Shown one piece after another: positions 1 to 64,000 of a stretch of 64,000 nt of DNA. Below the pieces are notes generated by a model that saw only the letters and a list, made by a program, of their open reading frames with translations, did no database searches and was not told the DNA's origin. Source of the DNA: a virus. Every line of letters starts with the position of its first letter. Position 1 is the stretch's first letter. A program made the translations under genes and the position numbers. The stretch spans positions 124,001 through 188,000 of IMG/VR virus record IMGVR_UViG_3300023184_000026; one strand, given 5' to 3'.

Positions 1-2
1 TT

Positions 3-713
3 CTTAAGCCATGCATTGATGCTGCGTTGAAAGTTTCACACAAATTAATTGTACCATTTTGCACACATTTTCACGATGGAACTGAACAAGATCAAGAGTT
101 ATTAATGAAGTCCGCTAGTGAAAATCCAAAAGCCGAGTTTGTTGAATTTGAATATAATAAAAATGAATCATCCAGATGGCATTGCAATATTTCAAGAAAG
201 ATTGGCACAATGCTTGCACCAGAAGAGACCGATTATTTTATGTTCTTGGATACTGATGAAATCATCGTTCCGGAAATTTTTAATGAATGGTGGAAAGAAC
301 AACAAATCAATCCATTGGTGAGCTATAAGCTGTCAAATTACTTTTATTTCAGGGATTTCAAATATCAATGCAATGAATGGCAGGATTCAATTGCGCTAGT
401 ACAAAAAGGAACATTCACTGAAGACCAATTCATAATGCATCCACACGAACGTTCTGGTGTGTTTGATTATGTGCCATCCCATCTTCGTGCCAGAAATGTT
501 ACATATAACGGTAAGCCATTCATACATCATTATTCTTGGGTTCGTTCCAAAGAAGCTATGTTGAAGAAAGTAAGCTGCTGGAGTCACAACAAGGATCAGG
601 ATTGGTCTTCACTGGTTGAAAAAGAGTTTAGTGAACCATTTCGTGGCAAGGATATGATATTTAAATTTGAATACAAAACCGTATATCCATATTTGAATAT
701 TAAAATAGAATGA
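3..713 (+). CDS. Glycosyltransferase, GT-A type (5' end outside window)
   Basis: The frame is open from the window edge, so the true start lies upstream; the TTG at 27 is only the first start-like codon inside. The visible 237 residues look like a GT-A (family 2-like) glycosyltransferase: FCTHFHDGTEQ near the start, then MFLDTDEIIVPE, where DTDE would be the metal and nucleotide-sugar binding DxD. The C-terminal part (HPHERSG, HHYSWVRSKEAM) is typical of small phage and capsule transferases. It overlaps the next gene by 4 nt (ATGA), so it belongs to the surface-sugar operon running to 4426. The sugar donor and acceptor cannot be read from sequence. Confidence 0.7.
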   Translation, partial: LKPCIDAALKVSHKLIVPFCTHFHDGTEQDQELLMKSASENPKAEFVEFEYNKNESSRWHCNISRKIGTMLAPEETDYFMFLDTDEIIVPEIFNEWWKEQQINPLVSYKLSNYFYFRDFKYQCNEWQDSIALVQKGTFTEDQFIMHPHERSGVFDYVPSHLRARNVTYNGKPFIHHYSWVRSKEAMLKKVSCWSHNKDQDWSSLVEKEFSEPFRGKDMIFKFEYKTVYPYLNIKIE

Positions 714-1438
714 AAATTAAGATATTCGCAAGACACTGTAAGTTTTCCAGCAATTCGGCCAATAAACCGAGACCATCATTTTTTACCAGAGAAGGATGTT
801 TCAACAGTTTCCTCAATACAATGGATGAAGACTGTGAACTCACGGTGTGTTTTGATGGCATTGTATCCGGTAGCGGACATTTCTTAGAAAACCAAAAGTA
901 TAATGGTAAGTTCAAGCTCGCAGAAAAAGATGGTGGCAACGATGGCAAGAGTTTTCTTAATTTACTAAAAACCGCAACAGAATCAAACTTTGCTGATGAT
1001 GACATAATATATTTTGTTGAAGATGACTATCTTCATAACATCGGATGGGCAAAAATCTTAAAAGAGGGATTTAAATTTATTGACGTAGACTATATAACGC
1101 TATATGATCACAATGATAAATATTTTTTTCCCATGTACGAGGAACTATTAGCCAAAGTTGGGGTTACGCCAAGCGTTCACTGGAAGACAATTCCTAACAC
1201 AACGAACACATATGCTTGTCTTGGCAAGACGCTGCGACGAGATTATTCGACTCACGTTAAATACTGCGATGTTGTGGGTGGACTCACAAGAGACTTCGAT
1301 AAATTCGCTAAATTTGCGACTGAAGGTAGAACACTGATAAATCCTTTGCCTGGTTATTCTACACACTGCGAGCCTCAATATATGAGTCCGGTGATAAATT
1401 GGGAAGAAATATTCAATAAAACCTGCAATTACAATTAA
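710..1438 (+). CDS. Putative glycosyltransferase (GT-A fold)
   Basis: 242 aa, ATGA-coupled to the gene before. IIYFVEDDYLHNIGW is a GT-A-like acidic motif (EDD) after a strand; the N-terminal part resembles the start of a nucleotide-sugar transferase domain (IFARHCKFSSNS, CELTVCFDG). The C-terminus (PLPGYSTHCEPQYMSPVINW) is like that of small transferases in phage and polysaccharide clusters. It lies directly before the sugar dehydratase, so a role in making or transferring an unusual sugar is inferred from context. The family call is tentative. Confidence 0.55.
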   Translation: MKIKIFARHCKFSSNSANKPRPSFFTREGCFNSFLNTMDEDCELTVCFDGIVSGSGHFLENQKYNGKFKLAEKDGGNDGKSFLNLLKTATESNFADDDIIYFVEDDYLHNIGWAKILKEGFKFIDVDYITLYDHNDKYFFPMYEELLAKVGVTPSVHWKTIPNTTNTYACLGKTLRRDYSTHVKYCDVVGGLTRDFDKFAKFATEGRTLINPLPGYSTHCEPQYMSPVINWEEIFNKTCNYN

Positions 1439-1440
1439 TT

Positions 1441-2751
1441 ATGGACAATGATCAACGCATAGAAATATCTAAATTCGTGGAGGAAATGGCAAAAAAGCAT
1501 GGCCATATTCCAAAGTTCGCACACAACCTTGCAGCCAAGGATAAGAAAAAAGTGTATTATTCCGGACCTTACTTTGATAATACCGAAATAGTCGCGGCAA
1601 TTCACACCTTGCTATTTGGTAAATGGTCTTCTTCAGGAGAAGTATGCGCCCGTTTTGAAAGAGAATTTGGAAAACATATCAATAATAAGTTTTCCTTCTT
1701 TTGTAACAGCGGATCAAGTGCCAATCTTTTGCTGATAGCAGCTTGTAGAGAATATTTTGGATGGCAGGATGGGGACGAAATTATTGTATCATCGGTCGGA
1801 TTTCCAACCACAGTATCCGCAATCGTACATAATGACTTAAAACCTTCATTCGTTGATATTGAGTGGTCAACATTGAACTTTGATCTATCAAAAATTGAAG
1901 AAAAAATAACAGATAAAACTAAAGCTATATTCCTCAGTCCCGTTCTTGGCAATCCTCCAAATATGGATGAATTGATTACAATCACAAAGAAACATAATAT
2001 CAAACTGTTGTTGGATAACTGCGATTCTTTGGGAACTAAGTGGAGAGGCAAATATCTTAATGAGTACGCAGTTGTATCCAGTTGTTCCTTTTATCCAGCG
2101 CATGAAATCACCACATTGGAAGGTGGTATGGTATCCTCGGACATTCAAGAAATCGTCGATTTGGCAAGAAGCTTTGGAACTTGGGGAAGAGACTGTTATT
2201 GCGTAGGTGCTGCCAATCTTTTATGCAATGGTACATGCAACAAGAGATTTTCAAATTGGATTCCCGAGTTTCCAGAATTGATCATTGATCATAAGTATGT
2301 ATTCAATCGTATTGGTTGGAATTTAAAGCCATTAGACTTGCAGGCTGCGATTGGATTGGAGCAGCTTAAAAAGCTTGATAGTATATGCCAATTGAGAAAT
2401 GACAATCGCATAATGATACAAAACATACTTCAAACATATGTAAACGATTTGAGCTTTCCGGCAGTATATTCTGAAACGACGTGGATTCCATTTGGCGTAC
2501 CAGTTATTTGCAAAAACCGAGAAATTAAACATAGGCTTGTGACTTTTCTAGAATCCAACGGTATTCAAACTAGAAACTATTTTGCGGGAAATCTGTTGAT
2601 GCACAATGGATATAAGCATTTGGATGACTATCGTAAATATCCAGACGCCAATAAAGTATTGGATTTGGTATTCTTTGTCGGATGTGCGCCAACCATATCT
2701 GCGGAAAATCTTGATCATATCAACAATATAATGTCAACATGGAAAAACTAA
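1441..2751 (+). CDS. PLP/[2Fe-2S] 3-dehydratase, E1/RfbH-like (DegT/DnrJ/EryC1 fold)
   Basis: 436 aa, the usual length of CDP-6-deoxy-4-keto-glucose 3-dehydrase (E1/RfbH), which makes the precursor of 3,6-dideoxyhexoses using PMP and an iron-sulfur cluster. Seen: an aspartate aminotransferase-like fold (NSGSSANLLL ~89-98, LLLDNCDSLGTKW ~189-201). The residue that is Lys in ordinary sugar aminotransferases is His here (YPAHEITTLEGG, H221), as in E1. A cysteine set C252, C254, C262, C266 follows and would bind the [2Fe-2S] cluster. The last-cysteine spacing differs slightly from the Yersinia enzyme as I remember it. It overlaps the next gene by 13 nt; that SDR is a plausible partner reductase. 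An ordinary aminotransferase role is unlikely without the Lys. Confidence 0.85.
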   Translation: MDNDQRIEISKFVEEMAKKHGHIPKFAHNLAAKDKKKVYYSGPYFDNTEIVAAIHTLLFGKWSSSGEVCARFEREFGKHINNKFSFFCNSGSSANLLLIAACREYFGWQDGDEIIVSSVGFPTTVSAIVHNDLKPSFVDIEWSTLNFDLSKIEEKITDKTKAIFLSPVLGNPPNMDELITITKKHNIKLLLDNCDSLGTKWRGKYLNEYAVVSSCSFYPAHEITTLEGGMVSSDIQEIVDLARSFGTWGRDCYCVGAANLLCNGTCNKRFSNWIPEFPELIIDHKYVFNRIGWNLKPLDLQAAIGLEQLKKLDSICQLRNDNRIMIQNILQTYVNDLSFPAVYSETTWIPFGVPVICKNREIKHRLVTFLESNGIQTRNYFAGNLLMHNGYKHLDDYRKYPDANKVLDLVFFVGCAPTISAENLDHINNIMSTWKN

Positions 2752-3563
2752 GCATATTTGGAGGAACTGGATTTGTTGGTGGAAATTTCGCAAGAATGTA
2801 TCCAAACAAGACTGTAATTATACCAAGAGAGGAAAACAAAATCGAGGATATGAAAGATGTGTTGTATCTAATCAGTACTACTCATAATTATCATGTTCTA
2901 GATGATCTTCACAAGGATATAAATACCAATCTCAATAAATTGGTGGATGTATTACCAAATGTAAATGGAACATTCAACTTTGTATCAAGTTGGTTCGTTT
3001 ACGGAGGTGGATATGGAAAATATAATCCGGCCAAAGAAACGGATTATTGCAATCCAAAGGGATTTTATTCTATAACAAAAAAGACAGCGGAAGATCTTGT
3101 AGAATCTTATTGTAAAACCTTTAAAAAGAATTATCGCATATTAAGATTGTGCAATGTTATTGGAGGTGATGCCAAAGCCGGTTCCAAAAAGAATGCTCTG
3201 GAGTATCTAGTTGGAAATGTTGTGCGCGGAGAGCCGATTAATTTATACCACGGAGATAATTATAGAAATTTTCTTCATGTAGAAGACGTGTGTACCGCCA
3301 CCAATATGGTAATTAAGAAGGGTAAACTTAATGAAATATATAATATCGGAGCAGACGAAAGTACTAGTATAAATGACATTGTTGATTATGTTCGCAGAAA
3401 AACAAATTCTAATACCAAGATAACATACATTGATGCTCCCGAGTTTCATCAAATAGTACAATGCCCAAATTTTTTTATGGACAGTGAGAAACTAAGAAAT
3501 TTGGGATTTAAACAAAAATATACTACTTTTCAAGCTGTGGACAAAATAATTGAAAATTTATGA
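2739..3563 (+). CDS. NAD(P)-dependent sugar epimerase/dehydratase (extended SDR)
   Basis: 274 aa extended short-chain dehydrogenase. The N-terminal Rossmann glycine motif GGTGFVGG (residues 8-15) binds NAD(P). A catalytic Ser-Tyr-Lys set is visible: FVSSWFVYGG supplies Ser, FYSITKKTAE supplies YxxxK. LRLCNVIGG and NFLHVEDVCTA are the usual nucleotide-sugar binding strands. With the E1-like dehydratase just upstream (13-nt overlap) it could be the C4 reductase or epimerase finishing a CDP-linked dideoxysugar such as paratose or abequose. That specific product is inference. Confidence 0.85.
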   Translation: MEKLSIFGGTGFVGGNFARMYPNKTVIIPREENKIEDMKDVLYLISTTHNYHVLDDLHKDINTNLNKLVDVLPNVNGTFNFVSSWFVYGGGYGKYNPAKETDYCNPKGFYSITKKTAEDLVESYCKTFKKNYRILRLCNVIGGDAKAGSKKNALEYLVGNVVRGEPINLYHGDNYRNFLHVEDVCTATNMVIKKGKLNEIYNIGADESTSINDIVDYVRRKTNSNTKITYIDAPEFHQIVQCPNFFMDSEKLRNLGFKQKYTTFQAVDKIIENL

Positions 3564-4426
3564 AAATAGCAATGTTATGGCATGGCGATTCAACGGTGGA
3601 AGAATATTGGAATTGCCCCCTTGGATTATCGTTTGCTTTTAAAAGACTTGGACACAATGTTGATGTATTCAAATTTGATGCTGCGAATTGCGATTTGGAA
3701 AAATTTTTTATAGTATCAAACAATTACGATTTCATATGGGTGAGTTGGCCATGGAATTCAAAATCACTTGATGAACAGTTAAAAAAATTGAGAACAATCA
3801 GTCACAAAAAGATTATACTTGAGATGGGTGATGAACCACAAACATTTGGTCAAGGAATTGAAAGAGCCAAAATTGCAGACGCTATATATACTCCAGACAT
3901 ACGGTGTCAAAAGAAATATATTGAAATGGGAATAAATGCACATTGGATAACTCATTGGGGGGATGAATATCTGTTTGAACACAATAGCACTATACCAAGA
4001 TCAAACATATGCGTGACTACTTGCGGTGTCGAGAAATATACCAAATATCTTTCATCGGCCCTTGGTTCAAATTTTATATATCGTAAAAAATTAGCTGAAG
4101 AAAACAACGAATTTTACAATAGCGGTACTATTGCATTTCAATACGCAAGATGGGATGAAATAACTCGCAGAATATTTGAGGCGGGTGGATGTAAACTGGC
4201 AGTTGTGACAAACCGCATATCCACCGCAACTGGAATATATGACATGTTTGTTGATGGTAAAGACATACTGTATTATGATACGGAACAAGATGCTGCGGAA
4301 AAAATTAAATATTTGATAAACAACGAGTATATAAGAAATGTTTTATCTGAAAATATCTACAAAAAAATTAATTTATACCATAGAGCAGAAAAACGAGCCA
4401 ACCAGATCATAGGTATAATAACTTAA
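3560..4426 (+). CDS. Glycosyltransferase-like protein (GT-B, C-terminal CgeB-like)
   Basis: 288 aa, ATGA overlap with the SDR; last gene of the first sugar block. The N-terminus MKIAMLWHGDST and GLSFAFKRLGHNVDVFKFD look like the first Rossmann strand of a GT-B transferase. The C-terminal half (TRRIFEAGGCKLAVVTNR, GIYDMFVDGKDILYYDTEQDAAEKIKYLI) matches the donor-side domain of CgeB/spore-coat-like transferases. It is shorter than full GT-B enzymes. Donor and acceptor are unknown. Confidence 0.65.
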   Translation: MKIAMLWHGDSTVEEYWNCPLGLSFAFKRLGHNVDVFKFDAANCDLEKFFIVSNNYDFIWVSWPWNSKSLDEQLKKLRTISHKKIILEMGDEPQTFGQGIERAKIADAIYTPDIRCQKKYIEMGINAHWITHWGDEYLFEHNSTIPRSNICVTTCGVEKYTKYLSSALGSNFIYRKKLAEENNEFYNSGTIAFQYARWDEITRRIFEAGGCKLAVVTNRISTATGIYDMFVDGKDILYYDTEQDAAEKIKYLINNEYIRNVLSENIYKKINLYHRAEKRANQIIGIIT

Positions 4427-4470
4427 TTGATATAGTTGAAACTTTATTCTGACCATATGAGAAGTTTGAA

Positions 4471-4495
4471 AGTCAAACCCTATTATAGTTTGACT
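4471..4495 (+). terminator. Hairpin after the sugar block
   Basis: A perfect 8-bp stem, AGTCAAAC (4471-4478) with GTTTGACT (4488-4495), loop of 9. There is no good T-run, so it may be an operator rather than a terminator: its right arm contains the -35 box of the following promoter. Confidence 0.4.
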
Positions 4496-4517
4496 GTTTG
4501 GTAAAAATGTTCATAGT
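4490..4517 (+). promoter_or_regulatory. Promoter of Pif1-like helicase gene
   Basis: TTGACT (4490), 16-nt spacer containing GGTAAAAATG, then CATAGT (4512-4517), 12 nt before the ATG at 4530. The -10 and spacing match the other promoters of this genome. Confidence 0.6.
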
Positions 4518-4529
4518 ATCTTTTCTACT

Positions 4530-5882
4530 ATGGCAAAAATAACCAACGCCCTGTTCACCAGTTTCAAAGAACTGAATGAGTATAAAAACTTGACAGCACT
4601 TCAAAAGAAGTTTTTCAAGGATTTTTTCTCCGGACGAAATATTTTCTTGACAGGACCAGCCGGAACAGGCAAGTCATATTGTGTAAATCTCTTATTCAAG
4701 TTCCTTGATTTGAATGGAATTTTTTATGCGAAGACTGCTACAACTGGTGTGGCTGCATTAAATATAGGTGGAGTAACTTTACATTCATGGTCTGGTATGG
4801 GATTGGCCGAAGAACATGGTATGGAACTACTTGATAAAGTGTCTGAAAATAACAAGGCAGTCAATCGTATCAAGCACAGTAAAGTGCTTATCATAGATGA
4901 AATATCAATGGCCAAGAGTGATTTGGTTGATAAACTGGACATTGTTTGTCAATATATTAGAAACAAAGACAAACCGTTTGGTGGTATTCAAGTGGTGTTT
5001 GTTGGAGATTTCATGCAGTTGCCACCGGTGTTCAAGAACTTTGATGAAGAAAAGTTTGCTTTTGATTCTCAAGCATGGCGCGATGCTAAAGTAAAAACAA
5101 TTCATTTGACTGAAATTGTAAGACAGCATGACGAACCCCATTTTGCCAAGTTGCTCAATGAAATACGAATGGGTTGTGCCAAAGATTTTACATTGCTATT
5201 GGGTTGTTTGGACAGAAAATTTCCAGATGATGGCATCAAGCCTGTCAAATTGTTTTGTAAAAATATTGATGTAAGCAAATATAACCACGACGAGTTGTAT
5301 AAAATAAAAAATCAAAGTAAGTTCTATCATTCATCTGATTCTGGTGGTGATATGTGGCGTCAATTTTTTGATAAGAATTGTCCAGCACCAACTACACTAG
5401 AATTGCGTAAAGGTGCTCAAGTTATTTTGCTGGTCAATCTGGATACAAAACTTGGATTGGTCAATGGCAGTGTTGGCACAGTGACCGAGGTACATGATAC
5501 ATATGTTGATGTAAAATTTGCGTGCGGTGATCAAATTATTGAAACATATAAATGGGAAGTAAAGCAAAACGAGTATGATGCATTGACTGGCAACATGAAA
5601 AAGATTGTATTGGCTTCGCGTTCTCAATTTCCATTGAAACTTGCATGGGCAATCACAATTCACAAAAGCCAAGGTAGCACGCTTGATAGAGCAGAAATTG
5701 ATGTGAGCGAAGCATTTGCGGCTGGACAAGTGTATGTGGCATTGAGCAGAGTGCGTAACTTGGCTTCACTGAAACTACTCAGCTTCTCTCCGCACAAAAT
5801 CAAAACAAATAAAAAGTGTTTGGATTTTTATAACTCGCAAATTGATGAAAAAGAGATAGAGTTCTTTGTTGATGAGGATTGA
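4530..5882 (+). CDS. Pif1/Dda-like SF1 DNA helicase
   Basis: 450 aa superfamily 1 helicase, 5'-3' class (Pif1/RecD2/T4 Dda group). Motifs in order: GPAGTGKS Walker A (42-49), TATTGVAALNIGG (Ia), LIIDEISM Walker B (~120-127), VVFVGDFMQLPPV (III), RKGAQVILLVNLD, AWAITIHKSQGSTLDR (V) and VYVALSRVRNLASLKLL (VI). Family knowledge: such enzymes unwind replication and recombination intermediates and remove bound proteins in phage replication. It has its own promoter and a clean start after the sugar block. The length is normal for the family. Confidence 0.93.
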   Translation: MAKITNALFTSFKELNEYKNLTALQKKFFKDFFSGRNIFLTGPAGTGKSYCVNLLFKFLDLNGIFYAKTATTGVAALNIGGVTLHSWSGMGLAEEHGMELLDKVSENNKAVNRIKHSKVLIIDEISMAKSDLVDKLDIVCQYIRNKDKPFGGIQVVFVGDFMQLPPVFKNFDEEKFAFDSQAWRDAKVKTIHLTEIVRQHDEPHFAKLLNEIRMGCAKDFTLLLGCLDRKFPDDGIKPVKLFCKNIDVSKYNHDELYKIKNQSKFYHSSDSGGDMWRQFFDKNCPAPTTLELRKGAQVILLVNLDTKLGLVNGSVGTVTEVHDTYVDVKFACGDQIIETYKWEVKQNEYDALTGNMKKIVLASRSQFPLKLAWAITIHKSQGSTLDRAEIDVSEAFAAGQVYVALSRVRNLASLKLLSFSPHKIKTNKKCLDFYNSQIDEKEIEFFVDED

Positions 5883-5888
5883 TAAATT

Positions 5889-6323
5889 ATGACTACACAG
5901 AAAAAAGGTTGGTATTATTATGTTATAACAGTTTTATGCTTTTTGCATATTGTACTCACTGCTACTGCTATCTGGGCACTGAAGCATTTGTGGGACAATG
6001 GGCAGTTGATGACTGATTATGTTTCAACTTTAAAAGCGGTATTTACAATATGCGTACAATTTTGGTTTATCGGAGAGATGCTTTGGCATGATTCTGGATA
6101 TACTATCATAACAACTACGGAATATAAATTGTTCAAGTGTAAAGAAAGTGGCAAAGAAGAAGCATTTATGATGTTTGCTGATAGCACAGAAGAATTGGAG
6201 TATTTCTTTGAAGTCACAGAACCAACCAAAAAGATTTATATAGAAGAAGCAGAAATGACTGGTAAAAGTATTCAAATGAAAGTATTCAACAGAGACAAAG
6301 AAGACATGGGGGGCAACAAATGA
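5889..6323 (+). CDS. Two-TM membrane protein, unknown
   Basis: 144 aa. Two hydrophobic segments (about residues 8-31 YYYVITVLCFLHIVL... and 46-60 LKAVFTICVQFWFIGEML) are followed by a charged soluble C-terminal domain of about 75 residues (TTTEYKLFKCKESGKEEAF...). I do not recognise the family. It starts 6 nt after the helicase and overlaps the following glycosyltransferase by 4 nt, so it is probably co-expressed with sugar-transfer genes and may act at the membrane. Confidence 0.7.
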   Translation: MTTQKKGWYYYVITVLCFLHIVLTATAIWALKHLWDNGQLMTDYVSTLKAVFTICVQFWFIGEMLWHDSGYTIITTTEYKLFKCKESGKEEAFMMFADSTEELEYFFEVTEPTKKIYIEEAEMTGKSIQMKVFNRDKEDMGGNK

Positions 6324-7114
6324 AAACCAAGACAGCCGCATTTATATTAAATCACAATCTACCTGATTATACAGACATGTTGTATGAGTCGCTAAAGCCA
6401 TATGAGCGAACATACTATGACTTGTTTGTTATAGACAATGCTTCATCAACTGAAGGAAAAAGCAAGCATACTTCATTTGAGTTGGAAGAGAATGTTTATT
6501 TCGGTGGTGGCTTAAATGCTGCCATGCAATATACACTTGAAAACAAGCAGTATGATAGCATGATGTTCTTGAGCAATGATCTTACAATTCATCCATATAA
6601 TTATATATCAACAATGCGAGAAGAAATGTTTGAGGATGTGTTTGATGATATGCTTGCTGGAAAGTGGGTAAATAGAGAAATCAAATATGATATTGTTGCT
6701 CCAACATTCTATAACATAGAACCAAATCAACAATGTCATTGGAAATGTATGCATAGTCGCAACTCTAAAGAAACAAGAAAAGTTGATTATGTCGATTTTC
6801 AATGTCCTTTGATTTCTCGTAGATTACTTGAAGAAGTAAAAGAGATTGATATAGATCTGAAGTATGGTTGGGGACCGGATTTTTACTTTGCTCTTATAGC
6901 AAAAAAACTGGGATATAATCTTGGAGTAGTTGATAGATGCTGTATATTACATCACAACTCTCTAACTGTGAAACGAGGTGTAGCTGGTTTGGATATACCA
7001 ACATATTGTAGATTGGCAGAAGAAGGTATGAAAAACTTCTTTATAAAGAAAAATTTGTGGACAGAATATATTGAACTACGAACCAAAGCACAAAATTATG
7101 AATACACCAATTGA
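6320..7114 (+). CDS. Family 2 glycosyltransferase
   Basis: 264 aa GT-A transferase. AAFILNHNLPDYTDMLYESL is the first strand-helix unit, FVIDNASSTEG is the UDP-binding acidic strand, and FFGGLNAA-like sequence (VYFGGGLNAAM) is the conserved loop before the nucleotide pocket. MMFLSNDLTIHP gives a DxD-like Asn-Asp. GWGPDFYFALIAKKLGYNLGVVDRCCILHHNS is the C-terminal acceptor-side signature of rhamnosyl-type GT2 enzymes. It is flanked by ATGA overlaps. Confidence 0.85.
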   Translation: MKTKTAAFILNHNLPDYTDMLYESLKPYERTYYDLFVIDNASSTEGKSKHTSFELEENVYFGGGLNAAMQYTLENKQYDSMMFLSNDLTIHPYNYISTMREEMFEDVFDDMLAGKWVNREIKYDIVAPTFYNIEPNQQCHWKCMHSRNSKETRKVDYVDFQCPLISRRLLEEVKEIDIDLKYGWGPDFYFALIAKKLGYNLGVVDRCCILHHNSLTVKRGVAGLDIPTYCRLAEEGMKNFFIKKNLWTEYIELRTKAQNYEYTN

Positions 7115-7391
7115 AACACAACTAGAGTTTGACTTTATGGCACCGGCACAACTGACATTTGATTTGGCAAATAAAGATACTTATTTGACTACTACCTTTA
7201 AGCCCGATTTGGCCATGACTTTTTATGATGGTAAAGATGCGATTGGCAAATTGGATTGGAATGATGGCACAATGAAGTTTAGCGGAAGCATTGATGAAAG
7301 TGCTCAACTATTCTTTGATTGTATTATAAAAAAGCACACTCAAGGCACATTGTTTGACCAAAAGAAAAATAATACAGAGTGGAAATCATGA
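7098..7391 (+). CDS. Unknown small protein
   Basis: 97 aa from the ATG at 7098 (MNTPIETQLEFDFMAP), overlapping the upstream gene by 17 nt; an in-frame TTG at 7071 is less likely. Acidic, beta-rich composition (LTFDLANKDTYL, AIGKLDWNDGTMKFSGSIDES). Not recognised. It ends in an ATGA overlap with the next glycosyltransferase, so it is translated in the same operon. Confidence 0.6.
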   Translation: MNTPIETQLEFDFMAPAQLTFDLANKDTYLTTTFKPDLAMTFYDGKDAIGKLDWNDGTMKFSGSIDESAQLFFDCIIKKHTQGTLFDQKKNNTEWKS

Positions 7392-8305
7392 ATATGAACA
7401 ATGCGTTATATACATGGATAATAAATACTTATAAAAGTTTGCCGTATCTCAAGCTGGCAATTGAGTCTATTCGTGAAAATGCTTATTATAAAAATCAACC
7501 TATTATTGTTTATACAGAGAATGACACAGAAACGAGGGATTGGTTAGCACAACAACCAGATATACAATATATCTATGAAGAAAATGTTGTTCCCGTTGGT
7601 ATTGGTGGTGGAGTAAACAAAGCAATAGAACATGTAAAAACAGAATACTTTTCATTAGTACATAGTGATTTTTATATAAGCAAAAACTATGACAAGCCAT
7701 TGTTTGATTTTGTATCTAGCACAGAAAAGCCACTAGTAGCAGGTGCGTGGCGGCTTGAACCAAACATATTCAACAACACAGATAGATTTGGTACAATATT
7801 TTCACCACCAAATACGACAGATGGATTTGGAACATATCATCACGACTTTAGAAAAAATGAATTCTTGGATTGGGCTGATCACGTATTTGTATCTTCGAGT
7901 GCACCGACATTTAGAAAAGTAGAAGGCGTGTCATATATGATGCGAACAAAGTATTTTCTAAATAACTCGGATGCTTATAGGCCCACGAGTTTCGAAGATC
8001 ATGATCAAAGTGTTAGAATGCAGTTGGAAAAATATGATTTTGTTGTGTCTGGTAAAGCACTAACTTGGCATTTTGGAGCACGAAGTAGTCATTTTCTTGG
8101 ACAGCACGACAAACTTACTGGCACATCTGATAGACAAAAACAAGGTGAAGCTCGTAACTATCAAAAGTGGTTGAAGATATGGGGAGAGCCACCGTCGTAT
8201 GACGAAGTAGGTTTTATCAAAGTAACCGATAAAATGCGTGAAATATATAACAAGCACAGAGATAAATACTTGACAGGTGACTATAGTAGTGTAATAATGC
8301 AGTGA
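7388..8305 (+). CDS. Glycosyltransferase, GT2-like
   Basis: 305 aa from the ATG at 7388. WIINTYKSLPYLKLAIESIRENAYYKNQPIIVYTEND is a GT-A opening; the loop VGIGGGVNKAIEHVKTEYFSLVHSDFYIS holds the acidic pair (HSD) in the DxD position. FEDHDQSVRMQLEKYDFVVSGKALTWHFGARSSHF carries the ED catalytic-base region and a WHFG motif typical of GT2 C-termini. It likely modifies a host or virion surface glycan; specificity unknown. Confidence 0.82.
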   Translation: MNMNNALYTWIINTYKSLPYLKLAIESIRENAYYKNQPIIVYTENDTETRDWLAQQPDIQYIYEENVVPVGIGGGVNKAIEHVKTEYFSLVHSDFYISKNYDKPLFDFVSSTEKPLVAGAWRLEPNIFNNTDRFGTIFSPPNTTDGFGTYHHDFRKNEFLDWADHVFVSSSAPTFRKVEGVSYMMRTKYFLNNSDAYRPTSFEDHDQSVRMQLEKYDFVVSGKALTWHFGARSSHFLGQHDKLTGTSDRQKQGEARNYQKWLKIWGEPPSYDEVGFIKVTDKMREIYNKHRDKYLTGDYSSVIMQ

Positions 8306-8306
8306 T

Positions 8307-8951
8307 ATGAATAAATACTCTAATACACTTGGAATACGCCGAAATGAAATGGATGCCACGTTGGTACATCTATTTTCACACACAAAGGACTATGTGGCTA
8401 AAAATGTCAATAATAAGGTTCTTGCGTTTGTAAATCAGATTGAGAGTGAACTAAACACAACCAAGAAAGAACTTGCCGCATTCAAGAAAAACAATGAGGA
8501 ACTTATTCAACGATGCAATGCTGCTATATCTTCTTGGGATGAAGAACGCGAGCGGGCTTTGAGAGAAGCCGATAGAGTTATGGAATGGAGAGAAAAGTAC
8601 GAAGATTTGGTAAAATATATTCGCCTTATCGGAAAACAGATTTTTTGTAGTACTGGTGGCACATTTGAGAATCATCCACCTGATGCTATTATTGATGCAG
8701 CTTTTAGATCGTTGAATGAATCTTGGAAGAATGAATCTTGGAAACAAGAAAAGGAAGAAATGAAACTATGTCACGATAAAACTTTAGAGTCGTTACGTTG
8801 TAATGTTGAACGCACAAAAGTGTTTGAGGCACTGGCTGAAATGCTATATAAGGCAGATTATGACAATACTGATGCTATTAAAAAGATTTACGAGATTGTA
8901 AGAGAGAAATATCCATCTGGAGCATATTGGATGCCTTCCAAAAGCGTTTAA
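8307..8951 (+). CDS. Coiled-coil protein, unknown
   Basis: 214 aa. Residues ~30-105 are highly charged and heptad-like (NQIESELNTTKKELAAFKKNNEELIQRC..., EERERALREADRVMEWREKYEDLVKYI), consistent with a long coiled coil, followed by a shorter C-terminal helical region. A short internal repeat LNESWKNESWKQEKEE is visible. No enzyme motif. It follows the glycosyltransferase by 1 nt. Confidence 0.65.
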   Translation: MNKYSNTLGIRRNEMDATLVHLFSHTKDYVAKNVNNKVLAFVNQIESELNTTKKELAAFKKNNEELIQRCNAAISSWDEERERALREADRVMEWREKYEDLVKYIRLIGKQIFCSTGGTFENHPPDAIIDAAFRSLNESWKNESWKQEKEEMKLCHDKTLESLRCNVERTKVFEALAEMLYKADYDNTDAIKKIYEIVREKYPSGAYWMPSKSV

Positions 8952-8953
8952 TT

Positions 8954-9136
8954 ATGACAGAACATGCTCGTAAATATTTTGAGTTGTATTATAAACTACA
9001 ACGCTGCGTTGATGAAAATACTATACAAGAAAAATCCAACAAACTGCGACAGGATATAATAGAGTATTATAATAATATGACCGAAAAAGAAAAGCAGTTG
9101 ATACACATTGTAGGAATAGAACACGACAAGATATGA
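8954..9136 (+). CDS. Small helical protein, unknown
   Basis: 60 aa from the ATG at 8954 (MTEHARKYFELYYKLQ), just 2 nt after the previous stop; a TTG extension at 8927 would overlap. Charged, helical, no motif recognised. Confidence 0.55.
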   Translation: MTEHARKYFELYYKLQRCVDENTIQEKSNKLRQDIIEYYNNMTEKEKQLIHIVGIEHDKI

Positions 9137-9145
9137 AAGAATTTA

Positions 9146-9173
9146 TTGACATTGTGGGTAAAAATGATATAAA
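9146..9173 (+). promoter_or_regulatory. Promoter, leaderless type
   Basis: TTGACA (9146), 16-nt spacer, TATAAA (9168-9173); the ATG at 9180 follows after only 6 nt, so the transcript should begin at or next to the start codon. A 16-codon ORF at 9133-9183 merely overlaps it. Confidence 0.65.
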
Positions 9174-9179
9174 AGACTT

Positions 9180-10358
9180 ATGAAAATCTCATACTGTATT
9201 CCGTCGAAAAACAATCTTCGATACTTGAAGGGCTCGATTAAATCAATCAAAGAGAATTCTTCTTTACCATACGAGATTGTGGTATTTATTGACTCCAACA
9301 GCGATGGTACGGAAGAATGGCTGAAAAAGAACGCACCCGAAGTAAAATATACAAAGAACACATCATACGAATACAAGGGCATAGCACATGGATACAATCG
9401 CTGTATAGAGAATGCCACCGGTGATGTCATATGTGTATTTCACGCCGATATGTATATGGGTAAGGGATTTGACACTAATCTGATCAAGCATCTTAAACCC
9501 AATACGGTTGTTGCGGCAACAAGAATAGAACCACCGTTGCACCCGGTGGGAAAAGAAAAGATTGTTATGCCATTTGGCATGTACCCAGAAGACTTCAATA
9601 AGAAAGCGTTTGATGATTATGTTGAAGATGCCAAGGTTAAAAACACAGACGTTACAACCAGTGGAATTTTTGCACCTTGGATGACATATAAGAAAAACCT
9701 GACGGACATTGGAATGCACGACGAAACTCTTCATTCATATTATGAAGACTCGGACTTGTTCCAAAGAATGATTTTGAACGGATGCACGATGGTTCAAGCA
9801 TGGGATGCACTTGTATATCACTTTACATGTCGAGGTGGTCAGTTCCAAGATGGCGTTGAAAAGCAGACAGTTGATCCAAAGTTTCATGAAATGCGAAACA
9901 GATCCGGTAGATATTATATCAGAAAATGGCAGAGTTGGATCAAGAATGATGAATATCAACATCCCATAATTCCAAAAAAATATAATATTGGATTTGTACT
10001 AACCGATGTAATCAGTGAAGATTTTATTCATTTTGTTGAGCCTTGGGCAACCAACATCTTTGTTGATAACATGATTTGTGCTAAAAGATATATAGTAAAA
10101 GAACAACCTACTACTAAGATTGATCTAAGCACTCGCATATATAATCATGGCTATATAGAACAAATCAATAATGACATTCTTTTGTATTTCAGTCAAAAGG
10201 ATTTTATGCTCAATGCCAATGAAAACTCAGCAATCATAACTAAACTTACTGATATTATTTCAGAAGGTGTAGAAGACAATGCTGAAATGGAACTGGGTAT
10301 ATTCAAATTGAAAACAAAGATTGTAAAAGATATTAGCAAATCACTTATAAAAATATGA
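9180..10358 (+). CDS. Family 2 glycosyltransferase with C-terminal extension
   Basis: 392 aa. Residues 1-~230 are a clear GT2 domain: ISYCIPSKNNLRYLKGSIKSIKENS, EIVVFIDSNSDGTEEWL (donor-binding Asp), GIAHGYNRCIENATGDVICVFHADMYMGKGF (HADM in the DxD position), and YYEDSDLFQRMILNG (catalytic ED). The last ~160 residues (from NIGFVLTDVISEDFIHFVEPWATNIF) form an extra domain with no recognised family. It has its own promoter directly in front and an ATGA overlap with the gene after. Confidence 0.88.
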   Translation: MKISYCIPSKNNLRYLKGSIKSIKENSSLPYEIVVFIDSNSDGTEEWLKKNAPEVKYTKNTSYEYKGIAHGYNRCIENATGDVICVFHADMYMGKGFDTNLIKHLKPNTVVAATRIEPPLHPVGKEKIVMPFGMYPEDFNKKAFDDYVEDAKVKNTDVTTSGIFAPWMTYKKNLTDIGMHDETLHSYYEDSDLFQRMILNGCTMVQAWDALVYHFTCRGGQFQDGVEKQTVDPKFHEMRNRSGRYYIRKWQSWIKNDEYQHPIIPKKYNIGFVLTDVISEDFIHFVEPWATNIFVDNMICAKRYIVKEQPTTKIDLSTRIYNHGYIEQINNDILLYFSQKDFMLNANENSAIITKLTDIISEGVEDNAEMELGIFKLKTKIVKDISKSLIKI

Positions 10359-10663
10359 ACTACGACAACTTATTTATTTTTATTGTAACGCATGTAAAGC
10401 AACTCGGCGGCAATGGTCGCGGCGTTGTTATTACACGCAAAACAACATTAGAAGAAATTACTAATATATTTGATGCTTTTCTTGTTAGAGAAGAAATAGC
10501 CAAACTCATGAAGTTTACTAAAGAAACTTCACCTGAACATCCTAATATGGTTGTATATCGCACAGATGGTTCAGAAGAACATATTGTGTTTGGATTGAGT
10601 GAAGCTGGTTGGAAAGATGATTATGGATTGACTCATGATGATGTTGTTGTTAGTGTAGCATAA
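10355..10663 (+). CDS. Unknown small protein
   Basis: 102 aa, ATGA overlap with the glycosyltransferase. N-terminal hydrophobic strand (NLFIFIVTHVKQLGG) then mixed alpha/beta sequence ending DDYGLTHDDVVVSVA. No family recognised. Confidence 0.6.
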   Translation: MNYDNLFIFIVTHVKQLGGNGRGVVITRKTTLEEITNIFDAFLVREEIAKLMKFTKETSPEHPNMVVYRTDGSEEHIVFGLSEAGWKDDYGLTHDDVVVSVA

Positions 10664-10666
10664 TAT

Positions 10667-10936
10667 ATGAAACTATTATCAATGGAAGATATTGATGCTA
10701 GGTTAGATAAAATATTACCAGAACTTCCATCAGAAAATGATGTAGAAGCATACATGAAAACATTTGGAATTGATCGTGTAGATGCTGTTCAACTGTGTCG
10801 TATTTCAACATATGATCGTAATCATGGGTTGATGAAGATATCTGATACCACAGGCAATGAGTATATGAAAACTCATGCTGAGTATCTTGAATTGAGCAAA
10901 ATGGTAGCAGAACACAACAGACAATTAAATTTATGA
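10667..10936 (+). CDS. Unknown small protein
   Basis: 89 aa, mostly helical and acidic (MEDIDARLDKILPELPSENDVEAYMKTFGIDRVDAV...). It ends in an ATGA overlap with dut. No family recognised. Confidence 0.6.
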   Translation: MKLLSMEDIDARLDKILPELPSENDVEAYMKTFGIDRVDAVQLCRISTYDRNHGLMKISDTTGNEYMKTHAEYLELSKMVAEHNRQLNL

Positions 10937-11487
10937 AATTCAAATATTATATCAAAAATGTAAAAGGACTTGTTTTTCCAGCGCGAGCAAATAAAACTGA
11001 TGCTGGTTATGATGTTATATCAACAAGTCCCGCTAATATTATAGGACAAACTTGGAACAGTAGTAGTGGTAAAACTTATTACAAGCGCATAGATTATATT
11101 GAATATGAAACCAATGTATACACCCATCCAGCCACCGAAGCAATTGATTCTTGCCAAAGTTCATATTCTATTTATAATTGTCACACAGATTTGAGACCAC
11201 GAAGTTCAATCAGTAAATATAATATTGTGCTTGCCAATTCTGTTGGTCTTATTGATCGTGGATATAGAAATCAAATATTGGTTCGCTTCAAATATATTTG
11301 GCAACCAGAAGATTATTCTATTATAGATGACCTAATTTTAGGTACACCTAATTTGAGCAAATTATACAATATGGGTGATAAGATTTGTCAACTACTACCT
11401 ATGGAAACACATGATATTGAGTTTCATCCAGTAGATATATTGGACAACAATGATCGTGGTGGTGGATTTGGATCTACAGGAAAGTGA
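10933..11487 (+). CDS. dut: dUTPase
   Basis: 184 aa trimeric-type dUTP pyrophosphatase (dUTP to dUMP + PPi), which feeds thymidylate synthesis and keeps uracil out of phage DNA. The five motifs are present in order: ANKTDAGYDV (1), LRPRSSISKY (2), NSVGLIDRGYRNQI (3, uracil pocket), MGDKICQLLP (4) and RGGGFGSTGK (5, P-loop-like tail). An insertion of about 45 residues between motifs 1 and 2 makes it longer than the common 145-155 aa form. It pairs with thyX at 47077. Confidence 0.95.
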   Translation: MKFKYYIKNVKGLVFPARANKTDAGYDVISTSPANIIGQTWNSSSGKTYYKRIDYIEYETNVYTHPATEAIDSCQSSYSIYNCHTDLRPRSSISKYNIVLANSVGLIDRGYRNQILVRFKYIWQPEDYSIIDDLILGTPNLSKLYNMGDKICQLLPMETHDIEFHPVDILDNNDRGGGFGSTGK

Positions 11488-11507
11488 TCATTTTCTTTTT
11501 TTTAACA

Positions 11508-11516
11508 TATATTTAT
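11508..11516 (+). promoter_or_regulatory. TATATTTAT motif, possible second promoter class
   Basis: TATATTTAT lies 8 nt before the ATG at 11525. The same 9-mer precedes several other starts (14028, 15608, 23503, 39026; - strand 12911-12919 and 57870-57878). Confidence 0.3.
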
Positions 11517-11524
11517 TATGTGAT

Positions 11525-11686
11525 ATGAGTAAAAATCACGATAGATACAAAGAAGATTATTCAACAATAGACATTGAACAATTGGAAGAAATAGACACAG
11601 AGAAATTTGAGAAGTTTCGTCCAAAGAATAAAAAGAACATAAAGGGTAAATCAAAAGACAATAGTATAAAAAAAGACGACGAGTAA
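11525..11686 (+). CDS. Small charged protein, unknown
   Basis: 53 aa from the ATG at 11525. Highly charged: acidic first half (DIEQLEEIDTEKFEKF) and Lys-rich second half (RPKNKKNIKGKSKDNSIKKDDE). Its last codons form the left arm of a terminator hairpin, which marks the end of the dut operon. Confidence 0.55.
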   Translation: MSKNHDRYKEDYSTIDIEQLEEIDTEKFEKFRPKNKKNIKGKSKDNSIKKDDE

Positions 11687-11706
11687 TATCGGCGTCTTTT
11701 TGTTTT
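11671..11706 (+). terminator. Rho-independent terminator
   Basis: AAAAGACG (11671-11678) pairs with CGTCTTTT (11693-11700), with one inner mismatch and a further CG/CG pair, 8-nt loop, followed by a T-rich run. It overlaps the stop codon of the preceding gene. Confidence 0.75.
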
Positions 11707-11707
11707 T

Positions 11708-11887
11708 ATGAGCACCACTGATGACAAGTGTGTCTTTTATTTGGAAATGTTCAGAGATGGACTTTATATAAAATTGTCAGAAGAACTACAAAAAGAAGAC
11801 GCCGCAACAACTGCGGCGTTTTGTTATTATTTGGCGAAGTATGAAGGCGTTCACCATTTAGATTTTTTGCGTAAGTTGATAGGTTAG
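11708..11887 (+). CDS. Small ORF, unknown
   Basis: 59 aa from the ATG at 11708 (MSTTDDKCVFYLEMFRDGLY...). It reads through a GC-rich hairpin at 11799-11819 and overlaps the convergent endonuclease gene by 4 nt. Composition is protein-like (EEDAATTAAF-type helix, YYLAKYEGVHHLDFLRKL), but the embedded hairpin leaves doubt about whether it is translated. Confidence 0.4.
   Translation: MSTTDDKCVFYLEMFRDGLYIKLSEELQKEDAATTAAFCYYLAKYEGVHHLDFLRKLIG
11799..11825 (+). terminator. GC-rich terminator-like hairpin inside a small ORF
   Basis: ACGCCGC (11799-11805), loop of 7, GCGGCGT (11813-11819), then TTTGTTATT. It looks like an intrinsic terminator yet lies inside an open frame. Confidence 0.5.
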
Positions 11888-12891
11888 GATTCCATCTTTT
11901 TCTTTATTTCATCTAATACCGAGAAATCGTTGTTCAATATTTGCGTCTCCCAAATATAAAATAAGCTAAGTCCCTTTTCTTGGCAAAATTTTGCTTTATT
12001 TTTGTCTTTTTCAATCTTGGATGATTGTATTTTGTTTATAAGACGTTTTCCATCTCCATACAGTTCTGGATTTGCGTGCCAGTAATCTCCTTGTACTTCA
12101 ATCAATATTTTGTGTTTTTTATTTCCAAAATCAAACTGCTTGTGTCCAAGTATAACACCAAACTTGAATGACAGTCCTCGTTTATTTAGTTCGTTTTGTA
12201 CAATGGACTCTATTTTGTTGGGTTTCCATGTTTTCATTTGCGATACCATTGCTGCGGTTCCACCCTTTGCCTTCAACCGTCGGTATTCTTCGGGGTCGTC
12301 CCGCTGCAATCTTTTCTGCGACTCGGATATTTTGTTGGCGTATTCTTTGATATATTCTTCGGACAATGATTCTCTCCACATCTTTCTTTTTTTGCTAATC
12401 AAGTCTTGCGTTTCTTTATTGTGTGATTTTCCATGAAATGGATTTTTGTTTCCAGAAAATGCAACAGACATTTTTTTTGCTCTGACCTTTTCTCTATTAT
12501 CCGCCTCTTCTTTACCGTATTTTTCAACCCACCTTTTATAATTTGATTTTCCAAAGTTGGCATTATTTTTCCCAACTCCCCATTTTCCTTTTCTCTCCTT
12601 GCTCAATTTGTCTTTGAAGTATCGGCTGTGTTTCTTTCCCTTGAAAGGATTTTGATGGGTTCCCCGCCATCTATTTCCAAAATATTCCCTAGTAAGGTGC
12701 GCGGAAGTTATGGATTTTATTTTATAATAAGAACTATCTCCCTTACATTGTATTTTGACATCGCTACCAGCAAGATGTTCTTTCACAATCTTGCTGGTAT
12801 CATCCATAAGATAATATGATGGATTATTCTTTGATTTGCCGCGATGATATTCAATTACAACTTTATCGTTTATTTTTATTATGTTCTTCAT
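11884..12891 (-). CDS. Homing endonuclease, NUMOD3 repeats + Vsr-like nuclease domain
   Basis: 335 aa on the opposite strand to its neighbours, typical of a mobile gene. The middle has NUMOD3-type DNA-binding motifs (NPFKGKKHS, NANFGKSN, NPFHGKSHN). The C-terminal ~120 residues look like a Vsr/EDxHD nuclease: IESIVQNELNKRGL, then FDFGNKKHKILIEVQGDYWHANPELY with the acidic residue before WH, and KAKFCQEKGLSLFYIWE. This layout resembles the I-Bth0305I group. It lies between the small ORF at 11708 and guaC; no intron could be recognised. Confidence 0.82.
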   Translation of the reverse strand: MKNIIKINDKVVIEYHRGKSKNNPSYYLMDDTSKIVKEHLAGSDVKIQCKGDSSYYKIKSITSAHLTREYFGNRWRGTHQNPFKGKKHSRYFKDKLSKERKGKWGVGKNNANFGKSNYKRWVEKYGKEEADNREKVRAKKMSVAFSGNKNPFHGKSHNKETQDLISKKRKMWRESLSEEYIKEYANKISESQKRLQRDDPEEYRRLKAKGGTAAMVSQMKTWKPNKIESIVQNELNKRGLSFKFGVILGHKQFDFGNKKHKILIEVQGDYWHANPELYGDGKRLINKIQSSKIEKDKNKAKFCQEKGLSLFYIWETQILNNDFSVLDEIKKKMES

Positions 12892-12895
12892 ATGA

Positions 12896-12925
12896 GACTC
12901 CTATATTACTATAAATATAGGAGTC
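12896..12925 (-). promoter_or_regulatory. Inverted repeat at the endonuclease start
   Basis: GACTCCTATATT (12896-12907) and AATATAGGAGTC (12914-12925) form a perfect 12-bp inverted repeat with a 6-nt loop, 4 nt upstream of the endonuclease start on the - strand and 12 nt after guaC. It contains the TATATTTAT motif. It could end guaC transcripts, control the endonuclease, or both. Confidence 0.5.
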
Positions 12926-12937
12926 GCAGACCAAACA

Positions 12938-13975
12938 TCAAAGTTTTTTATTATTTTTAACGTCCCACTCAACATTTTTCAAATTTCCACCGGCGTATGA
13001 AATGGAGCTTTGAAGATGTCCTATCATATGACGAAGCTTATCGGCGTAAGATATGCCGTCGCATTCCAATTCAATCAGAGTTCCTTCAATGTGGCTATCA
13101 CCCGTTTTGTTGTGAGAAGAAGCGGAGCCGTAATATTGTTTGTAAGTTTTTGTTATTATAATCGGACCGCCACCGGCATAATATTCATTGGACGAAACAT
13201 TCTTATATACTGTTTCGGCTGGAGAATCAATGCTGCGAGCAAATATGCCACCGGCCATAACCACACTTGCACCTGCAACAAGAGCCTTTGCTATGTCCCC
13301 GCACTCGGAAATTCCTCCGTCCGCAATTATTGGCCGTCTAGCAATCTTGGAACACTCCAAAATACAGCTAAACATCGGAACACCAAATCCAGTTTCATTA
13401 TAAGTCCGACACGCTTTTCCAGCCGCAATTCCAACCTTCGTGGCGTCTGCACCCCAATTCTCCAAGTCAACAACCGCACCAGCCGCCGCAACATTTCCAG
13501 CAATGATGAATGGTCGTTCATATGCTCCTCTTTTATAAACACTATGTAAAAATTCAAGCATTTCCTTCATTCTTACGCTGTGTGCGTGCGCAATATCAAT
13601 AGTTAGAAAATCTATGCGAAGATTTTTTAAGATGCAATAATGAATCAATTCCACGTCCTCTTCTTTCACACCAATACTGATACTGATATTCTTAAAATTT
13701 TCTTTGTTTGCAACTTCAATAAACTTTTTATTATCTGTGTTGGATGGTGCGGTTTTGTCTGCGTTGAAGCGATGCATGATATAAAAATATTCATTTTCAC
13801 TCATATACTTTGCTTTATCAACATTCATGGTACATTCCATGTTGGCTGGCACAACTGGTAATTTAAATGTTTGATCACCAAATTTTATAGAAGTATTTGC
13901 TTCACTACGTGAATGAAACTCGCTATAACGAGGCTTTAGAAACACATCTTGATATGAATAATAGGTTTTTGACAT
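12938..13975 (-). CDS. guaC: GMP reductase / IMPDH-family TIM barrel
   Basis: 345 aa, the usual length of GMP reductase (NADPH-dependent GMP to IMP). Seen: YQDVFLKPRYSEF N-terminal motif, LPVVPANMECTMN, IDIAHAHSVRMKEM (substrate loop), AGNVAAAGAVVDLENWGADATKVGIAAGKACRTYNETGFGVP with the catalytic Cys in GKACRT, then PIIADGGISECGDIAKALVAGASVVMAGGIFA (phosphate site) and KQYYGSAS, the GMPR-like counterpart of the IMPDH flap. No CBS domains. IMPDH is the alternative. It is transcribed opposite to its neighbours from its own leaderless-type promoter. It may shift host purine pools. Confidence 0.85.
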   Translation of the reverse strand: MSKTYYSYQDVFLKPRYSEFHSRSEANTSIKFGDQTFKLPVVPANMECTMNVDKAKYMSENEYFYIMHRFNADKTAPSNTDNKKFIEVANKENFKNISISIGVKEEDVELIHYCILKNLRIDFLTIDIAHAHSVRMKEMLEFLHSVYKRGAYERPFIIAGNVAAAGAVVDLENWGADATKVGIAAGKACRTYNETGFGVPMFSCILECSKIARRPIIADGGISECGDIAKALVAGASVVMAGGIFARSIDSPAETVYKNVSSNEYYAGGGPIIITKTYKQYYGSASSHNKTGDSHIEGTLIELECDGISYADKLRHMIGHLQSSISYAGGNLKNVEWDVKNNKKL

Positions 13976-13983
13976 ATGAATTC

Positions 13984-14011
13984 ATACTACACACATCCAA
14001 AAAAGTGTCAA
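13984..14011 (-). promoter_or_regulatory. guaC promoter, leaderless type
   Basis: On the - strand TTGACA (14011-14006), 16-nt spacer, TAGTAT (13989-13984), then 8 nt to the ATG at 13975. Confidence 0.65.
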
Positions 14012-14027
14012 TTTGTAATAAGTGGTA

Positions 14028-14036
14028 TATATTTAT
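14028..14036 (+). promoter_or_regulatory. TATATTTAT motif before zincin gene
   Basis: The 9-mer lies 6 nt upstream of the ATG at 14043, in the divergent gap with guaC. Confidence 0.3.
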
Positions 14037-14042
14037 TAGCAT

Positions 14043-14474
14043 ATGGCAAAAAATCTAAGAGTGTTCAAAGGTGTGGGCTGTCCAGATTTGGACACACAAA
14101 CTCTTGCTTTGTTGGTCAAGTTCTTAAAGTATGCGATCTCAGAGTTGAAATTGCAAGATGTTGAAGTGAAGATACGATTATTGGGCAAGTCGCCAAATGA
14201 ACCTATCACAACTGGCTGTTATTCACCTCAAAACAAGACTATATCTACTATATGTGATGGTAGGCATATGATTGATTATTGTCGCACAATTGCTCATGAA
14301 TTAACTCACATGAAACAAGATGTTGATAATAGAATAAATGGCAATGAACAAGAGATTGGTGGAGAAATTGAGAATGAGGCAAACGTAATTGCGGGAATCG
14401 TGATGAAAAAATTTATAAAAACGATACTAACACCCGATGACAAAAAGTATCTTGGTCTCGGAAATTATAATTAG
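14043..14474 (+). CDS. Small zincin metallopeptidase-like protein
   Basis: 143 aa. CRTIAHELTHMKQDVDNR is a HExxH zinc site (~residues 84-98); GGEIENEANVIAGIVMKKF, about 25 residues later, supplies the probable third ligand Glu. The size and pattern fit small phage zincins of the SprT/ImmA-like type. There is no signal peptide, so it is cytoplasmic or packaged. Substrate unknown. Confidence 0.75.
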   Translation: MAKNLRVFKGVGCPDLDTQTLALLVKFLKYAISELKLQDVEVKIRLLGKSPNEPITTGCYSPQNKTISTICDGRHMIDYCRTIAHELTHMKQDVDNRINGNEQEIGGEIENEANVIAGIVMKKFIKTILTPDDKKYLGLGNYN

Positions 14475-14536
14475 TATTTTTGTAAGATTTTAGTAAGTTT
14501 TATATTTGTTCCTTATACTTATATGAAAGGTTATAT

Positions 14537-14701
14537 ATGGGTAGAAAATCGCACAATCTAACAAAGGAACAAAAAGATGAACGCAACAGAGAATACCGAA
14601 TGCGGAGTTATTGGAAGCGCGTTGAAAAAGAACGAGCAGCCGGACGAGAAGCCTACTATCGTAAGCGGGATATACGGACTCCGCAGCAAAACAACGGGTA
14701 A
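14537..14701 (+). CDS. Small basic ORF overlapping the GIY-YIG gene
   Basis: 54 aa (MGRKSHNLTKEQKDERNREY...) in a different frame from the endonuclease that starts at 14577. It is rich in Arg/Lys/Glu with helical KRxxE spacing and looks like a DNA- or RNA-binding helix. It may be the broken 5' part of a gene interrupted by the endonuclease, or a genuine small protein. The first ~29 residues of the endonuclease frame look less protein-like than this ORF. Confidence 0.4.
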   Translation: MGRKSHNLTKEQKDERNREYRMRSYWKRVEKERAAGREAYYRKRDIRTPQQNNG

Positions 14702-15572
14702 ATGGTATATAGGTCAAAGTACCGATATATTTGAGCGGTGGAGGGATTACCAAATGGTTCGGTGTAAAAATCAAACAAAAATATATCACGCATTGTTGAA
14801 ATACGGTTATGATGATTTTGATAGGATAATAATAGAAGATATGCCGACAGTAAGTTGGATGATGGATTATAGAGAGATGTATTGGATACGAAAATATGAT
14901 TCTGTAAAAAATGGGTACAATATCGCAGAAGGCGGTGGTGTCGGAATTTCATTCAAAGGAAGAAAACATTCGGAGGAAACCAAGCGAAAAATGTCGGCTT
15001 GGCAGACGGGAAGGAAGCGGACGGCGGAAACGGTGGAGAGGATGCGTAAATCTTTGACTGGAAAGAAATATGGACCAAAATCAATAGAGACTAAGGAAAA
15101 AATTCGGCTTGGGAATATTGGGAGGATTGTATCCGAAGAAACGAAGAGGAAACTATCAAACCGGAATGTATCAATAGAAACGCGAATGAAAATGTCCATT
15201 TCCAATAAAGGAATGTATGATGGTGAAAAAAACCCATGCTTTGGTAGAAGATGGATAACCGACGGAATTTCCAATAAATTTGTAAAAGGAACGGCTGAAT
15301 TGCCTATTGGATGGAAATATGGAAAAATTGGTACTCCACATTCGGAAGAATCGAAGCATAAAATATCAATTGGAAATACGGGAAAAATACGGTCAGAAGA
15401 AGTCAAGCGAGATGTATCTATCCGGCAATCTGGGAAAATACGGGGACCGAACAAACATGGACATTCTAAAGAAACAAAACTGAAATTATCAATTGCTATG
15501 AGCGGCAGGCCCAAATCACAAGAAACTAGAGACAATATGAAAATTGCTTGGATAAAACGAAAGGCTGCATAA
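14577..15572 (+). CDS. GIY-YIG homing endonuclease with NUMOD3 repeats
   Basis: 331 aa. The GIY-YIG domain starts near residue 30: SGIYGLRSKTTGKWYIGQSTDIFERWRDY (GIY and YIG strands, catalytic Arg), HALLKYGYDDFDRIIIED and the catalytic Glu in WMMDYREMYWIRKYDSVKNGYNIAEGG. The rest is a series of NUMOD3/SegE-like DNA-binding units (ISFKGRKHSEETKRKMS, YGPKSIETKEKI, PHSEESKHKIS, KHGHSKETKLKLS, RPKSQETRDNM). It is a free-standing mobile gene by family knowledge. The start is uncertain because a convincing ORF overlaps in another frame. Confidence 0.88.
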   Translation: MNATENTECGVIGSALKKNEQPDEKPTIVSGIYGLRSKTTGKWYIGQSTDIFERWRDYQMVRCKNQTKIYHALLKYGYDDFDRIIIEDMPTVSWMMDYREMYWIRKYDSVKNGYNIAEGGGVGISFKGRKHSEETKRKMSAWQTGRKRTAETVERMRKSLTGKKYGPKSIETKEKIRLGNIGRIVSEETKRKLSNRNVSIETRMKMSISNKGMYDGEKNPCFGRRWITDGISNKFVKGTAELPIGWKYGKIGTPHSEESKHKISIGNTGKIRSEEVKRDVSIRQSGKIRGPNKHGHSKETKLKLSIAMSGRPKSQETRDNMKIAWIKRKAA

Positions 15573-15584
15573 AAAGTATATATA

Positions 15585-15613
15585 TTGACTTCATTCTGTG
15601 ATGTCGTTATATT
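15585..15613 (+). promoter_or_regulatory. Promoter of the tag-protein operon
   Basis: TTGACT (15585), 17-nt spacer, TATATT (15608-15613), 18 nt before the ATG at 15632. The -10 is also part of a TATATTTAT motif (15608-15616). Confidence 0.6.
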
Positions 15614-15631
15614 TATAGTAATAGCATATAT

Positions 15632-15862
15632 ATGAAAAAATCAGAACTAAAAGCATTGATCAAAGAAGTTGTTGAAGAGTCACTAACAAATACCAATCAG
15701 CCAATAGACCAACGTTTATCTCTAATAAAAGGAAAAACTGTATCTTCGGCATTTATAGCGGGTGGAGGATATATAGTTATAACATTCAAAGATGGTTCTC
15801 GGCTTGAGATTGACGCCAAGGGAGAAAATAAATTTGGTGTATCACTGGATAAAAATTTATGA
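15632..15862 (+). CDS. Small protein with shared N-terminal tag (copy 1)
   Basis: 76 aa. It begins MKKSELKALIKEVVEE, the same tag as the next two genes; the first 38 nt are identical in all three. The remainder (TVSSAFIAGGGYIVITFKDGSRLEIDAKGENKFGVSLDKNL) looks like a small beta domain. The tag contains IKE, which fits the [LI]xE cleavage consensus of T4-type prohead protease, so an internal head protein with a removable targeting peptide is possible. That is inference. Confidence 0.65.
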   Translation: MKKSELKALIKEVVEESLTNTNQPIDQRLSLIKGKTVSSAFIAGGGYIVITFKDGSRLEIDAKGENKFGVSLDKNL

Positions 15863-16146
15863 AAAAATCAGAACTAAAAGCATTGATCAAAGAAGTAATT
15901 GAAGAAGCGACAACCGACTCACCAGTATCATATCTAGAAGCGATTGATTTATTGGCAAAAGAAGAAGCACAACGATATATCAACAGCGGAAATTCAAAAA
16001 GAATGAATATCAGCGATGATGCCATGAGCGTCGTTGAGTTATTGTTCGGAAAAACGAAACAAGAAATTTTCCATGCAATAGAAACCGCGTCAAGAAAAGA
16101 ATTACAAAGCAGAGCGGGTGCAGGAACTTGGAAAAAATCGGTATGA
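15859..16146 (+). CDS. Small protein with shared N-terminal tag (copy 2)
   Basis: 95 aa, ATGA overlap with copy 1. MKKSELKALIKEVIEE is followed by an unrelated helical domain (SYLEAIDLLAKEEAQRYINSG..., DAMSVVELLFGKTKQEIFHAIETA). No family recognised beyond the tag. Confidence 0.65.
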   Translation: MKKSELKALIKEVIEEATTDSPVSYLEAIDLLAKEEAQRYINSGNSKRMNISDDAMSVVELLFGKTKQEIFHAIETASRKELQSRAGAGTWKKSV

Positions 16147-16448
16147 AAAAATCAGAACTAAAAGCATTGATCAAAGAAGTGATTGAAGAAATGACTGGAC
16201 CAAATTATATTTCTATAAAAGAGTCCGACGAAAATGTTCCATGGGGGCAACACAAAGATGATTGGTTGCCAGGTGGAGCAGGAGATCCTGCCCACGACAA
16301 AAAAAAGCCGTTTGTTGTGGTAGTAACTGATTCAGACACAGGTAAAAAGCGTGAAGTTGGATTTGATGATCATGATGCTGCTATGGATTTCAAGTTGGCA
16401 GCAGAAGAAGACGGAACATATTTGGGATTTCATCAAAACAAATCATGA
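16143..16448 (+). CDS. Small protein with shared N-terminal tag (copy 3)
   Basis: 101 aa from the ATG at 16143, chosen because it restores the tag MKKSELKALIKEVIEE and the 4-nt overlap; an in-frame upstream ATG at 16128 is less likely. The body (GGAGDPAHDKKKPFVVVVTDSDTGKKREVGFDDHDAAMDF) is a compact alpha/beta sequence unlike copies 1 and 2. It is followed by an ATGA overlap with the next gene. Confidence 0.65.
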   Translation: MKKSELKALIKEVIEEMTGPNYISIKESDENVPWGQHKDDWLPGGAGDPAHDKKKPFVVVVTDSDTGKKREVGFDDHDAAMDFKLAAEEDGTYLGFHQNKS

Positions 16449-16780
16449 ACGAGCAATATACAACAATGAATATATCAGCAATGATGACAAGAGGTCATAG
16501 TAATGACTCTGTAAGTAGTGCTGACATACAATCATTGTTGCGTGGTCGTTCATTTGGTAATCATAAACAACAAGCAGAAAAGCCATTTGAAATGAATCCA
16601 AGTATTCCAGATTATAATAATGCTGATATGCAAGAACTACAAGATTATTGCTCAAAGCGTGGCATACTTGGTGTGAATTTTAATGGTCGCGATCCAAAAT
16701 CAATTTTGAAAATGCTCAAAGCCAGAATGGGTGACAGAACATCTATCAACGAAACTAAAAAAGGATTACTAAATGGATAA
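16445..16780 (+). CDS. Unknown protein, possibly virion-associated
   Basis: 111 aa. Low-complexity N-terminal half (SVSSADIQSLLRGRSFGNHKQQAEKP) and a C-terminal SAP-like helix pair (MQELQDYCSKRGILGVNFNGRDPKSILKMLKARMG), which suggests nucleic-acid contact. It overlaps the 2H phosphoesterase gene by 8 nt. Confidence 0.55.
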   Translation: MNEQYTTMNISAMMTRGHSNDSVSSADIQSLLRGRSFGNHKQQAEKPFEMNPSIPDYNNADMQELQDYCSKRGILGVNFNGRDPKSILKMLKARMGDRTSINETKKGLLNG

Positions 16781-17696
16781 AATACCAGCATACTACAGTT
16801 TTTATACAGACCTGATTGCAGAAGGTCATTGTATTATGGTTGATGTACCACAAAAAGAATCTATGCTTGAATTTATCAAGCAGATTCCAAACGAATGTGT
16901 ATATGAAGAAGTTGGCGAAAATTATGGTAAGGAAGCCAATCCACATGTAACTGTTATGTATGGCTTGAGTCCAGTAGAAGAAGGTAGAGTCAAAGAACTA
17001 TTGAATAAAGTACCAAAAAAGATTGTAGCAGAACTGGGAAAAATCAGTAAGTTTTCTAACACAGATACTCCATATGATGTATTGAAGATTGAAGTGAAAA
17101 GTCCTCATTTGAGCAAGATACATGAAATGATTCGCAAGAACTTTGACAACAACTATAAATGGCCACAATACAATCCTCATGTTACTTTGGCATATGTCAA
17201 AAAAGGAACATGTAATGAATATGTTGGTAATAAAACATTTGAAGGTATGAAAGTAATGTTTGAAACATTTATGTATAGCAACGGTATTAGAGAACTGAAT
17301 CATGCTGTGCCAATGAAGGAATATTATGTTGGTCAATCTGGTGGCTATGGTGGTGGAGCAATGGCTGGTGGAGGTGTGGCAGCAACCAATTGGGCTGGTA
17401 CATTCTCTAGCAATCAAACATCACGCCGCTTACAAAATTATCCAGCACAACGCAAATATACATATATGCAGGGCAATACTGTTATTGGTAGTCCATTATA
17501 TGATACTCTCACAGACGATGATTTGATAGATCCAAACTTTAGCAAAGATGAAATACGTACTGGACTGCGTTATGAAATGAAACGCATGGAATATCCAGAC
17601 AAAGATGTAGCCAAACCAACAGTATTGAAAAATCTTCACAAAAATCCAAAATATTATAGCGACTTGGAAATGTACTTTCAATCGGATAAAATTTAA
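16773..17696 (+). CDS. 2H phosphoesterase fused to DUF5661-like domain (Acb1-like candidate)
   Basis: 307 aa. The N-terminal ~185 residues carry two HxT motifs at 2H spacing: NPHVTVMYGL (H58, T60) and NPHVTLAYV (H136, T138), the catalytic signature of the 2H/2'-5' RNA ligase-like superfamily that includes the anti-CBASS nuclease Acb1. A glycine-rich linker (GQSGGYGGGAMAGGGVAA) follows, then a C-terminal domain ending DEIRTGLRYEMKRMEYPDKDVAKPTVLKNLHKNPKYYSDL, similar to the DUF5661 pattern also seen in the gene at 18490. Counter-defence is one option; RNA 2',3'-phosphate processing is another. Confidence 0.75.
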   Translation: MDKIPAYYSFYTDLIAEGHCIMVDVPQKESMLEFIKQIPNECVYEEVGENYGKEANPHVTVMYGLSPVEEGRVKELLNKVPKKIVAELGKISKFSNTDTPYDVLKIEVKSPHLSKIHEMIRKNFDNNYKWPQYNPHVTLAYVKKGTCNEYVGNKTFEGMKVMFETFMYSNGIRELNHAVPMKEYYVGQSGGYGGGAMAGGGVAATNWAGTFSSNQTSRRLQNYPAQRKYTYMQGNTVIGSPLYDTLTDDDLIDPNFSKDEIRTGLRYEMKRMEYPDKDVAKPTVLKNLHKNPKYYSDLEMYFQSDKI

Positions 17697-17716
17697 CAAA
17701 CAAGAAATATTATTGT

Positions 17717-18493
17717 ATGTCGGAATTTAAGAGACAATGCCCCGTTTGTAGTAATGATATATATCACACATCTAAATGTAATTTGATGAAAATGGTGAGA
17801 CTGAACTCTTGCTGTGTAAAATGCCGAGGAAAATCTCGAAGGAAATATAGTGTAGAAAAACTTGAAAGAGTTTGTTCAAAGTGCGAATGTAATATAAATT
17901 ACAATTCAATAAAATCATACAACCAAGCAATGAGTCGCAATTCTATGTGCAAGTTGTGTAGTTATAAAAATAGACCGCCTTGTTCAGAAAAAACTAAAAA
18001 TAAAATATCAATGGCAAATTCTGGAGAAAACAATGGTATGTTTGGAGAAACTCACAGCGAGGAATATAAACATGAATTATCCGAAAAATTAAAAAAGTCT
18101 CCACTTAAACAAACAGAAATTGGGATTGAAAAGATGAGAAACTCTCTACGAAAAAAATATGCAGAGAAATTTATAAAAACTGGATACAAATACCCAAGAG
18201 TCAATATAAAAGCGTGTGAGTTTATAGATCAATATGGAAAAGAGAATGGCTATTCGTTTATTCACGGACTGAATGGTGGCGAGAAATACTTCAAAGATGT
18301 TGGTGCATTTGTAGATGGGTACGATGAAAAAACCAATACAATATTTGAGTACGATGAAAGGCATCATTTTGACAGATTTGGAAATTTGATAAAGAAGGAC
18401 GCCGATAGAATGCAAGACCTATTGAAATATACAGGATGCAAAATAATAAGATACAACGAACTTAAAAAAACAATAAAGGAATATACATTATGA
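17717..18493 (+). CDS. Putative homing endonuclease (zinc ribbons + NUMOD3 + Vsr-like)
   Basis: 258 aa. The N-terminus has CxxC pairs (CPVCSND, CCVKC, CSKCECN, CKLC) that can form zinc ribbons. The middle has the NUMOD3 motif NNGMFGETHSEEYKHELSEKLK. The C-terminus DVGAFVDGYDEKTNTIFEYDERHHFDRFGNLIKKDADRM with TGCKIIRYNE fits a PD-(D/E)xK/Vsr-like nuclease. It sits between two DUF5661-like genes, overlapping the second by 4 nt, which suggests insertion into a conserved gene pair. Confidence 0.72.
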   Translation: MSEFKRQCPVCSNDIYHTSKCNLMKMVRLNSCCVKCRGKSRRKYSVEKLERVCSKCECNINYNSIKSYNQAMSRNSMCKLCSYKNRPPCSEKTKNKISMANSGENNGMFGETHSEEYKHELSEKLKKSPLKQTEIGIEKMRNSLRKKYAEKFIKTGYKYPRVNIKACEFIDQYGKENGYSFIHGLNGGEKYFKDVGAFVDGYDEKTNTIFEYDERHHFDRFGNLIKKDADRMQDLLKYTGCKIIRYNELKKTIKEYTL

Positions 18494-19188
18494 ACATTGA
18501 CCCAAACGAGCTGGCGATGGGAATCGCAGCAGAAAAAGACCATGAACAAGATAAAGCAAAAATGTGCAATCAAGACGATACACTTGCCAAAACTATCGCA
18601 CTTCATCACTTAAAAGAAGATCCCCGTTATTATACCAAACTGAATAAAGCCGGTCTTGAGCAAGAAGGCGCAATGACACCGCTTGAATCGGGTATGGATG
18701 AATGTGGATATGATATACCATCGGTTGCAATTATTCAAGTATCTGCTGAACCAGTTGGTCAAACTTCATTGAACAGTTCTGGATTGGGAAAAGGTGGAAT
18801 TGCAACACCACTGAAAACATCCAACATAAAAGCACCTGCCGAAAAAGCAAAAATTGGTGCAAATAAAATTGTTGTGGGCAAAACTCCAACCATGTCTGGA
18901 AATGCTGATCCGCTTGATCATTATTTTGGTGCTGCTATGGAAGAAGGTAAGAACTGGCCATATGATGATGAAGGTAAATTAGAACCAGAGCCAAAGGCAA
19001 AAGGTGATTATCAACCACATCAACATGGCAAATATTCTGACATGGGTGGCGTGGATAATCCTACTGGAGATTTTGGTGACTTTGATAAAAAGCCAAAACA
19101 TGGCGGCTATAAAAAAATAAAGCCAAGTGGAGCACAACGTGGTGGTCCAGATGACCCAGACATTGATACCCCACACATGGGTAGATAA
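18490..19188 (+). CDS. DUF5661-like protein with disordered tail
   Basis: 232 aa. The N-terminal DDTLAKTIALHHLKEDPRYYTKLNKAG is the DUF5661-type motif (HLxxDPxYYxxL). The rest is rich in Gly/Pro/Lys and probably disordered (PLDHYFGAAMEEGKNWPYDDEGKLEPEPKAKG...). By family knowledge such proteins occur in large phages near structural genes. Function unknown. Confidence 0.6.
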   Translation: MNIDPNELAMGIAAEKDHEQDKAKMCNQDDTLAKTIALHHLKEDPRYYTKLNKAGLEQEGAMTPLESGMDECGYDIPSVAIIQVSAEPVGQTSLNSSGLGKGGIATPLKTSNIKAPAEKAKIGANKIVVGKTPTMSGNADPLDHYFGAAMEEGKNWPYDDEGKLEPEPKAKGDYQPHQHGKYSDMGGVDNPTGDFGDFDKKPKHGGYKKIKPSGAQRGGPDDPDIDTPHMGR

Positions 19189-19197
19189 TAATAAACA

Positions 19198-19548
19198 ATG
19201 AATGGAGATCATATAGACCATTTCTGTTCAGCCATTCAATTGTTGAATGAAGGTGGGTCAAAAATCACTGAACCAAATGCTGGTATAACAAGTGATATGA
19301 ATGGTCGTTGGACTATTGGTGCATTTGATACAAGCAAGAAAAATAAAAAAGAAACACCAGCATTGACTGAGTTGATATACGACAACAATGCTGGTGTCAT
19401 GGAGATTGCTAAGTTCTTCAATGTTGCCACGCCAGAACAAGAAGACAAATTGTTGAACCTGATGAACAACAACAAAACAAAAGCAGCGTGGAATTTTATT
19501 GAAGAGGTGTTGGGAATAAAATTTCAAGGTGATGGTCCTTGGAAGTAA
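19198..19548 (+). CDS. Unknown protein
   Basis: 116 aa. Mixed alpha/beta (RWTIGAFDTSKKNKKETPALTELIYDNNAGVMEIAKFF...) with a helical C-terminus. It starts 9 nt after the DUF5661-like gene. No family recognised. Confidence 0.6.
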   Translation: MNGDHIDHFCSAIQLLNEGGSKITEPNAGITSDMNGRWTIGAFDTSKKNKKETPALTELIYDNNAGVMEIAKFFNVATPEQEDKLLNLMNNNKTKAAWNFIEEVLGIKFQGDGPWK

Positions 19549-19559
19549 GTTGTTATAGA

Positions 19560-19597
19560 TTGACATATTAGATAACATGGTTGATACTGTGTATCAA
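19560..19597 (+). promoter_or_regulatory. Promoter with operator-like palindrome
   Basis: TTGACA (19560), 17-nt spacer, GATACT (19583-19588). The -10 lies inside a palindrome TTGATAC-TGT-GTATCAA (19581-19597), and ACATGG flanks it on both sides. The gap to the next ATG (19680) contains more GTTGAT/ATCAAC words. It looks like a regulated promoter. Confidence 0.5.
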
Positions 19598-19679
19598 CAT
19601 GGTTAATATTATCAACAACTGAAAGCGAATATCAAAGCTGTTTGATACTTATATATACAACAATAAAAATAAAGGTTAT

Positions 19680-19997
19680 ATGTCAAAATATTATGTGATA
19701 GACTCTACAAAGAAACAAGGTAATAAAAATCCCGTGGTTCTTTTTGAAACAACTGATGGTGTAATAAAATATCTAGAAGGTATGTGTGAACGTCAGTTCA
19801 AACAAAGTCGCAAAGATTATATGAACAATGCCGAAAGCATTGGACACAGCGCGGATGAAACAACAGGTCGTGCTTTTTATGATTTGATGGAACAATATTT
19901 CAATATTGGTGTTATTCGCAACGGCAACAGTCCAGTCAAAACCAATATATTTCAAGCCTCTGAGTTTCTAAAGGGCAAAGACGCACACGGCAACTAA
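19680..19997 (+). CDS. Unknown conserved-looking phage protein
   Basis: 105 aa (MSKYYVIDSTKKQGNKNPVVLFETTDGVIKYLEGMCERQF...). Beta-strand start, then a long helix with many charged residues. It lies just before the SNF2-like helicase. Not recognised. Confidence 0.6.
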   Translation: MSKYYVIDSTKKQGNKNPVVLFETTDGVIKYLEGMCERQFKQSRKDYMNNAESIGHSADETTGRAFYDLMEQYFNIGVIRNGNSPVKTNIFQASEFLKGKDAHGN

Positions 19998-20008
19998 AAG
20001 TATATATA

Positions 20009-21652
20009 ATGGGCGGAGACTCAAAGCTTTTTATAAACTGGTCTGAAACCAACAAGGTACAAACCAAATATGGTTCCAAGTGGATGAGGTATTGGGTCAT
20101 ACCAAAAGATTATCTAGAAGGCTTTTTTGTATTTTGGAACAGCAACAAAATAAAACTAAAAGCACAAGGTTATAGCATAAGTAAAAATAAACTGGGTCAA
20201 TGGACACTCAATGAATGGCAAACAAACAAAGCAGATTTCAGAGAAGACTTTGGCAGAGACAACAAAGTTGAACCATTAATTATACAAAAAGAAAGCACAC
20301 TTCAATCATACACTGTAAAAAATATCAAAGGATTGAAAGAATTCCAAATACCAAGTGTAGCTAAATTATGTGCTGCTATACTAAAAAACAAAGCGGCACT
20401 GGATGGCAGTGATACAGGTGCTGGAAAAACATATACAGCGGTTGGTGTAGCAAGAGAACTTAATATGGGCATAGCTGTAGTATGCCCTAAAGCTGTTATA
20501 TATTCATGGAACAAAGTAATCAAGGACCATTTTGGCATGAAGCCAGAATTTGTTCTAAATTATGAGTCTGTTAAAACTGGTAAATATAAAGATATTGGAG
20601 TATGGAAGTCTGTGAGTAAAATAAGCACCCGAGAGTTTTTTCAATGGAATATTCCAAAGAACACTCTTATTATATTTGATGAAAGTCATAGACTAAAAGG
20701 TCATGGCACTCAAAATAGTGAAATTGCAATTGCAGCCAAGAAACAAGGTTATAAAATATTATGTTGTAGTGCCACCAATGCAATAAATCCCATAGAACTA
20801 AAATGTGTGGGACTCATTACAGGATTGTATAAAACAGGCAAGTGGTTGGCTTTTTTACGAGATCATGGATGTGAACAAGGAAGATTTGGTTGGGAATTTA
20901 GCGGCGACAAAGATGTGTTAAAAAAATTACACGCCGATTTATTTTTGGACAGAGGAGTAAGAGTAAGACGCGACGACATCAAAGGATTTCCAGACAGTGA
21001 AGTTATTGCTGAAGCATATAACATAGATGAAAAGTCACAGAAAGAGTTGAAAGAAGTGTATGAAGAAATGGAAAAGGAACTGAAGTATCTACAAGCTCAA
21101 TGCAAGAACACCAAAGAGTATCAAATAAATAGTATGGTGATCATGTTGAGGGCGCGACAACAAGCCGAACTGATCAAAGTACCATTGTTTGTGGAAATGG
21201 TAGAAGATGCATTAGAAGATGGTATGAGTGTTGTTATATTTGTCAATTTTAGTGAAACTGTAAGAGCACTGTCAAAAAGATTAAACACAAATTGTGTTGT
21301 GTGGGGAGAAAATAAGGGAAATGAACGCGATGTTCATATAGCAGATTTTCAAGCAGACAAAAAGAGAGTTATTATAGTCAATATCAAAGCGGGTGGTGCT
21401 GGTCTAAGTTTACATGACCTAAATGGAAACTATCCAAGAATATCTTTAATCAGTCCAACACCTTCTGCTGTTGACTTGCGTCAAGCTCTTGGTAGAGTAT
21501 GGAGAGATGGAGGCAAAACCAAATCACTACAAAAAATAATCTTCGCAGCCAACACGGTTGAAGAAGAAGTGTGTGAAAAGGTCAAATTAAAATTAAGTGC
21601 TTTGGACACTATAAATGATGGCGATGTATCAATCGGAACAGATTTTAACTAA
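20009..21652 (+). CDS. SNF2/UvsW-like SF2 helicase
   Basis: 547 aa superfamily 2 helicase or translocase. Motifs: GSDTGAGKTYT (Walker A, ~133-142), GIAVVCPKAVIYSWNKVI (Ia), LIIFDESHRLKG (DESH box, 224-227), ILCCSATN (III), SVVIFVNFSETVRALSKRL (IV), IIVNIKAGGAGLSLHDL (V) and SAVDLRQALGRVWRDGGKT (VI). An N-terminal ~100-residue domain precedes them. The layout fits phage SNF2-like remodelers that act in recombination-dependent replication, as T4 UvsW does; orthology to UvsW is not claimed. Confidence 0.88.
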   Translation: MGGDSKLFINWSETNKVQTKYGSKWMRYWVIPKDYLEGFFVFWNSNKIKLKAQGYSISKNKLGQWTLNEWQTNKADFREDFGRDNKVEPLIIQKESTLQSYTVKNIKGLKEFQIPSVAKLCAAILKNKAALDGSDTGAGKTYTAVGVARELNMGIAVVCPKAVIYSWNKVIKDHFGMKPEFVLNYESVKTGKYKDIGVWKSVSKISTREFFQWNIPKNTLIIFDESHRLKGHGTQNSEIAIAAKKQGYKILCCSATNAINPIELKCVGLITGLYKTGKWLAFLRDHGCEQGRFGWEFSGDKDVLKKLHADLFLDRGVRVRRDDIKGFPDSEVIAEAYNIDEKSQKELKEVYEEMEKELKYLQAQCKNTKEYQINSMVIMLRARQQAELIKVPLFVEMVEDALEDGMSVVIFVNFSETVRALSKRLNTNCVVWGENKGNERDVHIADFQADKKRVIIVNIKAGGAGLSLHDLNGNYPRISLISPTPSAVDLRQALGRVWRDGGKTKSLQKIIFAANTVEEEVCEKVKLKLSALDTINDGDVSIGTDFN

Positions 21653-21657
21653 TATAT

Positions 21658-22005
21658 ATGAATAAGATGAGTAAAATAAAAATGTTGAGTTTTTATGTAG
21701 AAGGACCAGATTGGGGACATACTGTATTCCTCAATCCTGAGTTATTTGACGACGAACGATCCCAAATTTTTGAAGCCGCAACTCTTGCTGTAGAAAAACA
21801 AATGAAAGAGTCTGACGAACTTAATCTCGGCCCAATATTGTTGGTGCGAAAAAGCAAAGCTGCCAAGAAAGAAGCAATGGTTAATGCTTTCTTATGCTTG
21901 GTTAATATTGGTCAATATGTATTGGCCGAAAATCTAAGAGAAAACTTTAAGAAAAGTTCAGGTCAAGATTTGTCACAAGACAAAAATGGATATTCATACG
22001 AATGA
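21658..22005 (+). CDS. Unknown protein
   Basis: 115 aa; a second ATG 9 nt in (21667) could also be the start. Alpha-helical C-terminus (AKKEAMVNAFLCLVNIGQYVLAENLRENFKKSSG). ATGA overlap with the next gene. Not recognised. Confidence 0.55.
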   Translation: MNKMSKIKMLSFYVEGPDWGHTVFLNPELFDDERSQIFEAATLAVEKQMKESDELNLGPILLVRKSKAAKKEAMVNAFLCLVNIGQYVLAENLRENFKKSSGQDLSQDKNGYSYE

Positions 22006-22262
22006 CAAAAACACAAGCACAACGATTGATGATAGACCTTGGCAAGAATCTCATACATGATGATTATTGCGAGGATTTGTATATTAGCATAAACAACATA
22101 GGAACAAAGACATTCAAGAATTGTGCTTATTATGAGTGTGAAGGATACACTTTTATCTGGACAATTGAAGAAAATTTTTTAATCAGTAAAAAAGAGATGA
22201 ATAATTTTGTGCTCATACCAAAGAACACAGAAACAATGGTAAATCTAAAGAAGGTTACATAA
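22002..22262 (+). CDS. Unknown small protein
   Basis: 86 aa (MTKTQAQRLMIDLGKNLIHDDYCEDLYISINN...). Beta-rich centre with aromatic residues (YYECEGYTFIWTIEE). Part of the helicase operon by overlap. Confidence 0.55.
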   Translation: MTKTQAQRLMIDLGKNLIHDDYCEDLYISINNIGTKTFKNCAYYECEGYTFIWTIEENFLISKKEMNNFVLIPKNTETMVNLKKVT

Positions 22263-22266
22263 ACAT

Positions 22267-22872
22267 ATGCTACTAAACGGAAGACCAAAAAGAATGTTGC
22301 TGGAAAGTGAAATCCTAGCAGCACAAAGTATCAGCAAGACCGAGGCAGATGTTGCTAGAAAATTGGGTGTGTCATTTATGACATATCGCAAATATGCCAA
22401 GATGTATGGATTGTATGGTAGGGTCTCCAATGCTGCTGGTAAGGGAATAAGCAAACCAATAAAGAACGAAGATAGTGGTAAGTATCCACTGAATCAAATA
22501 CTAGAAAACAAGTTTCCAAAGTATAGCACAACTCGTCTCAAGGCTCGTCTCATTCGCAGCAATAGAATCGAACAAAAGTGCAACAAGTGCAACTTCAACG
22601 AACGCAGAATATCTGACAGCATAGTACCATTGCTATTGAATTATATTGACGCCAATACTAAAAATAAAAAACGCGAAAATCTTGAACTATTGTGTTACAA
22701 TTGCTATTTTTTATATATAAACAATCCATTTGGATGTAAAAAGACATTTAAAATTTCATCAGATGATGCAACGCAATTGGAAAAAGCACCTGAATTATCG
22801 GAGCAAGACCTTGATGCCTTGAAGATCCAAGTTCATGAAGAAATAAAGAACGAAAACACACAAAATTTATGA
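22267..22872 (+). CDS. HTH protein with degenerate HNH/zinc-finger domain
   Basis: 201 aa. An N-terminal helix-turn-helix is visible (SISKTEADVARKLGVSFMTYRKYAKMYGLYG), followed by a CxxC...CxxC finger (KCNKCNF and LLCYNCYF). Between them LLLNYIDANTKNKKRENLELLC aligns with the HNH pattern, but the catalytic His pair is replaced (NYID in place of HHID-like). So it is probably a DNA-binding protein derived from an HNH nuclease that has lost cleavage. It overlaps the next gene by 4 nt. Confidence 0.65.
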   Translation: MLLNGRPKRMLLESEILAAQSISKTEADVARKLGVSFMTYRKYAKMYGLYGRVSNAAGKGISKPIKNEDSGKYPLNQILENKFPKYSTTRLKARLIRSNRIEQKCNKCNFNERRISDSIVPLLLNYIDANTKNKKRENLELLCYNCYFLYINNPFGCKKTFKISSDDATQLEKAPELSEQDLDALKIQVHEEIKNENTQNL

Positions 22873-23171
22873 GTGATGATAATTCAAATCAACAAATTCG
22901 TATAGATCCAAATGAAGAAATAACGGAAGAAAAAAAGATTATATTGTTAAATCAATGGAAAGATAAAGTCCAAAACGAAGTGATAGAATACGAATCCCAA
23001 AAAGACAAGATTTTTCAATTTTATAAAAAGAAACGAGAAAAATTCGACAAGATACTGGGTGTGCAGATGAAAAAAATTAAAAAAATTGAAATGTCTGCCA
23101 ATTCTCGTAAAAAAGTTCTGGCGGAAATTGTTAAAGAGATAGAAAACTTGTCAAAACTTCCACCTTCGTAG
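22869..23171 (+). CDS. Coiled-coil small protein
   Basis: 100 aa, nearly all helical and charged (EKKIILLNQWKDKVQNEVIEYESQKDKIFQFYKKKREKF...), probably a coiled coil. No enzyme motif. ATGA overlap upstream. Confidence 0.6.
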   Translation: MSDDNSNQQIRIDPNEEITEEKKIILLNQWKDKVQNEVIEYESQKDKIFQFYKKKREKFDKILGVQMKKIKKIEMSANSRKKVLAEIVKEIENLSKLPPS

Positions 23172-23222
23172 GTTATTGTAAATCAAAGGCGATATTCCAT
23201 TATATATGAGATTTGAAATAAT

Positions 23223-23483
23223 ATGAAAAAAGATAACGAGTTACATTTAACATGTTCATGTCATACGCATGAACTGCATATTGAAAAAGATCATGAGGAT
23301 GATATGTGGTATGTTTCATTTTGGCAGCGTGGTTATACAACAGACACTGGTTGGAGATATAAACTAAAAAATATATGGTATATATTGAAACATGGCAGAC
23401 CATATGGAGATGAAGTTATACTTGAAAATAAAGATCTAATAGAATTGAAACAATATATTGATGAACAATTAGTGAAAAAGTGA
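23223..23483 (+). CDS. Unknown phage protein
   Basis: 86 aa. LTCSCHTHELHIEKDHEDDMWYVSFWQRG at the start is Cys/His-rich and may bind metal; YKLKNIWYILKHGRPYGDEVILENKDLIEL follows. I believe similar small proteins are common in large phages, but no function is known to me. Confidence 0.6.
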   Translation: MKKDNELHLTCSCHTHELHIEKDHEDDMWYVSFWQRGYTTDTGWRYKLKNIWYILKHGRPYGDEVILENKDLIELKQYIDEQLVKK

Positions 23484-23490
23484 CAGCGTA

Positions 23491-23519
23491 TTGATAGTCT
23501 CTTATATTTATAATATATC
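23491..23519 (+). promoter_or_regulatory. Possible promoter of the propeller gene
   Basis: TTGATA (23491) with TATATC (23514) at 17 nt, overlapping a TATATTTAT motif (23503-23511) and a TATAAT (23509). The ATG at 23535 follows. A late-type promoter is possible. Confidence 0.4.
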
Positions 23520-23534
23520 AAATTATTATAACCT

Positions 23535-26500
23535 ATGAGAAATATATTTAGTCAATTCGATCAATCCAGCCCAGAAGGCGTTGTAAAAGCCCCACGCGGC
23601 GCAAAATTCTGTAGAAATGGTGATGATTTCTTCCTTGATGTTCGAGGAAACTTGCAGAAATTGAATATTTCAAAGAAGGCATTTGTTTATGGATCATATA
23701 TAAATGCGGGATTTACAACTCTAAAAGAAGAATATATCTCGTTTTCAAAACCAAGCGAAACATGGATCAAGCGAGGTGAGGGAAACAATAAAATAGGCTG
23801 GGTCAGCGTTGGATCATACAATTTATTTACAAGAGTTGTTGCAAATAATGTTCCTATATTATTGGAAAATATCATTGGTGCTTGGGCTGGCTATTATAGC
23901 AGTTATATACTAAACACAAGCAATGAACTATGGTCCGTTGGATATAACGATGATGGACAACTGGGAATTGGAAATACCGATTATCGTGGATCTGCAAGTT
24001 TGTCTTTGACAGATGTAAAACTCGCGGCATCAAGTTGTGAAGGATATTTTGCTGGCGCAGTAAAGAATGATAATACTCTTTGGTTCACTGGAAACGGTGC
24101 AAACGGAACATTTGGTAATGGCGGATACAGCAGTTATGATACATGGACAGAAACAGTACTTGAAGGTGATATCACAGGTTCTGGAGCAATAACAAATCTT
24201 GTAACTGGCGAAAATTACAGTGCATTGCTTATGGAAGATGATACATTGTGGGTATCAACCGATGAAATATTTGGACTATCAGCAACCACATTTACTCAAA
24301 TAACAAGCAGTATTAAATCTATTTCTGGTGGCGGCTATCACCTATTGTTTGTCAAGAATGATAATACATTGTGGGGCATTGGAAATAATTATCATTATCA
24401 ATTGGGCACTGAGGCAAGTTCTTCATTTGATTGGGACAATCCATACCAAATTGCATCAAATGTAGCATCATGCGCAGCAATGGGATATCACAGTGCATAT
24501 ATTGATACCGATGGTAAACTATTTACATTTGGTAATAACGGCAATGGACAACTTGGTACATCATATGGATATGATGACTTTGATGTGTCTGAACCACAAC
24601 TGATTGACACAGATGTAAAGTTTGTTGGTGGTGGTGACGATTTTACATACTATATAAAGAATGATGGAACATTGTATGGTATGGGCAACGACAACGATGG
24701 ACAATTGTCCAATAAATTCTATAATGATGTCATTGAACCAATATTGATTGACACAGATGTAACATACGCAGTGGGTGGAAATGAACATGGACTATATATC
24801 AAATCAGATAAAACATTATACGGAATGGGATACAACTATCAATGGCAATTGGGCAAATATGCACTTCCATTCAGTATGTATTATACAGACGCAACAGGAT
24901 GGACCACAGAAGGCACAGATGAATTTATCTTCACGGATAGTTATGGTACGGATGAAATTTACTGGCGCGATGTTATTTATGCAGATGGTAAATTCATTGC
25001 TGGTGGCGGCGAAGGAAATACTCAAATAAAATATTCTTCAAATGGTAAAAATTGGTCAAGTGGTTCTATTACAAATGTAGAAGGTGGAATTTCTGGTATT
25101 GCATATAACGGAACTAATACATATGTCGCTGTTTCAAGTGTATCAAATGGATACAACGACGGCAGACCAGAAGCATTCACATCAAGTGATGGTATTACTT
25201 GGACAACAGGTTCTTTGAACAACACAAACTATGACGAACTAAATCGAGTAAGATATGTCAACGGAAAATTCATTGCTGTTGGCGAAGACAGAATAGTAAC
25301 ATCGTCAAATGGAACAGATTGGGCAGAACAAACTGGATCATTTTCATCATACAACACAAGCGTTGCATATGGCAATGGAAAGTATGTAATATCGACTAAT
25401 GGGGGGACTTATAACAGTTACGATGAAAGAAATACATTCACACAAACATTTGATAATAACACCGCAAGTTATGTATCAGCTGGGGAGGATCATGTTTTAG
25501 TTATAAAAGATGATACATTATATGGTGTTGGCAGAAATGGCGATGGTCAACTTGGAAAAGACAGTTCGTTGGGAGAATTCATAAAGTTTGTTCCAATAGT
25601 GTCTAATGTTAGAAATGTAGCATCTGGTCGAGATCACGTAACCTTTGTAAAAAATGACAATACATTGTGGGGTATGGGAGATAATTATGAAGGACAACTT
25701 GGAGACGGAACTCGTGTCGAAAGATACTCGCCTGTTCAAATAGACACAAATGTATCACAATCATTCTGCTCATCAGAAAATGGAAGTTGTACAGCATATA
25801 TTAAGAACGACAACACCTTATGGGGTATGGGATATAACGGATATGGTCAACTAACTGGGTCTGTTATTGGTACATATGTAACAACATCAATTCAATTGGA
25901 CACAAATATTGTACAAGCGGCAATTAGCGACAATCATATATTGTATATCAAGAGCAACGGAAATTTATATGGAATTGGATATAACAACTATGGACAACTT
26001 GGAACTGGTGACACTAATGCACGTACATCATCATATCTTATAGACACAAATGTTGTATCTTGCGCTGTATCCGACTATACCTCATACTATATCAAAAATG
26101 ATAATACATTATATGGCATGGGATATAACAGCGACGGTCAACTTGGAATTGGTGCAAATTATAGCAATCAAATCACCGCAAGCATGATTACCGGAAGCGT
26201 AAAGCAAGTTTCTGCTACAAATGACAATGCATTGTTTGTTGCACTAGACGGCACATTATATGGCATGGGATATAATGGATATGGACAACTTGGAACTGGT
26301 GATTATACAAGTTATGATGTTCCAACTATATCAACCACGGATGTAAGCAAAGTATCTTGTGGAGAAGACTTCACATATATCATCAAAAATGATGGAACTG
26401 TGCTGGCTACTGGTGACAATAACTATAATGTTTTGGGTATTACAAACACAGCTGACAAAGTAATGTACTCAACTGATGCAACCACTTGGCACACAGCTTC

Positions 26501-26867
26501 AGTACCGGATTATTATTATAACGATGTTGCATTTGGAAACAACAAATTTGTTATGGTGTCGGATGATGACAGTTTTATTGTATCTTCTACAGACGCCATC
26601 AATTGGACAAGTAGTTATGTAACAACAAGTTCTTATGTATCGTTGAGTAAAGTGATATATGACGGAACCAAGTTTGTGGCAAGTAGTTATTACACAGACG
26701 ATGGATATAATATCTTTACATCCGCCGACGCTGTAAATTGGACGGCTTCAACGACTGGATATAACCAGAATTGGGGAGCACTTGCATATGGCGATGGAAA
26801 ATATGTATTGTTGTCTGGTGGATGGCAAAATGATGTAAATCCAAAAGTAAAACTGAATATCGGCTAA
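23535..26867 (+). CDS. RCC1/Asp-box beta-propeller protein, probable tail fibre or receptor-binding protein
   Basis: 1110 aa, the second largest product here. After a ~60-residue N-terminal part it is almost all repeats. RCC1-type units of ~45-50 residues recur (NDNTLWGMGYNGYGQL, NGNLYGIGYNNYGQLGTGD, DGTLYGMGYNGYGQLGTGD). Two blocks of Asp-box (BNR-like) units are interspersed (SSNGKNWSSGS, SSDGITWTTGS, SSNGTDWAEQTGS; later STDATTWHTAS, SSTDAINWTSS). Both repeat types build beta-propellers. No signal peptide or catalytic residues. In a phage this fits a structural adhesin of the tail or head surface; the role is inferred. Confidence 0.8.
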   Translation: MRNIFSQFDQSSPEGVVKAPRGAKFCRNGDDFFLDVRGNLQKLNISKKAFVYGSYINAGFTTLKEEYISFSKPSETWIKRGEGNNKIGWVSVGSYNLFTRVVANNVPILLENIIGAWAGYYSSYILNTSNELWSVGYNDDGQLGIGNTDYRGSASLSLTDVKLAASSCEGYFAGAVKNDNTLWFTGNGANGTFGNGGYSSYDTWTETVLEGDITGSGAITNLVTGENYSALLMEDDTLWVSTDEIFGLSATTFTQITSSIKSISGGGYHLLFVKNDNTLWGIGNNYHYQLGTEASSSFDWDNPYQIASNVASCAAMGYHSAYIDTDGKLFTFGNNGNGQLGTSYGYDDFDVSEPQLIDTDVKFVGGGDDFTYYIKNDGTLYGMGNDNDGQLSNKFYNDVIEPILIDTDVTYAVGGNEHGLYIKSDKTLYGMGYNYQWQLGKYALPFSMYYTDATGWTTEGTDEFIFTDSYGTDEIYWRDVIYADGKFIAGGGEGNTQIKYSSNGKNWSSGSITNVEGGISGIAYNGTNTYVAVSSVSNGYNDGRPEAFTSSDGITWTTGSLNNTNYDELNRVRYVNGKFIAVGEDRIVTSSNGTDWAEQTGSFSSYNTSVAYGNGKYVISTNGGTYNSYDERNTFTQTFDNNTASYVSAGEDHVLVIKDDTLYGVGRNGDGQLGKDSSLGEFIKFVPIVSNVRNVASGRDHVTFVKNDNTLWGMGDNYEGQLGDGTRVERYSPVQIDTNVSQSFCSSENGSCTAYIKNDNTLWGMGYNGYGQLTGSVIGTYVTTSIQLDTNIVQAAISDNHILYIKSNGNLYGIGYNNYGQLGTGDTNARTSSYLIDTNVVSCAVSDYTSYYIKNDNTLYGMGYNSDGQLGIGANYSNQITASMITGSVKQVSATNDNALFVALDGTLYGMGYNGYGQLGTGDYTSYDVPTISTTDVSKVSCGEDFTYIIKNDGTVLATGDNNYNVLGITNTADKVMYSTDATTWHTASVPDYYYNDVAFGNNKFVMVSDDDSFIVSSTDAINWTSSYVTTSSYVSLSKVIYDGTKFVASSYYTDDGYNIFTSADAVNWTASTTGYNQNWGALAYGDGKYVLLSGGWQNDVNPKVKLNIG

Positions 26868-26887
26868 ACTCTTAAAAATAATAAATT

Positions 26888-27286
26888 ATGAAACTAGAAA
26901 CAACACCAAAAGTAGAATGGAACAAGGCTCCATATAGCCCAGACAACAAAATCTCTAAAGAAGTGCGAAATGCATTATTCAAGAGATTTGAAGTTGCTGT
27001 ATGTAATATAAGAGACACAAATGTATTTGATGATCTTAAACTTGAAGATGGTTGGATAATCAAGTCTAAATCAGATGTTGTGTTTGTGCTCAACGCCGAC
27101 AAGAATGAAGATATAACAGAAAATGCAAATCTAAAAGGTAAAGAGTTTGATGCTGGAAAGATTGGTGCTAGATTGCGTAAAGCACGCGATGCTGGATATG
27201 ATTTGGAAAAATACTCAGAACTGTTAAATGTTGAAGGACTGTCAATTGATCCAAGCACAGGAAAAATAACATACAAAGTGATATAA
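26888..27286 (+). CDS. Unknown protein downstream of propeller gene
   Basis: 132 aa (MKLETTPKVEWNKAPYSPDNKISKEVRNALFKRFEVAV...). Alpha/beta, no signal peptide. It begins 20 nt after the propeller gene without its own visible promoter, so it may be a chaperone or partner; this is inference from position only. Confidence 0.55.
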   Translation: MKLETTPKVEWNKAPYSPDNKISKEVRNALFKRFEVAVCNIRDTNVFDDLKLEDGWIIKSKSDVVFVLNADKNEDITENANLKGKEFDAGKIGARLRKARDAGYDLEKYSELLNVEGLSIDPSTGKITYKVI

Positions 27287-27289
27287 TCC

Positions 27290-27318
27290 TTGACATTCTA
27301 TAAAAAGTAGAACAATGT
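27290..27318 (+). promoter_or_regulatory. Promoter with TATAAAAAG spacer, leaderless type
   Basis: TTGACA (27290), spacer containing TTCTATAAAAAGTAG, CAATGT (27313-27318) at 17 nt; the GTG start at 27326 is 7 nt on. Confidence 0.65.
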
Positions 27319-27325
27319 ATAGTTT

Positions 27326-28168
27326 GTGAATAACGAACTCAACATTTCTATTTTTAGCAAGGCACTTTATAGCTCTTGGTGTTATGTACCACAACACAAA
27401 ATCCTTTTTGATTGTGGTGAAGGTGCTGCGACAGCTATTGGTAATAGTCTTGCCAACATAGAATATTTGTTCCTCACCCATAATCACGGTGATCATACTC
27501 TTGGACTGCCTTCTGTTGTTGGTTGCCGCAACTCTGGTCGCGGCATTTCTCGCAACAAAGACACTCAAGATCACAACAAGCCATTAACTATCTATTATCC
27601 AAAAGATAATACACATCTCAACGCATTGTTTGATTTTGTAATGGGTCGTAACTCAAACTATCTACGCTACAAAATAACATTTGTTCCTATTGAAGCTGGC
27701 TTTGAGTTTGATCTTGGCAACAAGCAATATGTTCGTGCGTTTAACATGAGTCATCAAAAGAATGTAAGCACTCTTGGTTATGTGATTTATGAAAATCGCA
27801 ATCGTCTCAAACCAGAGTTTTTGGGCAAGAACATTCCAGAACTGCTAAAGAATGGATTGAGCAAAGACGCTATCAATGAGTCTTATCGTGCCAATTTGTT
27901 TGCTTATTGTCTTGATGCATACGACATCCCCGATGCAGACCAACTAACTGGTTGCAAGGATGTTATTATGGATTGTACTTTTGTGAATGCAGAAGATCGT
28001 GATGATACTACTCATTTTACTATTGACGAGGCTATTAAAGTATGTAAAGATGCTGGTGTTAAAAAAATGTATGCTGCACACTTATCAGGACGCTATGACT
28101 ATAATGAAGTAGCCAAAAACTATCCAGACATCACATTTATCAACCCTTATAAAGTAAATAATTTATGA
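27326..28168 (+). CDS. RNase Z / Apyc1-like metallo-beta-lactamase fold hydrolase
   Basis: 280 aa with a GTG start placed exactly where the promoter predicts. MBL signature FLTHNHGDHTLGLP (HxHxDH, residues 52-57). Later metal ligands are plausible in NMSHQKNVSTLGYVIYE, VIMDCTF (Asp) and AAHLSGRYDY, the HxSxRY motif of RNase Z. The family includes tRNase Z and the phage anti-Pycsar enzyme Apyc1, which cleaves cyclic nucleotides. Sequence alone cannot separate tRNA processing from cNMP hydrolysis. It overlaps the next gene by 4 nt. Confidence 0.8.
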   Translation: MNNELNISIFSKALYSSWCYVPQHKILFDCGEGAATAIGNSLANIEYLFLTHNHGDHTLGLPSVVGCRNSGRGISRNKDTQDHNKPLTIYYPKDNTHLNALFDFVMGRNSNYLRYKITFVPIEAGFEFDLGNKQYVRAFNMSHQKNVSTLGYVIYENRNRLKPEFLGKNIPELLKNGLSKDAINESYRANLFAYCLDAYDIPDADQLTGCKDVIMDCTFVNAEDRDDTTHFTIDEAIKVCKDAGVKKMYAAHLSGRYDYNEVAKNYPDITFINPYKVNNL

Positions 28169-28950
28169 ACAACGATAAAGAACCCACAGAATCTATGAAA
28201 GAAGCCGCTGAAATTTTCAGCAAGCACAATCGTGCTGTAAAAATGCCAGAGACAGACACAACTACATTTCGTCATATGTATTATAACTTCTGCTATTGGT
28301 TGGATGACAACAACCCATTTACACGATATGTATATGTAAAGAGCGCAGATGAATATATGGATATGCCACGTAAAAAGCGTACATATTTATATTTCTGGTA
28401 TCTGGACGCCATCATAAATGATGGGCATACTATTCTTGGTCGCAAGTCTGAACGAGATGCTATTGACAACTTCCACGAATATAATTTTCCTTTTCAATAT
28501 TGGTTGCGTGAAAATGGATTTAGCTTGAAATGCAAGATGGGTAGAGCATATGATTGGCTGCGTTATAAATTGAATCCTCGTCAGAAATGGCTCAAAAAAC
28601 AGATCCCAGATGATTGGAGCGATAAGGTTTGGCTTATTACTGAACTCAATTTTGCTATGGTTGTTCATTTTGTTGATGGTGAAAAATGCTTTGACAACAC
28701 TGACTATGAAGCATCTGGTGAAAATCATGCAAAGTTTGCCAACGAGTTGAAGGACTGCTATGACTATATCAAAAACCGCCGCCCAGTTTTGCAAAAGCAG
28801 CACTCCGAGTCATATCCAGACGAAGAAACGAAGACTGGTGTATATGCAGTTGATTATGCTGAACTCAATCGGTTAGAAGTGCTCATCAGCAAAGAAGATA
28901 CAAAATATTTGGTTTGGATTGTGACCAACCGTGATTTCTTTTGGACTTAA
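28165..28950 (+). CDS. Unknown phage protein
   Basis: 261 aa, rich in Trp/Tyr (FRHMYYNFCYWLDDNNPFTRYVYVKSADEY). No signal, TM segment or catalytic motif recognised. It is coupled to the MBL gene by ATGA. The C-terminus DTKYLVWIVTNRDFFWT looks like a final beta-strand. Confidence 0.6.
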   Translation: MNNDKEPTESMKEAAEIFSKHNRAVKMPETDTTTFRHMYYNFCYWLDDNNPFTRYVYVKSADEYMDMPRKKRTYLYFWYLDAIINDGHTILGRKSERDAIDNFHEYNFPFQYWLRENGFSLKCKMGRAYDWLRYKLNPRQKWLKKQIPDDWSDKVWLITELNFAMVVHFVDGEKCFDNTDYEASGENHAKFANELKDCYDYIKNRRPVLQKQHSESYPDEETKTGVYAVDYAELNRLEVLISKEDTKYLVWIVTNRDFFWT

Positions 28951-28959
28951 AATAAATTT

Positions 28960-29280
28960 ATGAACAACGATATTAAAGTAAAACTATGCCAAGATGACTT
29001 CTATCTTATGATGCGCAATGCTGTGCTACAAGCCGGTGGTGGTGATAATCTACCAAAGTGGAAGGGTATGAAGCTTGAAGAGCTTGTGAATCTTTTTGCT
29101 CAAAATGGAATACGAATAGTTCATATGCCAGAAAAGCATATGGATAATGTCAAGATTGTTTGGGAGTCAACAAAATCAAATACAAGACCTACACCGCCAA
29201 AGAAAAAGCAACTGCTTTGCGACGTTATGAGTAAAAGCGATGATGACTATGAGTGGACCAAAGATGACATGGGTGGCTAA
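28960..29280 (+). CDS. Unknown protein
   Basis: 106 aa (MNNDIKVKLCQDDFYLMMRNAVLQAGGGDNLPKW...). Helical N-terminus; Pro/Lys-rich hinge (NTRPTPPKKKQ) and acidic tail. The HNH gene starts at the base right after its stop codon. Confidence 0.55.
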   Translation: MNNDIKVKLCQDDFYLMMRNAVLQAGGGDNLPKWKGMKLEELVNLFAQNGIRIVHMPEKHMDNVKIVWESTKSNTRPTPPKKKQLLCDVMSKSDDDYEWTKDDMGG

Positions 29281-29649
29281 ATGAAACATATCGTCCATAT
29301 GGATGATGTGCATATCAGTAGTTATGCTAATCTTGTGTTGCTGCAACGTTTGTATGCTCAAATGGAGCGCAAGCGTTGGGCAACATCACGCAATGATTTT
29401 CTCAAAGAAGAACTGGAAAATAAAAATAAGTTGATTTGTTTTTATTGTGAAAAAGAATTAAAATATAAATCTTTGTATAGAAACGACCAAGCAACTGTGG
29501 ACCATTATAAAGCAAAGTCCATTGGTGGTGATGCATTTGATCAAAACAATTTTGTGGTGTGCTGCAATGCTTGCAACAAAAAGAAATCAAATATGAATGC
29601 TGACAATTTCATGAATAGCAAATATTTGTGCAACAAGAAAAAGTATTGA
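29281..29649 (+). CDS. HNH endonuclease
   Basis: 122 aa. A complete HNH/zinc module: LICFYCEKEL (CxxC), ATVDHYKAKSIGGDAFDQNNFVVCCNACNKKKSNM, with DH as first His, central Asn, and the second CxxC. An N-terminal helix supplies DNA contact. Free-standing small HNH genes in phages are usually homing or DNA-processing nucleases. Confidence 0.85.
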   Translation: MKHIVHMDDVHISSYANLVLLQRLYAQMERKRWATSRNDFLKEELENKNKLICFYCEKELKYKSLYRNDQATVDHYKAKSIGGDAFDQNNFVVCCNACNKKKSNMNADNFMNSKYLCNKKKY

Positions 29650-29675
29650 CTTTTATAGAACATTTGTGATATTGT
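29646..29675 (+). promoter_or_regulatory. Promoter, leaderless type
   Basis: TTGACT (29646), TATTGT (29670-29675) at 18 nt; ATG at 29682 is 6 nt on. It overlaps the HNH stop codon. Confidence 0.55.
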
Positions 29676-29681
29676 ATATGA

Positions 29682-30587
29682 ATGCGCACATTAGTCATTC
29701 CTGATATTCACAATCGTATCATACGAGCACAATCTATTATAGATAAAGTGCAGCATGATAAACTTGTGCTCACAGGTGATTATTTTGATAATCATGGTGA
29801 AGGTGCATACGCAGCAGAGTATGCTAGAAACACTGCTGTTTGGCTCAAAGAGAAAATTCTTTATAATAGAAAAGCAGTTGCTTTGATTGGAAACCACGAT
29901 AGTTCATATATCTGGAGCGAAAATATACATTTTAGGTGCTCGGGGTATACACAAGCCAAAAGTTTTGCTATAAATGATGTATTGACCAATGAAGATAAAT
30001 CAAAATTTGGTGTATATCATATTGATCAAAATCATGTGTTTAGTCATGCTGGCTTGACCAACAAACTTTGGAAAAAATATTCATTGAAATTTGATGAAAC
30101 AAAGTTTGATTCAAAACTTGAATTTTTTGATCATGTGTTGCGTGAAGAATCAAAAGATGCGCTAGAACAAGCATATCTAAACAACAATGTTGAATTGTTT
30201 GGTGCTGGTTGGGACCGTGGTGGATTTCAACAACATGGTGGCATCAACTGGATTGATTGGAACACATTGGGACCAATCAAAGGTATAAATCAAATTGTTG
30301 GTCACAGCATTCATCGCGTTCCTCAAGTGTTGATACAACACAAACATGGTGGATTCATGAAACAAGATGTAACTGAATATTACGATTTATTGAATGAAAT
30401 AAATAAACTTGACAAACCATTTGACACAGAGTATTTGAGTATCAGTTACAACTTGGACACTCAATCCAATCATTATGCTGTTGTTGAAGATGGTGTTGTG
30501 AATATATACGATTGTAGCAATGATATAAATTTGCGTGACCTAAATAATTATTATATACCAAGTAGCGAACTAAATAGTTCATTTTGA
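29682..30587 (+). CDS. Calcineurin-like metallophosphoesterase (PPP-like)
   Basis: 301 aa. Metal-binding motifs in order: VIPDIHNR (DxH, residues ~6-9), KLVLTGDYFDNHGE (GDxxD), ALIGNHDSSY (GNHD), HVFSHAGLT and NQIVGHSIHRVP (GHxxH-like). This is the serine/threonine phosphatase-type arrangement also seen in lambda phosphatase and Ap4A hydrolase. The C-terminal ~60 residues are extra. Substrate (protein, RNA end or nucleotide) unknown. Confidence 0.88.
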   Translation: MRTLVIPDIHNRIIRAQSIIDKVQHDKLVLTGDYFDNHGEGAYAAEYARNTAVWLKEKILYNRKAVALIGNHDSSYIWSENIHFRCSGYTQAKSFAINDVLTNEDKSKFGVYHIDQNHVFSHAGLTNKLWKKYSLKFDETKFDSKLEFFDHVLREESKDALEQAYLNNNVELFGAGWDRGGFQQHGGINWIDWNTLGPIKGINQIVGHSIHRVPQVLIQHKHGGFMKQDVTEYYDLLNEINKLDKPFDTEYLSISYNLDTQSNHYAVVEDGVVNIYDCSNDINLRDLNNYYIPSSELNSSF

Positions 30588-30626
30588 TTTTTATAACAAG
30601 CACAACATATACTTATAAAGTATATC

Positions 30627-30797
30627 ATGTTTGACAGAACACACATTATAAAAATATATTTAGGTGGTCAGGCTACACCCATATTAGAGTTTAGTGTAGA
30701 TGCTCAAAGCGTGAAAATAGATGGTCATGCTATTAGAATAGATGGAATGACCCTGAACTTTAGCGAACATCATTATATAGCCATAGAAACGGCGTAG
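30627..30797 (+). CDS. Small ORF, unknown
   Basis: 56 aa from the ATG at 30627 (MFDRTHIIKIYLGGQATPILEF...). Predicted small beta-rich domain; the phrasing VDAQSVKIDGHAIRIDGMTLNF is repeat-like. It ends 5 nt before the convergent gene. Confidence 0.5.
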   Translation: MFDRTHIIKIYLGGQATPILEFSVDAQSVKIDGHAIRIDGMTLNFSEHHYIAIETA

Positions 30798-30802
30798 AAA
30801 CA

Positions 30803-31516
30803 CTAGCGTAGCAAGTCGTAGCTGTCGCTGGTATTCACCATATATGGATGTATAGATTTTAGATGTTTTTCCGTTTTTCGTTTGTCTATATATTCAAACT
30901 TGGCAAATGAGTATAAAAAGATGTTGATGGGATTGCCAGATATGGTAGAACGCAATGCCCAAACCAATAATATTTCTTCATGATTGGGTCCAATTTTGAT
31001 TTGAAACTGCTGCATTCCATAATAATTTCCATAACTACCTTTACCCACATGTAGTTCTGGATATGTGCTGTGTTGATGTGTGCTGATGCTTCTGTGCCAC
31101 GGATCATATGTGGCAGTTACTCCTTTTCTTATATTCAATAAATTAGCAACAAAATTTTCACCATCCATCAAACATGCTTCTGTGAAATACCGATCTATTG
31201 CTGCATCATTGTTTACAAAAATACGTAAATCATCTGGCAGTTGTGATTTCATAACAAACTGCGTATAATGTGCGTTTGTGATTGGATATTGTTGCGTGAC
31301 AGAAAATGGTGCGCTGTTACTTATGATGGATATTGCCTTTGATACATCGTCATAAAAATCTAGATTTTTGTTTATACTGGATATTTGTGGAATGTCAGTT
31401 CCAGTACCAGTTAGTATTGTATATAATACATCATCTTTATCTTTTTTGTTCATGTCTGCGGTCATGCATATGAACATATATTGTTTACAAACAAAGTCAA
31501 AGCATAATAAGTTCAT
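30803..31516 (-). CDS. Unknown protein on opposite strand
   Basis: 237 aa from the ATG ending at 31516. Contains RGVTATYDPWHRSISTHQHS-like sequence (residues ~130-150, His-rich) and a central acidic segment; no family recognised. The first ~20 residues are hydrophobic and Cys-rich (LLCFDFVCKQYMFICM), so a start at the later MTADMNKKDKDD is possible. It is divergent from the gene at 31557 and its 5' end overlaps that gene's promoter. Confidence 0.6.
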   Translation of the reverse strand: MNLLCFDFVCKQYMFICMTADMNKKDKDDVLYTILTGTGTDIPQISSINKNLDFYDDVSKAISIISNSAPFSVTQQYPITNAHYTQFVMKSQLPDDLRIFVNNDAAIDRYFTEACLMDGENFVANLLNIRKGVTATYDPWHRSISTHQHSTYPELHVGKGSYGNYYGMQQFQIKIGPNHEEILLVWALRSTISGNPINIFLYSFAKFEYIDKRKTEKHLKSIHPYMVNTSDSYDLLR

Positions 31517-31518
31517 GC

Positions 31519-31547
31519 TTGACATTCTATAAAAAGTAGTTCATTGT
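31519..31547 (+). promoter_or_regulatory. Promoter with TATAAAAAG spacer, leaderless type
   Basis: TTGACA (31519), TTCTATAAAAAGTAG in the spacer, CATTGT (31542-31547) at 17 nt; ATG at 31557 is 9 nt on. Confidence 0.65.
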
Positions 31548-31556
31548 GTATCACAA

Positions 31557-31880
31557 ATGAAAAACGAATTTCTAAAAACATCACTGGAAAATCTTGGCTT
31601 CAAGCAAGGAACACGCGACAAAAATAACTATTATGAAGACATTGGCACACCTGTGACTGGTTTGGTTTATTTAACTCGCAAACATGAAAACCAACATCAA
31701 TATGTTTCATTGTGTTCATATGAAAATGAATTTGTTGAAGCAGTTGTGAATGTATATCAAAATGTATATAACAGCCGTGCCAAAGTTCAACAAAGTCCGT
31801 TACATGCTACATTATATCGCACACTGGAAGATGTAGTTGCGGCAGTAAATAAAGTTTATGAATTGCCAAAGAAATCTTGA
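31557..31880 (+). CDS. Unknown protein
   Basis: 107 aa (MKNEFLKTSLENLGFKQGTRDKNNYYEDIGTPVTGLVYLTRKHEN...). Alpha/beta with a C-terminal helix (TLEDVVAAVNKVYEL). Own promoter; no family recognised. Confidence 0.6.
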   Translation: MKNEFLKTSLENLGFKQGTRDKNNYYEDIGTPVTGLVYLTRKHENQHQYVSLCSYENEFVEAVVNVYQNVYNSRAKVQQSPLHATLYRTLEDVVAAVNKVYELPKKS

Positions 31881-31905
31881 CTTTCTTCGAGCGGATCTTC
31901 AGTGT
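31877..31905 (+). promoter_or_regulatory. Promoter, leaderless type
   Basis: TTGACT (31877), CAGTGT (31900-31905) at 17 nt, ATG at 31914 8 nt on. No TATAAAAAG in the spacer. Confidence 0.55.
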
Positions 31906-31913
31906 AGATTATT

Positions 31914-32216
31914 ATGAAATCAAAAAATAATAAAAAAGACAAGATCGTGAATTTTATTCTAGAACACCAGACCGAGGAGCAGCAAGAAACGATTTTGATT
32001 GATGGACATGAGAGTGCGTTTATTGGTTACACTCCCACCGCCGACGGTTTGTCTGCGGTATATTCATTCGACAAGATTATTGATTGTCTAATGAAAGATG
32101 GTATGACTTATGACGAAGCGGATGAATTTTACTGCTATAACATAGAGCGCGGCATTGCTTATATAGCAGGTGCAGTTAAGCCGACGATTTTTTATCCATA
32201 TGAAAATAAATCTTGA
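31914..32216 (+). CDS. Unknown conserved-looking phage protein
   Basis: 100 aa. Pattern GYTPTADGLSAVYSFDKIIDCLMKDGMTYDEADEFYCYNIERGIAYIAGAVKPTIFYP resembles small proteins I associate with many large phages; no function known. Confidence 0.6.
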   Translation: MKSKNNKKDKIVNFILEHQTEEQQETILIDGHESAFIGYTPTADGLSAVYSFDKIIDCLMKDGMTYDEADEFYCYNIERGIAYIAGAVKPTIFYPYENKS

Positions 32217-32240
32217 CTTATTATAAAAATCTGCTACTCT
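32213..32240 (+). promoter_or_regulatory. Promoter of DNA ligase gene, leaderless type
   Basis: TTGACT (32213), TTATAAAAAT in the spacer, TACTCT (32235-32240) at 16 nt; ATG at 32248 is 7 nt on. Confidence 0.65.
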
Positions 32241-32247
32241 ATATTCA

Positions 32248-33339
32248 ATGAAAACACTTCCAACATTATTCAGTCGCACATCAACTGGCGCAATTCAAAC
32301 TTGGCAAATGATTGTTGATGGCAACAAGTATTATAGCATCACTGGTCAACAGGATGGTAAAAAAATTGAAAATGAACCTACTGTTTGTGAAGGCAAGAAT
32401 ATTGGTAAAAAGAATGAAACCAGTCCATCTGAACAAGCATATAGTGAAGCACAAGCAAAATGGAATAAAAAATCCAAGACTGGATATACAACTGATGTGA
32501 AGAAAATTGACTCTTGTATAACCTACACGGAACCAATGTTAGCCAAGAATTTTGAAGATGTGGATTTTTCGTTTCCTGTTCACACTCAACCAAAGTTGGA
32601 TGGTATGCGTTGTATTGTTCGCAAAGATGGTATGTGGAGCCGAACGGGAAAGAAAATTTCTTCAGCACCTCATATCTATAATGCCTTGAAGCATCTTTTC
32701 GAGGAAGACCCCTCGTTGATTTTCGACGGGGAAATTTTCTGCGATAAGTTCAAGAACGATTTCAACAGCATCATCAGCCTTGCCAAGCAAACCAAACCGA
32801 CCAAAGAAGATTTGGATAAGAGCGAAGTATCGTTGCAATATTGGGTCTATGATTTACCCAGCAGCGAACTGGTATTCAGCAAACGAAATGCCGAACTCAA
32901 AAAGCTACTTCCCAAACACAATTCTATTGTGATGGTGGATACTGCATTGGTCAATGACCAAGAAGAACTTGATGCGAAATATCAAGAATATCTCACAGAC
33001 GGACAGGAGGGGCAGATGATTCGCACAGATGATGTGTATGAGGGAAAACGTAGCAAATTCTTACTCAAGAGAAAAGAGTTTGTTGATGATGAATTTAAGA
33101 TTCTGGACATTACAGAGGGTAAAGGAAATCGTTCTGGGATGTTTGGGCGTGCTCGTTTAGTGACTTCCAGTGGAATTGAATTTGAAGCAAATGCTCGCGG
33201 CAACGAACAATTTTATATTGATTTGCTAAAGAACAAGAAGAATTATATCGGAGAAATGGCAACTGTTCGCTATCAGAATATGACTCCAGATGGCAAGCCT
33301 CGGTTCGGGGTTATTGTGGCGATTCGTAATTACGATTAA
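32248..33339 (+). CDS. ATP-dependent DNA ligase
   Basis: 363 aa. The adenylation lysine is in QPKLDGMRC (motif I, K116), followed by WSRTGKKIS (Ia), LIFDGEIFCDKF (III), LQYWVYDLP (IIIa), QEGQMIRTDDVYEGKRS (IV) and FLLKRKEFVDDEFKI (V), then an OB-fold-like C-terminus (GKGNRSGMFGRARLV). An N-terminal ~90 residues (STGAIQTWQMIVDGNKYYSITGQQDGKK) resemble a WGR-like DNA-end domain. It joins nicks with ATP during phage replication or repair. It has its own promoter. Confidence 0.92.
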   Translation: MKTLPTLFSRTSTGAIQTWQMIVDGNKYYSITGQQDGKKIENEPTVCEGKNIGKKNETSPSEQAYSEAQAKWNKKSKTGYTTDVKKIDSCITYTEPMLAKNFEDVDFSFPVHTQPKLDGMRCIVRKDGMWSRTGKKISSAPHIYNALKHLFEEDPSLIFDGEIFCDKFKNDFNSIISLAKQTKPTKEDLDKSEVSLQYWVYDLPSSELVFSKRNAELKKLLPKHNSIVMVDTALVNDQEELDAKYQEYLTDGQEGQMIRTDDVYEGKRSKFLLKRKEFVDDEFKILDITEGKGNRSGMFGRARLVTSSGIEFEANARGNEQFYIDLLKNKKNYIGEMATVRYQNMTPDGKPRFGVIVAIRNYD

Positions 33340-33345
33340 AATTTT

Positions 33346-33558
33346 ATGAAAGCAACACTTGAATATAATCTACCCGAAGACACACAAGAACATTTGCGTG
33401 CTGTTCAATCTAATCATGCTTGGAGTGCATTATATGACATTGATAATATGCTTCGCAATCTATTGAAGCATGGTGATGATCGTTATAAAACATCAGAAGA
33501 ACTTGCTACTGCTATTCGTTTTGAAGTAAGATGTGCTCTTGACAAGATTGAAGAATAA
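33346..33558 (+). CDS. Unknown small phage protein
   Basis: 70 aa (MKATLEYNLPEDTQEHLRAVQSNHAWSALYDIDNMLRNLLKHGDD...). Helical; the HxxAVxxxxxxSALYDIDxxLR pattern looks familiar from other phages. Six nt after ligase. Confidence 0.65.
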   Translation: MKATLEYNLPEDTQEHLRAVQSNHAWSALYDIDNMLRNLLKHGDDRYKTSEELATAIRFEVRCALDKIEE

Positions 33559-33565
33559 AAACGTC

Positions 33566-33593
33566 TTGACATAGTATAAAAAGTAGTCATAGT
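33566..33593 (+). promoter_or_regulatory. Promoter with TATAAAAAG spacer, leaderless type
   Basis: TTGACA (33566), TAGTATAAAAAGTAG in the spacer, CATAGT (33588-33593) at 16 nt; ATG at 33603 is 9 nt on. Confidence 0.65.
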
Positions 33594-33602
33594 ATATTCT
33601 TT

Positions 33603-33950
33603 ATGAAAAACTCAAAAGCAACTGACACAATAAAATTTCTATCTATTCATAACTCTTGGAGGCGAGGTGATGAAACAGTTGAAATGCAAAATCCAACAGA
33701 TATTGGTGCTGCTATAGATGATGCTATAGATCTACTTAGTAAATATGATGAGTTGGAAACAGAAGTGCATGAACAATGTGTATTGAACGGAAAGGGTGCC
33801 GAACGTGAAGCAGCTTTGCTTGGCAAAGTTGAACGTCTTGAGAAGGACAATGCTATCTTGCAGAAAAAGTATAACATTTTGTTCCAGTATATGACAGATG
33901 CGAATGTTGAAATGCATAAGGCAATACTGGACGCACTTGAGGTTGATTAG
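33603..33950 (+). CDS. Unknown protein with coiled coil
   Basis: 115 aa. Residues ~55-90 form a heptad-like helix (DELETEVHEQCVLNGKGAEREAALLGKVERLEKDNAILQKKYN). Unknown role. Confidence 0.55.
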   Translation: MKNSKATDTIKFLSIHNSWRRGDETVEMQNPTDIGAAIDDAIDLLSKYDELETEVHEQCVLNGKGAEREAALLGKVERLEKDNAILQKKYNILFQYMTDANVEMHKAILDALEVD

Positions 33951-33960
33951 TAGAAACATA

Positions 33961-33989
33961 TTGACATTTTAATGAAAAGTCGTCATGTT
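33961..33989 (+). promoter_or_regulatory. Promoter, leaderless type
   Basis: TTGACA (33961), CATGTT (33984-33989) at 17 nt, ATG at 34001 11 nt on. The spacer has TTTTAATGAAAAGTCG, a variant of the usual element. Confidence 0.6.
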
Positions 33990-34000
33990 ATCAACATACA

Positions 34001-34174
34001 ATGAATAACATAGAATACTTGACCAGTGGATACTTTGACAACGCTGTTGAACGAGGATACAACGGTGTTGGATGGTATTTTTGGGACGAAGCAGATGGTC
34101 AATATTGTTATGGACCATACAACACAAAAGAGCTTGCTATTGAACAAATGAAACAGTATTATAGTACATTATGA
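34001..34174 (+). CDS. Small aromatic-rich protein
   Basis: 57 aa from the ATG at 34001. GYNGVGWYFWDEADGQYCYGPYNTKELAIEQMKQYY is a compact small-domain pattern familiar from phages (WYFWDE...GPY). ATGA overlap with the next gene and a promoter in front support it being real. Confidence 0.65.
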   Translation: MNNIEYLTSGYFDNAVERGYNGVGWYFWDEADGQYCYGPYNTKELAIEQMKQYYSTL

Positions 34175-34512
34175 AAACATATTTTTGTTATTTAAATTAT
34201 TTCGCGACGGGCGAAGGTATGACAAATGCTATGGCCGTTGCGTATGCAGAAAATGAAGAAGATGCTAAAAAAGCATTTATTCTTAAGCATGTATGCAATG
34301 TATTCATAAACGAAAAACATACACAAAACTGTGTGAATTATTTTTCACACGGAGTTGTTGTTTATGATATAAATGATGAAACCCAACACACCAAAATAAA
34401 AAATATAATGAAGGACTTTTTCACAGAAAATAATATTGAATATATGCTTCATGCCAATAAAGCAGGAGCATTGATTGACTTTTATTATAAATCATACGCA
34501 AATTATAGTTAA
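34171..34512 (+). CDS. Unknown protein
   Basis: 113 aa (MKTYFCYLNYFATGEGMTNAMAVAYAENEEDAKKAF...), with an alpha/beta pattern and AxENExxAKxAF helix. Overlaps the previous gene by 4 nt. Confidence 0.6.
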   Translation: MKTYFCYLNYFATGEGMTNAMAVAYAENEEDAKKAFILKHVCNVFINEKHTQNCVNYFSHGVVVYDINDETQHTKIKNIMKDFFTENNIEYMLHANKAGALIDFYYKSYANYS

Positions 34513-34535
34513 TTTTTATTGAAAAATCAAAGTTT

Positions 34536-37500
34536 ATGTCTAATAAAAAAATACACGAATGTATCAAAATTTTTAATATGAATAATATTCGCTTAATATA
34601 TCTATTGCTAATTTTTGCATCAAACTCCGTAGCTGCAACAGTGTCGGGAAATTTTCCGGCATCTACCATTCCTGCCGGAAATGTGGTGTCCTTAATTAAT
34701 CGGATGTATGTATATACAGCCGTGGTAGGCTCTGATAACAAGATTGTATTTACAAATGTTGAGGTTGGTCAATATACAATTCAATTATCGGCTCTGAGTG
34801 GATATACATTGAGCCAACCAATAACGACCACAGTTTCTTCAATGTCTGACAATGTTTTACTGGGCAACATGGCGGTCCAAAAGTACACTGTCGCTGGCAG
34901 TAGTTATAGTTATATATGGGCACAAGACCAAACATATGCGGGAACCGAGGCTGCTTCAAACGTCGTTGCTCCCACAGTCGTAAATATACTGGGTAAAGGA
35001 TATCAAATGTCTGATATCAGTTATGCCGGTCGTTTGAGTGACATATATAATATTACATTGGTTGATTCCATTCAACCTTGGGATTCTGAACGAGCTTATC
35101 GGCTATTTGCTACGCTTGATAGCATTCCTTATATTGACAAATCCCCGTATAGATTTAATGCAACAGCAACTCCGACGATTTGGAAATTAACCTCAGAATA
35201 TCTGGATAGTGATATAAAAATTGAAACAATTGGCGGAGTAAAGACCGTTACGATTGCATCTTCTGCATTTACTTACTCGGCTCCATTTGTTGCTCAAATT
35301 GAAAACAAGAAAGGACTGTACTTTTCCAAGAGGCTACACCACGCAGCACTTCTGTTCGTCACTGATGGCGGAACGGACAGTGTTGTAATAGATACGATTT
35401 TACAAACAAGATTTGGGGTAACTACTAAAATTCCCGATCATTTGACTCTTACGGGTGAACTTGCCGGAAGGTTCCAGCAATTCCGTCCAACCGAACTGCT
35501 CCAATTAATAAACACGTTTGAGGAATTACCGGAGGGATTTCATGTAATACCTATATTGAAGTATTTGGTACGAAGACTGGATGGTACGATTAATATCAAA
35601 TACCCAGAAGCTATGGCTATAGCGCATTCGTCGGGATATATAGAATTCATGGAAAAGGCTTTCGCGGGATACAACGAGATTGAAGTGCAGCGTGTTATTC
35701 TTCACGAGAAAGGGCATTTTATATATGGCTCGGTTATTTCTTCAGAAGTTCGAGATGCTTGGATAAAATTGGGAGGATGGTATAGAGAATCAAACGGCAC
35801 TTGGACAACAACCAAAACAACAGAGTTTGTGAGTGCATACTCTCATGCAAAAAATCCAGATGAAGATTTTGCAGAGACTGTAGCGGCATTTATCACCAAT
35901 CCGGATATTCTTAAATCTAGATCAATTCAAAAATACGAGTTTTTTAGAGACGCCATCATGTTTGGAAATAGTTATATTTCCCAAATCAGATCAGACCTTA
36001 CGTTTCAAGTATTTAATCTATTCCCCAATTATAATTATCCCGGAAAAATAAAACGAGTGCAGATCTCTGTTACCGGTGCTTCCAACGAAGATAAAACCGT
36101 AACATGTGAAATAGAAATCCAACCAGTTGGCATCAAGGATAACCCAGTACAGGTTATAAGCATGCGAGTTTTCGGTCCTAAAACAAAAGAATTGCCAATT
36201 GCCCCATATTTCGATTGGAATTTATATACAACATCCAATGGGTCAAATATTTTTAAAAGTTCATATACTATTTCAAAGCACTATCGTAGTGGATTTTGGG
36301 CTCCGGAACAGATTGTAATCACCGATTCTGTAAATAATCAACGATATGAAAGAGCCGTGCTTTATGGTTGGAAATGTTATATTGACAACCCATTGCAAGA
36401 TCTTGAAATTCCAAAATATGTCTCCAACAGTGCGAAAATGTCTGTCATCCCCAAAACAGTCAATGGTCGTCAAGTCCAAATTCTTTCAGTGGATTGGAAT
36501 GTTTCCGACGATATCGGACTTGAATCTTATTCAAGTGCCGTAAAACCGCCCGGCGACGGTTATACTATATATTCTTGGGGAACTTCTTTCTATGGGAACG
36601 GCGTAGCCCACACAGAATATATCATACCCGATTTTTTTCCATCCGGAGTTTATAAAGTACCTCAGTTTTTACTGAAAGATTATGGTGGAAACATAATATA
36701 TCCGTATTTCACAAATGGTGGGGGTGGTGCGGGTGGCGATGGAATTGGTATAAAAATAGACGAACCCAGTCCATCTATAACCATTACAACGCCATACCCA
36801 GACATTGAGCCACCGGAACTTGATCTAAATCGTATCACTCTTGCTGCTACACCAACTGTTCCGGATGCACCGAATGGAGAAACTCAAGTAACTATTACTT
36901 ATATGGTAAGAGACAATAGATCTGGCTTGGGAACTGTGTGGTTTAGATTGCGCGATCCACAGGGTATTGAACATTTTTATTATCATTTACACGAAAATTT
37001 TTATGAAACTTTTTTCAACGGAGATCCAACTGTTTGGAAGCAGTATAAAGTGACTGTTCTTCTGCCCATTGGTTCTGTTGCGGGAATGTGGGGACTTTCT
37101 AGCATGAATTTGGTGGATAAAGCAATGAACTCAAAATCATATTCGTTTGTTGAAACTATTAGATTCAACCCATATGTTATAACGGCATTTCCAGAATTTT
37201 CGGTTCAGCCAATATCTCAAACATCAACCGTAGCTGGTAATAACGTAACGTTTTCAACATCCGCCGCTGGAAGTCCAATCTATCAGTGGTATTTCAATGG
37301 CTCGCCAATATCCGGAGCAACCAATTCCATATACACCATAGTAAATGCTCAACCGAATTCGGTGGGAAACTATTGGGCAATTGCCACTAATAGCTCCGGC
37401 AGCATGAAGTCTTCCATTGCATCATACTCCATTGTTCAGACCGGAAACAGTGCAACTCATGTTTCTGTTGGCGATGGATACGTATCTGGTTTACCAATTA

Positions 37501-38159
37501 CAATTAAAAGTACGATATATTATACAGGAATAGCAACCGCCTTAAACATGGCAGTTTTACTTCCCGACGGATGGGGGTTTGTAGCATCATCGGGTGCCGT
37601 GGGCGAGCAGGGGCCAAAAATGTCACAGGCTGGTTATTTGGAGTGGATATGGACAAACATTCCCGCAAGTCCAGTGACGTTCACTTATACGATAATGGCC
37701 CCGCCGTCTGTTTCCGGACATCAAGAGTTCGTGGCGATAGTGGGTATTGAAAATGGATCTAGTATGAAGATTCTTGCCAACCCAGATCCACTTGTTATAT
37801 TGAAAAAATCACTACCCGAACAATCTATTCATTCCGCCGATTCTAATAAAGATTATAGAATAAGTTTAACGGAGCTTACGCGAGTTATAGAATTGTATAA
37901 CTGTCGCAATGGTTCAATTAGAACAGGAGCATATAATAACAAAAGCGGCACAGAAGATGGGTTTGAACCCGATAACACTCGCAATTCGGCAATTATTATG
38001 CCATATTATCATTCAGCGGACTCTAATAAGGATGGCAAGATTGGTTTAATGGAACTCACAAGAATTATTGAATTATACAACTATCGTGTAGGTTTAGTTC
38101 GCACAGGACAATACAGGGTGCAGTATGGCACAGAAGATGGATTTGCAACCGGACCATAA
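34536..38159 (+). CDS. Large secreted zincin-like protein with Ig-like and dockerin-like repeats (host-derived?)
   Basis: 1207 aa, the largest product. A signal peptide is visible if translation starts at the in-frame ATG at 34578 (MNNIRLIYLLLIFASNSVAA); from 34536 it has 14 extra residues. VILHEKGHFIYG (~388-392) is a HExxH zinc site and DEDFAETVAAF (~443) the probable third ligand. Around 885-965 lies an Ig-like domain (TVAGNNVTFSTSAAG, YQWYFNGSPISGA). The C-terminus (~1098-1207) has two dockerin/EF-hand-like repeats, HSADSNKD...ELTRVIELYN...TEDGF. This tail resembles extracellular proteins of Opitutae-type Verrucomicrobiota. Composition is less AT-rich than the neighbours. Probably acquired from a host; a role on host surface proteins is inferred. 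Confidence 0.75.
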   Translation: MSNKKIHECIKIFNMNNIRLIYLLLIFASNSVAATVSGNFPASTIPAGNVVSLINRMYVYTAVVGSDNKIVFTNVEVGQYTIQLSALSGYTLSQPITTTVSSMSDNVLLGNMAVQKYTVAGSSYSYIWAQDQTYAGTEAASNVVAPTVVNILGKGYQMSDISYAGRLSDIYNITLVDSIQPWDSERAYRLFATLDSIPYIDKSPYRFNATATPTIWKLTSEYLDSDIKIETIGGVKTVTIASSAFTYSAPFVAQIENKKGLYFSKRLHHAALLFVTDGGTDSVVIDTILQTRFGVTTKIPDHLTLTGELAGRFQQFRPTELLQLINTFEELPEGFHVIPILKYLVRRLDGTINIKYPEAMAIAHSSGYIEFMEKAFAGYNEIEVQRVILHEKGHFIYGSVISSEVRDAWIKLGGWYRESNGTWTTTKTTEFVSAYSHAKNPDEDFAETVAAFITNPDILKSRSIQKYEFFRDAIMFGNSYISQIRSDLTFQVFNLFPNYNYPGKIKRVQISVTGASNEDKTVTCEIEIQPVGIKDNPVQVISMRVFGPKTKELPIAPYFDWNLYTTSNGSNIFKSSYTISKHYRSGFWAPEQIVITDSVNNQRYERAVLYGWKCYIDNPLQDLEIPKYVSNSAKMSVIPKTVNGRQVQILSVDWNVSDDIGLESYSSAVKPPGDGYTIYSWGTSFYGNGVAHTEYIIPDFFPSGVYKVPQFLLKDYGGNIIYPYFTNGGGGAGGDGIGIKIDEPSPSITITTPYPDIEPPELDLNRITLAATPTVPDAPNGETQVTITYMVRDNRSGLGTVWFRLRDPQGIEHFYYHLHENFYETFFNGDPTVWKQYKVTVLLPIGSVAGMWGLSSMNLVDKAMNSKSYSFVETIRFNPYVITAFPEFSVQPISQTSTVAGNNVTFSTSAAGSPIYQWYFNGSPISGATNSIYTIVNAQPNSVGNYWAIATNSSGSMKSSIASYSIVQTGNSATHVSVGDGYVSGLPITIKSTIYYTGIATALNMAVLLPDGWGFVASSGAVGEQGPKMSQAGYLEWIWTNIPASPVTFTYTIMAPPSVSGHQEFVAIVGIENGSSMKILANPDPLVILKKSLPEQSIHSADSNKDYRISLTELTRVIELYNCRNGSIRTGAYNNKSGTEDGFEPDNTRNSAIIMPYYHSADSNKDGKIGLMELTRIIELYNYRVGLVRTGQYRVQYGTEDGFATGP

Positions 38160-38211
38160 TCCGATGTGTGATAATATCAAATAAAAATATATGCCAACGC
38201 ACATAAACTTC

Positions 38212-38239
38212 TTGACATTTATAATCCACAGTCTATTAT
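38212..38239 (+). promoter_or_regulatory. Promoter, leaderless type
   Basis: TTGACA (38212), TATTAT (38234-38239) at 16 nt, ATG at 38246 6 nt on. Confidence 0.6.
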
Positions 38240-38245
38240 TACAAC

Positions 38246-38548
38246 ATGAAACAAAAAATAACTATGCAGCAAGATAAGATTGACGATATCATGGACAATT
38301 TTGACTTTAGTAAAGTTGAAACAGTCATGAAAGCAACCAACTGGACATGGGCATCTACAAATGGTGTTCCAGCTGAACATGAACTACGCAAACAAGCCAG
38401 AGAACTTTTAAAAAGTGTATGCCGACATTATGTATCAGAACTTGGTTTTAGATATTCTATTTCTACTGGTGGATTCAAAGCAACCAAATATTATGATGGT
38501 GAACTTGAACTTGAGTTCATTATGTCCAAATGGGATACTGGTGATTAA
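38246..38548 (+). CDS. Unknown phage protein
   Basis: 100 aa. NWTWASTNGVPAEHELRKQARELLKSV...STGGFKATKYYDGELELEFI has a conserved look (WxWxxxxGVPxxxELRxxA...STGGF) seen in small phage proteins; function unknown. Confidence 0.65.
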   Translation: MKQKITMQQDKIDDIMDNFDFSKVETVMKATNWTWASTNGVPAEHELRKQARELLKSVCRHYVSELGFRYSISTGGFKATKYYDGELELEFIMSKWDTGD

Positions 38549-38558
38549 TATATAATAT

Positions 38559-38999
38559 ATGAACAAACACAAAGTTTATATCACTTATACATCTAAAGAT
38601 AATAAAGAAGAAATTTATTTTGATGAAGACGAAGCAATACTTCAATTATTATCAGATGGAATATTGTTTTCCAATTTTCGCACATATAGTAGTGATGATA
38701 AAAAACTAGCCAATGATGGCAAAACAATTGTATTGTTCATGATCTGCAATGATGTATTTGCTTGGTCTTGTGCTGATGCAGAAGATGTATCCAGCACAGA
38801 AGATCTAAAAAGCCTATATGATTATTGTGAAAAATATGGAGCGTGGGAAGGTTCAGCAATCTGGGTATGTATGAAACGTAAACAAAAACCGCAAAGACCT
38901 GTTGTAAAAATGCTAAAAGACAAAAATGCTTGGCCAATTGAACTTGATACATTGCAAGACAATAGATATGACACATTCTATAATATAGATAAAATATAA
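38559..38999 (+). CDS. Unknown phage protein
   Basis: 146 aa. VLFMICNDVFAWSCADAEDV and GAWEGSAIWVCMKRKQKPQRPVVKMLKDKNAWP form a Trp/Cys-rich pattern that I associate with unnamed phage proteins. No catalytic motif. Confidence 0.6.
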   Translation: MNKHKVYITYTSKDNKEEIYFDEDEAILQLLSDGILFSNFRTYSSDDKKLANDGKTIVLFMICNDVFAWSCADAEDVSSTEDLKSLYDYCEKYGAWEGSAIWVCMKRKQKPQRPVVKMLKDKNAWPIELDTLQDNRYDTFYNIDKI

Positions 39000-39025
39000 T
39001 ATATACTTTTTATAATATAGTTCCA

Positions 39026-39034
39026 TATATTTAT
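39026..39034 (+). promoter_or_regulatory. TATATTTAT motif before small gene
   Basis: The 9-mer lies 7 nt before the ATG at 39042 in a very AT-rich gap. Confidence 0.3.
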
Positions 39035-39041
39035 ATAATAT

Positions 39042-39227
39042 ATGGAAAACAGAGAATATCCTTTACTTTTTATAGATTATACCATAACTGTTGCTGTACC
39101 AGGAGTTATTATGTTTGACCCCGAAATTAACCCAGATCATATGTGTGTAAAAGACGGCGATATATTCAAAGTAATTATAAAAGACGGTAGAATATGTTTT
39201 CATGGAGTAAGTAGAAAAACAACATAA
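39042..39227 (+). CDS. Unknown small beta-rich protein
   Basis: 61 aa (MENREYPLLFIDYTITVAVPGVIMFDPEINPDHMCVKDGD...). GDIFKVIIKDGRICFHGV suggests a small barrel. It lies 7 nt upstream of the FeoA-like gene, so probably co-transcribed. Confidence 0.55.
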   Translation: MENREYPLLFIDYTITVAVPGVIMFDPEINPDHMCVKDGDIFKVIIKDGRICFHGVSRKTT

Positions 39228-39234
39228 CAAAAAA

Positions 39235-39459
39235 ATGGTTACATCAAATAAAATTCCAAGTAAAAAGTCCGCTATAATAAAAGAAATAAAGGGAGATATT
39301 GGATTTGTATGTAGATTGCGTGAAATGGGATTTGGCGAAAGTATGACCATAACCAAAGTAAGTGATGACGCACATCGTTGTGTGATTATAAATTTAAAAG
39401 GTCACAAAATTTACTTGTCGGAAGCAGCAGCAGAGTGTATATTTGTTGAACTTGCATGA
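39235..39459 (+). CDS. feoA: FeoA-like SH3 domain protein
   Basis: 74 aa, the normal size of FeoA, the small cytoplasmic partner of the ferrous iron transporter FeoB. IKGDIGFVCRLREMGFGESMTITKVSDDAHRCVIINLKGHKIYLSEAAAECIFVEL follows the FeoA pattern: a loop with LxxMGF, a Gly turn, then the G(H/Y)xIxLxxxxAxxIxVE ending. No FeoB is present in the window. It overlaps the membrane protein gene after it by 4 nt and lies 3.4 kb before the heme oxygenase. The family match is good; an iron role in the phage is inference. Confidence 0.8.
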   Translation: MVTSNKIPSKKSAIIKEIKGDIGFVCRLREMGFGESMTITKVSDDAHRCVIINLKGHKIYLSEAAAECIFVELA

Positions 39460-39707
39460 TACAAATATTAGCCATATATTTTGCCACACTGGTTGTGGCT
39501 TGTGCAGTTAATTTTCAATATAGAAATGCTATAAAAGGCGACTATTTTGCCATTGGTTTAACTTCATGTTTGATTGGGTCTATAAATTTATTTATGTTGA
39601 AAACGATTCCACATGTAACACATATATCAGAAGGACTGGCTTATATACTTGGTGGAGCAACTGGAGCGGTTGGAGCCAATTATCTACACAAAAGATTTTT
39701 TAAATGA
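39456..39707 (+). CDS. Small three-TM membrane protein
   Basis: 83 aa. Hydrophobic segments at about 3-21 (ILAIYFATLVVACAVNF), 33-50 (AIGLTSCLIGSINLFML) and 60-76 (GLAYILGGATGAVGANYL). Similar small membrane proteins occur in phages, some as holin candidates, but nothing here proves that. ATGA-coupled on both sides. Confidence 0.65.
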   Translation: MIQILAIYFATLVVACAVNFQYRNAIKGDYFAIGLTSCLIGSINLFMLKTIPHVTHISEGLAYILGGATGAVGANYLHKRFFK

Positions 39708-39952
39708 AAGCACATATACCAGTTGAGCTGGGTAATCAACTACATAGTCAGATTAATAATCGGCCACTTAATCAGCTATGTGATCAGCTATATAGTCAGT
39801 TTAATATTAAGATTAATACTCAACTTAATAATCAGCTATATAATCTGTTTTATATTCAGTTGTCTGATCAACTATATAATCAGCTTGATAATCAGATATA
39901 TAGACAGCTATGTCTTCAGCTATATAATCAGCGACTTAATCAACTAAAATGA
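39704..39952 (+). CDS. NQLY-repeat protein, copy 1
   Basis: 82 aa. After MKAHIPVELG it consists of a degenerate tetrapeptide repeat, mostly NQLY/NQLx (DQLYSQFN, NQLYNLFY, DQLYNQLD). The 12-nt DNA unit is close to AATCAGCTATAT. Three more copies follow at 39949, 40170 and 41707. A hydrophobic second frame (39723-39947) is also open because of the repeat. The NQL frame is preferred since the related genes share it together with the start MKxxxxVxLG. Confidence 0.7.
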   Translation: MKAHIPVELGNQLHSQINNRPLNQLCDQLYSQFNIKINTQLNNQLYNLFYIQLSDQLYNQLDNQIYRQLCLQLYNQRLNQLK

Positions 39953-40173
39953 AATCATATAAAAAAGTAGATTTGGGTGTTGAAATACACACCAAACTAT
40001 ATAATCAGATTAATAATCATCTATATAATCATATATATAATCAGAAAGAAAGTCAGCTAGGTAGTCAGATAGATAATCAGCTAGTTAATCAGATACGTAA
40101 TCAGCTTGGCAATCAACTTAGTAATCAAATTGGTAATGAGCTACATAATCAACTTCGTAATCAACTAAAATGA
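39949..40173 (+). CDS. NQLY-repeat protein, copy 2
   Basis: 74 aa, ATGA overlap with copy 1. MKSYKKVDLGVEI followed by NQ-rich tetrads (YNQINNHLYNHIYNQ, NQLVNQIRNQLGNQLSNQ). A regular i, i+4 Leu/Ile pattern would make an amphipathic helix or ladder. Function unknown. Confidence 0.7.
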   Translation: MKSYKKVDLGVEIHTKLYNQINNHLYNHIYNQKESQLGSQIDNQLVNQIRNQLGNQLSNQIGNELHNQLRNQLK

Positions 40174-40406
40174 AAGCACATAAACAAGTAGATTTGGGTA
40201 AACCAATTTATATTCAGCTAGTTAATCAAAAAGTAAAGTTGGGTAACACAATTTATATTCAGCTAGAAGATCAGCTAGATAATCAGCTATGTCTTCAGCT
40301 ATATAATAACCTAGCTAATCAACTATATCTTCAGCTATATAATAACCTAGCTATTCAGCTAAAAATTAAAAAGATTTATCTCGACAATCGGTATAAAAAA
40401 GTATAG
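40170..40406 (+). CDS. NQLY-repeat protein, copy 3
   Basis: 78 aa, ATGA overlap with copy 2. MKAHKQVDLG then IYIQLVNQ, IYIQLEDQLDNQLCLQLYNN units, more degenerate than the others, ending in a basic tail (KIKKIYLDNRYKKV). A promoter for the next gene lies inside its 3' end. Confidence 0.65.
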   Translation: MKAHKQVDLGKPIYIQLVNQKVKLGNTIYIQLEDQLDNQLCLQLYNNLANQLYLQLYNNLAIQLKIKKIYLDNRYKKV

Positions 40407-40409
40407 TGT
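40381..40409 (+). promoter_or_regulatory. Promoter with TATAAAAAAG spacer
   Basis: TCGACA (40381), GGTATAAAAAAG in the spacer, TAGTGT (40404-40409) at 17 nt; ATG at 40434 is 24 nt on. Confidence 0.5.
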
Positions 40410-40433
40410 ATTTCTCTAACATAAAAAACTATT

Positions 40434-40766
40434 ATGAATAAAAACGAAGTAATCCTCCACGGTGAATGTATGGTGTTTGCAAGCAAACTGCCATCTAATC
40501 TAAAGAAAATGAAAAAAAAGCCATTTATTATTGTTGCTCCAAGCGAAACCACAGGCAATCATCATGTTGTTGATGTTGTTGATGGTGTTGATTTTTATGA
40601 AAATGAGTCTGGAACTCTATTCATGGAAAGTTCGGTGGATACTACTATCCGCTGCGTTATGGCTGAACGACATGATGCTATTACTATTCCGGCTGGCACT
40701 TATGAATTTGGCAGTCAAGTGGAATATGATCCTTTTACTGCTCGACTTCAAAAGGTGCGCGACTAA
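40434..40766 (+). CDS. Unknown phage protein
   Basis: 110 aa. HGECMVFASKLPSNLKK..., TGNHHVVDVVDGVDFYEN, ERHDAITIPAGTYEF form a beta-rich pattern (GxHH, RHxxxxxPxGxYxF) that I have seen in unnamed phage proteins. Function unknown. Confidence 0.65.
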   Translation: MNKNEVILHGECMVFASKLPSNLKKMKKKPFIIVAPSETTGNHHVVDVVDGVDFYENESGTLFMESSVDTTIRCVMAERHDAITIPAGTYEFGSQVEYDPFTARLQKVRD

Positions 40767-40814
40767 GTTCTTTATAGCAAAGATATAACATATAACACAT
40801 ATACAAATATCAAA

Positions 40815-41702
40815 ATGAGCAAGATTGAAAAACTCACAGCTGAACAAGAAAAAGACCTTCAAGTGTTTTATCGTGAAATGCTTGATTATGGTCGAAGCAT
40901 CAAACCTATTGATCATGAAAAGGCTGAAAATATTATCACAAGCTTTTATAAGCGAATGGGTCATGAAAAACCACAGTTCATGTATTTTTCCAGTCCCAAT
41001 GCAATTATTGAATATAAGAAAAAATGTGGCGATAATTCTGGTGTAGCTAATTATAGTCCCGGCCAGCAATGGATTTATTGGAAAGCTTTTTATACTTTTG
41101 CTGAAAAGATTGGCGTAAAATATTCAGAAGAAGACAGCAAGCTATTGGCCGAATGGATGACAGAATCCAAAGAGCTACATTGGTGGTTTCCATATGAGAA
41201 ATATGTGCTTGTATCTGAACGTCCCGTTCGTTTAACGGTCAATGAAGCTGGAATGCTTCATAATGAAAAGCACAAGGCTATTGAATATAGCGATGGCTGG
41301 GGTTTTTATTATCTCAATGGTGTTTGTGTTCCAGAAGAACTTGTTGTTACTGATTCTGAAGATCTTAGCTTGGATTTTTTTACAAATGAAAAAAATGCCG
41401 ATGTCAAGGCTGAATTTGTTCGCAAGTTTGGCGTTGAACGTATGCTTGATTTTGGCAAGAAAGTTGATAGCTATGAGAATTATGACAATGAAGAGCATCC
41501 TTATTGGCATGAATCTAGATATGAACTATGGGACATGAAAGTTCTGTTTGAAGGACTTGATTATCAGCCATATATAAAGATGCAGAATCAAACAACTGAA
41601 ATATGGCACGTTGAAGCAGTTTCACCAGCTTGTAGAACACTGAAAGATGCTATCAAAGAGCGTTTTGGTGGCAAAGATATGAAAATCTTGAACATCGCCT
41701 AA
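40815..41702 (+). CDS. DUF6745-like protein
   Basis: 295 aa. The C-terminal half contains ERPVRLTVNEAGMLHNEKHKAIEYSDGWGFYYLNGVCVPEELV, the RLHNxxxxAIEYxDGWGxYxxxGVxVPE signature of DUF6745-type proteins; a helical N-terminal domain contains KELHWWFPYEKYVLVSERP. No catalytic role is known to me. It ends 4 nt before the fourth NQLY gene. Confidence 0.75.
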   Translation: MSKIEKLTAEQEKDLQVFYREMLDYGRSIKPIDHEKAENIITSFYKRMGHEKPQFMYFSSPNAIIEYKKKCGDNSGVANYSPGQQWIYWKAFYTFAEKIGVKYSEEDSKLLAEWMTESKELHWWFPYEKYVLVSERPVRLTVNEAGMLHNEKHKAIEYSDGWGFYYLNGVCVPEELVVTDSEDLSLDFFTNEKNADVKAEFVRKFGVERMLDFGKKVDSYENYDNEEHPYWHESRYELWDMKVLFEGLDYQPYIKMQNQTTEIWHVEAVSPACRTLKDAIKERFGGKDMKILNIA

Positions 41703-41706
41703 AGCA

Positions 41707-41931
41707 GTGAATAAATATAAACAAGTTGAGCTGGGTAATCAGCTACATAGTCAGATTAATAATCAGCTATATAATCAGCTATATAATCAGCTTTGGAATC
41801 AGCTAGATAGACAGCTAAGTAATCAGCTATATAATCAGCTATATAATCAGCTTTGGAATCAGCTAGATAGACAGCTAAGTAATCAGCTATATAATCATGT
41901 TTATAACGAGAATAAGCTTGCCAAACTATAG
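41707..41931 (+). CDS. NQLY-repeat protein, copy 4 (most regular)
   Basis: 74 aa with a GTG start. MNKYKQVELGNQLHSQIN then NQLYNQLYNQLWNQLDRQLS twice. The repeat is nearly perfect at DNA level: 41761-41820 and 41821-41880 are the same 60 nt. This is the least decayed of the four family members. Confidence 0.7.
   Translation: MNKYKQVELGNQLHSQINNQLYNQLYNQLWNQLDRQLSNQLYNQLYNQLWNQLDRQLSNQLYNHVYNENKLAKL
41761..41880 (+). repeat. Perfect 60-bp tandem duplication inside NQLY gene
   Basis: Bases 41761-41820 are identical to 41821-41880. Each half is five 12-bp units (AATCAGCTATAT type). A third partial unit follows. Confidence 0.95.
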
Positions 41932-41954
41932 TTTATGTGCTTAAATAAGGCATT

Positions 41955-42629
41955 ATGAAAATTATTGGTATATCAGACTCCCACGGTTCTCATTGGGACA
42001 TAAAAGTTCCAGATGGAGATATTTTAGTTCATACTGGAGATTTTTCTTCACACGGAAGATTGCCAGACACACTTGATTTTTTGAGATGGTTCAACACACA
42101 TCCACACAAGCACAAGATTTTTATAGCGGGCAATCATGACTGGTTGATGGAACAAGATACAAACTTTTGGAGAATAATCAAAATGGAGTTTCCAGATTTG
42201 ACATATCTTCAAGATGAAGCTTGTGAAGTTGATGGACTTAAATTCTTTGGTTCTCCCCAAACCCCACGATTTTTTAATTGGGCATTTAATCGTGACAGAG
42301 GACAAGATATAAAGAGATATTGGGATAAAATTCCAACTGACACTGATGTACTTATTACACATGGTCCACCATATGGTATTTGTGATGAAGCATATCGTGT
42401 TGGCTTCAACACCACAGAACATGTTGGATGTAAAGATTTGCTTGATGCTACATTGCGTATTGCTCCCAAACTTCATTTGTTTGGACACATTCACTTTGCT
42501 GGCGGTCAAAGTTATGTTGCTCCAAAAACAACATATGCCAATGTTTCTTTACTCAACGAAGATTATCTTGTAGTGAACAAACCAATGATGTTTGATGTTG
42601 ACAACAATAAAATTGTGAGTATAGTATAA
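41955..42629 (+). CDS. Calcineurin-like metallophosphoesterase (MPPED-like)
   Basis: 224 aa. ISDSHGSH (DxH), ILVHTGDFSSHG (GDxxxxG), KIFIAGNHDWLM (GNHD), VLITHGPPYGICDEAYR (THxPP) and LHLFGHIHFAGG (GHxH) are all present. The order and THGPPxGxxD motif match the MPPED1/239AB-type phosphodiesterase group. It may hydrolyse cyclic or phosphodiester substrates; target unknown. Confidence 0.9.
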   Translation: MKIIGISDSHGSHWDIKVPDGDILVHTGDFSSHGRLPDTLDFLRWFNTHPHKHKIFIAGNHDWLMEQDTNFWRIIKMEFPDLTYLQDEACEVDGLKFFGSPQTPRFFNWAFNRDRGQDIKRYWDKIPTDTDVLITHGPPYGICDEAYRVGFNTTEHVGCKDLLDATLRIAPKLHLFGHIHFAGGQSYVAPKTTYANVSLLNEDYLVVNKPMMFDVDNNKIVSIV

Positions 42630-42635
42630 TCATAT

Positions 42636-42824
42636 ATGTTTATTATTTACGCAATATTGACACTATGGTCAGTTTTTGGTTTCATTTATTATATGGCAAT
42701 GATGGACGATGTAAAAGGATACAAATCAGTCATATTGTTGATTGTCGCTGGACCAATGCTTTGGTCTATATACACATTTACCGTTATATTTTCTATACTT
42801 CACAACTGGTTAACAAAAGATTAA
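42636..42824 (+). CDS. Small two-TM membrane protein
   Basis: 62 aa with hydrophobic stretches 2-22 (FIIYAILTLWSVFGFIYYMA) and 32-55 (SVILLIVAGPMLWSIYTFTVIFSI). Six nt before the heme oxygenase gene. Unknown function. Confidence 0.6.
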   Translation: MFIIYAILTLWSVFGFIYYMAMMDDVKGYKSVILLIVAGPMLWSIYTFTVIFSILHNWLTKD

Positions 42825-42830
42825 AATTTT

Positions 42831-43379
42831 ATGAGTACACTAAAAGAACTTACAGCATATTCACATGCCCAAGCCGAAAACACGCCTTTTATGCGATTGT
42901 TTATGGCAAAGGCTCTTACAGAAGAAGAGTACATGGAATATATTACTCAACTTTCTGTTATTTATACAGCACTTGAGTTTGCTGCCGAAAAGGTTGGCAT
43001 ATTACAAGAACTTGATGGCATTCAACGAGCATCAAAAGTGCGAGCAGATGTATATGAACTAAACAAGAAACTTGGCAAACAATCCAAGATTTATTGGGAA
43101 ACTATTATGTATTACAACGAGATTACTCGTATGACAGAACGAGATGAAATTCTTGCTCATTTTTATGTGCGATATGCTGGTGATATGTATGGTGGTCAGA
43201 TGCTCAAGCCGCTTGCTCATGGCAGCGGAACAATGTATGATTTTGACGACAAGTTGCCAGTTCTGCGTCAAAAGATGCGTGAGCTTGCTACACCAGAACT
43301 TGCTGATGATGCCAACATGGCTTTTAACAGAACAATTGATGTTCTAAACTGCTCCATCATACACGTCGGCACATTCTGA
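42831..43379 (+). CDS. ho1: Heme oxygenase
   Basis: 182 aa, a little shorter than typical bacterial/cyanobacterial enzymes (~220-240). Cleaves heme to biliverdin IXalpha, CO and Fe2+ with reduced ferredoxin. Proximal heme ligand H12 lies in the conserved SHAQAENTPFMRLFM; the following helix YITQLSVIYTALEFAAE matches the family. The distal helix FYVRYAGDMYGGQMLKPLA (112-129) carries the GDxxGGQ motif with catalytic-pocket Gly and Asp. It sits 1 nt before a bilin reductase, forming a heme-to-bilin cassette like those of cyanophages. It looks active. Confidence 0.92.
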   Translation: MSTLKELTAYSHAQAENTPFMRLFMAKALTEEEYMEYITQLSVIYTALEFAAEKVGILQELDGIQRASKVRADVYELNKKLGKQSKIYWETIMYYNEITRMTERDEILAHFYVRYAGDMYGGQMLKPLAHGSGTMYDFDDKLPVLRQKMRELATPELADDANMAFNRTIDVLNCSIIHVGTF

Positions 43380-43380
43380 T

Positions 43381-44058
43381 ATGAGTGTTATATTCGACGA
43401 AATGAAAGTGTTGTCTAGTGATTTATATCTAAAAATCGCGAAGGACAATAATGAAATAGAAAGTGATATGCTGACTGCATATAACTGGACCAATCGTATA
43501 TTTCGTGGAGCAAAATTTCGTCGTGGTCATATTGAAATATTGAATGTTGTCGAAGACAAAAAGATGTGGATTATGCATATATGTATATTTCCACATCTTG
43601 ATGACACTTCACCAATATTTGGCTTTGATGTAATTTGTGGTGCCAATAAGATCACAGGAATATTTCTTGATTTTAGTATGGCAACAAACAATCATCCCAT
43701 GAACGTATGGTTTAAAAATAGAACCAAAGATGTTGTATGGAAAAAAGATCGTGAGTTGCCAGATTGGGGCAAGCGTATATTCAGTGAAAATATGATTGCT
43801 GCTGGTGGAGTAAACACCGAATCTGAACTAAATCAAATCATTGAAGTAGCCAAAGATTGCTTGGATTATTATGTAAATAATGTGGGCAGAACCATTGTTG
43901 ATTTTAGCGTGGCAGAACGACACAACAAATATTGTATAAATCAAAAAGAAAATGTTCATACAAAACGGTTTTTGATAAACTGCGGATATAAAGAAGATGA
44001 TGTCAAAAATTTTATTGACAAACACCTGTTTCCTGAAGTAAAATACAACAATATATGA
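43381..44058 (+). CDS. Ferredoxin-dependent bilin reductase (PcyA/PcyX/PebS family)
   Basis: 225 aa, the family's normal size. Reduces biliverdin to a phycobilin using reduced ferredoxin. Aligning by eye to PcyA, all four key active-site residues are kept: GHIEIL (H50, E52, PcyA H74/E76), MHICIFPHL (H66, PcyA H88) and FGFDVICG (D83, PcyA D105). ANKITGIFLDFSMA and the C-terminal RHNKYCINQKENVHTKRFLINCG correspond to conserved PcyA parts. The Glu at position 52 favours a PcyA- or PcyX-like enzyme; the product (PCB, PEB or other) cannot be read from sequence. It follows heme oxygenase by 1 nt. Confidence 0.92.
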   Translation: MSVIFDEMKVLSSDLYLKIAKDNNEIESDMLTAYNWTNRIFRGAKFRRGHIEILNVVEDKKMWIMHICIFPHLDDTSPIFGFDVICGANKITGIFLDFSMATNNHPMNVWFKNRTKDVVWKKDRELPDWGKRIFSENMIAAGGVNTESELNQIIEVAKDCLDYYVNNVGRTIVDFSVAERHNKYCINQKENVHTKRFLINCGYKEDDVKNFIDKHLFPEVKYNNI

Positions 44059-44080
44059 TTTATAGGAAATCTTTATAATT

Positions 44081-44950
44081 TTACAATAAATGCGGACGTA
44101 TAGAGTTCCACTTATCTTTTTTACGTTTCATGTACAATGAAGTATTTCCGCCATATAACAAATCTCCAACTCTCAATAGAGAATCAATTTTCATGACAGC
44201 CAATATGTAAATAGTGTTTCTTTTATATATGTGAACACTTTTCACGCCATTCTCTTCGAGAAATCGTTTAAGAAAATTTCCCAACTTTTCTGACACTACA
44301 ACACTAAAGTTGCAACTGGCAATATTGCCAGTTTTAGAAAAAGTACAAGTTATGCAACCATCTCCTTCATATAACCCCAACAGAAAATATCTCACAAGGT
44401 CTGTTGGGACTGGCGGCATTCCAAAATTAAAATAAGTTTTTCCACAACATACGCCAAGATTTTTTAAATCATCATAGATTTTTGCACGTGATATGTCCAA
44501 TATATAAGTTCCACCAGCACGATAAGTTTTTCCGTTTAGTGGAGAAACCATGTCGTGTTCTTTAACGTATCCCAACGGACGAGTGGTTTTTAGTATTTTA
44601 TTTATATCTTGTAAATACGCCACATCATCTTCTTTCAATCTTAAACTCATGTTTTTATTATCTTTACTCATAGTGCCATCCGCAAATATCATCCCAAGAA
44701 TTTGAGCTTTCTCGGGAGTATCTATTTTTTCAAAAAAAGATTCGTCTATGTCATACTTGCTAACAAAACAATTTTTCCTCGTTAGTTTTAACCCCAACCG
44801 TTTCAGTATTTTACTAACAGTTGACGGTGCTATATTGAACCGCGTGGACAAAATATTGTTAGTTGTTTCGGGATTGTTCTTGACAAACTCCGCAATATTA
44901 GTATATACTTCGGGCTGAATTGAATTGGGTCTAAATTTAATATTATTCAT
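44081..44950 (-). CDS. LAGLIDADG homing endonuclease
   Basis: 289 aa from the ATG ending at 44950; a longer open frame upstream is rejected because it covers the + gene at 45011. N-terminal helix-turn-helix (NNILSTRFNIAPSTVSKILKRLGL). Two LAGLIDADG-type motifs: AQILGMIFADGTMSKDN and VRYFLLGLYEGDGCIT. It lies on the - strand next to the bilin genes, like other mobile endonucleases here. Confidence 0.88.
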   Translation of the reverse strand: MNNIKFRPNSIQPEVYTNIAEFVKNNPETTNNILSTRFNIAPSTVSKILKRLGLKLTRKNCFVSKYDIDESFFEKIDTPEKAQILGMIFADGTMSKDNKNMSLRLKEDDVAYLQDINKILKTTRPLGYVKEHDMVSPLNGKTYRAGGTYILDISRAKIYDDLKNLGVCCGKTYFNFGMPPVPTDLVRYFLLGLYEGDGCITCTFSKTGNIASCNFSVVVSEKLGNFLKRFLEENGVKSVHIYKRNTIYILAVMKIDSLLRVGDLLYGGNTSLYMKRKKDKWNSIRPHLL

Positions 44951-45010
44951 GCATATACATATAACAAAATATGGATTTCCACGAATATTATACTTTTTAT
45001 AACAAAATAT

Positions 45011-45622
45011 ATGAATAAAACACTTGACGATCAGATTTGTAATAAGTACCCGAAGATGTTTCGGGACCGTAATAAACCCATGAATGAAACTGCCATGTGT
45101 TGGGGATTCCAGTGCAGCGACGGGTGGTTTAATATTATAGATTCTCTCTGCACGGCACTGACGTATACCTACACAACCTCGGTTAAGGTTGATGCAGAAG
45201 ACGGTAAACGACTGGGAATAGAACCCAGTGTCTATGACAAAAAAACAAACTATTATTGCGAAATAATCCAGCCTCAAGTTGTAGTTAATACCGTAAAAGA
45301 AAAATTCGGTACGCTGCGATTCTATTATCATACTGAACTGGAAGAAAAAATGTCGTACTTGAAAGGGACGGGCAAATATCCGGAACTGGATAAAATACTG
45401 GAACGTTATTACAATTATTTCGACGGCATTGTGCATATGGCTGAAACACTATCTGAACGCACCTGTGAAATTACTGGACAGAACGGTGAACTGCATGTTA
45501 GTGGAGCAAATCGGTCTGGATGGTATAAAACTCTTAATTGTGAATATGCCAAGAATGACCCATTCTGCGTTGATAGAAACTATGTTCCTGTAAGTTCATT
45601 GAATAAAAAAGAAACATCATGA
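45011..45622 (+). CDS. Unknown phage protein
   Basis: 203 aa. CNKYPKMFRDRNKPMNETAMCWGFQCSDGWFNIIDSLC and EKFGTLRFYY plus a C-terminal CEITGQNGELHV...WYKTLNCEYAK are a pattern I associate with unnamed proteins of phages and MGEs (YPKMF...CGDGWxxIIDxLC). The C-terminal finger seems to have lost some Cys. Function unknown. Confidence 0.7.
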   Translation: MNKTLDDQICNKYPKMFRDRNKPMNETAMCWGFQCSDGWFNIIDSLCTALTYTYTTSVKVDAEDGKRLGIEPSVYDKKTNYYCEIIQPQVVVNTVKEKFGTLRFYYHTELEEKMSYLKGTGKYPELDKILERYYNYFDGIVHMAETLSERTCEITGQNGELHVSGANRSGWYKTLNCEYAKNDPFCVDRNYVPVSSLNKKETS

Positions 45623-45861
45623 GTAGAAATGGAAAAGGTAGCAAACCAAGACCATATAGTATATCATATAAAACATATGGCGACAACTTCGATGATATAT
45701 TCAGAAAAAAAGCAAATATAAACAAAACAACTCCAACAGATTGCCACAAGGCCGAGTGTGAGTTGTTTATAAAAGATCAAAATAAAATGATAAAGAGTAT
45801 TGTTGTAAACCCAACTTATAAAGTAAAAATAAAAATTATACCAAATGAAAATCAAAACTAA
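45619..45861 (+). CDS. Unknown small phage protein
   Basis: 80 aa, ATGA overlap upstream. MSRNGKGSKPRPYSISYKTYGDNFDDIF is a recurring phage start (GKGSxPRPxS...NFDxIF). The rest is Lys-rich. Confidence 0.65.
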   Translation: MSRNGKGSKPRPYSISYKTYGDNFDDIFRKKANINKTTPTDCHKAECELFIKDQNKMIKSIVVNPTYKVKIKIIPNENQN

Positions 45862-46201
45862 ATATATGTATGCTTTAGCATTTATGGGACTTTTTGCACT
45901 CGTCATAAATGGTGTGGCTTATATCATAACTCGTCCCGCAAATGCTGATGAGATTGATTTATACTCATCATCCTATAAAAATATAATGAAACGGTCTGAT
46001 GCAGAAAGTGTGATGGCAGTCATTCAAGCCGAAACTTTTGATGGTGCATTTTCTCATTATTCTACATACAAAGATATTTCAGATACAAAGTTTCATGAAC
46101 TTCGTAAAGCTTATACAAGTGCTAGACAAGAGTTATTTGATTATGTAAATGAAGCCGCAAACAAATCAGTTGAAAAGCCTTATTATATGGCAACATACTA
46201 A
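45845..46201 (+). CDS. Signal-anchored protein, unknown
   Basis: 118 aa. The N-terminal segment KTKYMYALAFMGLFALVINGVAYIITR is one TM helix or an uncleaved signal; the rest is a helical soluble domain (SYKNIMKRSDAESVMAVIQAETFDGAFSHYSTYKDISD...). It overlaps the previous gene by 17 nt. Confidence 0.6.
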   Translation: MKIKTKYMYALAFMGLFALVINGVAYIITRPANADEIDLYSSSYKNIMKRSDAESVMAVIQAETFDGAFSHYSTYKDISDTKFHELRKAYTSARQELFDYVNEAANKSVEKPYYMATY

Positions 46202-46219
46202 AAATAAACATTATACAAA

Positions 46220-46429
46220 ATGACAACAATAAACAAGAAACATAAGAAAGAAATAACAGCATTCCGCAAAGACATTCTGGCAGAAATGGCTAGGCAAGAT
46301 AAAGTTTTCTCTAAGCTGTGCAAGAAACTAAATATTGACCCTGATGGTGAAGATGGTGATGCCTTATTCGATCATATCTATAATGACACCGATTGGACAA
46401 TAGAATATACCGATGAAAATACAAATTGA
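46220..46429 (+). CDS. Unknown small helical protein
   Basis: 69 aa (MTTINKKHKKEITAFRKDILAEMARQDKVFSKLCKKLNIDPDGEDGDALFDHIYND...). Helical with acidic C-terminal part; overlaps the next gene by 17 nt. Confidence 0.55.
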   Translation: MTTINKKHKKEITAFRKDILAEMARQDKVFSKLCKKLNIDPDGEDGDALFDHIYNDTDWTIEYTDENTN

Positions 46430-46619
46430 CATTGACGACGATCAACTTGATAACGCATTTCAAGAAAATTTGAAATGGCATATTGATAATGCCAAACAGT
46501 GTTTGGTAGAACTAAAAAAGAAAAAGAAACTGGAAAAATATCAAATAGAAGAAAAAGAACATTTTGAAAAGCTATTGCCAGCGTTGAAAATTGTTGGAGA
46601 ATATTTTGGTGTGAAATAA
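46413..46619 (+). CDS. Unknown small coiled-coil protein
   Basis: 68 aa, Lys/Glu-rich helix (CLVELKKKKKLEKYQIEEKEHFEKLLPALKIVGEYF). Function unknown. Confidence 0.5.
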   Translation: MKIQIDIDDDQLDNAFQENLKWHIDNAKQCLVELKKKKKLEKYQIEEKEHFEKLLPALKIVGEYFGVK

Positions 46620-46621
46620 AA

Positions 46622-46631
46622 TTTAGGTACC
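46622..46631 (+). repeat. TTTAGGTACC intergenic motif (site 1)
   Basis: TTTAGGTACC lies directly before the ATG at 46641 and after the previous stop. It is one of six related sites in the window. Confidence 0.55.
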
Positions 46632-46640
46632 CTACCCATC

Positions 46641-47045
46641 ATGGAACCATCATATGCACCCATCAATGAAAAAGTAGATGCTGCTGTAAAGCAATATACA
46701 AATGCTATTATAGAACATATTACTACCATAAATCCAGATATTGATTATGACTTGGACTATGATGAAACTACTAACAGTGCCAATACTCAAAAATCATCTA
46801 TAGCAAATATACATACTGAGCGTGGGTTTGTTACAATATTTCCAGATTTTATGCATGAATCTGCAAAAGCATCATTGCTGAACAGAGGAATGATAAGATC
46901 AATGGAACTTGAGGGGTTTGATGAAGACCAAATAAACGATGCACCAATTTATGGTACGCCTATGCCTTTTAGTATTGAAAATGCAAAAATATTCGCTATA
47001 ATTCTAACAAGAGACATGGGATTGCAACATCAGAAAAACTTATAG
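46641..47045 (+). CDS. Unknown protein
   Basis: 134 aa (MEPSYAPINEKVDAAVKQYTNAIIEHITTINPDIDYDLDYDE...). Alpha/beta with an acidic centre (IDYDLDYDETTNS). Preceded by a TTTAGGTACC site. No family recognised. Confidence 0.55.
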   Translation: MEPSYAPINEKVDAAVKQYTNAIIEHITTINPDIDYDLDYDETTNSANTQKSSIANIHTERGFVTIFPDFMHESAKASLLNRGMIRSMELEGFDEDQINDAPIYGTPMPFSIENAKIFAIILTRDMGLQHQKNL

Positions 47046-47076
47046 TGTGTAGATTACACAGCGAGATAAATAATTT

Positions 47077-47703
47077 ATGAATAACAATATTGTAGAATTG
47101 CTGGGATGGTACGGAGACGATACTATAATTGCTTGCTCGGCTTGGACATCCACCAGTAGAGAGATTACAGATGAAAAACGTAATCGCATTCCATCGTTGC
47201 TAAAGATGCTGGCAGATGCTGGCCATCATACGCCATTTGAAAAATCTTCTTTACATTTTCTTATAGACACTGACATTGCAAGTCATATTCATTTGATAAA
47301 ACATCGAGTTGGTGTTTCTGTGAACGGAGAAAGTGCCAGATATAAAGAAATTAAGCAGGATAAGTATGTGGTTCCGACCGATTGGCCCGAAGATTGGCAA
47401 AATATTTTAAAATCTTATACACAACAAGGAAATGATTTATATCACAAGTGTGTAGCTGATCTTGTAAATAGAGGTATGGACAAGAAGCGTGTCAAAGAAA
47501 GCGCACGTTTTTTTAAAACATACAATAGTAAAATTTCCGCAGATGTTATGTTTAATTGGCGTTCATTTTATCATTTCTTAGAGTTGAGAAACAAACCAGA
47601 TGCTCAAAAAGAAATTCGAGAAATTGCAAGTGAAATGTTAAGATTGGTAAAGCAAATAGATGGACATCCATTCAAGCACACAATTGATGCATTTAATTTA
47701 TAA
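47077..47703 (+). CDS. thyX: Flavin-dependent thymidylate synthase
   Basis: 208 aa, normal size. Converts dUMP to dTMP with FAD, NADPH and methylene-tetrahydrofolate. The ThyX signature is seen as KHRVGVSVNGESARYKE (residues ~75-91), with Lys in the first Arg position of RHRxxSxNxxSxRY. AGHHTPFEKSSLHFLID and SARFFKTYNSKISADVMFNWRSFYHFLELR, with the nucleotide-binding helix, also fit. It works downstream of dUTPase. A frequent gene of large phages. Confidence 0.94.
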   Translation: MNNNIVELLGWYGDDTIIACSAWTSTSREITDEKRNRIPSLLKMLADAGHHTPFEKSSLHFLIDTDIASHIHLIKHRVGVSVNGESARYKEIKQDKYVVPTDWPEDWQNILKSYTQQGNDLYHKCVADLVNRGMDKKRVKESARFFKTYNSKISADVMFNWRSFYHFLELRNKPDAQKEIREIASEMLRLVKQIDGHPFKHTIDAFNL

Positions 47704-47713
47704 AAAACAAATC

Positions 47714-48169
47714 ATGCACACAGACAAAGTAGAAACTACAGTTGAACAACATATATCAGAGTATGATGCTAAGACATATATTGATTTCAAGTTTGTTATA
47801 AAAGAATTATATGGTTATGGCGTGTTGCTATTCAATCCACCATTGGTTGTAGATGGTTCAATCGAAGTTGATGGAGAAATTGCGTATTATGGTTATGATT
47901 TTGGTATGTCTGACAAAGTATGTGTGAACAGACAAGACAATTATCTTTACAACTATGACAATGCCAACGCAGAATCCAATATTTTAAAAACCATACTCAA
48001 TATAATCAAATATGATTTGCAACATGCATTCAATCATATTGATATGGACCCAAATTATAGTCATACACATTGGGCACTGAGAGCAGAACTGCGAGATAGA
48101 ACAACATCATATGATTGGCACGAAGACCTAGTGGAGAAGCAGACGGAGTTTGATTTTAATAAAAAGTAA
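47714..48169 (+). CDS. Unknown protein
   Basis: 151 aa from the ATG at 47714, 10 nt after thyX; an in-frame TTG/ATG extension into thyX is unlikely. Contains FKFVIKELYGYGVLLFNPPLVVDGSIEVDGEIAYYGYDF. No family recognised; a promoter for the next gene overlaps its end. Confidence 0.55.
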   Translation: MHTDKVETTVEQHISEYDAKTYIDFKFVIKELYGYGVLLFNPPLVVDGSIEVDGEIAYYGYDFGMSDKVCVNRQDNYLYNYDNANAESNILKTILNIIKYDLQHAFNHIDMDPNYSHTHWALRAELRDRTTSYDWHEDLVEKQTEFDFNKK

Positions 48170-48197
48170 TTGACATTATATAAAAAGATGTCATTGT
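48170..48197 (+). promoter_or_regulatory. Promoter with TATAAAAAG spacer, leaderless type
   Basis: TTGACA (48170), TATATAAAAAGATG in the spacer, CATTGT (48192-48197) at 16 nt; ATG at 48207 is 9 nt on. Confidence 0.65.
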
Positions 48198-48206
48198 GGT
48201 TGGTAT

Positions 48207-49202
48207 ATGAAATACGAACCAACTCTCACCGACATTGCCAACTATGATCGCGTTTTCACCTATTCGTGGGCTTATAGCGACTGGCCCGACCAGAACAAGT
48301 TTGGCGACACTTGGGTTCCAGCCGGTGTGAATGCGTTCGTCAAATGCGCCGCACGTGTTCGCGAAAGTCTAAACGTGCTCAAGCATGACTTTGACTCTGG
48401 CAAAGTTACCATTCACAATATTTGGGACGTGAGTGAGTATGCCAAAAAAATTGGCAAGTTCAAGATGCACAGCAAGGTTGACACCTCGATTGGTGACAAA
48501 GTTGGTCTTCGCGTTGATGGTTCCGCCGATTTGTATAACCTATCTCCAGCAGAAATGGCTATCCGGGTCAACGTGGAATTGTCCAAAATGGGACAACCCC
48601 TGAAGCGTTGTGGCTTAACCACTTGGCAATATCGCGCCGTGTCGGAAACGATTGAAGCATTTGAAGATGGTGCCACAGTGGTTTTGGCTGACATGTGCGC
48701 TCGTTCTGGCAAAACTTTGTATATTGGTGCAACTTTGCTTGAAACTGCGGCACCTATCACGGTTGTTGCAAGTTATGTTCTTACATCGTTTACGAGCGTC
48801 ATTGTTGATTTTTCCGGTTTTGAACAGTTCAAAAACGTGGTTTTTGTTGATAGCAAAGATGTTGACTACAAAAAGCAAGTCAAAGAAGCTCGGGCGGAAG
48901 GAAAGCAAGTTGTTGTTTTCTTGAGTCTTTGTAAGGGCGGTATTTCCGAAAACAAGCGCGAAGAGCGAATTGAGTTTCTGTTTGGTATGCAAGAGCAAGT
49001 GTTACTTGTCGTTGATGAAGCTGATTATGGTGCTTGGAAAGCTGGTCAATGCGATCCTTTAATCAAAAATGTCAGGGACGACGATCTCGTTATTTTGATG
49101 ACTGGCACGAATGCTGATCGTGCTATTGGTGGCTGGAATATTGATGCAGTAGTGCAAGTTACATATCTTGAAATGCTCATGGAGAAGAAAGAATCGCAAT
49201 AA
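48207..49202 (+). CDS. SF2 helicase, N-terminal (ATPase) half of a split enzyme
   Basis: 331 aa. An N-terminal ~150-residue domain precedes the first RecA-like domain: TWQYRAVSETIEAFEDGATVVLADMCARSGKTLYIGATLL (Walker A as ARSGKT), TVVASYVLTSF (Ia), QVLLVVDEADYGAW (DEAD box) and LVILMTGTNADR (motif III as TGT). The second helicase domain is missing; it seems to be encoded by the next gene. The region is more GC-rich than most neighbours. It lies just before the adenine methyltransferases, so a modification or restriction-linked role is possible. Confidence 0.75.
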   Translation: MKYEPTLTDIANYDRVFTYSWAYSDWPDQNKFGDTWVPAGVNAFVKCAARVRESLNVLKHDFDSGKVTIHNIWDVSEYAKKIGKFKMHSKVDTSIGDKVGLRVDGSADLYNLSPAEMAIRVNVELSKMGQPLKRCGLTTWQYRAVSETIEAFEDGATVVLADMCARSGKTLYIGATLLETAAPITVVASYVLTSFTSVIVDFSGFEQFKNVVFVDSKDVDYKKQVKEARAEGKQVVVFLSLCKGGISENKREERIEFLFGMQEQVLLVVDEADYGAWKAGQCDPLIKNVRDDDLVILMTGTNADRAIGGWNIDAVVQVTYLEMLMEKKESQ

Positions 49203-49211
49203 AAAGCCAGC

Positions 49212-49239
49212 TTGACTTTTATAAAAACACTGACAATAT
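49212..49239 (+). promoter_or_regulatory. Promoter with TATAAAAAC spacer, leaderless type
   Basis: TTGACT (49212), TTTATAAAAACAC in the spacer, CAATAT (49234-49239) at 16 nt; ATG at 49247 is 7 nt on. It lies between the two helicase halves. Confidence 0.65.
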
Positions 49240-49246
49240 AACTAAT

Positions 49247-50497
49247 ATGAAATTGACCCACTTTGAAATTGATCCATCTCGCCACGCTCTTGTTGTTGAC
49301 GTTGAGTTTTATCAGATGAATTTGAAGAATGTAGTTGATGGTGCTCGTAAAAATGATCCTGAACTATTCAGTGACGAGGGTATTTATCTACCCGCTTGGA
49401 GTAAGTTTGCGAAAAGCCCTATCAAGGCTAAAGGATTTTGGACGTATATGCTGCAATCGGTATTTGATGGTAAGCATGGTTATGACGAGCTTAACTTTGA
49501 TTTTCAACGAAACAGTGTAAATGACTCTGGTGTGTATATGATGTTTATGCCAGGTAATATGAAGATTGTGTGCTTGCGAGAGGCCGCTTTACTTGCTGAG
49601 TCGGCACTTCAAAATTTCTCTGTTGTCGTATTATCTAGCATCAATGGTGTTACAAACGCAAGTGCTCAATCCGATACCAAAGATGCCATTGAACTTGCTC
49701 GACGCAATGGAAAAAAGGTTCTTATTCTATCAACATGCTTGGCACAGCGTTCTTTTAGCGTTGGTGAGATTTCTGGAGTGTTTCTAGCATATGACAATGG
49801 CGAAGCTGGTGCAACTATCCAGAAAATTTCTCGCGGACTCACTCCGTCTGTCGTGGGTAAGATTGGACGAATTGTGAGTCTTTCGTTCGACCCACACCGA
49901 GATGACAAACTGGACAGCTTGATCTTGCAAACCGCCGTCAATTATCAAAAGAGTCACGATATTGCATCTATCAAAGAGGCACTCGCTCTTGTGCTCAAGA
50001 CCGTGGATATTTTCAGTTGCCAAGCTGGCGGTGCCGTAAAGATCGACGTAAGTACATATCTTGAAGAGATCGTTAATCAAGCTCGTATTAGCCGAGTTGT
50101 TGGTCGCATATCATATGTTGATAAGTTGAGTGAAAGTTTGCGTCAAGCATTACTCAATAGCAATTTTAGTCACTACGTTCCTGCAACCGACGAAGTTGCA
50201 CAAAAAGGTAAAGCAATTGCAAAGAAACTCAAAAAAGGCACACCAAAGCAGCAAAAACAGCGAAAGACCGAAGATCAAGAATTGCGTGAAAAAATTGTTG
50301 CATTGTGTGAAAATCTCGATGTTGTAGTGTATGGAACCAACTCAAACAATATGGCGGAAGCAATTAAAGTATTGAAGGTTAGTAAAGAACTTCAAGTTTC
50401 ATTTCAAGATGAAGCTGGTATGCCATATACTGCTCTCAAAGAATTGATTGACAGTGGTGCAATCAACTTGAGTATAATTGAACTTGTTAAATACTGA
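49247..50497 (+). CDS. Probable C-terminal half of the split helicase
   Basis: 416 aa. FSVVVLSSINGVTNASAQ, KKVLILSTCLAQRSFSVGEISGVFLAYDNGEAGATIQKISRGLTPSVVGKIGRIVSLSFDPHRDDKL reads like motifs IV to VI of an SF2 second RecA domain (LSTxxxxRSFS, QKISRGLTP). The C-terminal third is a Lys-rich linker and a helical domain (AQKGKAIAKKLKKGTPKQQKQRKTEDQELREKI). No Walker A. With its own promoter it could be made at a different level from the N-terminal half. The helicase-half reading is inference. Confidence 0.6.
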   Translation: MKLTHFEIDPSRHALVVDVEFYQMNLKNVVDGARKNDPELFSDEGIYLPAWSKFAKSPIKAKGFWTYMLQSVFDGKHGYDELNFDFQRNSVNDSGVYMMFMPGNMKIVCLREAALLAESALQNFSVVVLSSINGVTNASAQSDTKDAIELARRNGKKVLILSTCLAQRSFSVGEISGVFLAYDNGEAGATIQKISRGLTPSVVGKIGRIVSLSFDPHRDDKLDSLILQTAVNYQKSHDIASIKEALALVLKTVDIFSCQAGGAVKIDVSTYLEEIVNQARISRVVGRISYVDKLSESLRQALLNSNFSHYVPATDEVAQKGKAIAKKLKKGTPKQQKQRKTEDQELREKIVALCENLDVVVYGTNSNNMAEAIKVLKVSKELQVSFQDEAGMPYTALKELIDSGAINLSIIELVKY

Positions 50498-50503
50498 AAC
50501 ACC

Positions 50504-50531
50504 TTGACTTTTTATAAATAAGGTTCATTAT
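50504..50531 (+). promoter_or_regulatory. Promoter with TATAAATAAG spacer, leaderless type
   Basis: TTGACT (50504), TTTTATAAATAAGG in the spacer, CATTAT (50526-50531) at 16 nt; ATG at 50542 is 10 nt on. Confidence 0.65.
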
Positions 50532-50541
50532 CTTCTACACT

Positions 50542-51690
50542 ATGAAGAAAGAAAACATGATTTTCCGCTTGAAGATGGAGATTGGCAGTCTCGTGAATGA
50601 GATGGTCGCCAAACTTCCAGATGAACTATTTTCAAGCGATTCTACCACATTCCTCGATCCTAGTATGGGTGGAGGACAATATGTATCAGCAATTGAAAAT
50701 AGGCTTCGCACACACGGTCACACTGATAAAAATATCAAAAGTCGTGTGTTTGGTGTTGAGAAAAATATGCTGCGTGTAAATTATGCAATCAAGAAGAACA
50801 AACTTGTTGGAACATACAGTGTTGACAAGAGTGATGTTCCATCTATACTTATATGTAGTATGAAATTTGATTGTATAGTTGGCAATCCCCCTTATCAAAC
50901 CCAGACTGATGGAAACAGTCGTCCTATCTGGCATTTATTTGTTGAAAGTTCTATTAATACTTTAGAAGATGGTGGGTATCTTTGTTACGTACATCCGTCG
51001 GGCTGGAGGAATGTTGAAGGTAAATTTAAAAATACTGGAAATTTGTTGGCATTGAAAGATGTTCAATATTTAGAAATTCATAATGAAAAAGATGGTATGA
51101 ATACATTTGGTGCAGAAACACGTTACGATTGGTATGTAATGAAAAACATACCATCCAAAAACAAAACCATCGTCAAATTCCAAGATAATGAAATTCGTCA
51201 AGTGGATCTGTCGTCGTTGCCATTTATTCCAAATGGGGAGTTTGATAAAATTTCTGATTTATTAGCAAAAAATGGGGAAGACAAATGCAATGTTCTTTAC
51301 TCGTGCGAGTATCATACTCAACGCGACTATATAAACGATGAAAAAACTCAAAAATTTAAATACCCCGTAATTTATACAGTTGCCAACAAAGATAAACTTA
51401 CTTTTAAATATTCTTCTGTAAAACGCGGTCATTATGGGGAGCCAAAATTGATTTGGAGCAATGGGCGAATTATATCCATTGGGTCACACGTGGACGGCAC
51501 TGGGGAATATGCATTAACTCAGTTTTCTTATGCTTTACTCGACGACGCTAAAAATTTGCCAATTATAAAAAAAGTATTTGATTCACCTTCTTTTAGAAAT
51601 TTAATGGAACATTGCGCCGTTGGCGAATTATCTTTAAATTATAAAGTCCTTGCACTGTTCCGTAAAGACTTCTACAAAGACTTTATATGA
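50542..51690 (+). CDS. N6-adenine DNA methyltransferase (complete, Eco57I/Alw26I-like)
   Basis: 382 aa. Motif I as FLDPSMGGGQYVSAI (~43-57), then VFGVEKNM, the catalytic FDCIVGNPPYQ (NPPY, motif IV ~113-123) and a following LEDGGYLCYVHPSGWRN. The second half (GHYGEPKLIWSNGRIISIGS...) would recognise the target. This is gamma-type order (SAM motif first, NPPY second). No nuclease motif is visible, so it is probably a solitary methyltransferase. It overlaps the next gene by 4 nt. Confidence 0.9.
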   Translation: MKKENMIFRLKMEIGSLVNEMVAKLPDELFSSDSTTFLDPSMGGGQYVSAIENRLRTHGHTDKNIKSRVFGVEKNMLRVNYAIKKNKLVGTYSVDKSDVPSILICSMKFDCIVGNPPYQTQTDGNSRPIWHLFVESSINTLEDGGYLCYVHPSGWRNVEGKFKNTGNLLALKDVQYLEIHNEKDGMNTFGAETRYDWYVMKNIPSKNKTIVKFQDNEIRQVDLSSLPFIPNGEFDKISDLLAKNGEDKCNVLYSCEYHTQRDYINDEKTQKFKYPVIYTVANKDKLTFKYSSVKRGHYGEPKLIWSNGRIISIGSHVDGTGEYALTQFSYALLDDAKNLPIIKKVFDSPSFRNLMEHCAVGELSLNYKVLALFRKDFYKDFI

Positions 51691-52118
51691 GTTACAAAAA
51701 GGATCACACTAAAAAAGCAATCAAAGAGCGTGGTGAAGTATTTACACCAGAGTCTTTGGTTGAAGAAATGTTGTCTAAACTACCAGACATATTTTTTACA
51801 TCTGCCGATAAAACTATGTTGGACAATAGTTGTGGCAATGGTAATTTTCTTGCTAAAATATTGGAGTATCGTATGAAGAATGGTATAACGCAAATTGATG
51901 CTCTAAAAACAATATATGGTATTGAACTTGATCCTGTGAATGCAAATGAATGCAGAACTAGATTGAGCCTTGGTAGCAAGGATGTTGAAATATGGAAAGT
52001 GTTGCAGCATAATATTGTTTGTGCTAATGCTCTTGATGCTAATCATAATGGTTGGAATGATGTTGGTTATATGTGGGAAGGCAAAAAGCCACAACAAGAA
52101 TTCTTTACATTTCAGTAA
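51687..52118 (+). CDS. N-terminal half of a split adenine methyltransferase
   Basis: 143 aa. RGEVFTPESLVEEMLSKLPDIFF, TMLDNSCGNGNFLAKILEYRM (motif I) and TIYGIELDPVNANECRTRL (motif II/III) form a SAM-binding half. It stops before the catalytic NPPY loop with an unrelated tail (WNDVGYMWEGKKPQQEFFTFQ). The catalytic half is the next gene. It overlaps the complete methyltransferase by 4 nt. Confidence 0.8.
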   Translation: MSYKKDHTKKAIKERGEVFTPESLVEEMLSKLPDIFFTSADKTMLDNSCGNGNFLAKILEYRMKNGITQIDALKTIYGIELDPVNANECRTRLSLGSKDVEIWKVLQHNIVCANALDANHNGWNDVGYMWEGKKPQQEFFTFQ

Positions 52119-52123
52119 AATAT

Positions 52124-52151
52124 TTGACAATACGACCGTAAAGTGTAGTAT
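52124..52151 (+). promoter_or_regulatory. Promoter inside the split methyltransferase, leaderless type
   Basis: TTGACA (52124), TAGTAT (52146-52151) at 16 nt, ATG at 52158 6 nt on. No TATAAAAAG element. Confidence 0.6.
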
Positions 52152-52157
52152 AGTTTG

Positions 52158-52979
52158 ATGAAATTTGATTCTATTGTAGGAAATCCGCCATTCAATGCAG
52201 ACCGAAGTGCGGGCAAAGGTTCAACAAGCACATTATGGGATGTGTTTGTTGAACATTCTTTGCATACAATAAAAGATGGTGGATATATTCTTTATGTTCA
52301 TCCTTCAAATTGGAGAAAACCAGATCATTATCTATGGCCGATATTATCTATATATTCCATAAAATATTTGAAAATGTTTTCATTGAATGCATCAAAGAAT
52401 ATCTTTGGAGCAGGAACCAAAGTTGATTTTTATTGTTTGCAAAAACTTGCAGCCAATAAAGACAGCAAAGTTATTGATGCAAACGGTATTGACTGTGAAG
52501 TAAATCTAAAGAAATGGCCATTTTTACCAAACAGTGGGCTTGATACAATCAAAGACATAATAAGTTTAAATCCAGCAGAATGCTGCAATATTTTGTATGA
52601 TACTACATATCATGGTATTCATACAAGCGACGTTGAAACTGCCGATTTTTGTAACAAGGTTGTTCACACCATTCGTCAAGATGGACCAAGATTTAGATAC
52701 TCTCGTATTCGCAATGGACATTATGGTGTCAAGAAAATAATTCTAAATGAAGGTGGTAAATTGTATCCTATAAATGATGCAACTGGTCAATATGCTATGT
52801 CACAAGGCACTTTTGGAATTGTTGTTGATGATGATGCTATTCGTGAAAATATAATGAAAGCATTGCAAAGCAAAGAATTTGAAGAAAAGGTTGTGGAATC
52901 TATCAAATGGGGAATTTATAGAATTGACTATAAGTTCTTTAGACACTTGAAAAAAGACTTTTGGAAAAAATTCGTTTGA
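52158..52979 (+). CDS. C-terminal, catalytic half of a split adenine methyltransferase
   Basis: 273 aa from the ATG at 52158, where the promoter predicts the start. It begins MKFDSIVGNPPFNADRS, the same place as MKFDCIVGNPPY in the complete paralogue, so the split is exactly at the catalytic loop. IKDGGYILYVHPSNWRKPDHY and GHYGVKKIILNEGGKLYPI match the paralogue. Together with 51687 it would form a two-subunit enzyme. Confidence 0.82.
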   Translation: MKFDSIVGNPPFNADRSAGKGSTSTLWDVFVEHSLHTIKDGGYILYVHPSNWRKPDHYLWPILSIYSIKYLKMFSLNASKNIFGAGTKVDFYCLQKLAANKDSKVIDANGIDCEVNLKKWPFLPNSGLDTIKDIISLNPAECCNILYDTTYHGIHTSDVETADFCNKVVHTIRQDGPRFRYSRIRNGHYGVKKIILNEGGKLYPINDATGQYAMSQGTFGIVVDDDAIRENIMKALQSKEFEEKVVESIKWGIYRIDYKFFRHLKKDFWKKFV

Positions 52980-53004
52980 CATTCTATAAAAAGTAAGTCA
53001 CTCT
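52976..53004 (+). promoter_or_regulatory. Promoter with TATAAAAAG spacer, leaderless type
   Basis: TTGACA (52976), TTCTATAAAAAGTAAG in the spacer, CACTCT (52999-53004) at 17 nt; ATG at 53011 is 6 nt on. Confidence 0.65.
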
Positions 53005-53010
53005 ATATAT

Positions 53011-53247
53011 ATGTTCCAATACACAAAAAAATGGGAAGACCAAAAAATTGATCCAGTTGATACAATGTATAAAATTGATCAAGTAAAATTGGTCAAATGG
53101 CTAAAGCATATGCGTGGTCTAAATCATTTATTGATGAATGATTTGCTGCGTGATGACCGTGAAAGAGAAAAGGCCAGAGGAGCATTTGATGCATATTCTT
53201 GTTTGCTTGGAGATATTCAGCGTGGAACAATCTTTATGAAGAAATAA
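53011..53247 (+). CDS. Unknown small protein
   Basis: 78 aa (MFQYTKKWEDQKIDPVDTMYKIDQVKLVKWLKHMRGLNHLLMNDLLRDDREREKARG...). Helical, basic centre. Its own promoter supports expression. Convergent with the next gene. Confidence 0.6.
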   Translation: MFQYTKKWEDQKIDPVDTMYKIDQVKLVKWLKHMRGLNHLLMNDLLRDDREREKARGAFDAYSCLLGDIQRGTIFMKK

Positions 53248-53262
53248 CCTGTGTGAAAGCAA

Positions 53263-54093
53263 CTATAGTACACACTCAATTACATGCTGTGATGTAAAGT
53301 GAAAATGTGTTATTCCAATTGTTTTAAGCATTATATTTTTTAGAGAACCGTCATATATTTGGTGTGATGTTACGAAACGACAATAGTTGTCAAATTGTGT
53401 TGGTGTATAAAGACTATGTCGTTTGAGTTTGTTATATACAGACCATTTTGTGAGAGAATGTTCCGCGCAAAGTACTTTAGACTGCTTGATATCTTCATTT
53501 ATATTCCAAGTTCTAAATACTCTTTCAATCTCTTCATCCGGTTCATATAAAAAATCTGTATTGTTTGACGCAATAAATAACCAACTTTGGTATGTTAATG
53601 GACTATCAATATAATTGGTTTTTAACAGCGACTGTTGTTTTGCAAGATCATATCTTTGTATAATTTCGTGAGTTGCAACAGCTGGTAGATAATACATGTC
53701 CGCTTCTTCAATTTCAATATCAAGAAAATTATCAGACACTAGAATATCATTGCACAACTTTAATGTATATTTGCTACCAAGATTGTTTTTTGCAAACAAA
53801 TATCCGGTTTTATCCAATGCTACATGACCAACTTGATGTCCCATACCAATAGGGTGTGGTTGAATTAAAAATGAGCAATTAAAATTTTCGCGATATATGT
53901 TCCCAACTTCAATCATTTGACTTTCGGATATATCAGTTCCTCTGTTTAATACTAGCACAATGCTGTGACATGCTTCTAATACAGAACGATTAAATTCCAT
54001 TATACCTCGCATTTTATCCAAACAATTTTCTTTAGAATCAATTCTGCCGCAAATCATTGCAGTTGTTTCTTTTAAAATATCTTTAATAATCAT
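53263..54093 (-). CDS. Putative glycosyltransferase-like protein, opposite strand
   Basis: 276 aa on the - strand. SVLEACHSIVLVLNRGTDISESQ... and YTLKLCNDILVSDNFLDIEIEEADMYYLPAV look like a GT-A nucleotide-sugar fold with ND in the DxD position. The centre GMGHQVGHVALDKTG is unusual. Divergent with the gene at 54181. Family call is tentative. Confidence 0.5.
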   Translation of the reverse strand: MIIKDILKETTAMICGRIDSKENCLDKMRGIMEFNRSVLEACHSIVLVLNRGTDISESQMIEVGNIYRENFNCSFLIQPHPIGMGHQVGHVALDKTGYLFAKNNLGSKYTLKLCNDILVSDNFLDIEIEEADMYYLPAVATHEIIQRYDLAKQQSLLKTNYIDSPLTYQSWLFIASNNTDFLYEPDEEIERVFRTWNINEDIKQSKVLCAEHSLTKWSVYNKLKRHSLYTPTQFDNYCRFVTSHQIYDGSLKNIMLKTIGITHFHFTSQHVIECVL

Positions 54094-54102
54094 AATTTTA
54101 AA

Positions 54103-54130
54103 ATATTACATCAAATATTAATATTGTCAA
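54103..54130 (-). promoter_or_regulatory. Promoter for the - strand gene
   Basis: On the - strand TTGACA (54130-54125), 16-nt spacer, TAATAT (54108-54103), then 9 nt to the ATG at 54093. Confidence 0.6.
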
Positions 54131-54137
54131 TATTTGT

Positions 54138-54165
54138 TTGACAATGCTATTGAAATTTGTATGAT
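54138..54165 (+). promoter_or_regulatory. Promoter for the + strand gene of a divergent pair
   Basis: TTGACA (54138), TATGAT (54160-54165) at 16 nt, ATG at 54181 15 nt on. Its -35 lies only 7 nt from that of the opposite promoter. Confidence 0.6.
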
Positions 54166-54180
54166 ACATATATAAATTTT

Positions 54181-54867
54181 ATGAACGAAACTATCACAAT
54201 TGTACCTGCTCATGCTAACAGCGATCAAAAAAAGAAATTGCTTAAAACCGGCCTTATGGCAATAAAAACTCCGAAAATAGTGTCAACAAATTTTCCAGTT
54301 GATGATGAAACTTACGAACTATGTGATTATGTCATTTACGACAAGCGAAATCCTCGTTTGATGGCAGCTGACTATTCTATATATGGAGTTGATTATTGGT
54401 TCCGAAAAGTTGTCGGCAGTGATAGCATGGTGGAACAATGCAAGTTTGATCATGGATTTGCGGCATATACACTCATTGCCAATGGAATAAAATATGCAAA
54501 AGCAATGGGGTTTAAAAATTGCAATGTAATAGAATATGACTATGAATGGGACGACGAAGTAATGATTACGCATGAAAATGAATTGAAAAATAATGACGCA
54601 GTATTTTATAGATATACTCCATCAGAATGGAACGGTGTGGCATATAACTCTTCATTTTTTAGCGGCAAATCTGATGCACTGCTACATTTTTTCGGAAAAT
54701 ATAATGAACTTGATTCTTATTATAGAAATAATCTTCCCACACCAGGTCCGAAACTTCTCGAGAGAGTATTGTATTATGGTATGCAAGGAGCGGAACATAA
54801 AATAAAAGAATTTTCCACGGACTATATAAAGAAAAAATTAAAATACGACCAATCAAAACGTGTATAA
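54181..54867 (+). CDS. Unknown protein, possible glycosyltransferase
   Basis: 228 aa from the ATG at 54181. TIVPAHANSDQKKKLLKTGLMAIKTPKIVSTNFPVDDETYELCDYVIYDKRNP opens like a nucleotide-sugar enzyme; AKAMGFKNCNVIEYDYEWDDEV has a DxD-like acidic stretch. The rest is helical. Divergent promoter with the - strand gene; 18 nt before the methyltransferase. Confidence 0.5.
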   Translation: MNETITIVPAHANSDQKKKLLKTGLMAIKTPKIVSTNFPVDDETYELCDYVIYDKRNPRLMAADYSIYGVDYWFRKVVGSDSMVEQCKFDHGFAAYTLIANGIKYAKAMGFKNCNVIEYDYEWDDEVMITHENELKNNDAVFYRYTPSEWNGVAYNSSFFSGKSDALLHFFGKYNELDSYYRNNLPTPGPKLLERVLYYGMQGAEHKIKEFSTDYIKKKLKYDQSKRV

Positions 54868-54885
54868 CCAACTTATCATTATAAT

Positions 54886-55617
54886 ATGAGTCTTGAACTA
54901 AATAAAATCTATCACGAAGATTGTTTGGCAACCATGAAAAAGATGCCAGACAACTTTGTTGATTTGGTATTTACTTCACCTCCATATAATATGAACCTGC
55001 GTATTCGCAATGGTAAATATTGTAGCAGACAGATTGTAAAAGAATTTAGCACAAAGTATGATGGCTTTGATGACAACTTGCCTATTGATGATTTTTATAT
55101 CTTACACAGCAAGATTTTGAATGAGTTGCTGCGTGTGAGCAAGATCGTGTTTTATAACATTCAGATTGTTACAGGCAGCAAGGTTGCTTTCTTTCATATG
55201 ATTGGCGACTTTGCTCCATATCTCAAAGACATTATTGTATGGGATAAAAAGCATGGTCAACCTGCTATGCAAAGTGGTGTATTGAATAGGCGCACTGAAC
55301 TTATTTTGATATTTGAAAGAGAATATGCTATTTCACGTCAGTTCAAGAATGCTAAATTTGATCGCGGCACACTTGAAGATATATGGTGTATTGGCAGAGG
55401 TAAAAAGATTTCCAAAAATCATGGAGCAACATTTCCCATTGAACTTGCCAATAAAGTGATGATGAACTTTACCAACAAAGGTGATATAATATATGATCCT
55501 TTTATGGGCAGTGGCACAACCGCTGTGGCAGCAAAACAACATGCTTGTAGTTATATTGGCAGTGAGATCAGTGAAGATTATATAAAAACTGCCAATGACA
55601 GAATAGCAGCATCATAA
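54886..55617 (+). CDS. DNA methyltransferase, beta class (TSPPY)
   Basis: 243 aa. Catalytic VFTSPPYNM (motif IV) near residue 30 and SAM motif IYDPFMGSGTTAVAAKQHACSYIGSEISEDY near the C-terminus, i.e. beta-class order. TSPPY occurs in both N4-cytosine and N6-adenine enzymes, so the modified base is open. The central part LKDIIVWDKKHGQPAMQSGVLNRRTELILIFER recognises the target. It is the third methyltransferase here. Confidence 0.9.
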   Translation: MSLELNKIYHEDCLATMKKMPDNFVDLVFTSPPYNMNLRIRNGKYCSRQIVKEFSTKYDGFDDNLPIDDFYILHSKILNELLRVSKIVFYNIQIVTGSKVAFFHMIGDFAPYLKDIIVWDKKHGQPAMQSGVLNRRTELILIFEREYAISRQFKNAKFDRGTLEDIWCIGRGKKISKNHGATFPIELANKVMMNFTNKGDIIYDPFMGSGTTAVAAKQHACSYIGSEISEDYIKTANDRIAAS

Positions 55618-55620
55618 ACA

Positions 55621-55649
55621 TTGACAAACTCTATATATATTGATATACT
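55621..55649 (+). promoter_or_regulatory. Strong canonical promoter
   Basis: TTGACA (55621), TATACT (55644-55649) at exactly 17 nt. A purine-rich AGAGGA (55671-55676) precedes the ATG at 55684; this is one of the rare Shine-Dalgarno-like sites in the window. Confidence 0.7.
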
Positions 55650-55683
55650 AAGTACAAATTAAAACAATCAAGAGGATAAATTT

Positions 55684-55743
55684 ATGGGAATGTTTGACAA
55701 TATATCAATAGCAGATAAACTGCCATTCAATGTGATGGAATAG
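55684..55743 (+). pseudogene. Truncated copy of the 56644 gene start
   Basis: Nineteen codons (MGMFDNISIADKLPFNVME, then stop) that match the start of the gene at 56644 (MGMFDTISVADKLPFNDE) almost base for base over about 50 nt. The promoter and ribosome site still stand in front of the fragment. The insertion of the transferase gene between the two copies is a likely cause. Confidence 0.75.
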
Positions 55744-55751
55744 AAACAATA

Positions 55752-56627
55752 ATGCCAACAATTGTAAATTTTATAACACACTCTCTGGGAGACAACATTG
55801 CGTTTTCTCCTTATGCTGATTTATATCAAAAGAAGCATGGTGGGAAAGTGTATGTAAAAACGAAATGGCACAATATACTGCAAAGTGAAAATCAAGATGT
55901 GGAATTTGTAGATATAAATTTTCATATGTTGGATGCTGACATAAAGAATGTAGACTTTCTTTTTCAGCGCGGACCAATTCAAAAAATAATCTGCGACCAA
56001 CTTGGACTAGAATATAAAGAAATTTTGCCAAGTATAAAAAGAGACCCCAAGCAATCATTCAAGAAAAAGAAGAAATATATTTGTATAGGCATACAATCTA
56101 CTGCGCAATGCAAATACTGGAATGATAACAACGGTTGGGATAAGTTGGTCAAGTATATTAAAGATAAAGGTTATGATATATATTGCATAGACAAAGACGA
56201 AGTATTTGGCACAAAAGAGAAATGGAATCATATGCCAACCGGCACAATAAACGAAACTGGCAACTATCCAATTGAATATAGAATAGAACAATTGGCTGGA
56301 TGTGAATTCTTTGTTGGATTGAGCAGCGGATTGAGTTGGCTTGCTTGGGCATTAAACAAAAAAGTGGTTTTAGTCAGTGGATGTACCGACGAAGACAATG
56401 AGTTTAAGCACAACTGTTATAGAGTAATAAACAAAAATGTATGTCATGGTTGTTTAAATGATCCAACTATCGACAATGTTAATGGCCTAAAAACTGGATG
56501 GATGTACTGCCCCAGAAATAAAAAATTTGAGTGTTCAAAGAAAATTACACTTGACATGGTGAAAGAAAATGTGATAAGATGCATTGAAGACTTAAATCAT
56601 GAAAACAAAAAACAATATATGCTATAA
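55752..56627 (+). CDS. GT9/TibC-like O-heptosyltransferase with iron-finger
   Basis: 291 aa. FITHSLGDNIAFSPYADLYQKKHG is the GT9 opening, GCEFFVGLSSGLSWLAWALNKKVVLVSG the donor site (GLSSGxSWLAWA). The C-terminal KNVCHGCLNDP...GWMYCPRNKKFECSKKIT has four cysteines (C231, C234, C253, C261) in the layout of the iron-finger of autotransporter heptosyltransferases such as TibC. It adds a sugar to a protein or lipid by family knowledge; here it may act on a phage or host surface protein. It is flanked by the truncated and the full copy of the MGMFD gene. Confidence 0.78.
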   Translation: MPTIVNFITHSLGDNIAFSPYADLYQKKHGGKVYVKTKWHNILQSENQDVEFVDINFHMLDADIKNVDFLFQRGPIQKIICDQLGLEYKEILPSIKRDPKQSFKKKKKYICIGIQSTAQCKYWNDNNGWDKLVKYIKDKGYDIYCIDKDEVFGTKEKWNHMPTGTINETGNYPIEYRIEQLAGCEFFVGLSSGLSWLAWALNKKVVLVSGCTDEDNEFKHNCYRVINKNVCHGCLNDPTIDNVNGLKTGWMYCPRNKKFECSKKITLDMVKENVIRCIEDLNHENKKQYML

Positions 56628-56643
56628 AGCACAATAAAATATT

Positions 56644-57201
56644 ATGGGAATGTTCGACACAATATCAGTAGCAGATAAACTGCCATTCAATGATGAAATG
56701 GTTAAACTTGGTTTGGATAAGAATGTATTTCAGTTTCAAACCAAAGATTTACATTGTAGTATGAGTGAGTATTTCATTCAAGGTGGTAAACTCTTTGAAC
56801 AGAAACATAAAGAAACCAAATGGGTAGAAACTAAAGATGCTTTGTTTGGTGGACACTTGGAACGTACAGACCCATATTTAGTTGATACTCAATATCATGG
56901 TACGCTAAAATTTTATCACAGCGAACCTGTAGATAATCTTGATTGTTGGATGGAATATAAAGCAAGATTTACCAATGGCACTCTTGAAGATATAGAACTG
57001 TTTGACTTTCACACAACTGATAATACAGAATCAAGAAAGAGATTAGAAGAAATATTTGCTCAAGCCGCATTGCAACGCAACAAATGGTATAACAAATATA
57101 TCTTTGACACATCGCCTTGGAGCAAGTTCAGAAAACTTGTTTGTAAAGTATTATATAAGTTTGAAAGATGGCTGGCAGACACCAGAATGCATTTTCCGTG
57201 A
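56644..57201 (+). CDS. Unknown MGMFD-type protein
   Basis: 185 aa. Start MGMFDTISVADKLPF, then FQFQTKDLHCSMSEYFIQGGKLFEQ is a familiar pattern from phage and plasmid proteins (FQTKDL). C-terminus helical and basic. A partial copy lies at 55684. Function unknown. Confidence 0.7.
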   Translation: MGMFDTISVADKLPFNDEMVKLGLDKNVFQFQTKDLHCSMSEYFIQGGKLFEQKHKETKWVETKDALFGGHLERTDPYLVDTQYHGTLKFYHSEPVDNLDCWMEYKARFTNGTLEDIELFDFHTTDNTESRKRLEEIFAQAALQRNKWYNKYIFDTSPWSKFRKLVCKVLYKFERWLADTRMHFP

Positions 57202-57212
57202 TTTGAATCATC

Positions 57213-57347
57213 ATGAAAGTGTATATCGCGTTGGGAATATTATGGTTGATGTGTGTAGCTGTGTTTGTTTATTTTATATATACAGCAGTCGAAGGTTATG
57301 AAGATGATGATGGTTATCATGATGGCAAGCCGCCAACCAATGAATAA
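57213..57347 (+). CDS. Small single-TM protein
   Basis: 44 aa from the ATG at 57213: TM helix VYIALGILWLMCVAVFVYFIYTA followed by an acidic tail (EGYEDDDGYHDGKPPTNE). Twelve nt after the previous gene; ends just before a strong terminator. Confidence 0.6.
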   Translation: MKVYIALGILWLMCVAVFVYFIYTAVEGYEDDDGYHDGKPPTNE

Positions 57348-57351
57348 AAAG

Positions 57352-57383
57352 AAGCCGGTATAGAGTTCCGTCTATACCGGCTT
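57352..57383. terminator. Bidirectional terminator between convergent genes
   Basis: Perfect 12-bp stem AAGCCGGTATAG (57352-57363) with CTATACCGGCTT (57372-57383), 8-nt loop. It is preceded by A-run and followed by TTTG-rich sequence, so it can act in both directions, between the + and - genes. Confidence 0.85.
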
Positions 57384-57418
57384 TGTACTGTCTAGCCCAC
57401 GTGACCAAACGCGGTTTA

Positions 57419-57865
57419 TTACCCCGTGAAGGGTAAAGTGTTTATAGTTTTACTTTGTAAAAATGTTATTTCGCCTTCGTTGAATGGGTATGCCATCCAT
57501 TTAGCAGTTGAGAAATGTATTGGTATTTGATACAATGCCGCCAGATCTTTGGCAGTTTTTTTTGCTTTTTCAGTTGCTTTGTTTGGTAAATATTCGGCGT
57601 CATATTCATTGTCTTCTCCGTAGTTGGATTTTGCTATACGCACACCACCAGAATTCAATATTTTTTCCATTTCACCCTTACCACCGGCAACTTCTTCATG
57701 ACCTCCCCAGTCATCCACAGTTCCAAACTCGCCATCGGGATATACAACATATCCGTAGGGAATGCGAGATATTGGCAATGAATCGAAAGAATCCATAGTT
57801 CTATTTTCAAGCAATTTCGTATTGCGATTTATTATATCACTATAAAAACTCCTGTAATCAAACAT
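57419..57865 (-). CDS. Unknown protein on opposite strand
   Basis: 148 aa (MFDYRSFYSDIINRNTKLLENRTMDSFDSLPISRIPYGYVVYPDGEFGTVDDWGGHEEVAGGKGEM...). Contains GGHEEVAGG, no family recognised. A TATATTTAT motif (57870-57878 on the - strand) lies 4 nt before the start. Confidence 0.6.
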   Translation of the reverse strand: MFDYRSFYSDIINRNTKLLENRTMDSFDSLPISRIPYGYVVYPDGEFGTVDDWGGHEEVAGGKGEMEKILNSGGVRIAKSNYGEDNEYDAEYLPNKATEKAKKTAKDLAALYQIPIHFSTAKWMAYPFNEGEITFLQSKTINTLPFTG

Positions 57866-57967
57866 AGCTATAAATATAACCTACTCAACAAAAATCTATA
57901 ATAGACATATCATAGAAATAGTATAAAAAAGATATGTTTATGAGTTGATATATTATATATATAATAT

Positions 57968-58195
57968 ATGAACTGGATATACCGCATCAAAGAACAAACT
58001 GTCAATGATAAAACTTTATTTTATCCTCAACGTAAAAAGTTTCTTGGATTTGATGATATAATAAGATATCATGATTATAGACTAAGAGATGAAGTTATTT
58101 GCTTTGACACTATGAAAGAAGCAAAAGCGTGGATAGATAAAGAAATAGATGATAATGCTGACGACGTTATAACAACAAAGTTCCACACTTTATAA
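57968..58195 (+). CDS. Unknown small protein
   Basis: 75 aa (MNWIYRIKEQTVNDKTLFYPQRKKFLGFDDIIRYHDYRLRDEV...CFDTMKEAKAWIDKEIDDN). Alpha/beta; the pattern YxxQ(x)KKFLxF...FxTxxEAKxxID looks like small phage proteins. Preceded by a long AT palindrome. Confidence 0.6.
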   Translation: MNWIYRIKEQTVNDKTLFYPQRKKFLGFDDIIRYHDYRLRDEVICFDTMKEAKAWIDKEIDDNADDVITTKFHTL

Positions 58196-58201
58196 TAGTG
58201 T

Positions 58202-58984
58202 TTAGGACGTTTGTTTGTTATTCAATTTGATATCAAATGCTGCTTCAAACGCAGCTGGTGCTTTTTTATAACTATCTTGTGATTCATCCTTTGGATCAGT
58301 CAAGTATTGCCAATTGAAACTCAATTCAGTTGGCACTTGAAAGCCAAAAAATTTCAATACACTTTTTTGAGTTTCCAATACTTGCTCGCCGTTCCAATTT
58401 TGTCCAATGAATACTATACCAGCATCTTTATCTTTTATAATATTATCTTCACCAAGAGTACTATGACGATTTTCAAGCCAAGACAAACGTTCAATCAGTC
58501 TTTGATATACACCATTGGTTTGTCCCCATCTTACACTACCAAAGAATACAACTGCGTCTGATTCAAACAATACTTTTGAAATTTTCCAAAGATCATCATC
58601 TTTGTTATTGTAACTACACCAACAACGATGATTTCCAGTCGGATTTTTTTCTTTACTTTCCAAAGCGGCTTGTTTCACTCCACAATTGTTGCCTTCTTTT
58701 TTGCTGATGTTGCCTTCGCAGTCATAAATTTTTAGTTTTGATACATCAATAATCTCGGAGTTTTTTATTTCTTGTGCAACATATTCTGCCAATATGCTAC
58801 TTTTTGGTTTTTGTTTGTCACCAACCCAACGATTGCTTGTGGTAAGAATCAATACTTTCTTTTTGGTCTTGAGTTTGTTTATTAAACTTTCAAGTTTATT
58901 TTCATATTCAGCACTTTCATTTAGTTGAAAATGCTCACGCAATAATTTTTTATGCTTATTGAAAGTTGATTCAAAGGTATTCAC
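58202..58984 (-). CDS. Flavodoxin-fold NAD(P)H-dependent FMN reductase-like protein
   Basis: 260 aa with a GTG start. After a helical N-terminal ~40 residues comes a flavodoxin-like fold: KVLILTTSNRWVGDKQKPKSSILAEYVAQEI (flavin-phosphate loop), SDAVVFFGSVRWGQTNGVYQRLIERLSWLENR (flavin isoalloxazine loop) and AGIVFIGQNWNGEQVLETQKSVLKFFGF. A Cys-rich insert CGVKQAAL...NHRCWC is in the middle. It could reduce flavins or act as an electron carrier; a link to the bilin reductase is speculative. Confidence 0.75.
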   Translation of the reverse strand: MNTFESTFNKHKKLLREHFQLNESAEYENKLESLINKLKTKKKVLILTTSNRWVGDKQKPKSSILAEYVAQEIKNSEIIDVSKLKIYDCEGNISKKEGNNCGVKQAALESKEKNPTGNHRCWCSYNNKDDDLWKISKVLFESDAVVFFGSVRWGQTNGVYQRLIERLSWLENRHSTLGEDNIIKDKDAGIVFIGQNWNGEQVLETQKSVLKFFGFQVPTELSFNWQYLTDPKDESQDSYKKAPAAFEAAFDIKLNNKQTS

Positions 58985-59006
58985 GGTGATTATAAGTATA
59001 AACTAC

Positions 59007-59035
59007 TTGACAAAACATACAGCATATGATTGTAT
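59007..59035 (+). promoter_or_regulatory. Promoter, leaderless type
   Basis: TTGACA (59007), TTGTAT (59030-59035) at 17 nt, ATG at 59042 6 nt on. Confidence 0.55.
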
Positions 59036-59041
59036 ATAATC

Positions 59042-59257
59042 ATGAGTAATAAACTAGATGGTGGCCCAGCATTTCCATTCACAGCAGAATGCGATGAAAC
59101 TAAACCAAATAAGATTTTAAGCACTGGAATGACACTGCGAGATTATTTCGCAGCCAAAGCTATGCAAGCACTATTACAAAGAGGATATGCTCAAGATGAT
59201 GCTACAAAACGAGCATACAACACGGCAGACTCTATGCTAAAAGCAAGACAATCATAA
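59042..59257 (+). CDS. Unknown small phage protein
   Basis: 71 aa from the ATG at 59042. LDGGPAFPFTAE...GMTLRDYFAAKAMQALLQRGY is a pattern widespread in phage genomes; function unknown. Confidence 0.75.
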   Translation: MSNKLDGGPAFPFTAECDETKPNKILSTGMTLRDYFAAKAMQALLQRGYAQDDATKRAYNTADSMLKARQS

Positions 59258-59264
59258 ATATAAT

Positions 59265-59588
59265 ATGAACTTTATCAAAAAACTATTTGGCGTAAAAACC
59301 ACGATGATCGGCCCAACTCCAACCACCCCTACTCCTACATACACAATTGGCTGGTCGATATATACAAAGGATGGTACAATTCATTCTCGACAGTATGAAG
59401 ATGTTTCACTTGCACAAAGAATTGAAATCATTGAACTTATAAAAAAAGAAACAGAAGATATGCAAAACATGCTAAACAAAGCAACCAAAGAAGAAATTGA
59501 GTTTGTTAACTTACAAGGAAATGTGTTTAGATTGAGCGATATAACCAAAGTGGCATTTATCAATAATATAGAGAAATCTAAATATTGA
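59265..59588 (+). CDS. Unknown protein
   Basis: 107 aa. N-terminal MNFIKKLFGVKTT then a Thr/Pro linker (PTPTTPTPTY) and an alpha/beta domain with RQYEDVSLAQRIEIIELIKKETEDMQNM helix and VNLQGNVFRLSDITKVAFI. Function unknown. Confidence 0.55.
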   Translation: MNFIKKLFGVKTTMIGPTPTTPTPTYTIGWSIYTKDGTIHSRQYEDVSLAQRIEIIELIKKETEDMQNMLNKATKEEIEFVNLQGNVFRLSDITKVAFINNIEKSKY

Positions 59589-59590
59589 TT

Positions 59591-60229
59591 ATGTATCCAA
59601 CAGGATATAGAACAGGCGACGAAGACGATCAGTGTGACACCACTTACCGAGACTATAAAAATATGTATCCTAAAGACTATAGAGACAATGACATTGGAGA
59701 TGAATATCCCGACAACCGTGGTTATGGTAGTGGATGGCCAAGTGCAGACGTTCCGCCTTGGAATTCTCACGCTCCAATAAACAAACAAACAAACAAACAA
59801 ACAAACAAACATATGGGCGACATGGCAGATTATACATTGGAACAACTGAATTGGGATGTTGAGGATAGCTATGCTGGTGACGGCAGACCACAAACACCAG
59901 AAGGATTCTGGCGTCAAAAAGACGGCACATTTATTGAAATAAAGAAGATGACAGACAGTCATATATCAAATTCTATAGCATTGTGCGAACGCAAAGGATG
60001 CAGTTTTTTGGCTGCTGATTTGGTCTGTGAGCAAATTCGCAGAGAAAAAGTGTTGGATATATACAGACAAAAGCGTGATATAGTATATGCAGCATTTTGT
60101 GCAGGATGGAACTCAGGACATAAATCGGCATATAATGAAGCATATCCAGACGTTGGTCCGGGAGGATTTATTACAACAAAAGAAACTGCTTGGACACAAT
60201 ATAAGAAATCAAATATAAATAAAATCTAG
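59591..60229 (+). CDS. Unknown protein with AAAC microsatellite (possibly phase-variable)
   Basis: 212 aa from the ATG at 59591. The first ~60 residues are Tyr/Asp/Gly-rich and likely disordered (YRTGDEDDQCDTTYRDYKNMYPKDYRD...). NKQTNKQTNKH is encoded by a run of eight AAAC units (59779-59810). After it come MGDMADYTLEQL, with in-frame ATGs, and a helical C-terminal domain (GCSFLAADLVCEQIRREKVLDIYRQKRDIVYAAFCAGWNSG). Function unknown. Confidence 0.65.
   Translation: MYPTGYRTGDEDDQCDTTYRDYKNMYPKDYRDNDIGDEYPDNRGYGSGWPSADVPPWNSHAPINKQTNKQTNKHMGDMADYTLEQLNWDVEDSYAGDGRPQTPEGFWRQKDGTFIEIKKMTDSHISNSIALCERKGCSFLAADLVCEQIRREKVLDIYRQKRDIVYAAFCAGWNSGHKSAYNEAYPDVGPGGFITTKETAWTQYKKSNINKI
59779..59810 (+). 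repeat. (AAAC)8 microsatellite
   Basis: Eight tandem AAAC units (32 nt) inside the gene at 59591. A gain or loss of one unit would shift the reading frame. Confidence 0.9.
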
Positions 60230-60236
60230 GTACCCC
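60225..60236 (+). repeat. TCTAGGTACCCC intergenic motif (site 2)
   Basis: TCTAGGTACCCC overlaps the stop of the previous gene and lies 12 nt before the ATG at 60249. Confidence 0.55.
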
Positions 60237-60248
60237 ACCATCATATAT

Positions 60249-60494
60249 ATGAATGAGTCTAACTCATCAAAAGACCTTATAGATAGTTTGTTGTATGCAG
60301 CTGCACATCCTATATATGACTCTCTCAAGATACAAAGAGAACAAGCTAAAGATGAAGGAAATTTAGAGTATGATAGTAAATATGACGCTTATTATCACAA
60401 ACTTACTAACGAGTGGTTAGAAGAAGTATGCGGTCATAGTGATTGCGAATTTTGCGGTAAAAGACCAGATAAACATATATCCCAGAACATATAA
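60249..60494 (+). CDS. Unknown small protein with Cys/His C-terminus
   Basis: 81 aa. Helical body with C-terminal CGHSDCEFCGKRPDKH, which could bind zinc. Preceded by a TCTAGGTACCCC site. Function unknown. Confidence 0.6.
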   Translation: MNESNSSKDLIDSLLYAAAHPIYDSLKIQREQAKDEGNLEYDSKYDAYYHKLTNEWLEEVCGHSDCEFCGKRPDKHISQNI

Positions 60495-60499
60495 ATTTT

Positions 60500-60712
60500 A
60501 TGAATAAACTTAAACTAACTGCTACGATTTTTTGTGTTGTATTTTCTATTTCCATCATTGTTATGGGAGTTGTTTTTAAAGACATATGGCAAGTATTGGC
60601 TGGCGTATATCTGCAACTATATATTATGGAAGTATATGAAAATTATACAACCAAGAGCATAGCAGAAAAACTCAATGATAAATTAATTGATGCTTTAAAC
60701 AACAAGAAGTAA
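60500..60712 (+). CDS. Small two-TM membrane protein
   Basis: 70 aa. Two hydrophobic segments (~4-26 LKLTATIFCVVFSISIIVMGVVF and ~30-47 IWQVLAGVYLQLYIMEVY), then a short basic helix (SIAEKLNDKLIDALNNKK). Unknown function. Confidence 0.6.
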   Translation: MNKLKLTATIFCVVFSISIIVMGVVFKDIWQVLAGVYLQLYIMEVYENYTTKSIAEKLNDKLIDALNNKK

Positions 60713-60720
60713 TAATATAT

Positions 60721-60990
60721 ATGAAAGCAGACAGCATATATGCTTCATATACAAACAACATATCTAAAAATATAGTGTTGTATTATGATGCAACAAACAG
60801 CAACAGCAACAGCAACATTGCTGCACCAGAAGCAAATGTGTATATACACAAAAATACCAGAACTGTTCAAGAAATAAAAGAATCTTATTATAAACCATAT
60901 GAATATGCACCTAGCAACACATATAAATTTAGTTTTGTAGTGTATATGATTTTGGCATTTATGCTTGTTTTATATATACTTTTTGTATAA
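60721..60990 (+). CDS. Tail-anchored membrane protein with AACAGC repeat
   Basis: 89 aa. An Asn/Ser stretch (TNSNSNSNIAA) is coded by short AACAGC units near 60798-60818; a C-terminal TM helix (FSFVVYMILAFMLVLYILFV) ends the protein. Unknown function. Confidence 0.6.
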   Translation: MKADSIYASYTNNISKNIVLYYDATNSNSNSNIAAPEANVYIHKNTRTVQEIKESYYKPYEYAPSNTYKFSFVVYMILAFMLVLYILFV

Positions 60991-61054
60991 AAAAGAAAAA
61001 TGAATAGCATACCATATATATCATATAGAAATTTACACAATATATATATAGAAT

Positions 61055-61222
61055 ATGAGCAACAAAGATAATAAAGAAATATACAAACAATTTGAAAATA
61101 TGGTTCTTGAATATAGCATACTTTCATATGATGCTAAAGTGAAGTATATGAACATGTTGACAGAATGGTATATGCGTGAAAAAGACGCATTGAATAGCAT
61201 ATTATACAAAATCAAAGACTGA
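61055..61222 (+). CDS. Small helical protein
   Basis: 55 aa from the ATG at 61055 (MSNKDNKEIYKQFENMVLEYSILSYDAKVKYMNMLTEWYMREKDALNSILYKIKD). Amphipathic helix-rich; the only reasonable ORF in an AT-rich gap. Confidence 0.5.
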   Translation: MSNKDNKEIYKQFENMVLEYSILSYDAKVKYMNMLTEWYMREKDALNSILYKIKD

Positions 61223-61470
61223 ATATTTTATAACACCATATATATGAACTGCATATATATACAAAATGGGACAGATTGGGGCAGATTGTTGCAAAATGAT
61301 ATGTTGCAGAGATGATATATGCAACAAAAATTATAATAAAGAAATATATAATCATCACAACATATGGTGATATACTATAATAGTGAGACTAGTATGAATA
61401 TAATATAATCCACGCCATTTTTGTCAATCTTATTTTTTTCTTATACACTTTTTATATATATTGACAAAAA

Positions 61471-61483
61471 CTTAGGTACCCCC
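61471..61483 (+). repeat. CTTAGGTACCCCC intergenic motif (site 3)
   Basis: It follows directly on a TTGACA (61461), in the gap before the gene at 61564. Confidence 0.55.
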
Positions 61484-61515
61484 TATATGCATATCAAAAT
61501 AGTTGAACAAAATGT

Positions 61516-61543
61516 TTGACACATGTTAAAAATCATGTATTGT
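61516..61543 (+). promoter_or_regulatory. Promoter
   Basis: TTGACA (61516), TATTGT (61538-61543) at 16 nt, ATG at 61564 20 nt on. Confidence 0.55.
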
Positions 61544-61563
61544 GTATCTTGTAACCAACAAAT

Positions 61564-61884
61564 ATGGCATATATACAGACCAATAACGAAAAGAAGAACA
61601 GCAACAAGCAGCCCAAAGGCACTATGCCATTGGACAAACTCAAGCAGTTTAAGCTGACTGGTAATCTAGAAGAGCCAGAGATTTATACTACTCATAACAC
61701 AAACAAGATTGCACGTAGTGTGCGAGCATTGGCAGCATATCGTACAAGTGTGCATGGTGTATCTCACACAGGCAAACTGCCAGCATGTCTTCGCAGCACT
61801 GTGCATTATTTTCAAGTGCAGATGCGTCGTAGCGACAGTGACAATAACAAAGATCGCAAAGGTACTGAAGCAGCATCTGTTTAA
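61564..61884 (+). CDS. Unknown protein
   Basis: 106 aa, basic and low-complexity at the start (NNEKKNSNKQPKG), then THNTNKIARSVRALAAYRTSVHGVSHTGKLPACLRSTVHYFQVQMRRS. Possibly nucleic-acid binding. Function unknown. Confidence 0.55.
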   Translation: MAYIQTNNEKKNSNKQPKGTMPLDKLKQFKLTGNLEEPEIYTTHNTNKIARSVRALAAYRTSVHGVSHTGKLPACLRSTVHYFQVQMRRSDSDNNKDRKGTEAASV

Positions 61885-61899
61885 AAAATATAATATTTT

Positions 61900-62088
61900 A
61901 TGATTACTAATATAATTGTGTTGATATCTATTATTTTTGTTGCAATTTTTATTGCAGCATACAAAAGCAAACGACAAGTTCCGCCATCTCAGAATGATCA
62001 TGAGCATGATGAACCTGCTGATGCATCTATTATTTCAGAAAATACATCTGATGCGCCAGCAACTGGCAGCATTGAATATAGCAAGTAA
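61900..62088 (+). CDS. Small signal-anchored protein
   Basis: 62 aa: one N-terminal TM helix (MITNIIVLISIIFVAIFIAAYKSKR) and an acidic His-rich disordered tail (NDHEHDEPADASIISENTSDAPATG). Function unknown. Confidence 0.6.
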   Translation: MITNIIVLISIIFVAIFIAAYKSKRQVPPSQNDHEHDEPADASIISENTSDAPATGSIEYSK

Positions 62089-62106
62089 AATATATAATAT
62101 TTAAAA

Positions 62107-62117
62107 TTTAGGTAGCC
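62107..62117 (+). repeat. TTTAGGTAGCC motif (site 4)
   Basis: Variant of the motif with G in place of C. It lies just before the terminator hairpin. Confidence 0.45.
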
Positions 62118-62125
62118 AGTATAAT

Positions 62126-62172
62126 AGCATAAATTATGATAGCGTTTTATATCATAATTTATGCTTTTTTTG
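62126..62172 (+). terminator. Rho-independent terminator
   Basis: Perfect 16-bp stem AGCATAAATTATGATA (62126-62141) with its complement at 62150-62165, 8-nt loop, then a run of T. Ends the small-gene operon. Confidence 0.88.
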
Positions 62173-62194
62173 TGCTCAAAACATACTAGGATAA

Positions 62195-62207
62195 TTTAGG
62201 TACCCCC
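62195..62207 (+). repeat. TTTAGGTACCCCC motif (site 5)
   Basis: Full form of the motif, between the terminator and the ssb promoter. Confidence 0.6.
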
Positions 62208-62285
62208 ACCTAGCATATATACAGATATGCTATATACAACAGCAACAAAACAAAGTAATATTTAACAGTAATACAAAGTAAAATA

Positions 62286-62303
62286 TTTAGGTACCCCCCC
62301 CCC
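62286..62303 (+). repeat. TTTAGGTACC with ten-C run (site 6)
   Basis: TTTAGGTA followed by ten C residues (62294-62303), directly upstream of the ssb promoter. The C-run is a likely slippage site. Confidence 0.6.
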
Positions 62304-62316
62304 ACTTCTTATATGC

Positions 62317-62344
62317 TTGACAAACAGCATATAGTGTATATAAC
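62317..62344 (+). promoter_or_regulatory. ssb promoter
   Basis: TTGACA (62317), TATAAC (62339-62344) at 16 nt; 51 nt leader before the ATG at 62396, so ssb is not leaderless. Confidence 0.6.
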
Positions 62345-62395
62345 TGATAGCGACAAACCAAATATAGGCTAGTCAAACAACTAAACAAAAACAAT

Positions 62396-62794
62396 ATGCT
62401 AAACGTAGTAACAATGGTAGGTAATGTGGTGGCTGATCCATCCAACAGAAGCACAGGAACAGGTAAAAGTGTCAGTACACTTCGCCTTGCGGTTAATAAC
62501 CCACTCAATGATAAAGAAGTACTATTTATCAATGTAGATACATGGGAAAAACAAGCTGAATTCGTTAGTAAGTTTGTGAAGAAAGGCAGCATGGTAAGTG
62601 TTGTTGGACGACTCAAACAAGATGATTGGGAGAAAGATGGTGTTAAGCGTACATCATATGCCATTGTGGCTGAACGAGTCAACTTCATTGGCGGCAAAAA
62701 GAAAGATGATGCTGTTAAAGTTGCTGTTGTAAGTGATCAAAGTGAAGATTTTGATGATGCTGCATTTGCATCTGCGGCTGGTATAAAGAGTTGA
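62396..62794 (+). CDS. ssb: Single-stranded DNA-binding protein
   Basis: 132 aa OB-fold SSB of the bacterial type. MLNVVTMVGNVVADPSNRSTGTGKSVSTLRLAVNNP, VLFINVDTWEKQAEFVSKFVKKGSMVSVVGRLKQDDWEKDGVKRTSYAIVAERVNFIGG matches the family core; an acidic tail (SEDFDDAAF) could recruit partners. Coats single-stranded DNA in replication. A leader of ~45 nt and C-run motif upstream suggest regulation. Confidence 0.92.
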   Translation: MLNVVTMVGNVVADPSNRSTGTGKSVSTLRLAVNNPLNDKEVLFINVDTWEKQAEFVSKFVKKGSMVSVVGRLKQDDWEKDGVKRTSYAIVAERVNFIGGKKKDDAVKVAVVSDQSEDFDDAAFASAAGIKS

Positions 62795-62810
62795 TTATCA
62801 AAATGTTACA

Positions 62811-62837
62811 AAACCCCGATTTTTTCGGGGTTTTTTC
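62811..62837 (+). terminator. ssb terminator
   Basis: AAACCCCGA (62811-62819) pairs with TCGGGGTTT (62825-62833), followed by TTTC-rich sequence. Confidence 0.9.
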
Positions 62838-62842
62838 TTTAT

Positions 62843-62978
62843 AGCTATATACAGTTTTATACAAGCTATATACAAAATATTATAGCTTATATACTTTTTG
62901 TTATACGCTATATACACTTTTATACAAGCTATATACTTTTTGTTATAGCGTATATACAAAACATTATAGCGTATATAC
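62843..62978. repeat. Seven ~21-bp iteron-like repeats
   Basis: AGC(T/G)(T)ATATAC-type words start near 62843, 62864, 62884, 62905, 62927, 62947 and 62968, about every 21 bp (two helical turns), separated by AT-rich spacers such as TTTTTGTTAT. On the other strand they can be read as a 7-residue peptide repeat, but a coding use seems unlikely because it would run into the ssb terminator. Candidate replication or regulatory binding array. Confidence 0.7.
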
Positions 62979-63159
62979 AATATTATATAGCAAAAATTCG
63001 TTATATAATATGCACTATATAGAGAATATATGTTGTATCAAGAACAATATAGCATATATGGTTTTGTCAAAAAAACCTATATAACAGGGCACCAATTCAA
63101 TTATATATGAAATTTAAAAAATGTCAAACACATAAAAATTTATATCAAAAATTATTTGC

Positions 63160-63188
63160 TCGACTTTTTATAAAAAATAGTTTATAAT
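63160..63188 (+). promoter_or_regulatory. Inward promoter (left)
   Basis: TCGACT (63160), TTTTATAAAAAATAG in the spacer, TATAAT (63183-63188) at 17 nt, reading rightward into the GC-rich island. Confidence 0.6.
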
Positions 63189-63214
63189 AACGTATGGGGA
63201 GGAACCCAAAATTT

Positions 63215-63246
63215 TAAAAAAATTGGAATGAATATTCACGCAATTT
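63215..63246 (-). terminator. Terminator of the candidate small RNA
   Basis: On the - strand AAATTG (63246-63241) pairs with CAATTT (63225-63220) around an inner GTGA-ATAT-TCAT stem, followed by T residues. Confidence 0.55.
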
Positions 63247-63334
63247 GAGCAGCCTCCGGTCCCCCACCCATCGGCCACCCTTTCGGGACTCACCGTAGTT
63301 CGGCTTTTCGGAATCGCTCTCCTACTTCCACCGT
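63215..63334 (-). ncRNA. Candidate GC-rich small RNA
   Basis: A - strand transcript would start near 63334 from the promoter at 63341-63368 and end at a hairpin plus T-run near 63215, giving about 120 nt. Bases ~63248-63336 are strikingly GC-rich for this genome and hold local stems such as GCCG-AACTA-CGGT and CCC-GAAA-GGG (GNRA loop). No known family was recognised. An ORF across it on the - strand is not convincing. Confidence 0.5.
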
Positions 63335-63340
63335 GCTTTA

Positions 63341-63368
63341 ATAATGACAGAAATTTATAAAAAGTCGA
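63341..63368 (-). promoter_or_regulatory. Inward promoter (right) of the candidate small RNA
   Basis: On the - strand TCGACT (63368-63363), spacer with TTTTATAAA, CATTAT (63346-63341) at 16 nt, the same form as the other promoters of the genome. Confidence 0.55.
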
Positions 63369-63424
63369 GAACAATCAGCCATGTGTGTGCCAACCAACAT
63401 CACTTTTTTCAACGATTGTTCTCG
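63366..63424. repeat. Inverted repeat before the last gene
   Basis: CGAGAACAATC (63366-63376) and GATTGTTCTCG (63414-63424) form a perfect 11-bp inverted repeat with a 37-nt loop; its arms touch the -35 boxes of the promoters on both sides. Confidence 0.7.
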
Positions 63425-63450
63425 CTTTTTCTATAAAAAGTAGTCAGTGT
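63422..63450 (+). promoter_or_regulatory. Promoter with TATAAAAAG spacer, leaderless type
   Basis: TCGCTT (63422, poor -35), TTCTATAAAAAGTAG in the spacer, CAGTGT (63445-63450) at 17 nt; ATG at 63458 is 7 nt on. Confidence 0.55.
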
Positions 63451-63457
63451 TGGCAGC

Positions 63458-64000
63458 ATGAATTCACGAGAAACCGCCATGCTGCACTTTGCGCAGGTCT
63501 ACACCGGACAGCCGTTCACTGGCACGCAGGTTGAACGTGAGCTTATCATGATGATGCTCACCAACAGCCAAGGCAGCGTTGGGCTTGAAGAGGCACTTTG
63601 TGGCATCTTGAACCTCCAGCAAACGGTATCAAAGCATGGGTTTGACGCCATTGACACCGCGACCAACGTGCGATATGAACTCAAGCCAACCATGCAGCAC
63701 AAGCCCACGGCACGCTACAATGACGTGACGCCAAAGAAGATTCATGAGATGAATCAATGTGAGAACATTGTGGTGTTTGAAGCTCATTGTGACGGAAGAA
63801 TGATTTTTCTTGCCAAAGTGAATGGAAAGCATGTTGCAACATTGCTGCAAGAAAAATTCATTGCTCGCCAGAAATCAATTGAAGCTAACAAAAACAAAGG
63901 CACTCGCCAAAGCCACGGCATTTATTTGAACGAGATTGTTGAACGATTTGGAAAAAATTCTGTTGATGTTGTTTACTATTTTCCAAATAACAAGTTTCAC
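63458..64000 (+). CDS. Nuclease-like protein (3' end outside window)
   Basis: 181 residues visible, open to the window end. KHGFDAIDTATNVRYELKPTMQHK has the D...ExK spacing of PD-(D/E)xK nucleases (D in FDAID, E and K in YELK). The rest (NQCENIVVFEAHCDGRMIFLAKVNGKHVATLLQEKF) is alpha/beta. The DNA is more GC-rich than most of the window, like the split helicase at 48-50 kb. A restriction- or DNA-degradation enzyme is possible; not proven. Confidence 0.6.
   Translation, partial: MNSRETAMLHFAQVYTGQPFTGTQVERELIMMMLTNSQGSVGLEEALCGILNLQQTVSKHGFDAIDTATNVRYELKPTMQHKPTARYNDVTPKKIHEMNQCENIVVFEAHCDGRMIFLAKVNGKHVATLLQEKFIARQKSIEANKNKGTRQSHGIYLNEIVERFGKNSVDVVYYFPNNKFH

Follow-up and report, generated by a model that had tools for sequence, protein, structure and literature searches.

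The 64,000-nucleotide stretch of viral DNA analysed here (the window; bases 124001-188000 of a virus record of 297,258 bases) carries a heme oxygenase (HO) gene followed at once by the gene of a ferredoxin-dependent bilin reductase (FDBR). The favoured reading, held with moderate confidence, is that these two genes act as an auxiliary metabolic cassette in a large aquatic phage of the T4-like type, leading from heme through biliverdin to phycocyanobilin (PCB). The cassette as such is not new: it is an ordinary case of the hemO-pcyA/X type known from aquatic phages. New is the likely product, corrected here to PCB within a known cassette type, where the closest characterised viral relative, PcyX, makes phycoerythrobilin (PEB). 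Phycocyanobilin is a blue pigment and phycoerythrobilin a red one.

Gene Pair and Its Neighbourhood

The HO gene (hemO/ho1; 182 aa) occupies window positions 42831..43379 on the + strand, and the FDBR gene (225 aa) occupies positions 43381..44058 of the same strand. The list of open reading frames (ORFs) places hemO directly 5' of the reductase gene, with a single base between the HO TGA and the FDBR ATG, so that the adjacency with a gap of 1 nt given in the preliminary description was borne out. Against the nearest kin, dN of both genes is about 0.2-0.4 and dS is 1.1-2.7; dN far below dS indicates purifying selection. Since 78 of the 80 related loci from viruses also keep the HO-FDBR order, the pair is not a chance finding; it is a real phage bilin cassette and probably a functional one.

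Two further genes lie close upstream on the + strand: a calcineurin-like metallophosphoesterase (41955..42629; PF00149, 5e-11) and a 62-aa ORF (42636..42824) from the ORF list, predicted by eye to encode a membrane protein. The gaps from phosphoesterase to 62-aa ORF, HO and FDBR are 6, 6 and 1 nt, respectively. The metallophosphoesterase probably belongs to the transcription unit of the cassette. It is 68-76% identical in the related viral loci L024-L026 and present also in L027, and its conservation next to the two genes is limited to the nearest kin; in these kin (L024-L027) the FDBR is 72-74% identical to that of the window. Downstream, a ThyX thymidylate synthase (47077..47703, +; PF02511, 9e-32), which stands outside the bilin pathway, is 80-85% identical in L024-L026, where it follows the cassette at a distance of about 2-4 kb.

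Four ORFs of 74-82 aa, consisting of N-Q-L-Y-N-Q-type repeats, were seen upstream of the cassette (window 39704-41931), three of them side by side at 39704-40406 and one at 41707-41931. Just downstream of the FDBR gene, a LAGLIDADG-type homing endonuclease-like ORF is present on the - strand (44081-45436); its N-terminal part overlaps a + strand ORF (45011-45622), and its true start is probably internal.

Genes for a T4-type head and tail are found in the record, along with 36 tRNA genes that are mostly grouped in two clusters. A phage-encoded membrane sensor-cyclase was observed as a FecR-domain protein beside a CHASE2-adenylate/guanylate cyclase (L006:4246-7205; record 80246-83205), and a tyrosinase-domain protein with an apparent Tat-type signal (PF00264, 2e-33) is encoded at L007:8407-9897 (record 103407-104897). 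A phage tmRNA (RF00023, 94 bits; L007:12795-13185) has an unusually long predicted tag; the tRNA and tmRNA genes lie on L006, L007 and L012, which are stretches of this record.

Heme Oxygenase

The HO matches PF01126 with an E-value of 4e-17 (63.1 bits, cut-off 23). Its closest solved protein by sequence search of the PDB is Synechocystis HO-1 (9e-10). The AlphaFold model, which like that of the FDBR was built using phage relatives, has a pLDDT of 94.6 and gives a Foldseek match to 1we1 (2e-8, TMq 0.83). The proximal His12 and the distal helix GDMYGGQ, recognised already in the preliminary description, are indeed present, and the heme-pocket residues H12, G117, D118, G121, G122 and Q123 are identical across 17/17 phage HOs. 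The short length of the protein is typical of the phage family (about 173-197 aa in most intact ORFs). The vHemO of phage CB_2 has been demonstrated to be active (PMC11480375). Judging by family, fold and residues, the window HO presumably converts heme to biliverdin.

Bilin Reductase

Membership of the second protein in the FDBR family is indicated by PF05996 (E 3e-16, 60.1 bits, cut-off 31). PDB sequence matches were obtained with phage PcyX (5owg, 1e-43) and cyanobacterial PcyA (8e-10). The model (pLDDT 91.5) matches PcyA in Foldseek with TMq up to 0.82. The alignment equates H50, E52, H66 and D83 with H74, E76, H88 and D105 of PcyA, as had been proposed; among these four, E52 alone discriminates PcyA-type from PcyX-type enzymes. 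I64 is the counterpart of PcyA Ile86. In PcyA, Glu76, His88 and Asp105 are essential, Glu76 being the presumed first proton donor, and these residues are highly conserved together with Ile86 (PMC9800206). At the site of PcyA Tyr238, the partner hydrogen-bonding Glu76, the window protein has Phe211, and Phe replaces this Tyr in both types of phage FDBR.

The phage enzymes fall into two groups by the residue at the site of Asp55, described as a catalytic residue specific to PcyX (PMC11480375). Direct counting in pelagiphage Mosig gives the diagnostic Asp the same number, 55. All 66 PcyX-type phage proteins have Asp at this site, always with Met twelve residues on (position 64 of the window protein), and 18 other phage proteins have Glu, always with Ile or Val at position 64; that residues 52 and 64 vary together goes back to essentially one evolutionary split and serves as a signature, not as repeated independent evidence. 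Two phage FDBRs have Gln. Glu with Ile or Val is also found in 13/13 cyanobacterial and cyanophage PcyAs. The window FDBR has Glu52 and Ile64 and lacks the Asp55 of PcyX.

The phylogeny proposed in the preliminary description separated the whole phage FDBR clade from cyanobacterial PcyA with a support of 100. The window FDBR was placed, also with a support of 100, beside PcyX in the AX clade, defined as alphaproteobacterial PcyA plus phage PcyX (PNAS, PMC10151467), and did not group with the cyanobacterial PcyA lineage. After the diagnostic columns had been removed, the Glu/Gln group was still one clade (support 97/92), comprising the window FDBR with L024-L026 and L028. The root inside the phage clade shifts among trees, which do not fix the direction of the Glu/Asp change. 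Identity of the window FDBR is about 40% to PcyX and about 24% to cyanobacterial PcyA. By these sequence characters it is not a PcyX in the strict sense; it adjoins PcyX in the AX clade and bears the PcyA signature Glu52/Ile64. The Glu-type phage FDBRs would be the PcyA side of the AX clade. The earlier identification as a bilin reductase was confirmed, and the class that it had left open can now be given as AX clade with Glu52/Ile64.

Altered catalytic residues were observed in several phage-family FDBRs: Gln at the Glu52 site in L028 (5998-6666) and L033 (6001-6678), Ser at His50 in L033, and Asn at His50 in L064 (5947-6684) and L084 (6001-6690). The product or activity of these four enzymes may differ from that of their relatives.

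Proposed Pathway and Product

In the proposed pathway, HO would cleave host heme into biliverdin IXalpha, CO and iron. The FDBR would reduce the D-ring vinyl group of biliverdin and afterwards its A ring, yielding PCB, with Glu52, His66 and Asp83, plus Ile64, as the proton-donor set. Host ferredoxin would supply the electrons, given that the record yielded no Fer2 gene. The earlier proposal that the cassette converts heme to a phycobilin is supported as a presumption by the families, catalytic residues, fold and pairing of the two proteins.

PCB is the fairly probable product of the reductase. The prediction is drawn from Glu52/Ile64 as in PcyA, from the separate Glu/Gln clade and from the FDBR of phage CB_2: this enzyme has no Asp55, and it forms PCB and loads Cph1, in contrast to PcyX, which makes PEB (PMC11480375). 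Against PCB stand the overall sequence, which is much closer to PcyX, and the Phe at the Tyr238 site. The origin of the residue signature in essentially one split and the lack of a bilin acceptor gene among those found in the phage also count against this reading. Candidate recipients of PCB in the host are a phytochrome or some other bilin protein, or the phycobilisome in the case of a cyanobacterium.

The profile search of the 297-kb record, which may be incomplete, gave no match to PHY, GAF, Fer2 (2Fe-2S ferredoxin), phycobilisome or Photo_RC (psbA-type) families. The remark in the preliminary description that no other photosynthesis gene was in view therefore holds for the whole record, and the search for GAF and phytochrome genes that it had suggested found none there. 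This lack of a bilin acceptor, photosystem or photoreceptor gene agrees with the possibility, which we regard as somewhat unlikely, that the benefit lies in heme breakdown: HO would release iron (and CO) for the virocell, and the FDBR would merely remove biliverdin, relieving product inhibition of HO. The nearly constant pairing of HO and FDBR fits such a role, and iron supply has been discussed for these cassettes (PMC11480375). Under this reading the reductase could still make PCB. However, the fact that phage groups conserve two distinct product-determining residue sets suggests that it matters which bilin is made.

It is rather improbable that the window FDBR acts like PcyX, making PEB via 15,16-dihydrobiliverdin with Glu52 standing in for Asp55. 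PcyX is its best PDB relative (1e-43 vs 8e-10 for PcyA), the two share a clade with a support of 100, the hemO-FDBR arrangement is that of Mosig, and Tyr238 of PcyA is changed to Phe in both phage types. However, Asp55 and the linked Met are missing, the window protein belongs to the separate Glu clade, and Asp55 has been tied to PcyX activity, the CB_2 enzyme without it yielding PCB (PMC11480375). Formation of PCB is therefore preferred. A degenerate or repurposed pair making no bilin, as might be imagined from relatives with lost catalytic residues (L028 and L033, which have Gln in place of Glu52, L033 also having Ser in place of His50), is very improbable, given that the HO and FDBR of the window keep all catalytic residues, have dN much below dS and are modelled with high-confidence folds.

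Two residues cleanly divide the phage AX-clade reductases, Glu with Ile/Val vs Asp with Met, so that the PCB/PEB split described in the literature becomes testable by residue swap.

Host and Translation Starts

Start contexts were counted over the 273 ATG ORFs of the record, with mechanical start calls and with many bacterial groups outside the sample compared. Shine-Dalgarno (SD)-like motifs precede a fraction of 0.14 of these ORFs (0.10 after shuffling), and T stands directly before ATG in 63% of them (background 30%). The kin L024-L028 are similar (SD-like 0.14 vs 0.12 shuffled; T before ATG 56%). SD usage is evident in the remaining cassette phages (0.47-0.64 vs 0.19-0.29). Immuto, a Bacteroidota phage, lacks SD as well; it differs in having A at -3 and a lower proportion of T at -1. 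The genomes of five cyanobacteria showed a weak SD excess, with fewer A and more pyrimidines at -1. The near-shuffled SD level and the T before ATG speak against hosts that, like those of the remaining cassette phages, rely on SD sites. This start-site pattern points to a host unlike those infected by known hemO-pcyX phages, perhaps a cyanobacterium. The non-cyanobacterial host considered earlier is possible; some cyanobacteria agree with the start context roughly as closely as any group compared.

Other markers were tried. The terminase and portal proteins matched best those of Microcystis phage Mel-JY01 and Flavobacterium phage immuto, at 51-54%, which is too distant to assign a host, and the matches of the CHASE2-cyclase and the tyrosinase were distant and scattered. 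A phage rpsU, considered as a host marker, was absent. The tmRNA is of the ordinary one-piece type and uninformative on the host.

A wider scenario, which we put forward with considerable doubt, is that this record forms, together with L024-L027 and at a greater distance L028, a lineage of another host group without SD starts, perhaps freshwater cyanobacteria, in which the AX-clade PcyA-type enzyme would feed PCB to the phycobilisome or to a photoreceptor of a non-photosynthetic host, representing an independent viral PCB route. With the present data, the carriers of the cassette come to include a lineage of large phages with translation-start signals unlike those of the others.

Distribution and Comparison with Known Systems

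A scan of IMG/VR with an alignment of the window and Mosig FDBRs returned at least 477 FDBR relatives; a single-protein scan gave no match. The best 80 were analysed. An HO ORF lies directly upstream of the FDBR (overlapping or within 93 nt) in 78 of them; of the remaining two, one has HO 1.5 kb off, and in the other none was found in the stretch examined. The question of why phages of possibly non-photosynthetic hosts have a heme-to-bilin pathway now has a broad comparative set. Many Asp-type loci (L040, L044-L046, L055, L060, L072, L077, L083, L093 and similar) were seen by eye to adjoin dnaK- and clpS-like genes upstream and CsgG/curli-like genes downstream.

Five bacterial genome-contig matches were considered as a sign of mis-binned bacterial origin. 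The contigs of the Pirellulales, Halobacteroidaceae, Neomarinimicrobiota and Rickettsiales MAGs are all Asp-type and group with marine phage PcyX; these four are more likely phage than bacterial and are of no help on the origin of the window cassette. FDBR matches were found in 3/385 genomes of an alphaproteobacterial sample, the query genome itself being one of the three.

The cassette has been published in pelagiphages, in marine contigs and in a phage predicted to infect methanotrophs (PMC11480375). With this and the hundreds of IMG/VR matches, the phage bilin cassette of the preliminary description stands as a known type and is not unusual. The nearest parallel is provided by the hemO-pcyA/X(-valaS) phages, including that of CB_2 PcyA (PMC11480375), which likewise combine hemO with an AX-clade FDBR in a large aquatic phage. 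CB_2 PcyA, likened here by its published description, also lacks Asp55 and adjoins PcyX in the tree. The three-gene hemO-pcyA/X-valaS cassettes include an AlaS-type gene, whereas no PF00155 (Aminotran_1_2, AlaS superfamily) match was obtained in the 297-kb record, which may be incomplete.

PcyX of marine phages (5owg, EBK42635) and of pelagiphage Mosig shares about 40% identity with the window FDBR and has the gene order of the window. In Mosig, HO (188 aa, similarly short) and FDBR overlap. PcyX differs from the window FDBR by Asp55/Met in place of Glu52/Ile64 and by its clade. Cyanobacterial and cyanophage PcyA has the catalytic set H/E/I/H/D in common with the window FDBR, from which it is set apart by about 24% identity and a branch with a support of 100. 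Cyanophage PebS is, as in the window, a single phage enzyme of FDBR fold; the PebS-like protein of P-RSM6 shares about 18% identity and has Asn and Asp at the sites of His66 and Glu52, respectively, and PebS of P-SSM2 is only a distant Foldseek match to the window FDBR.
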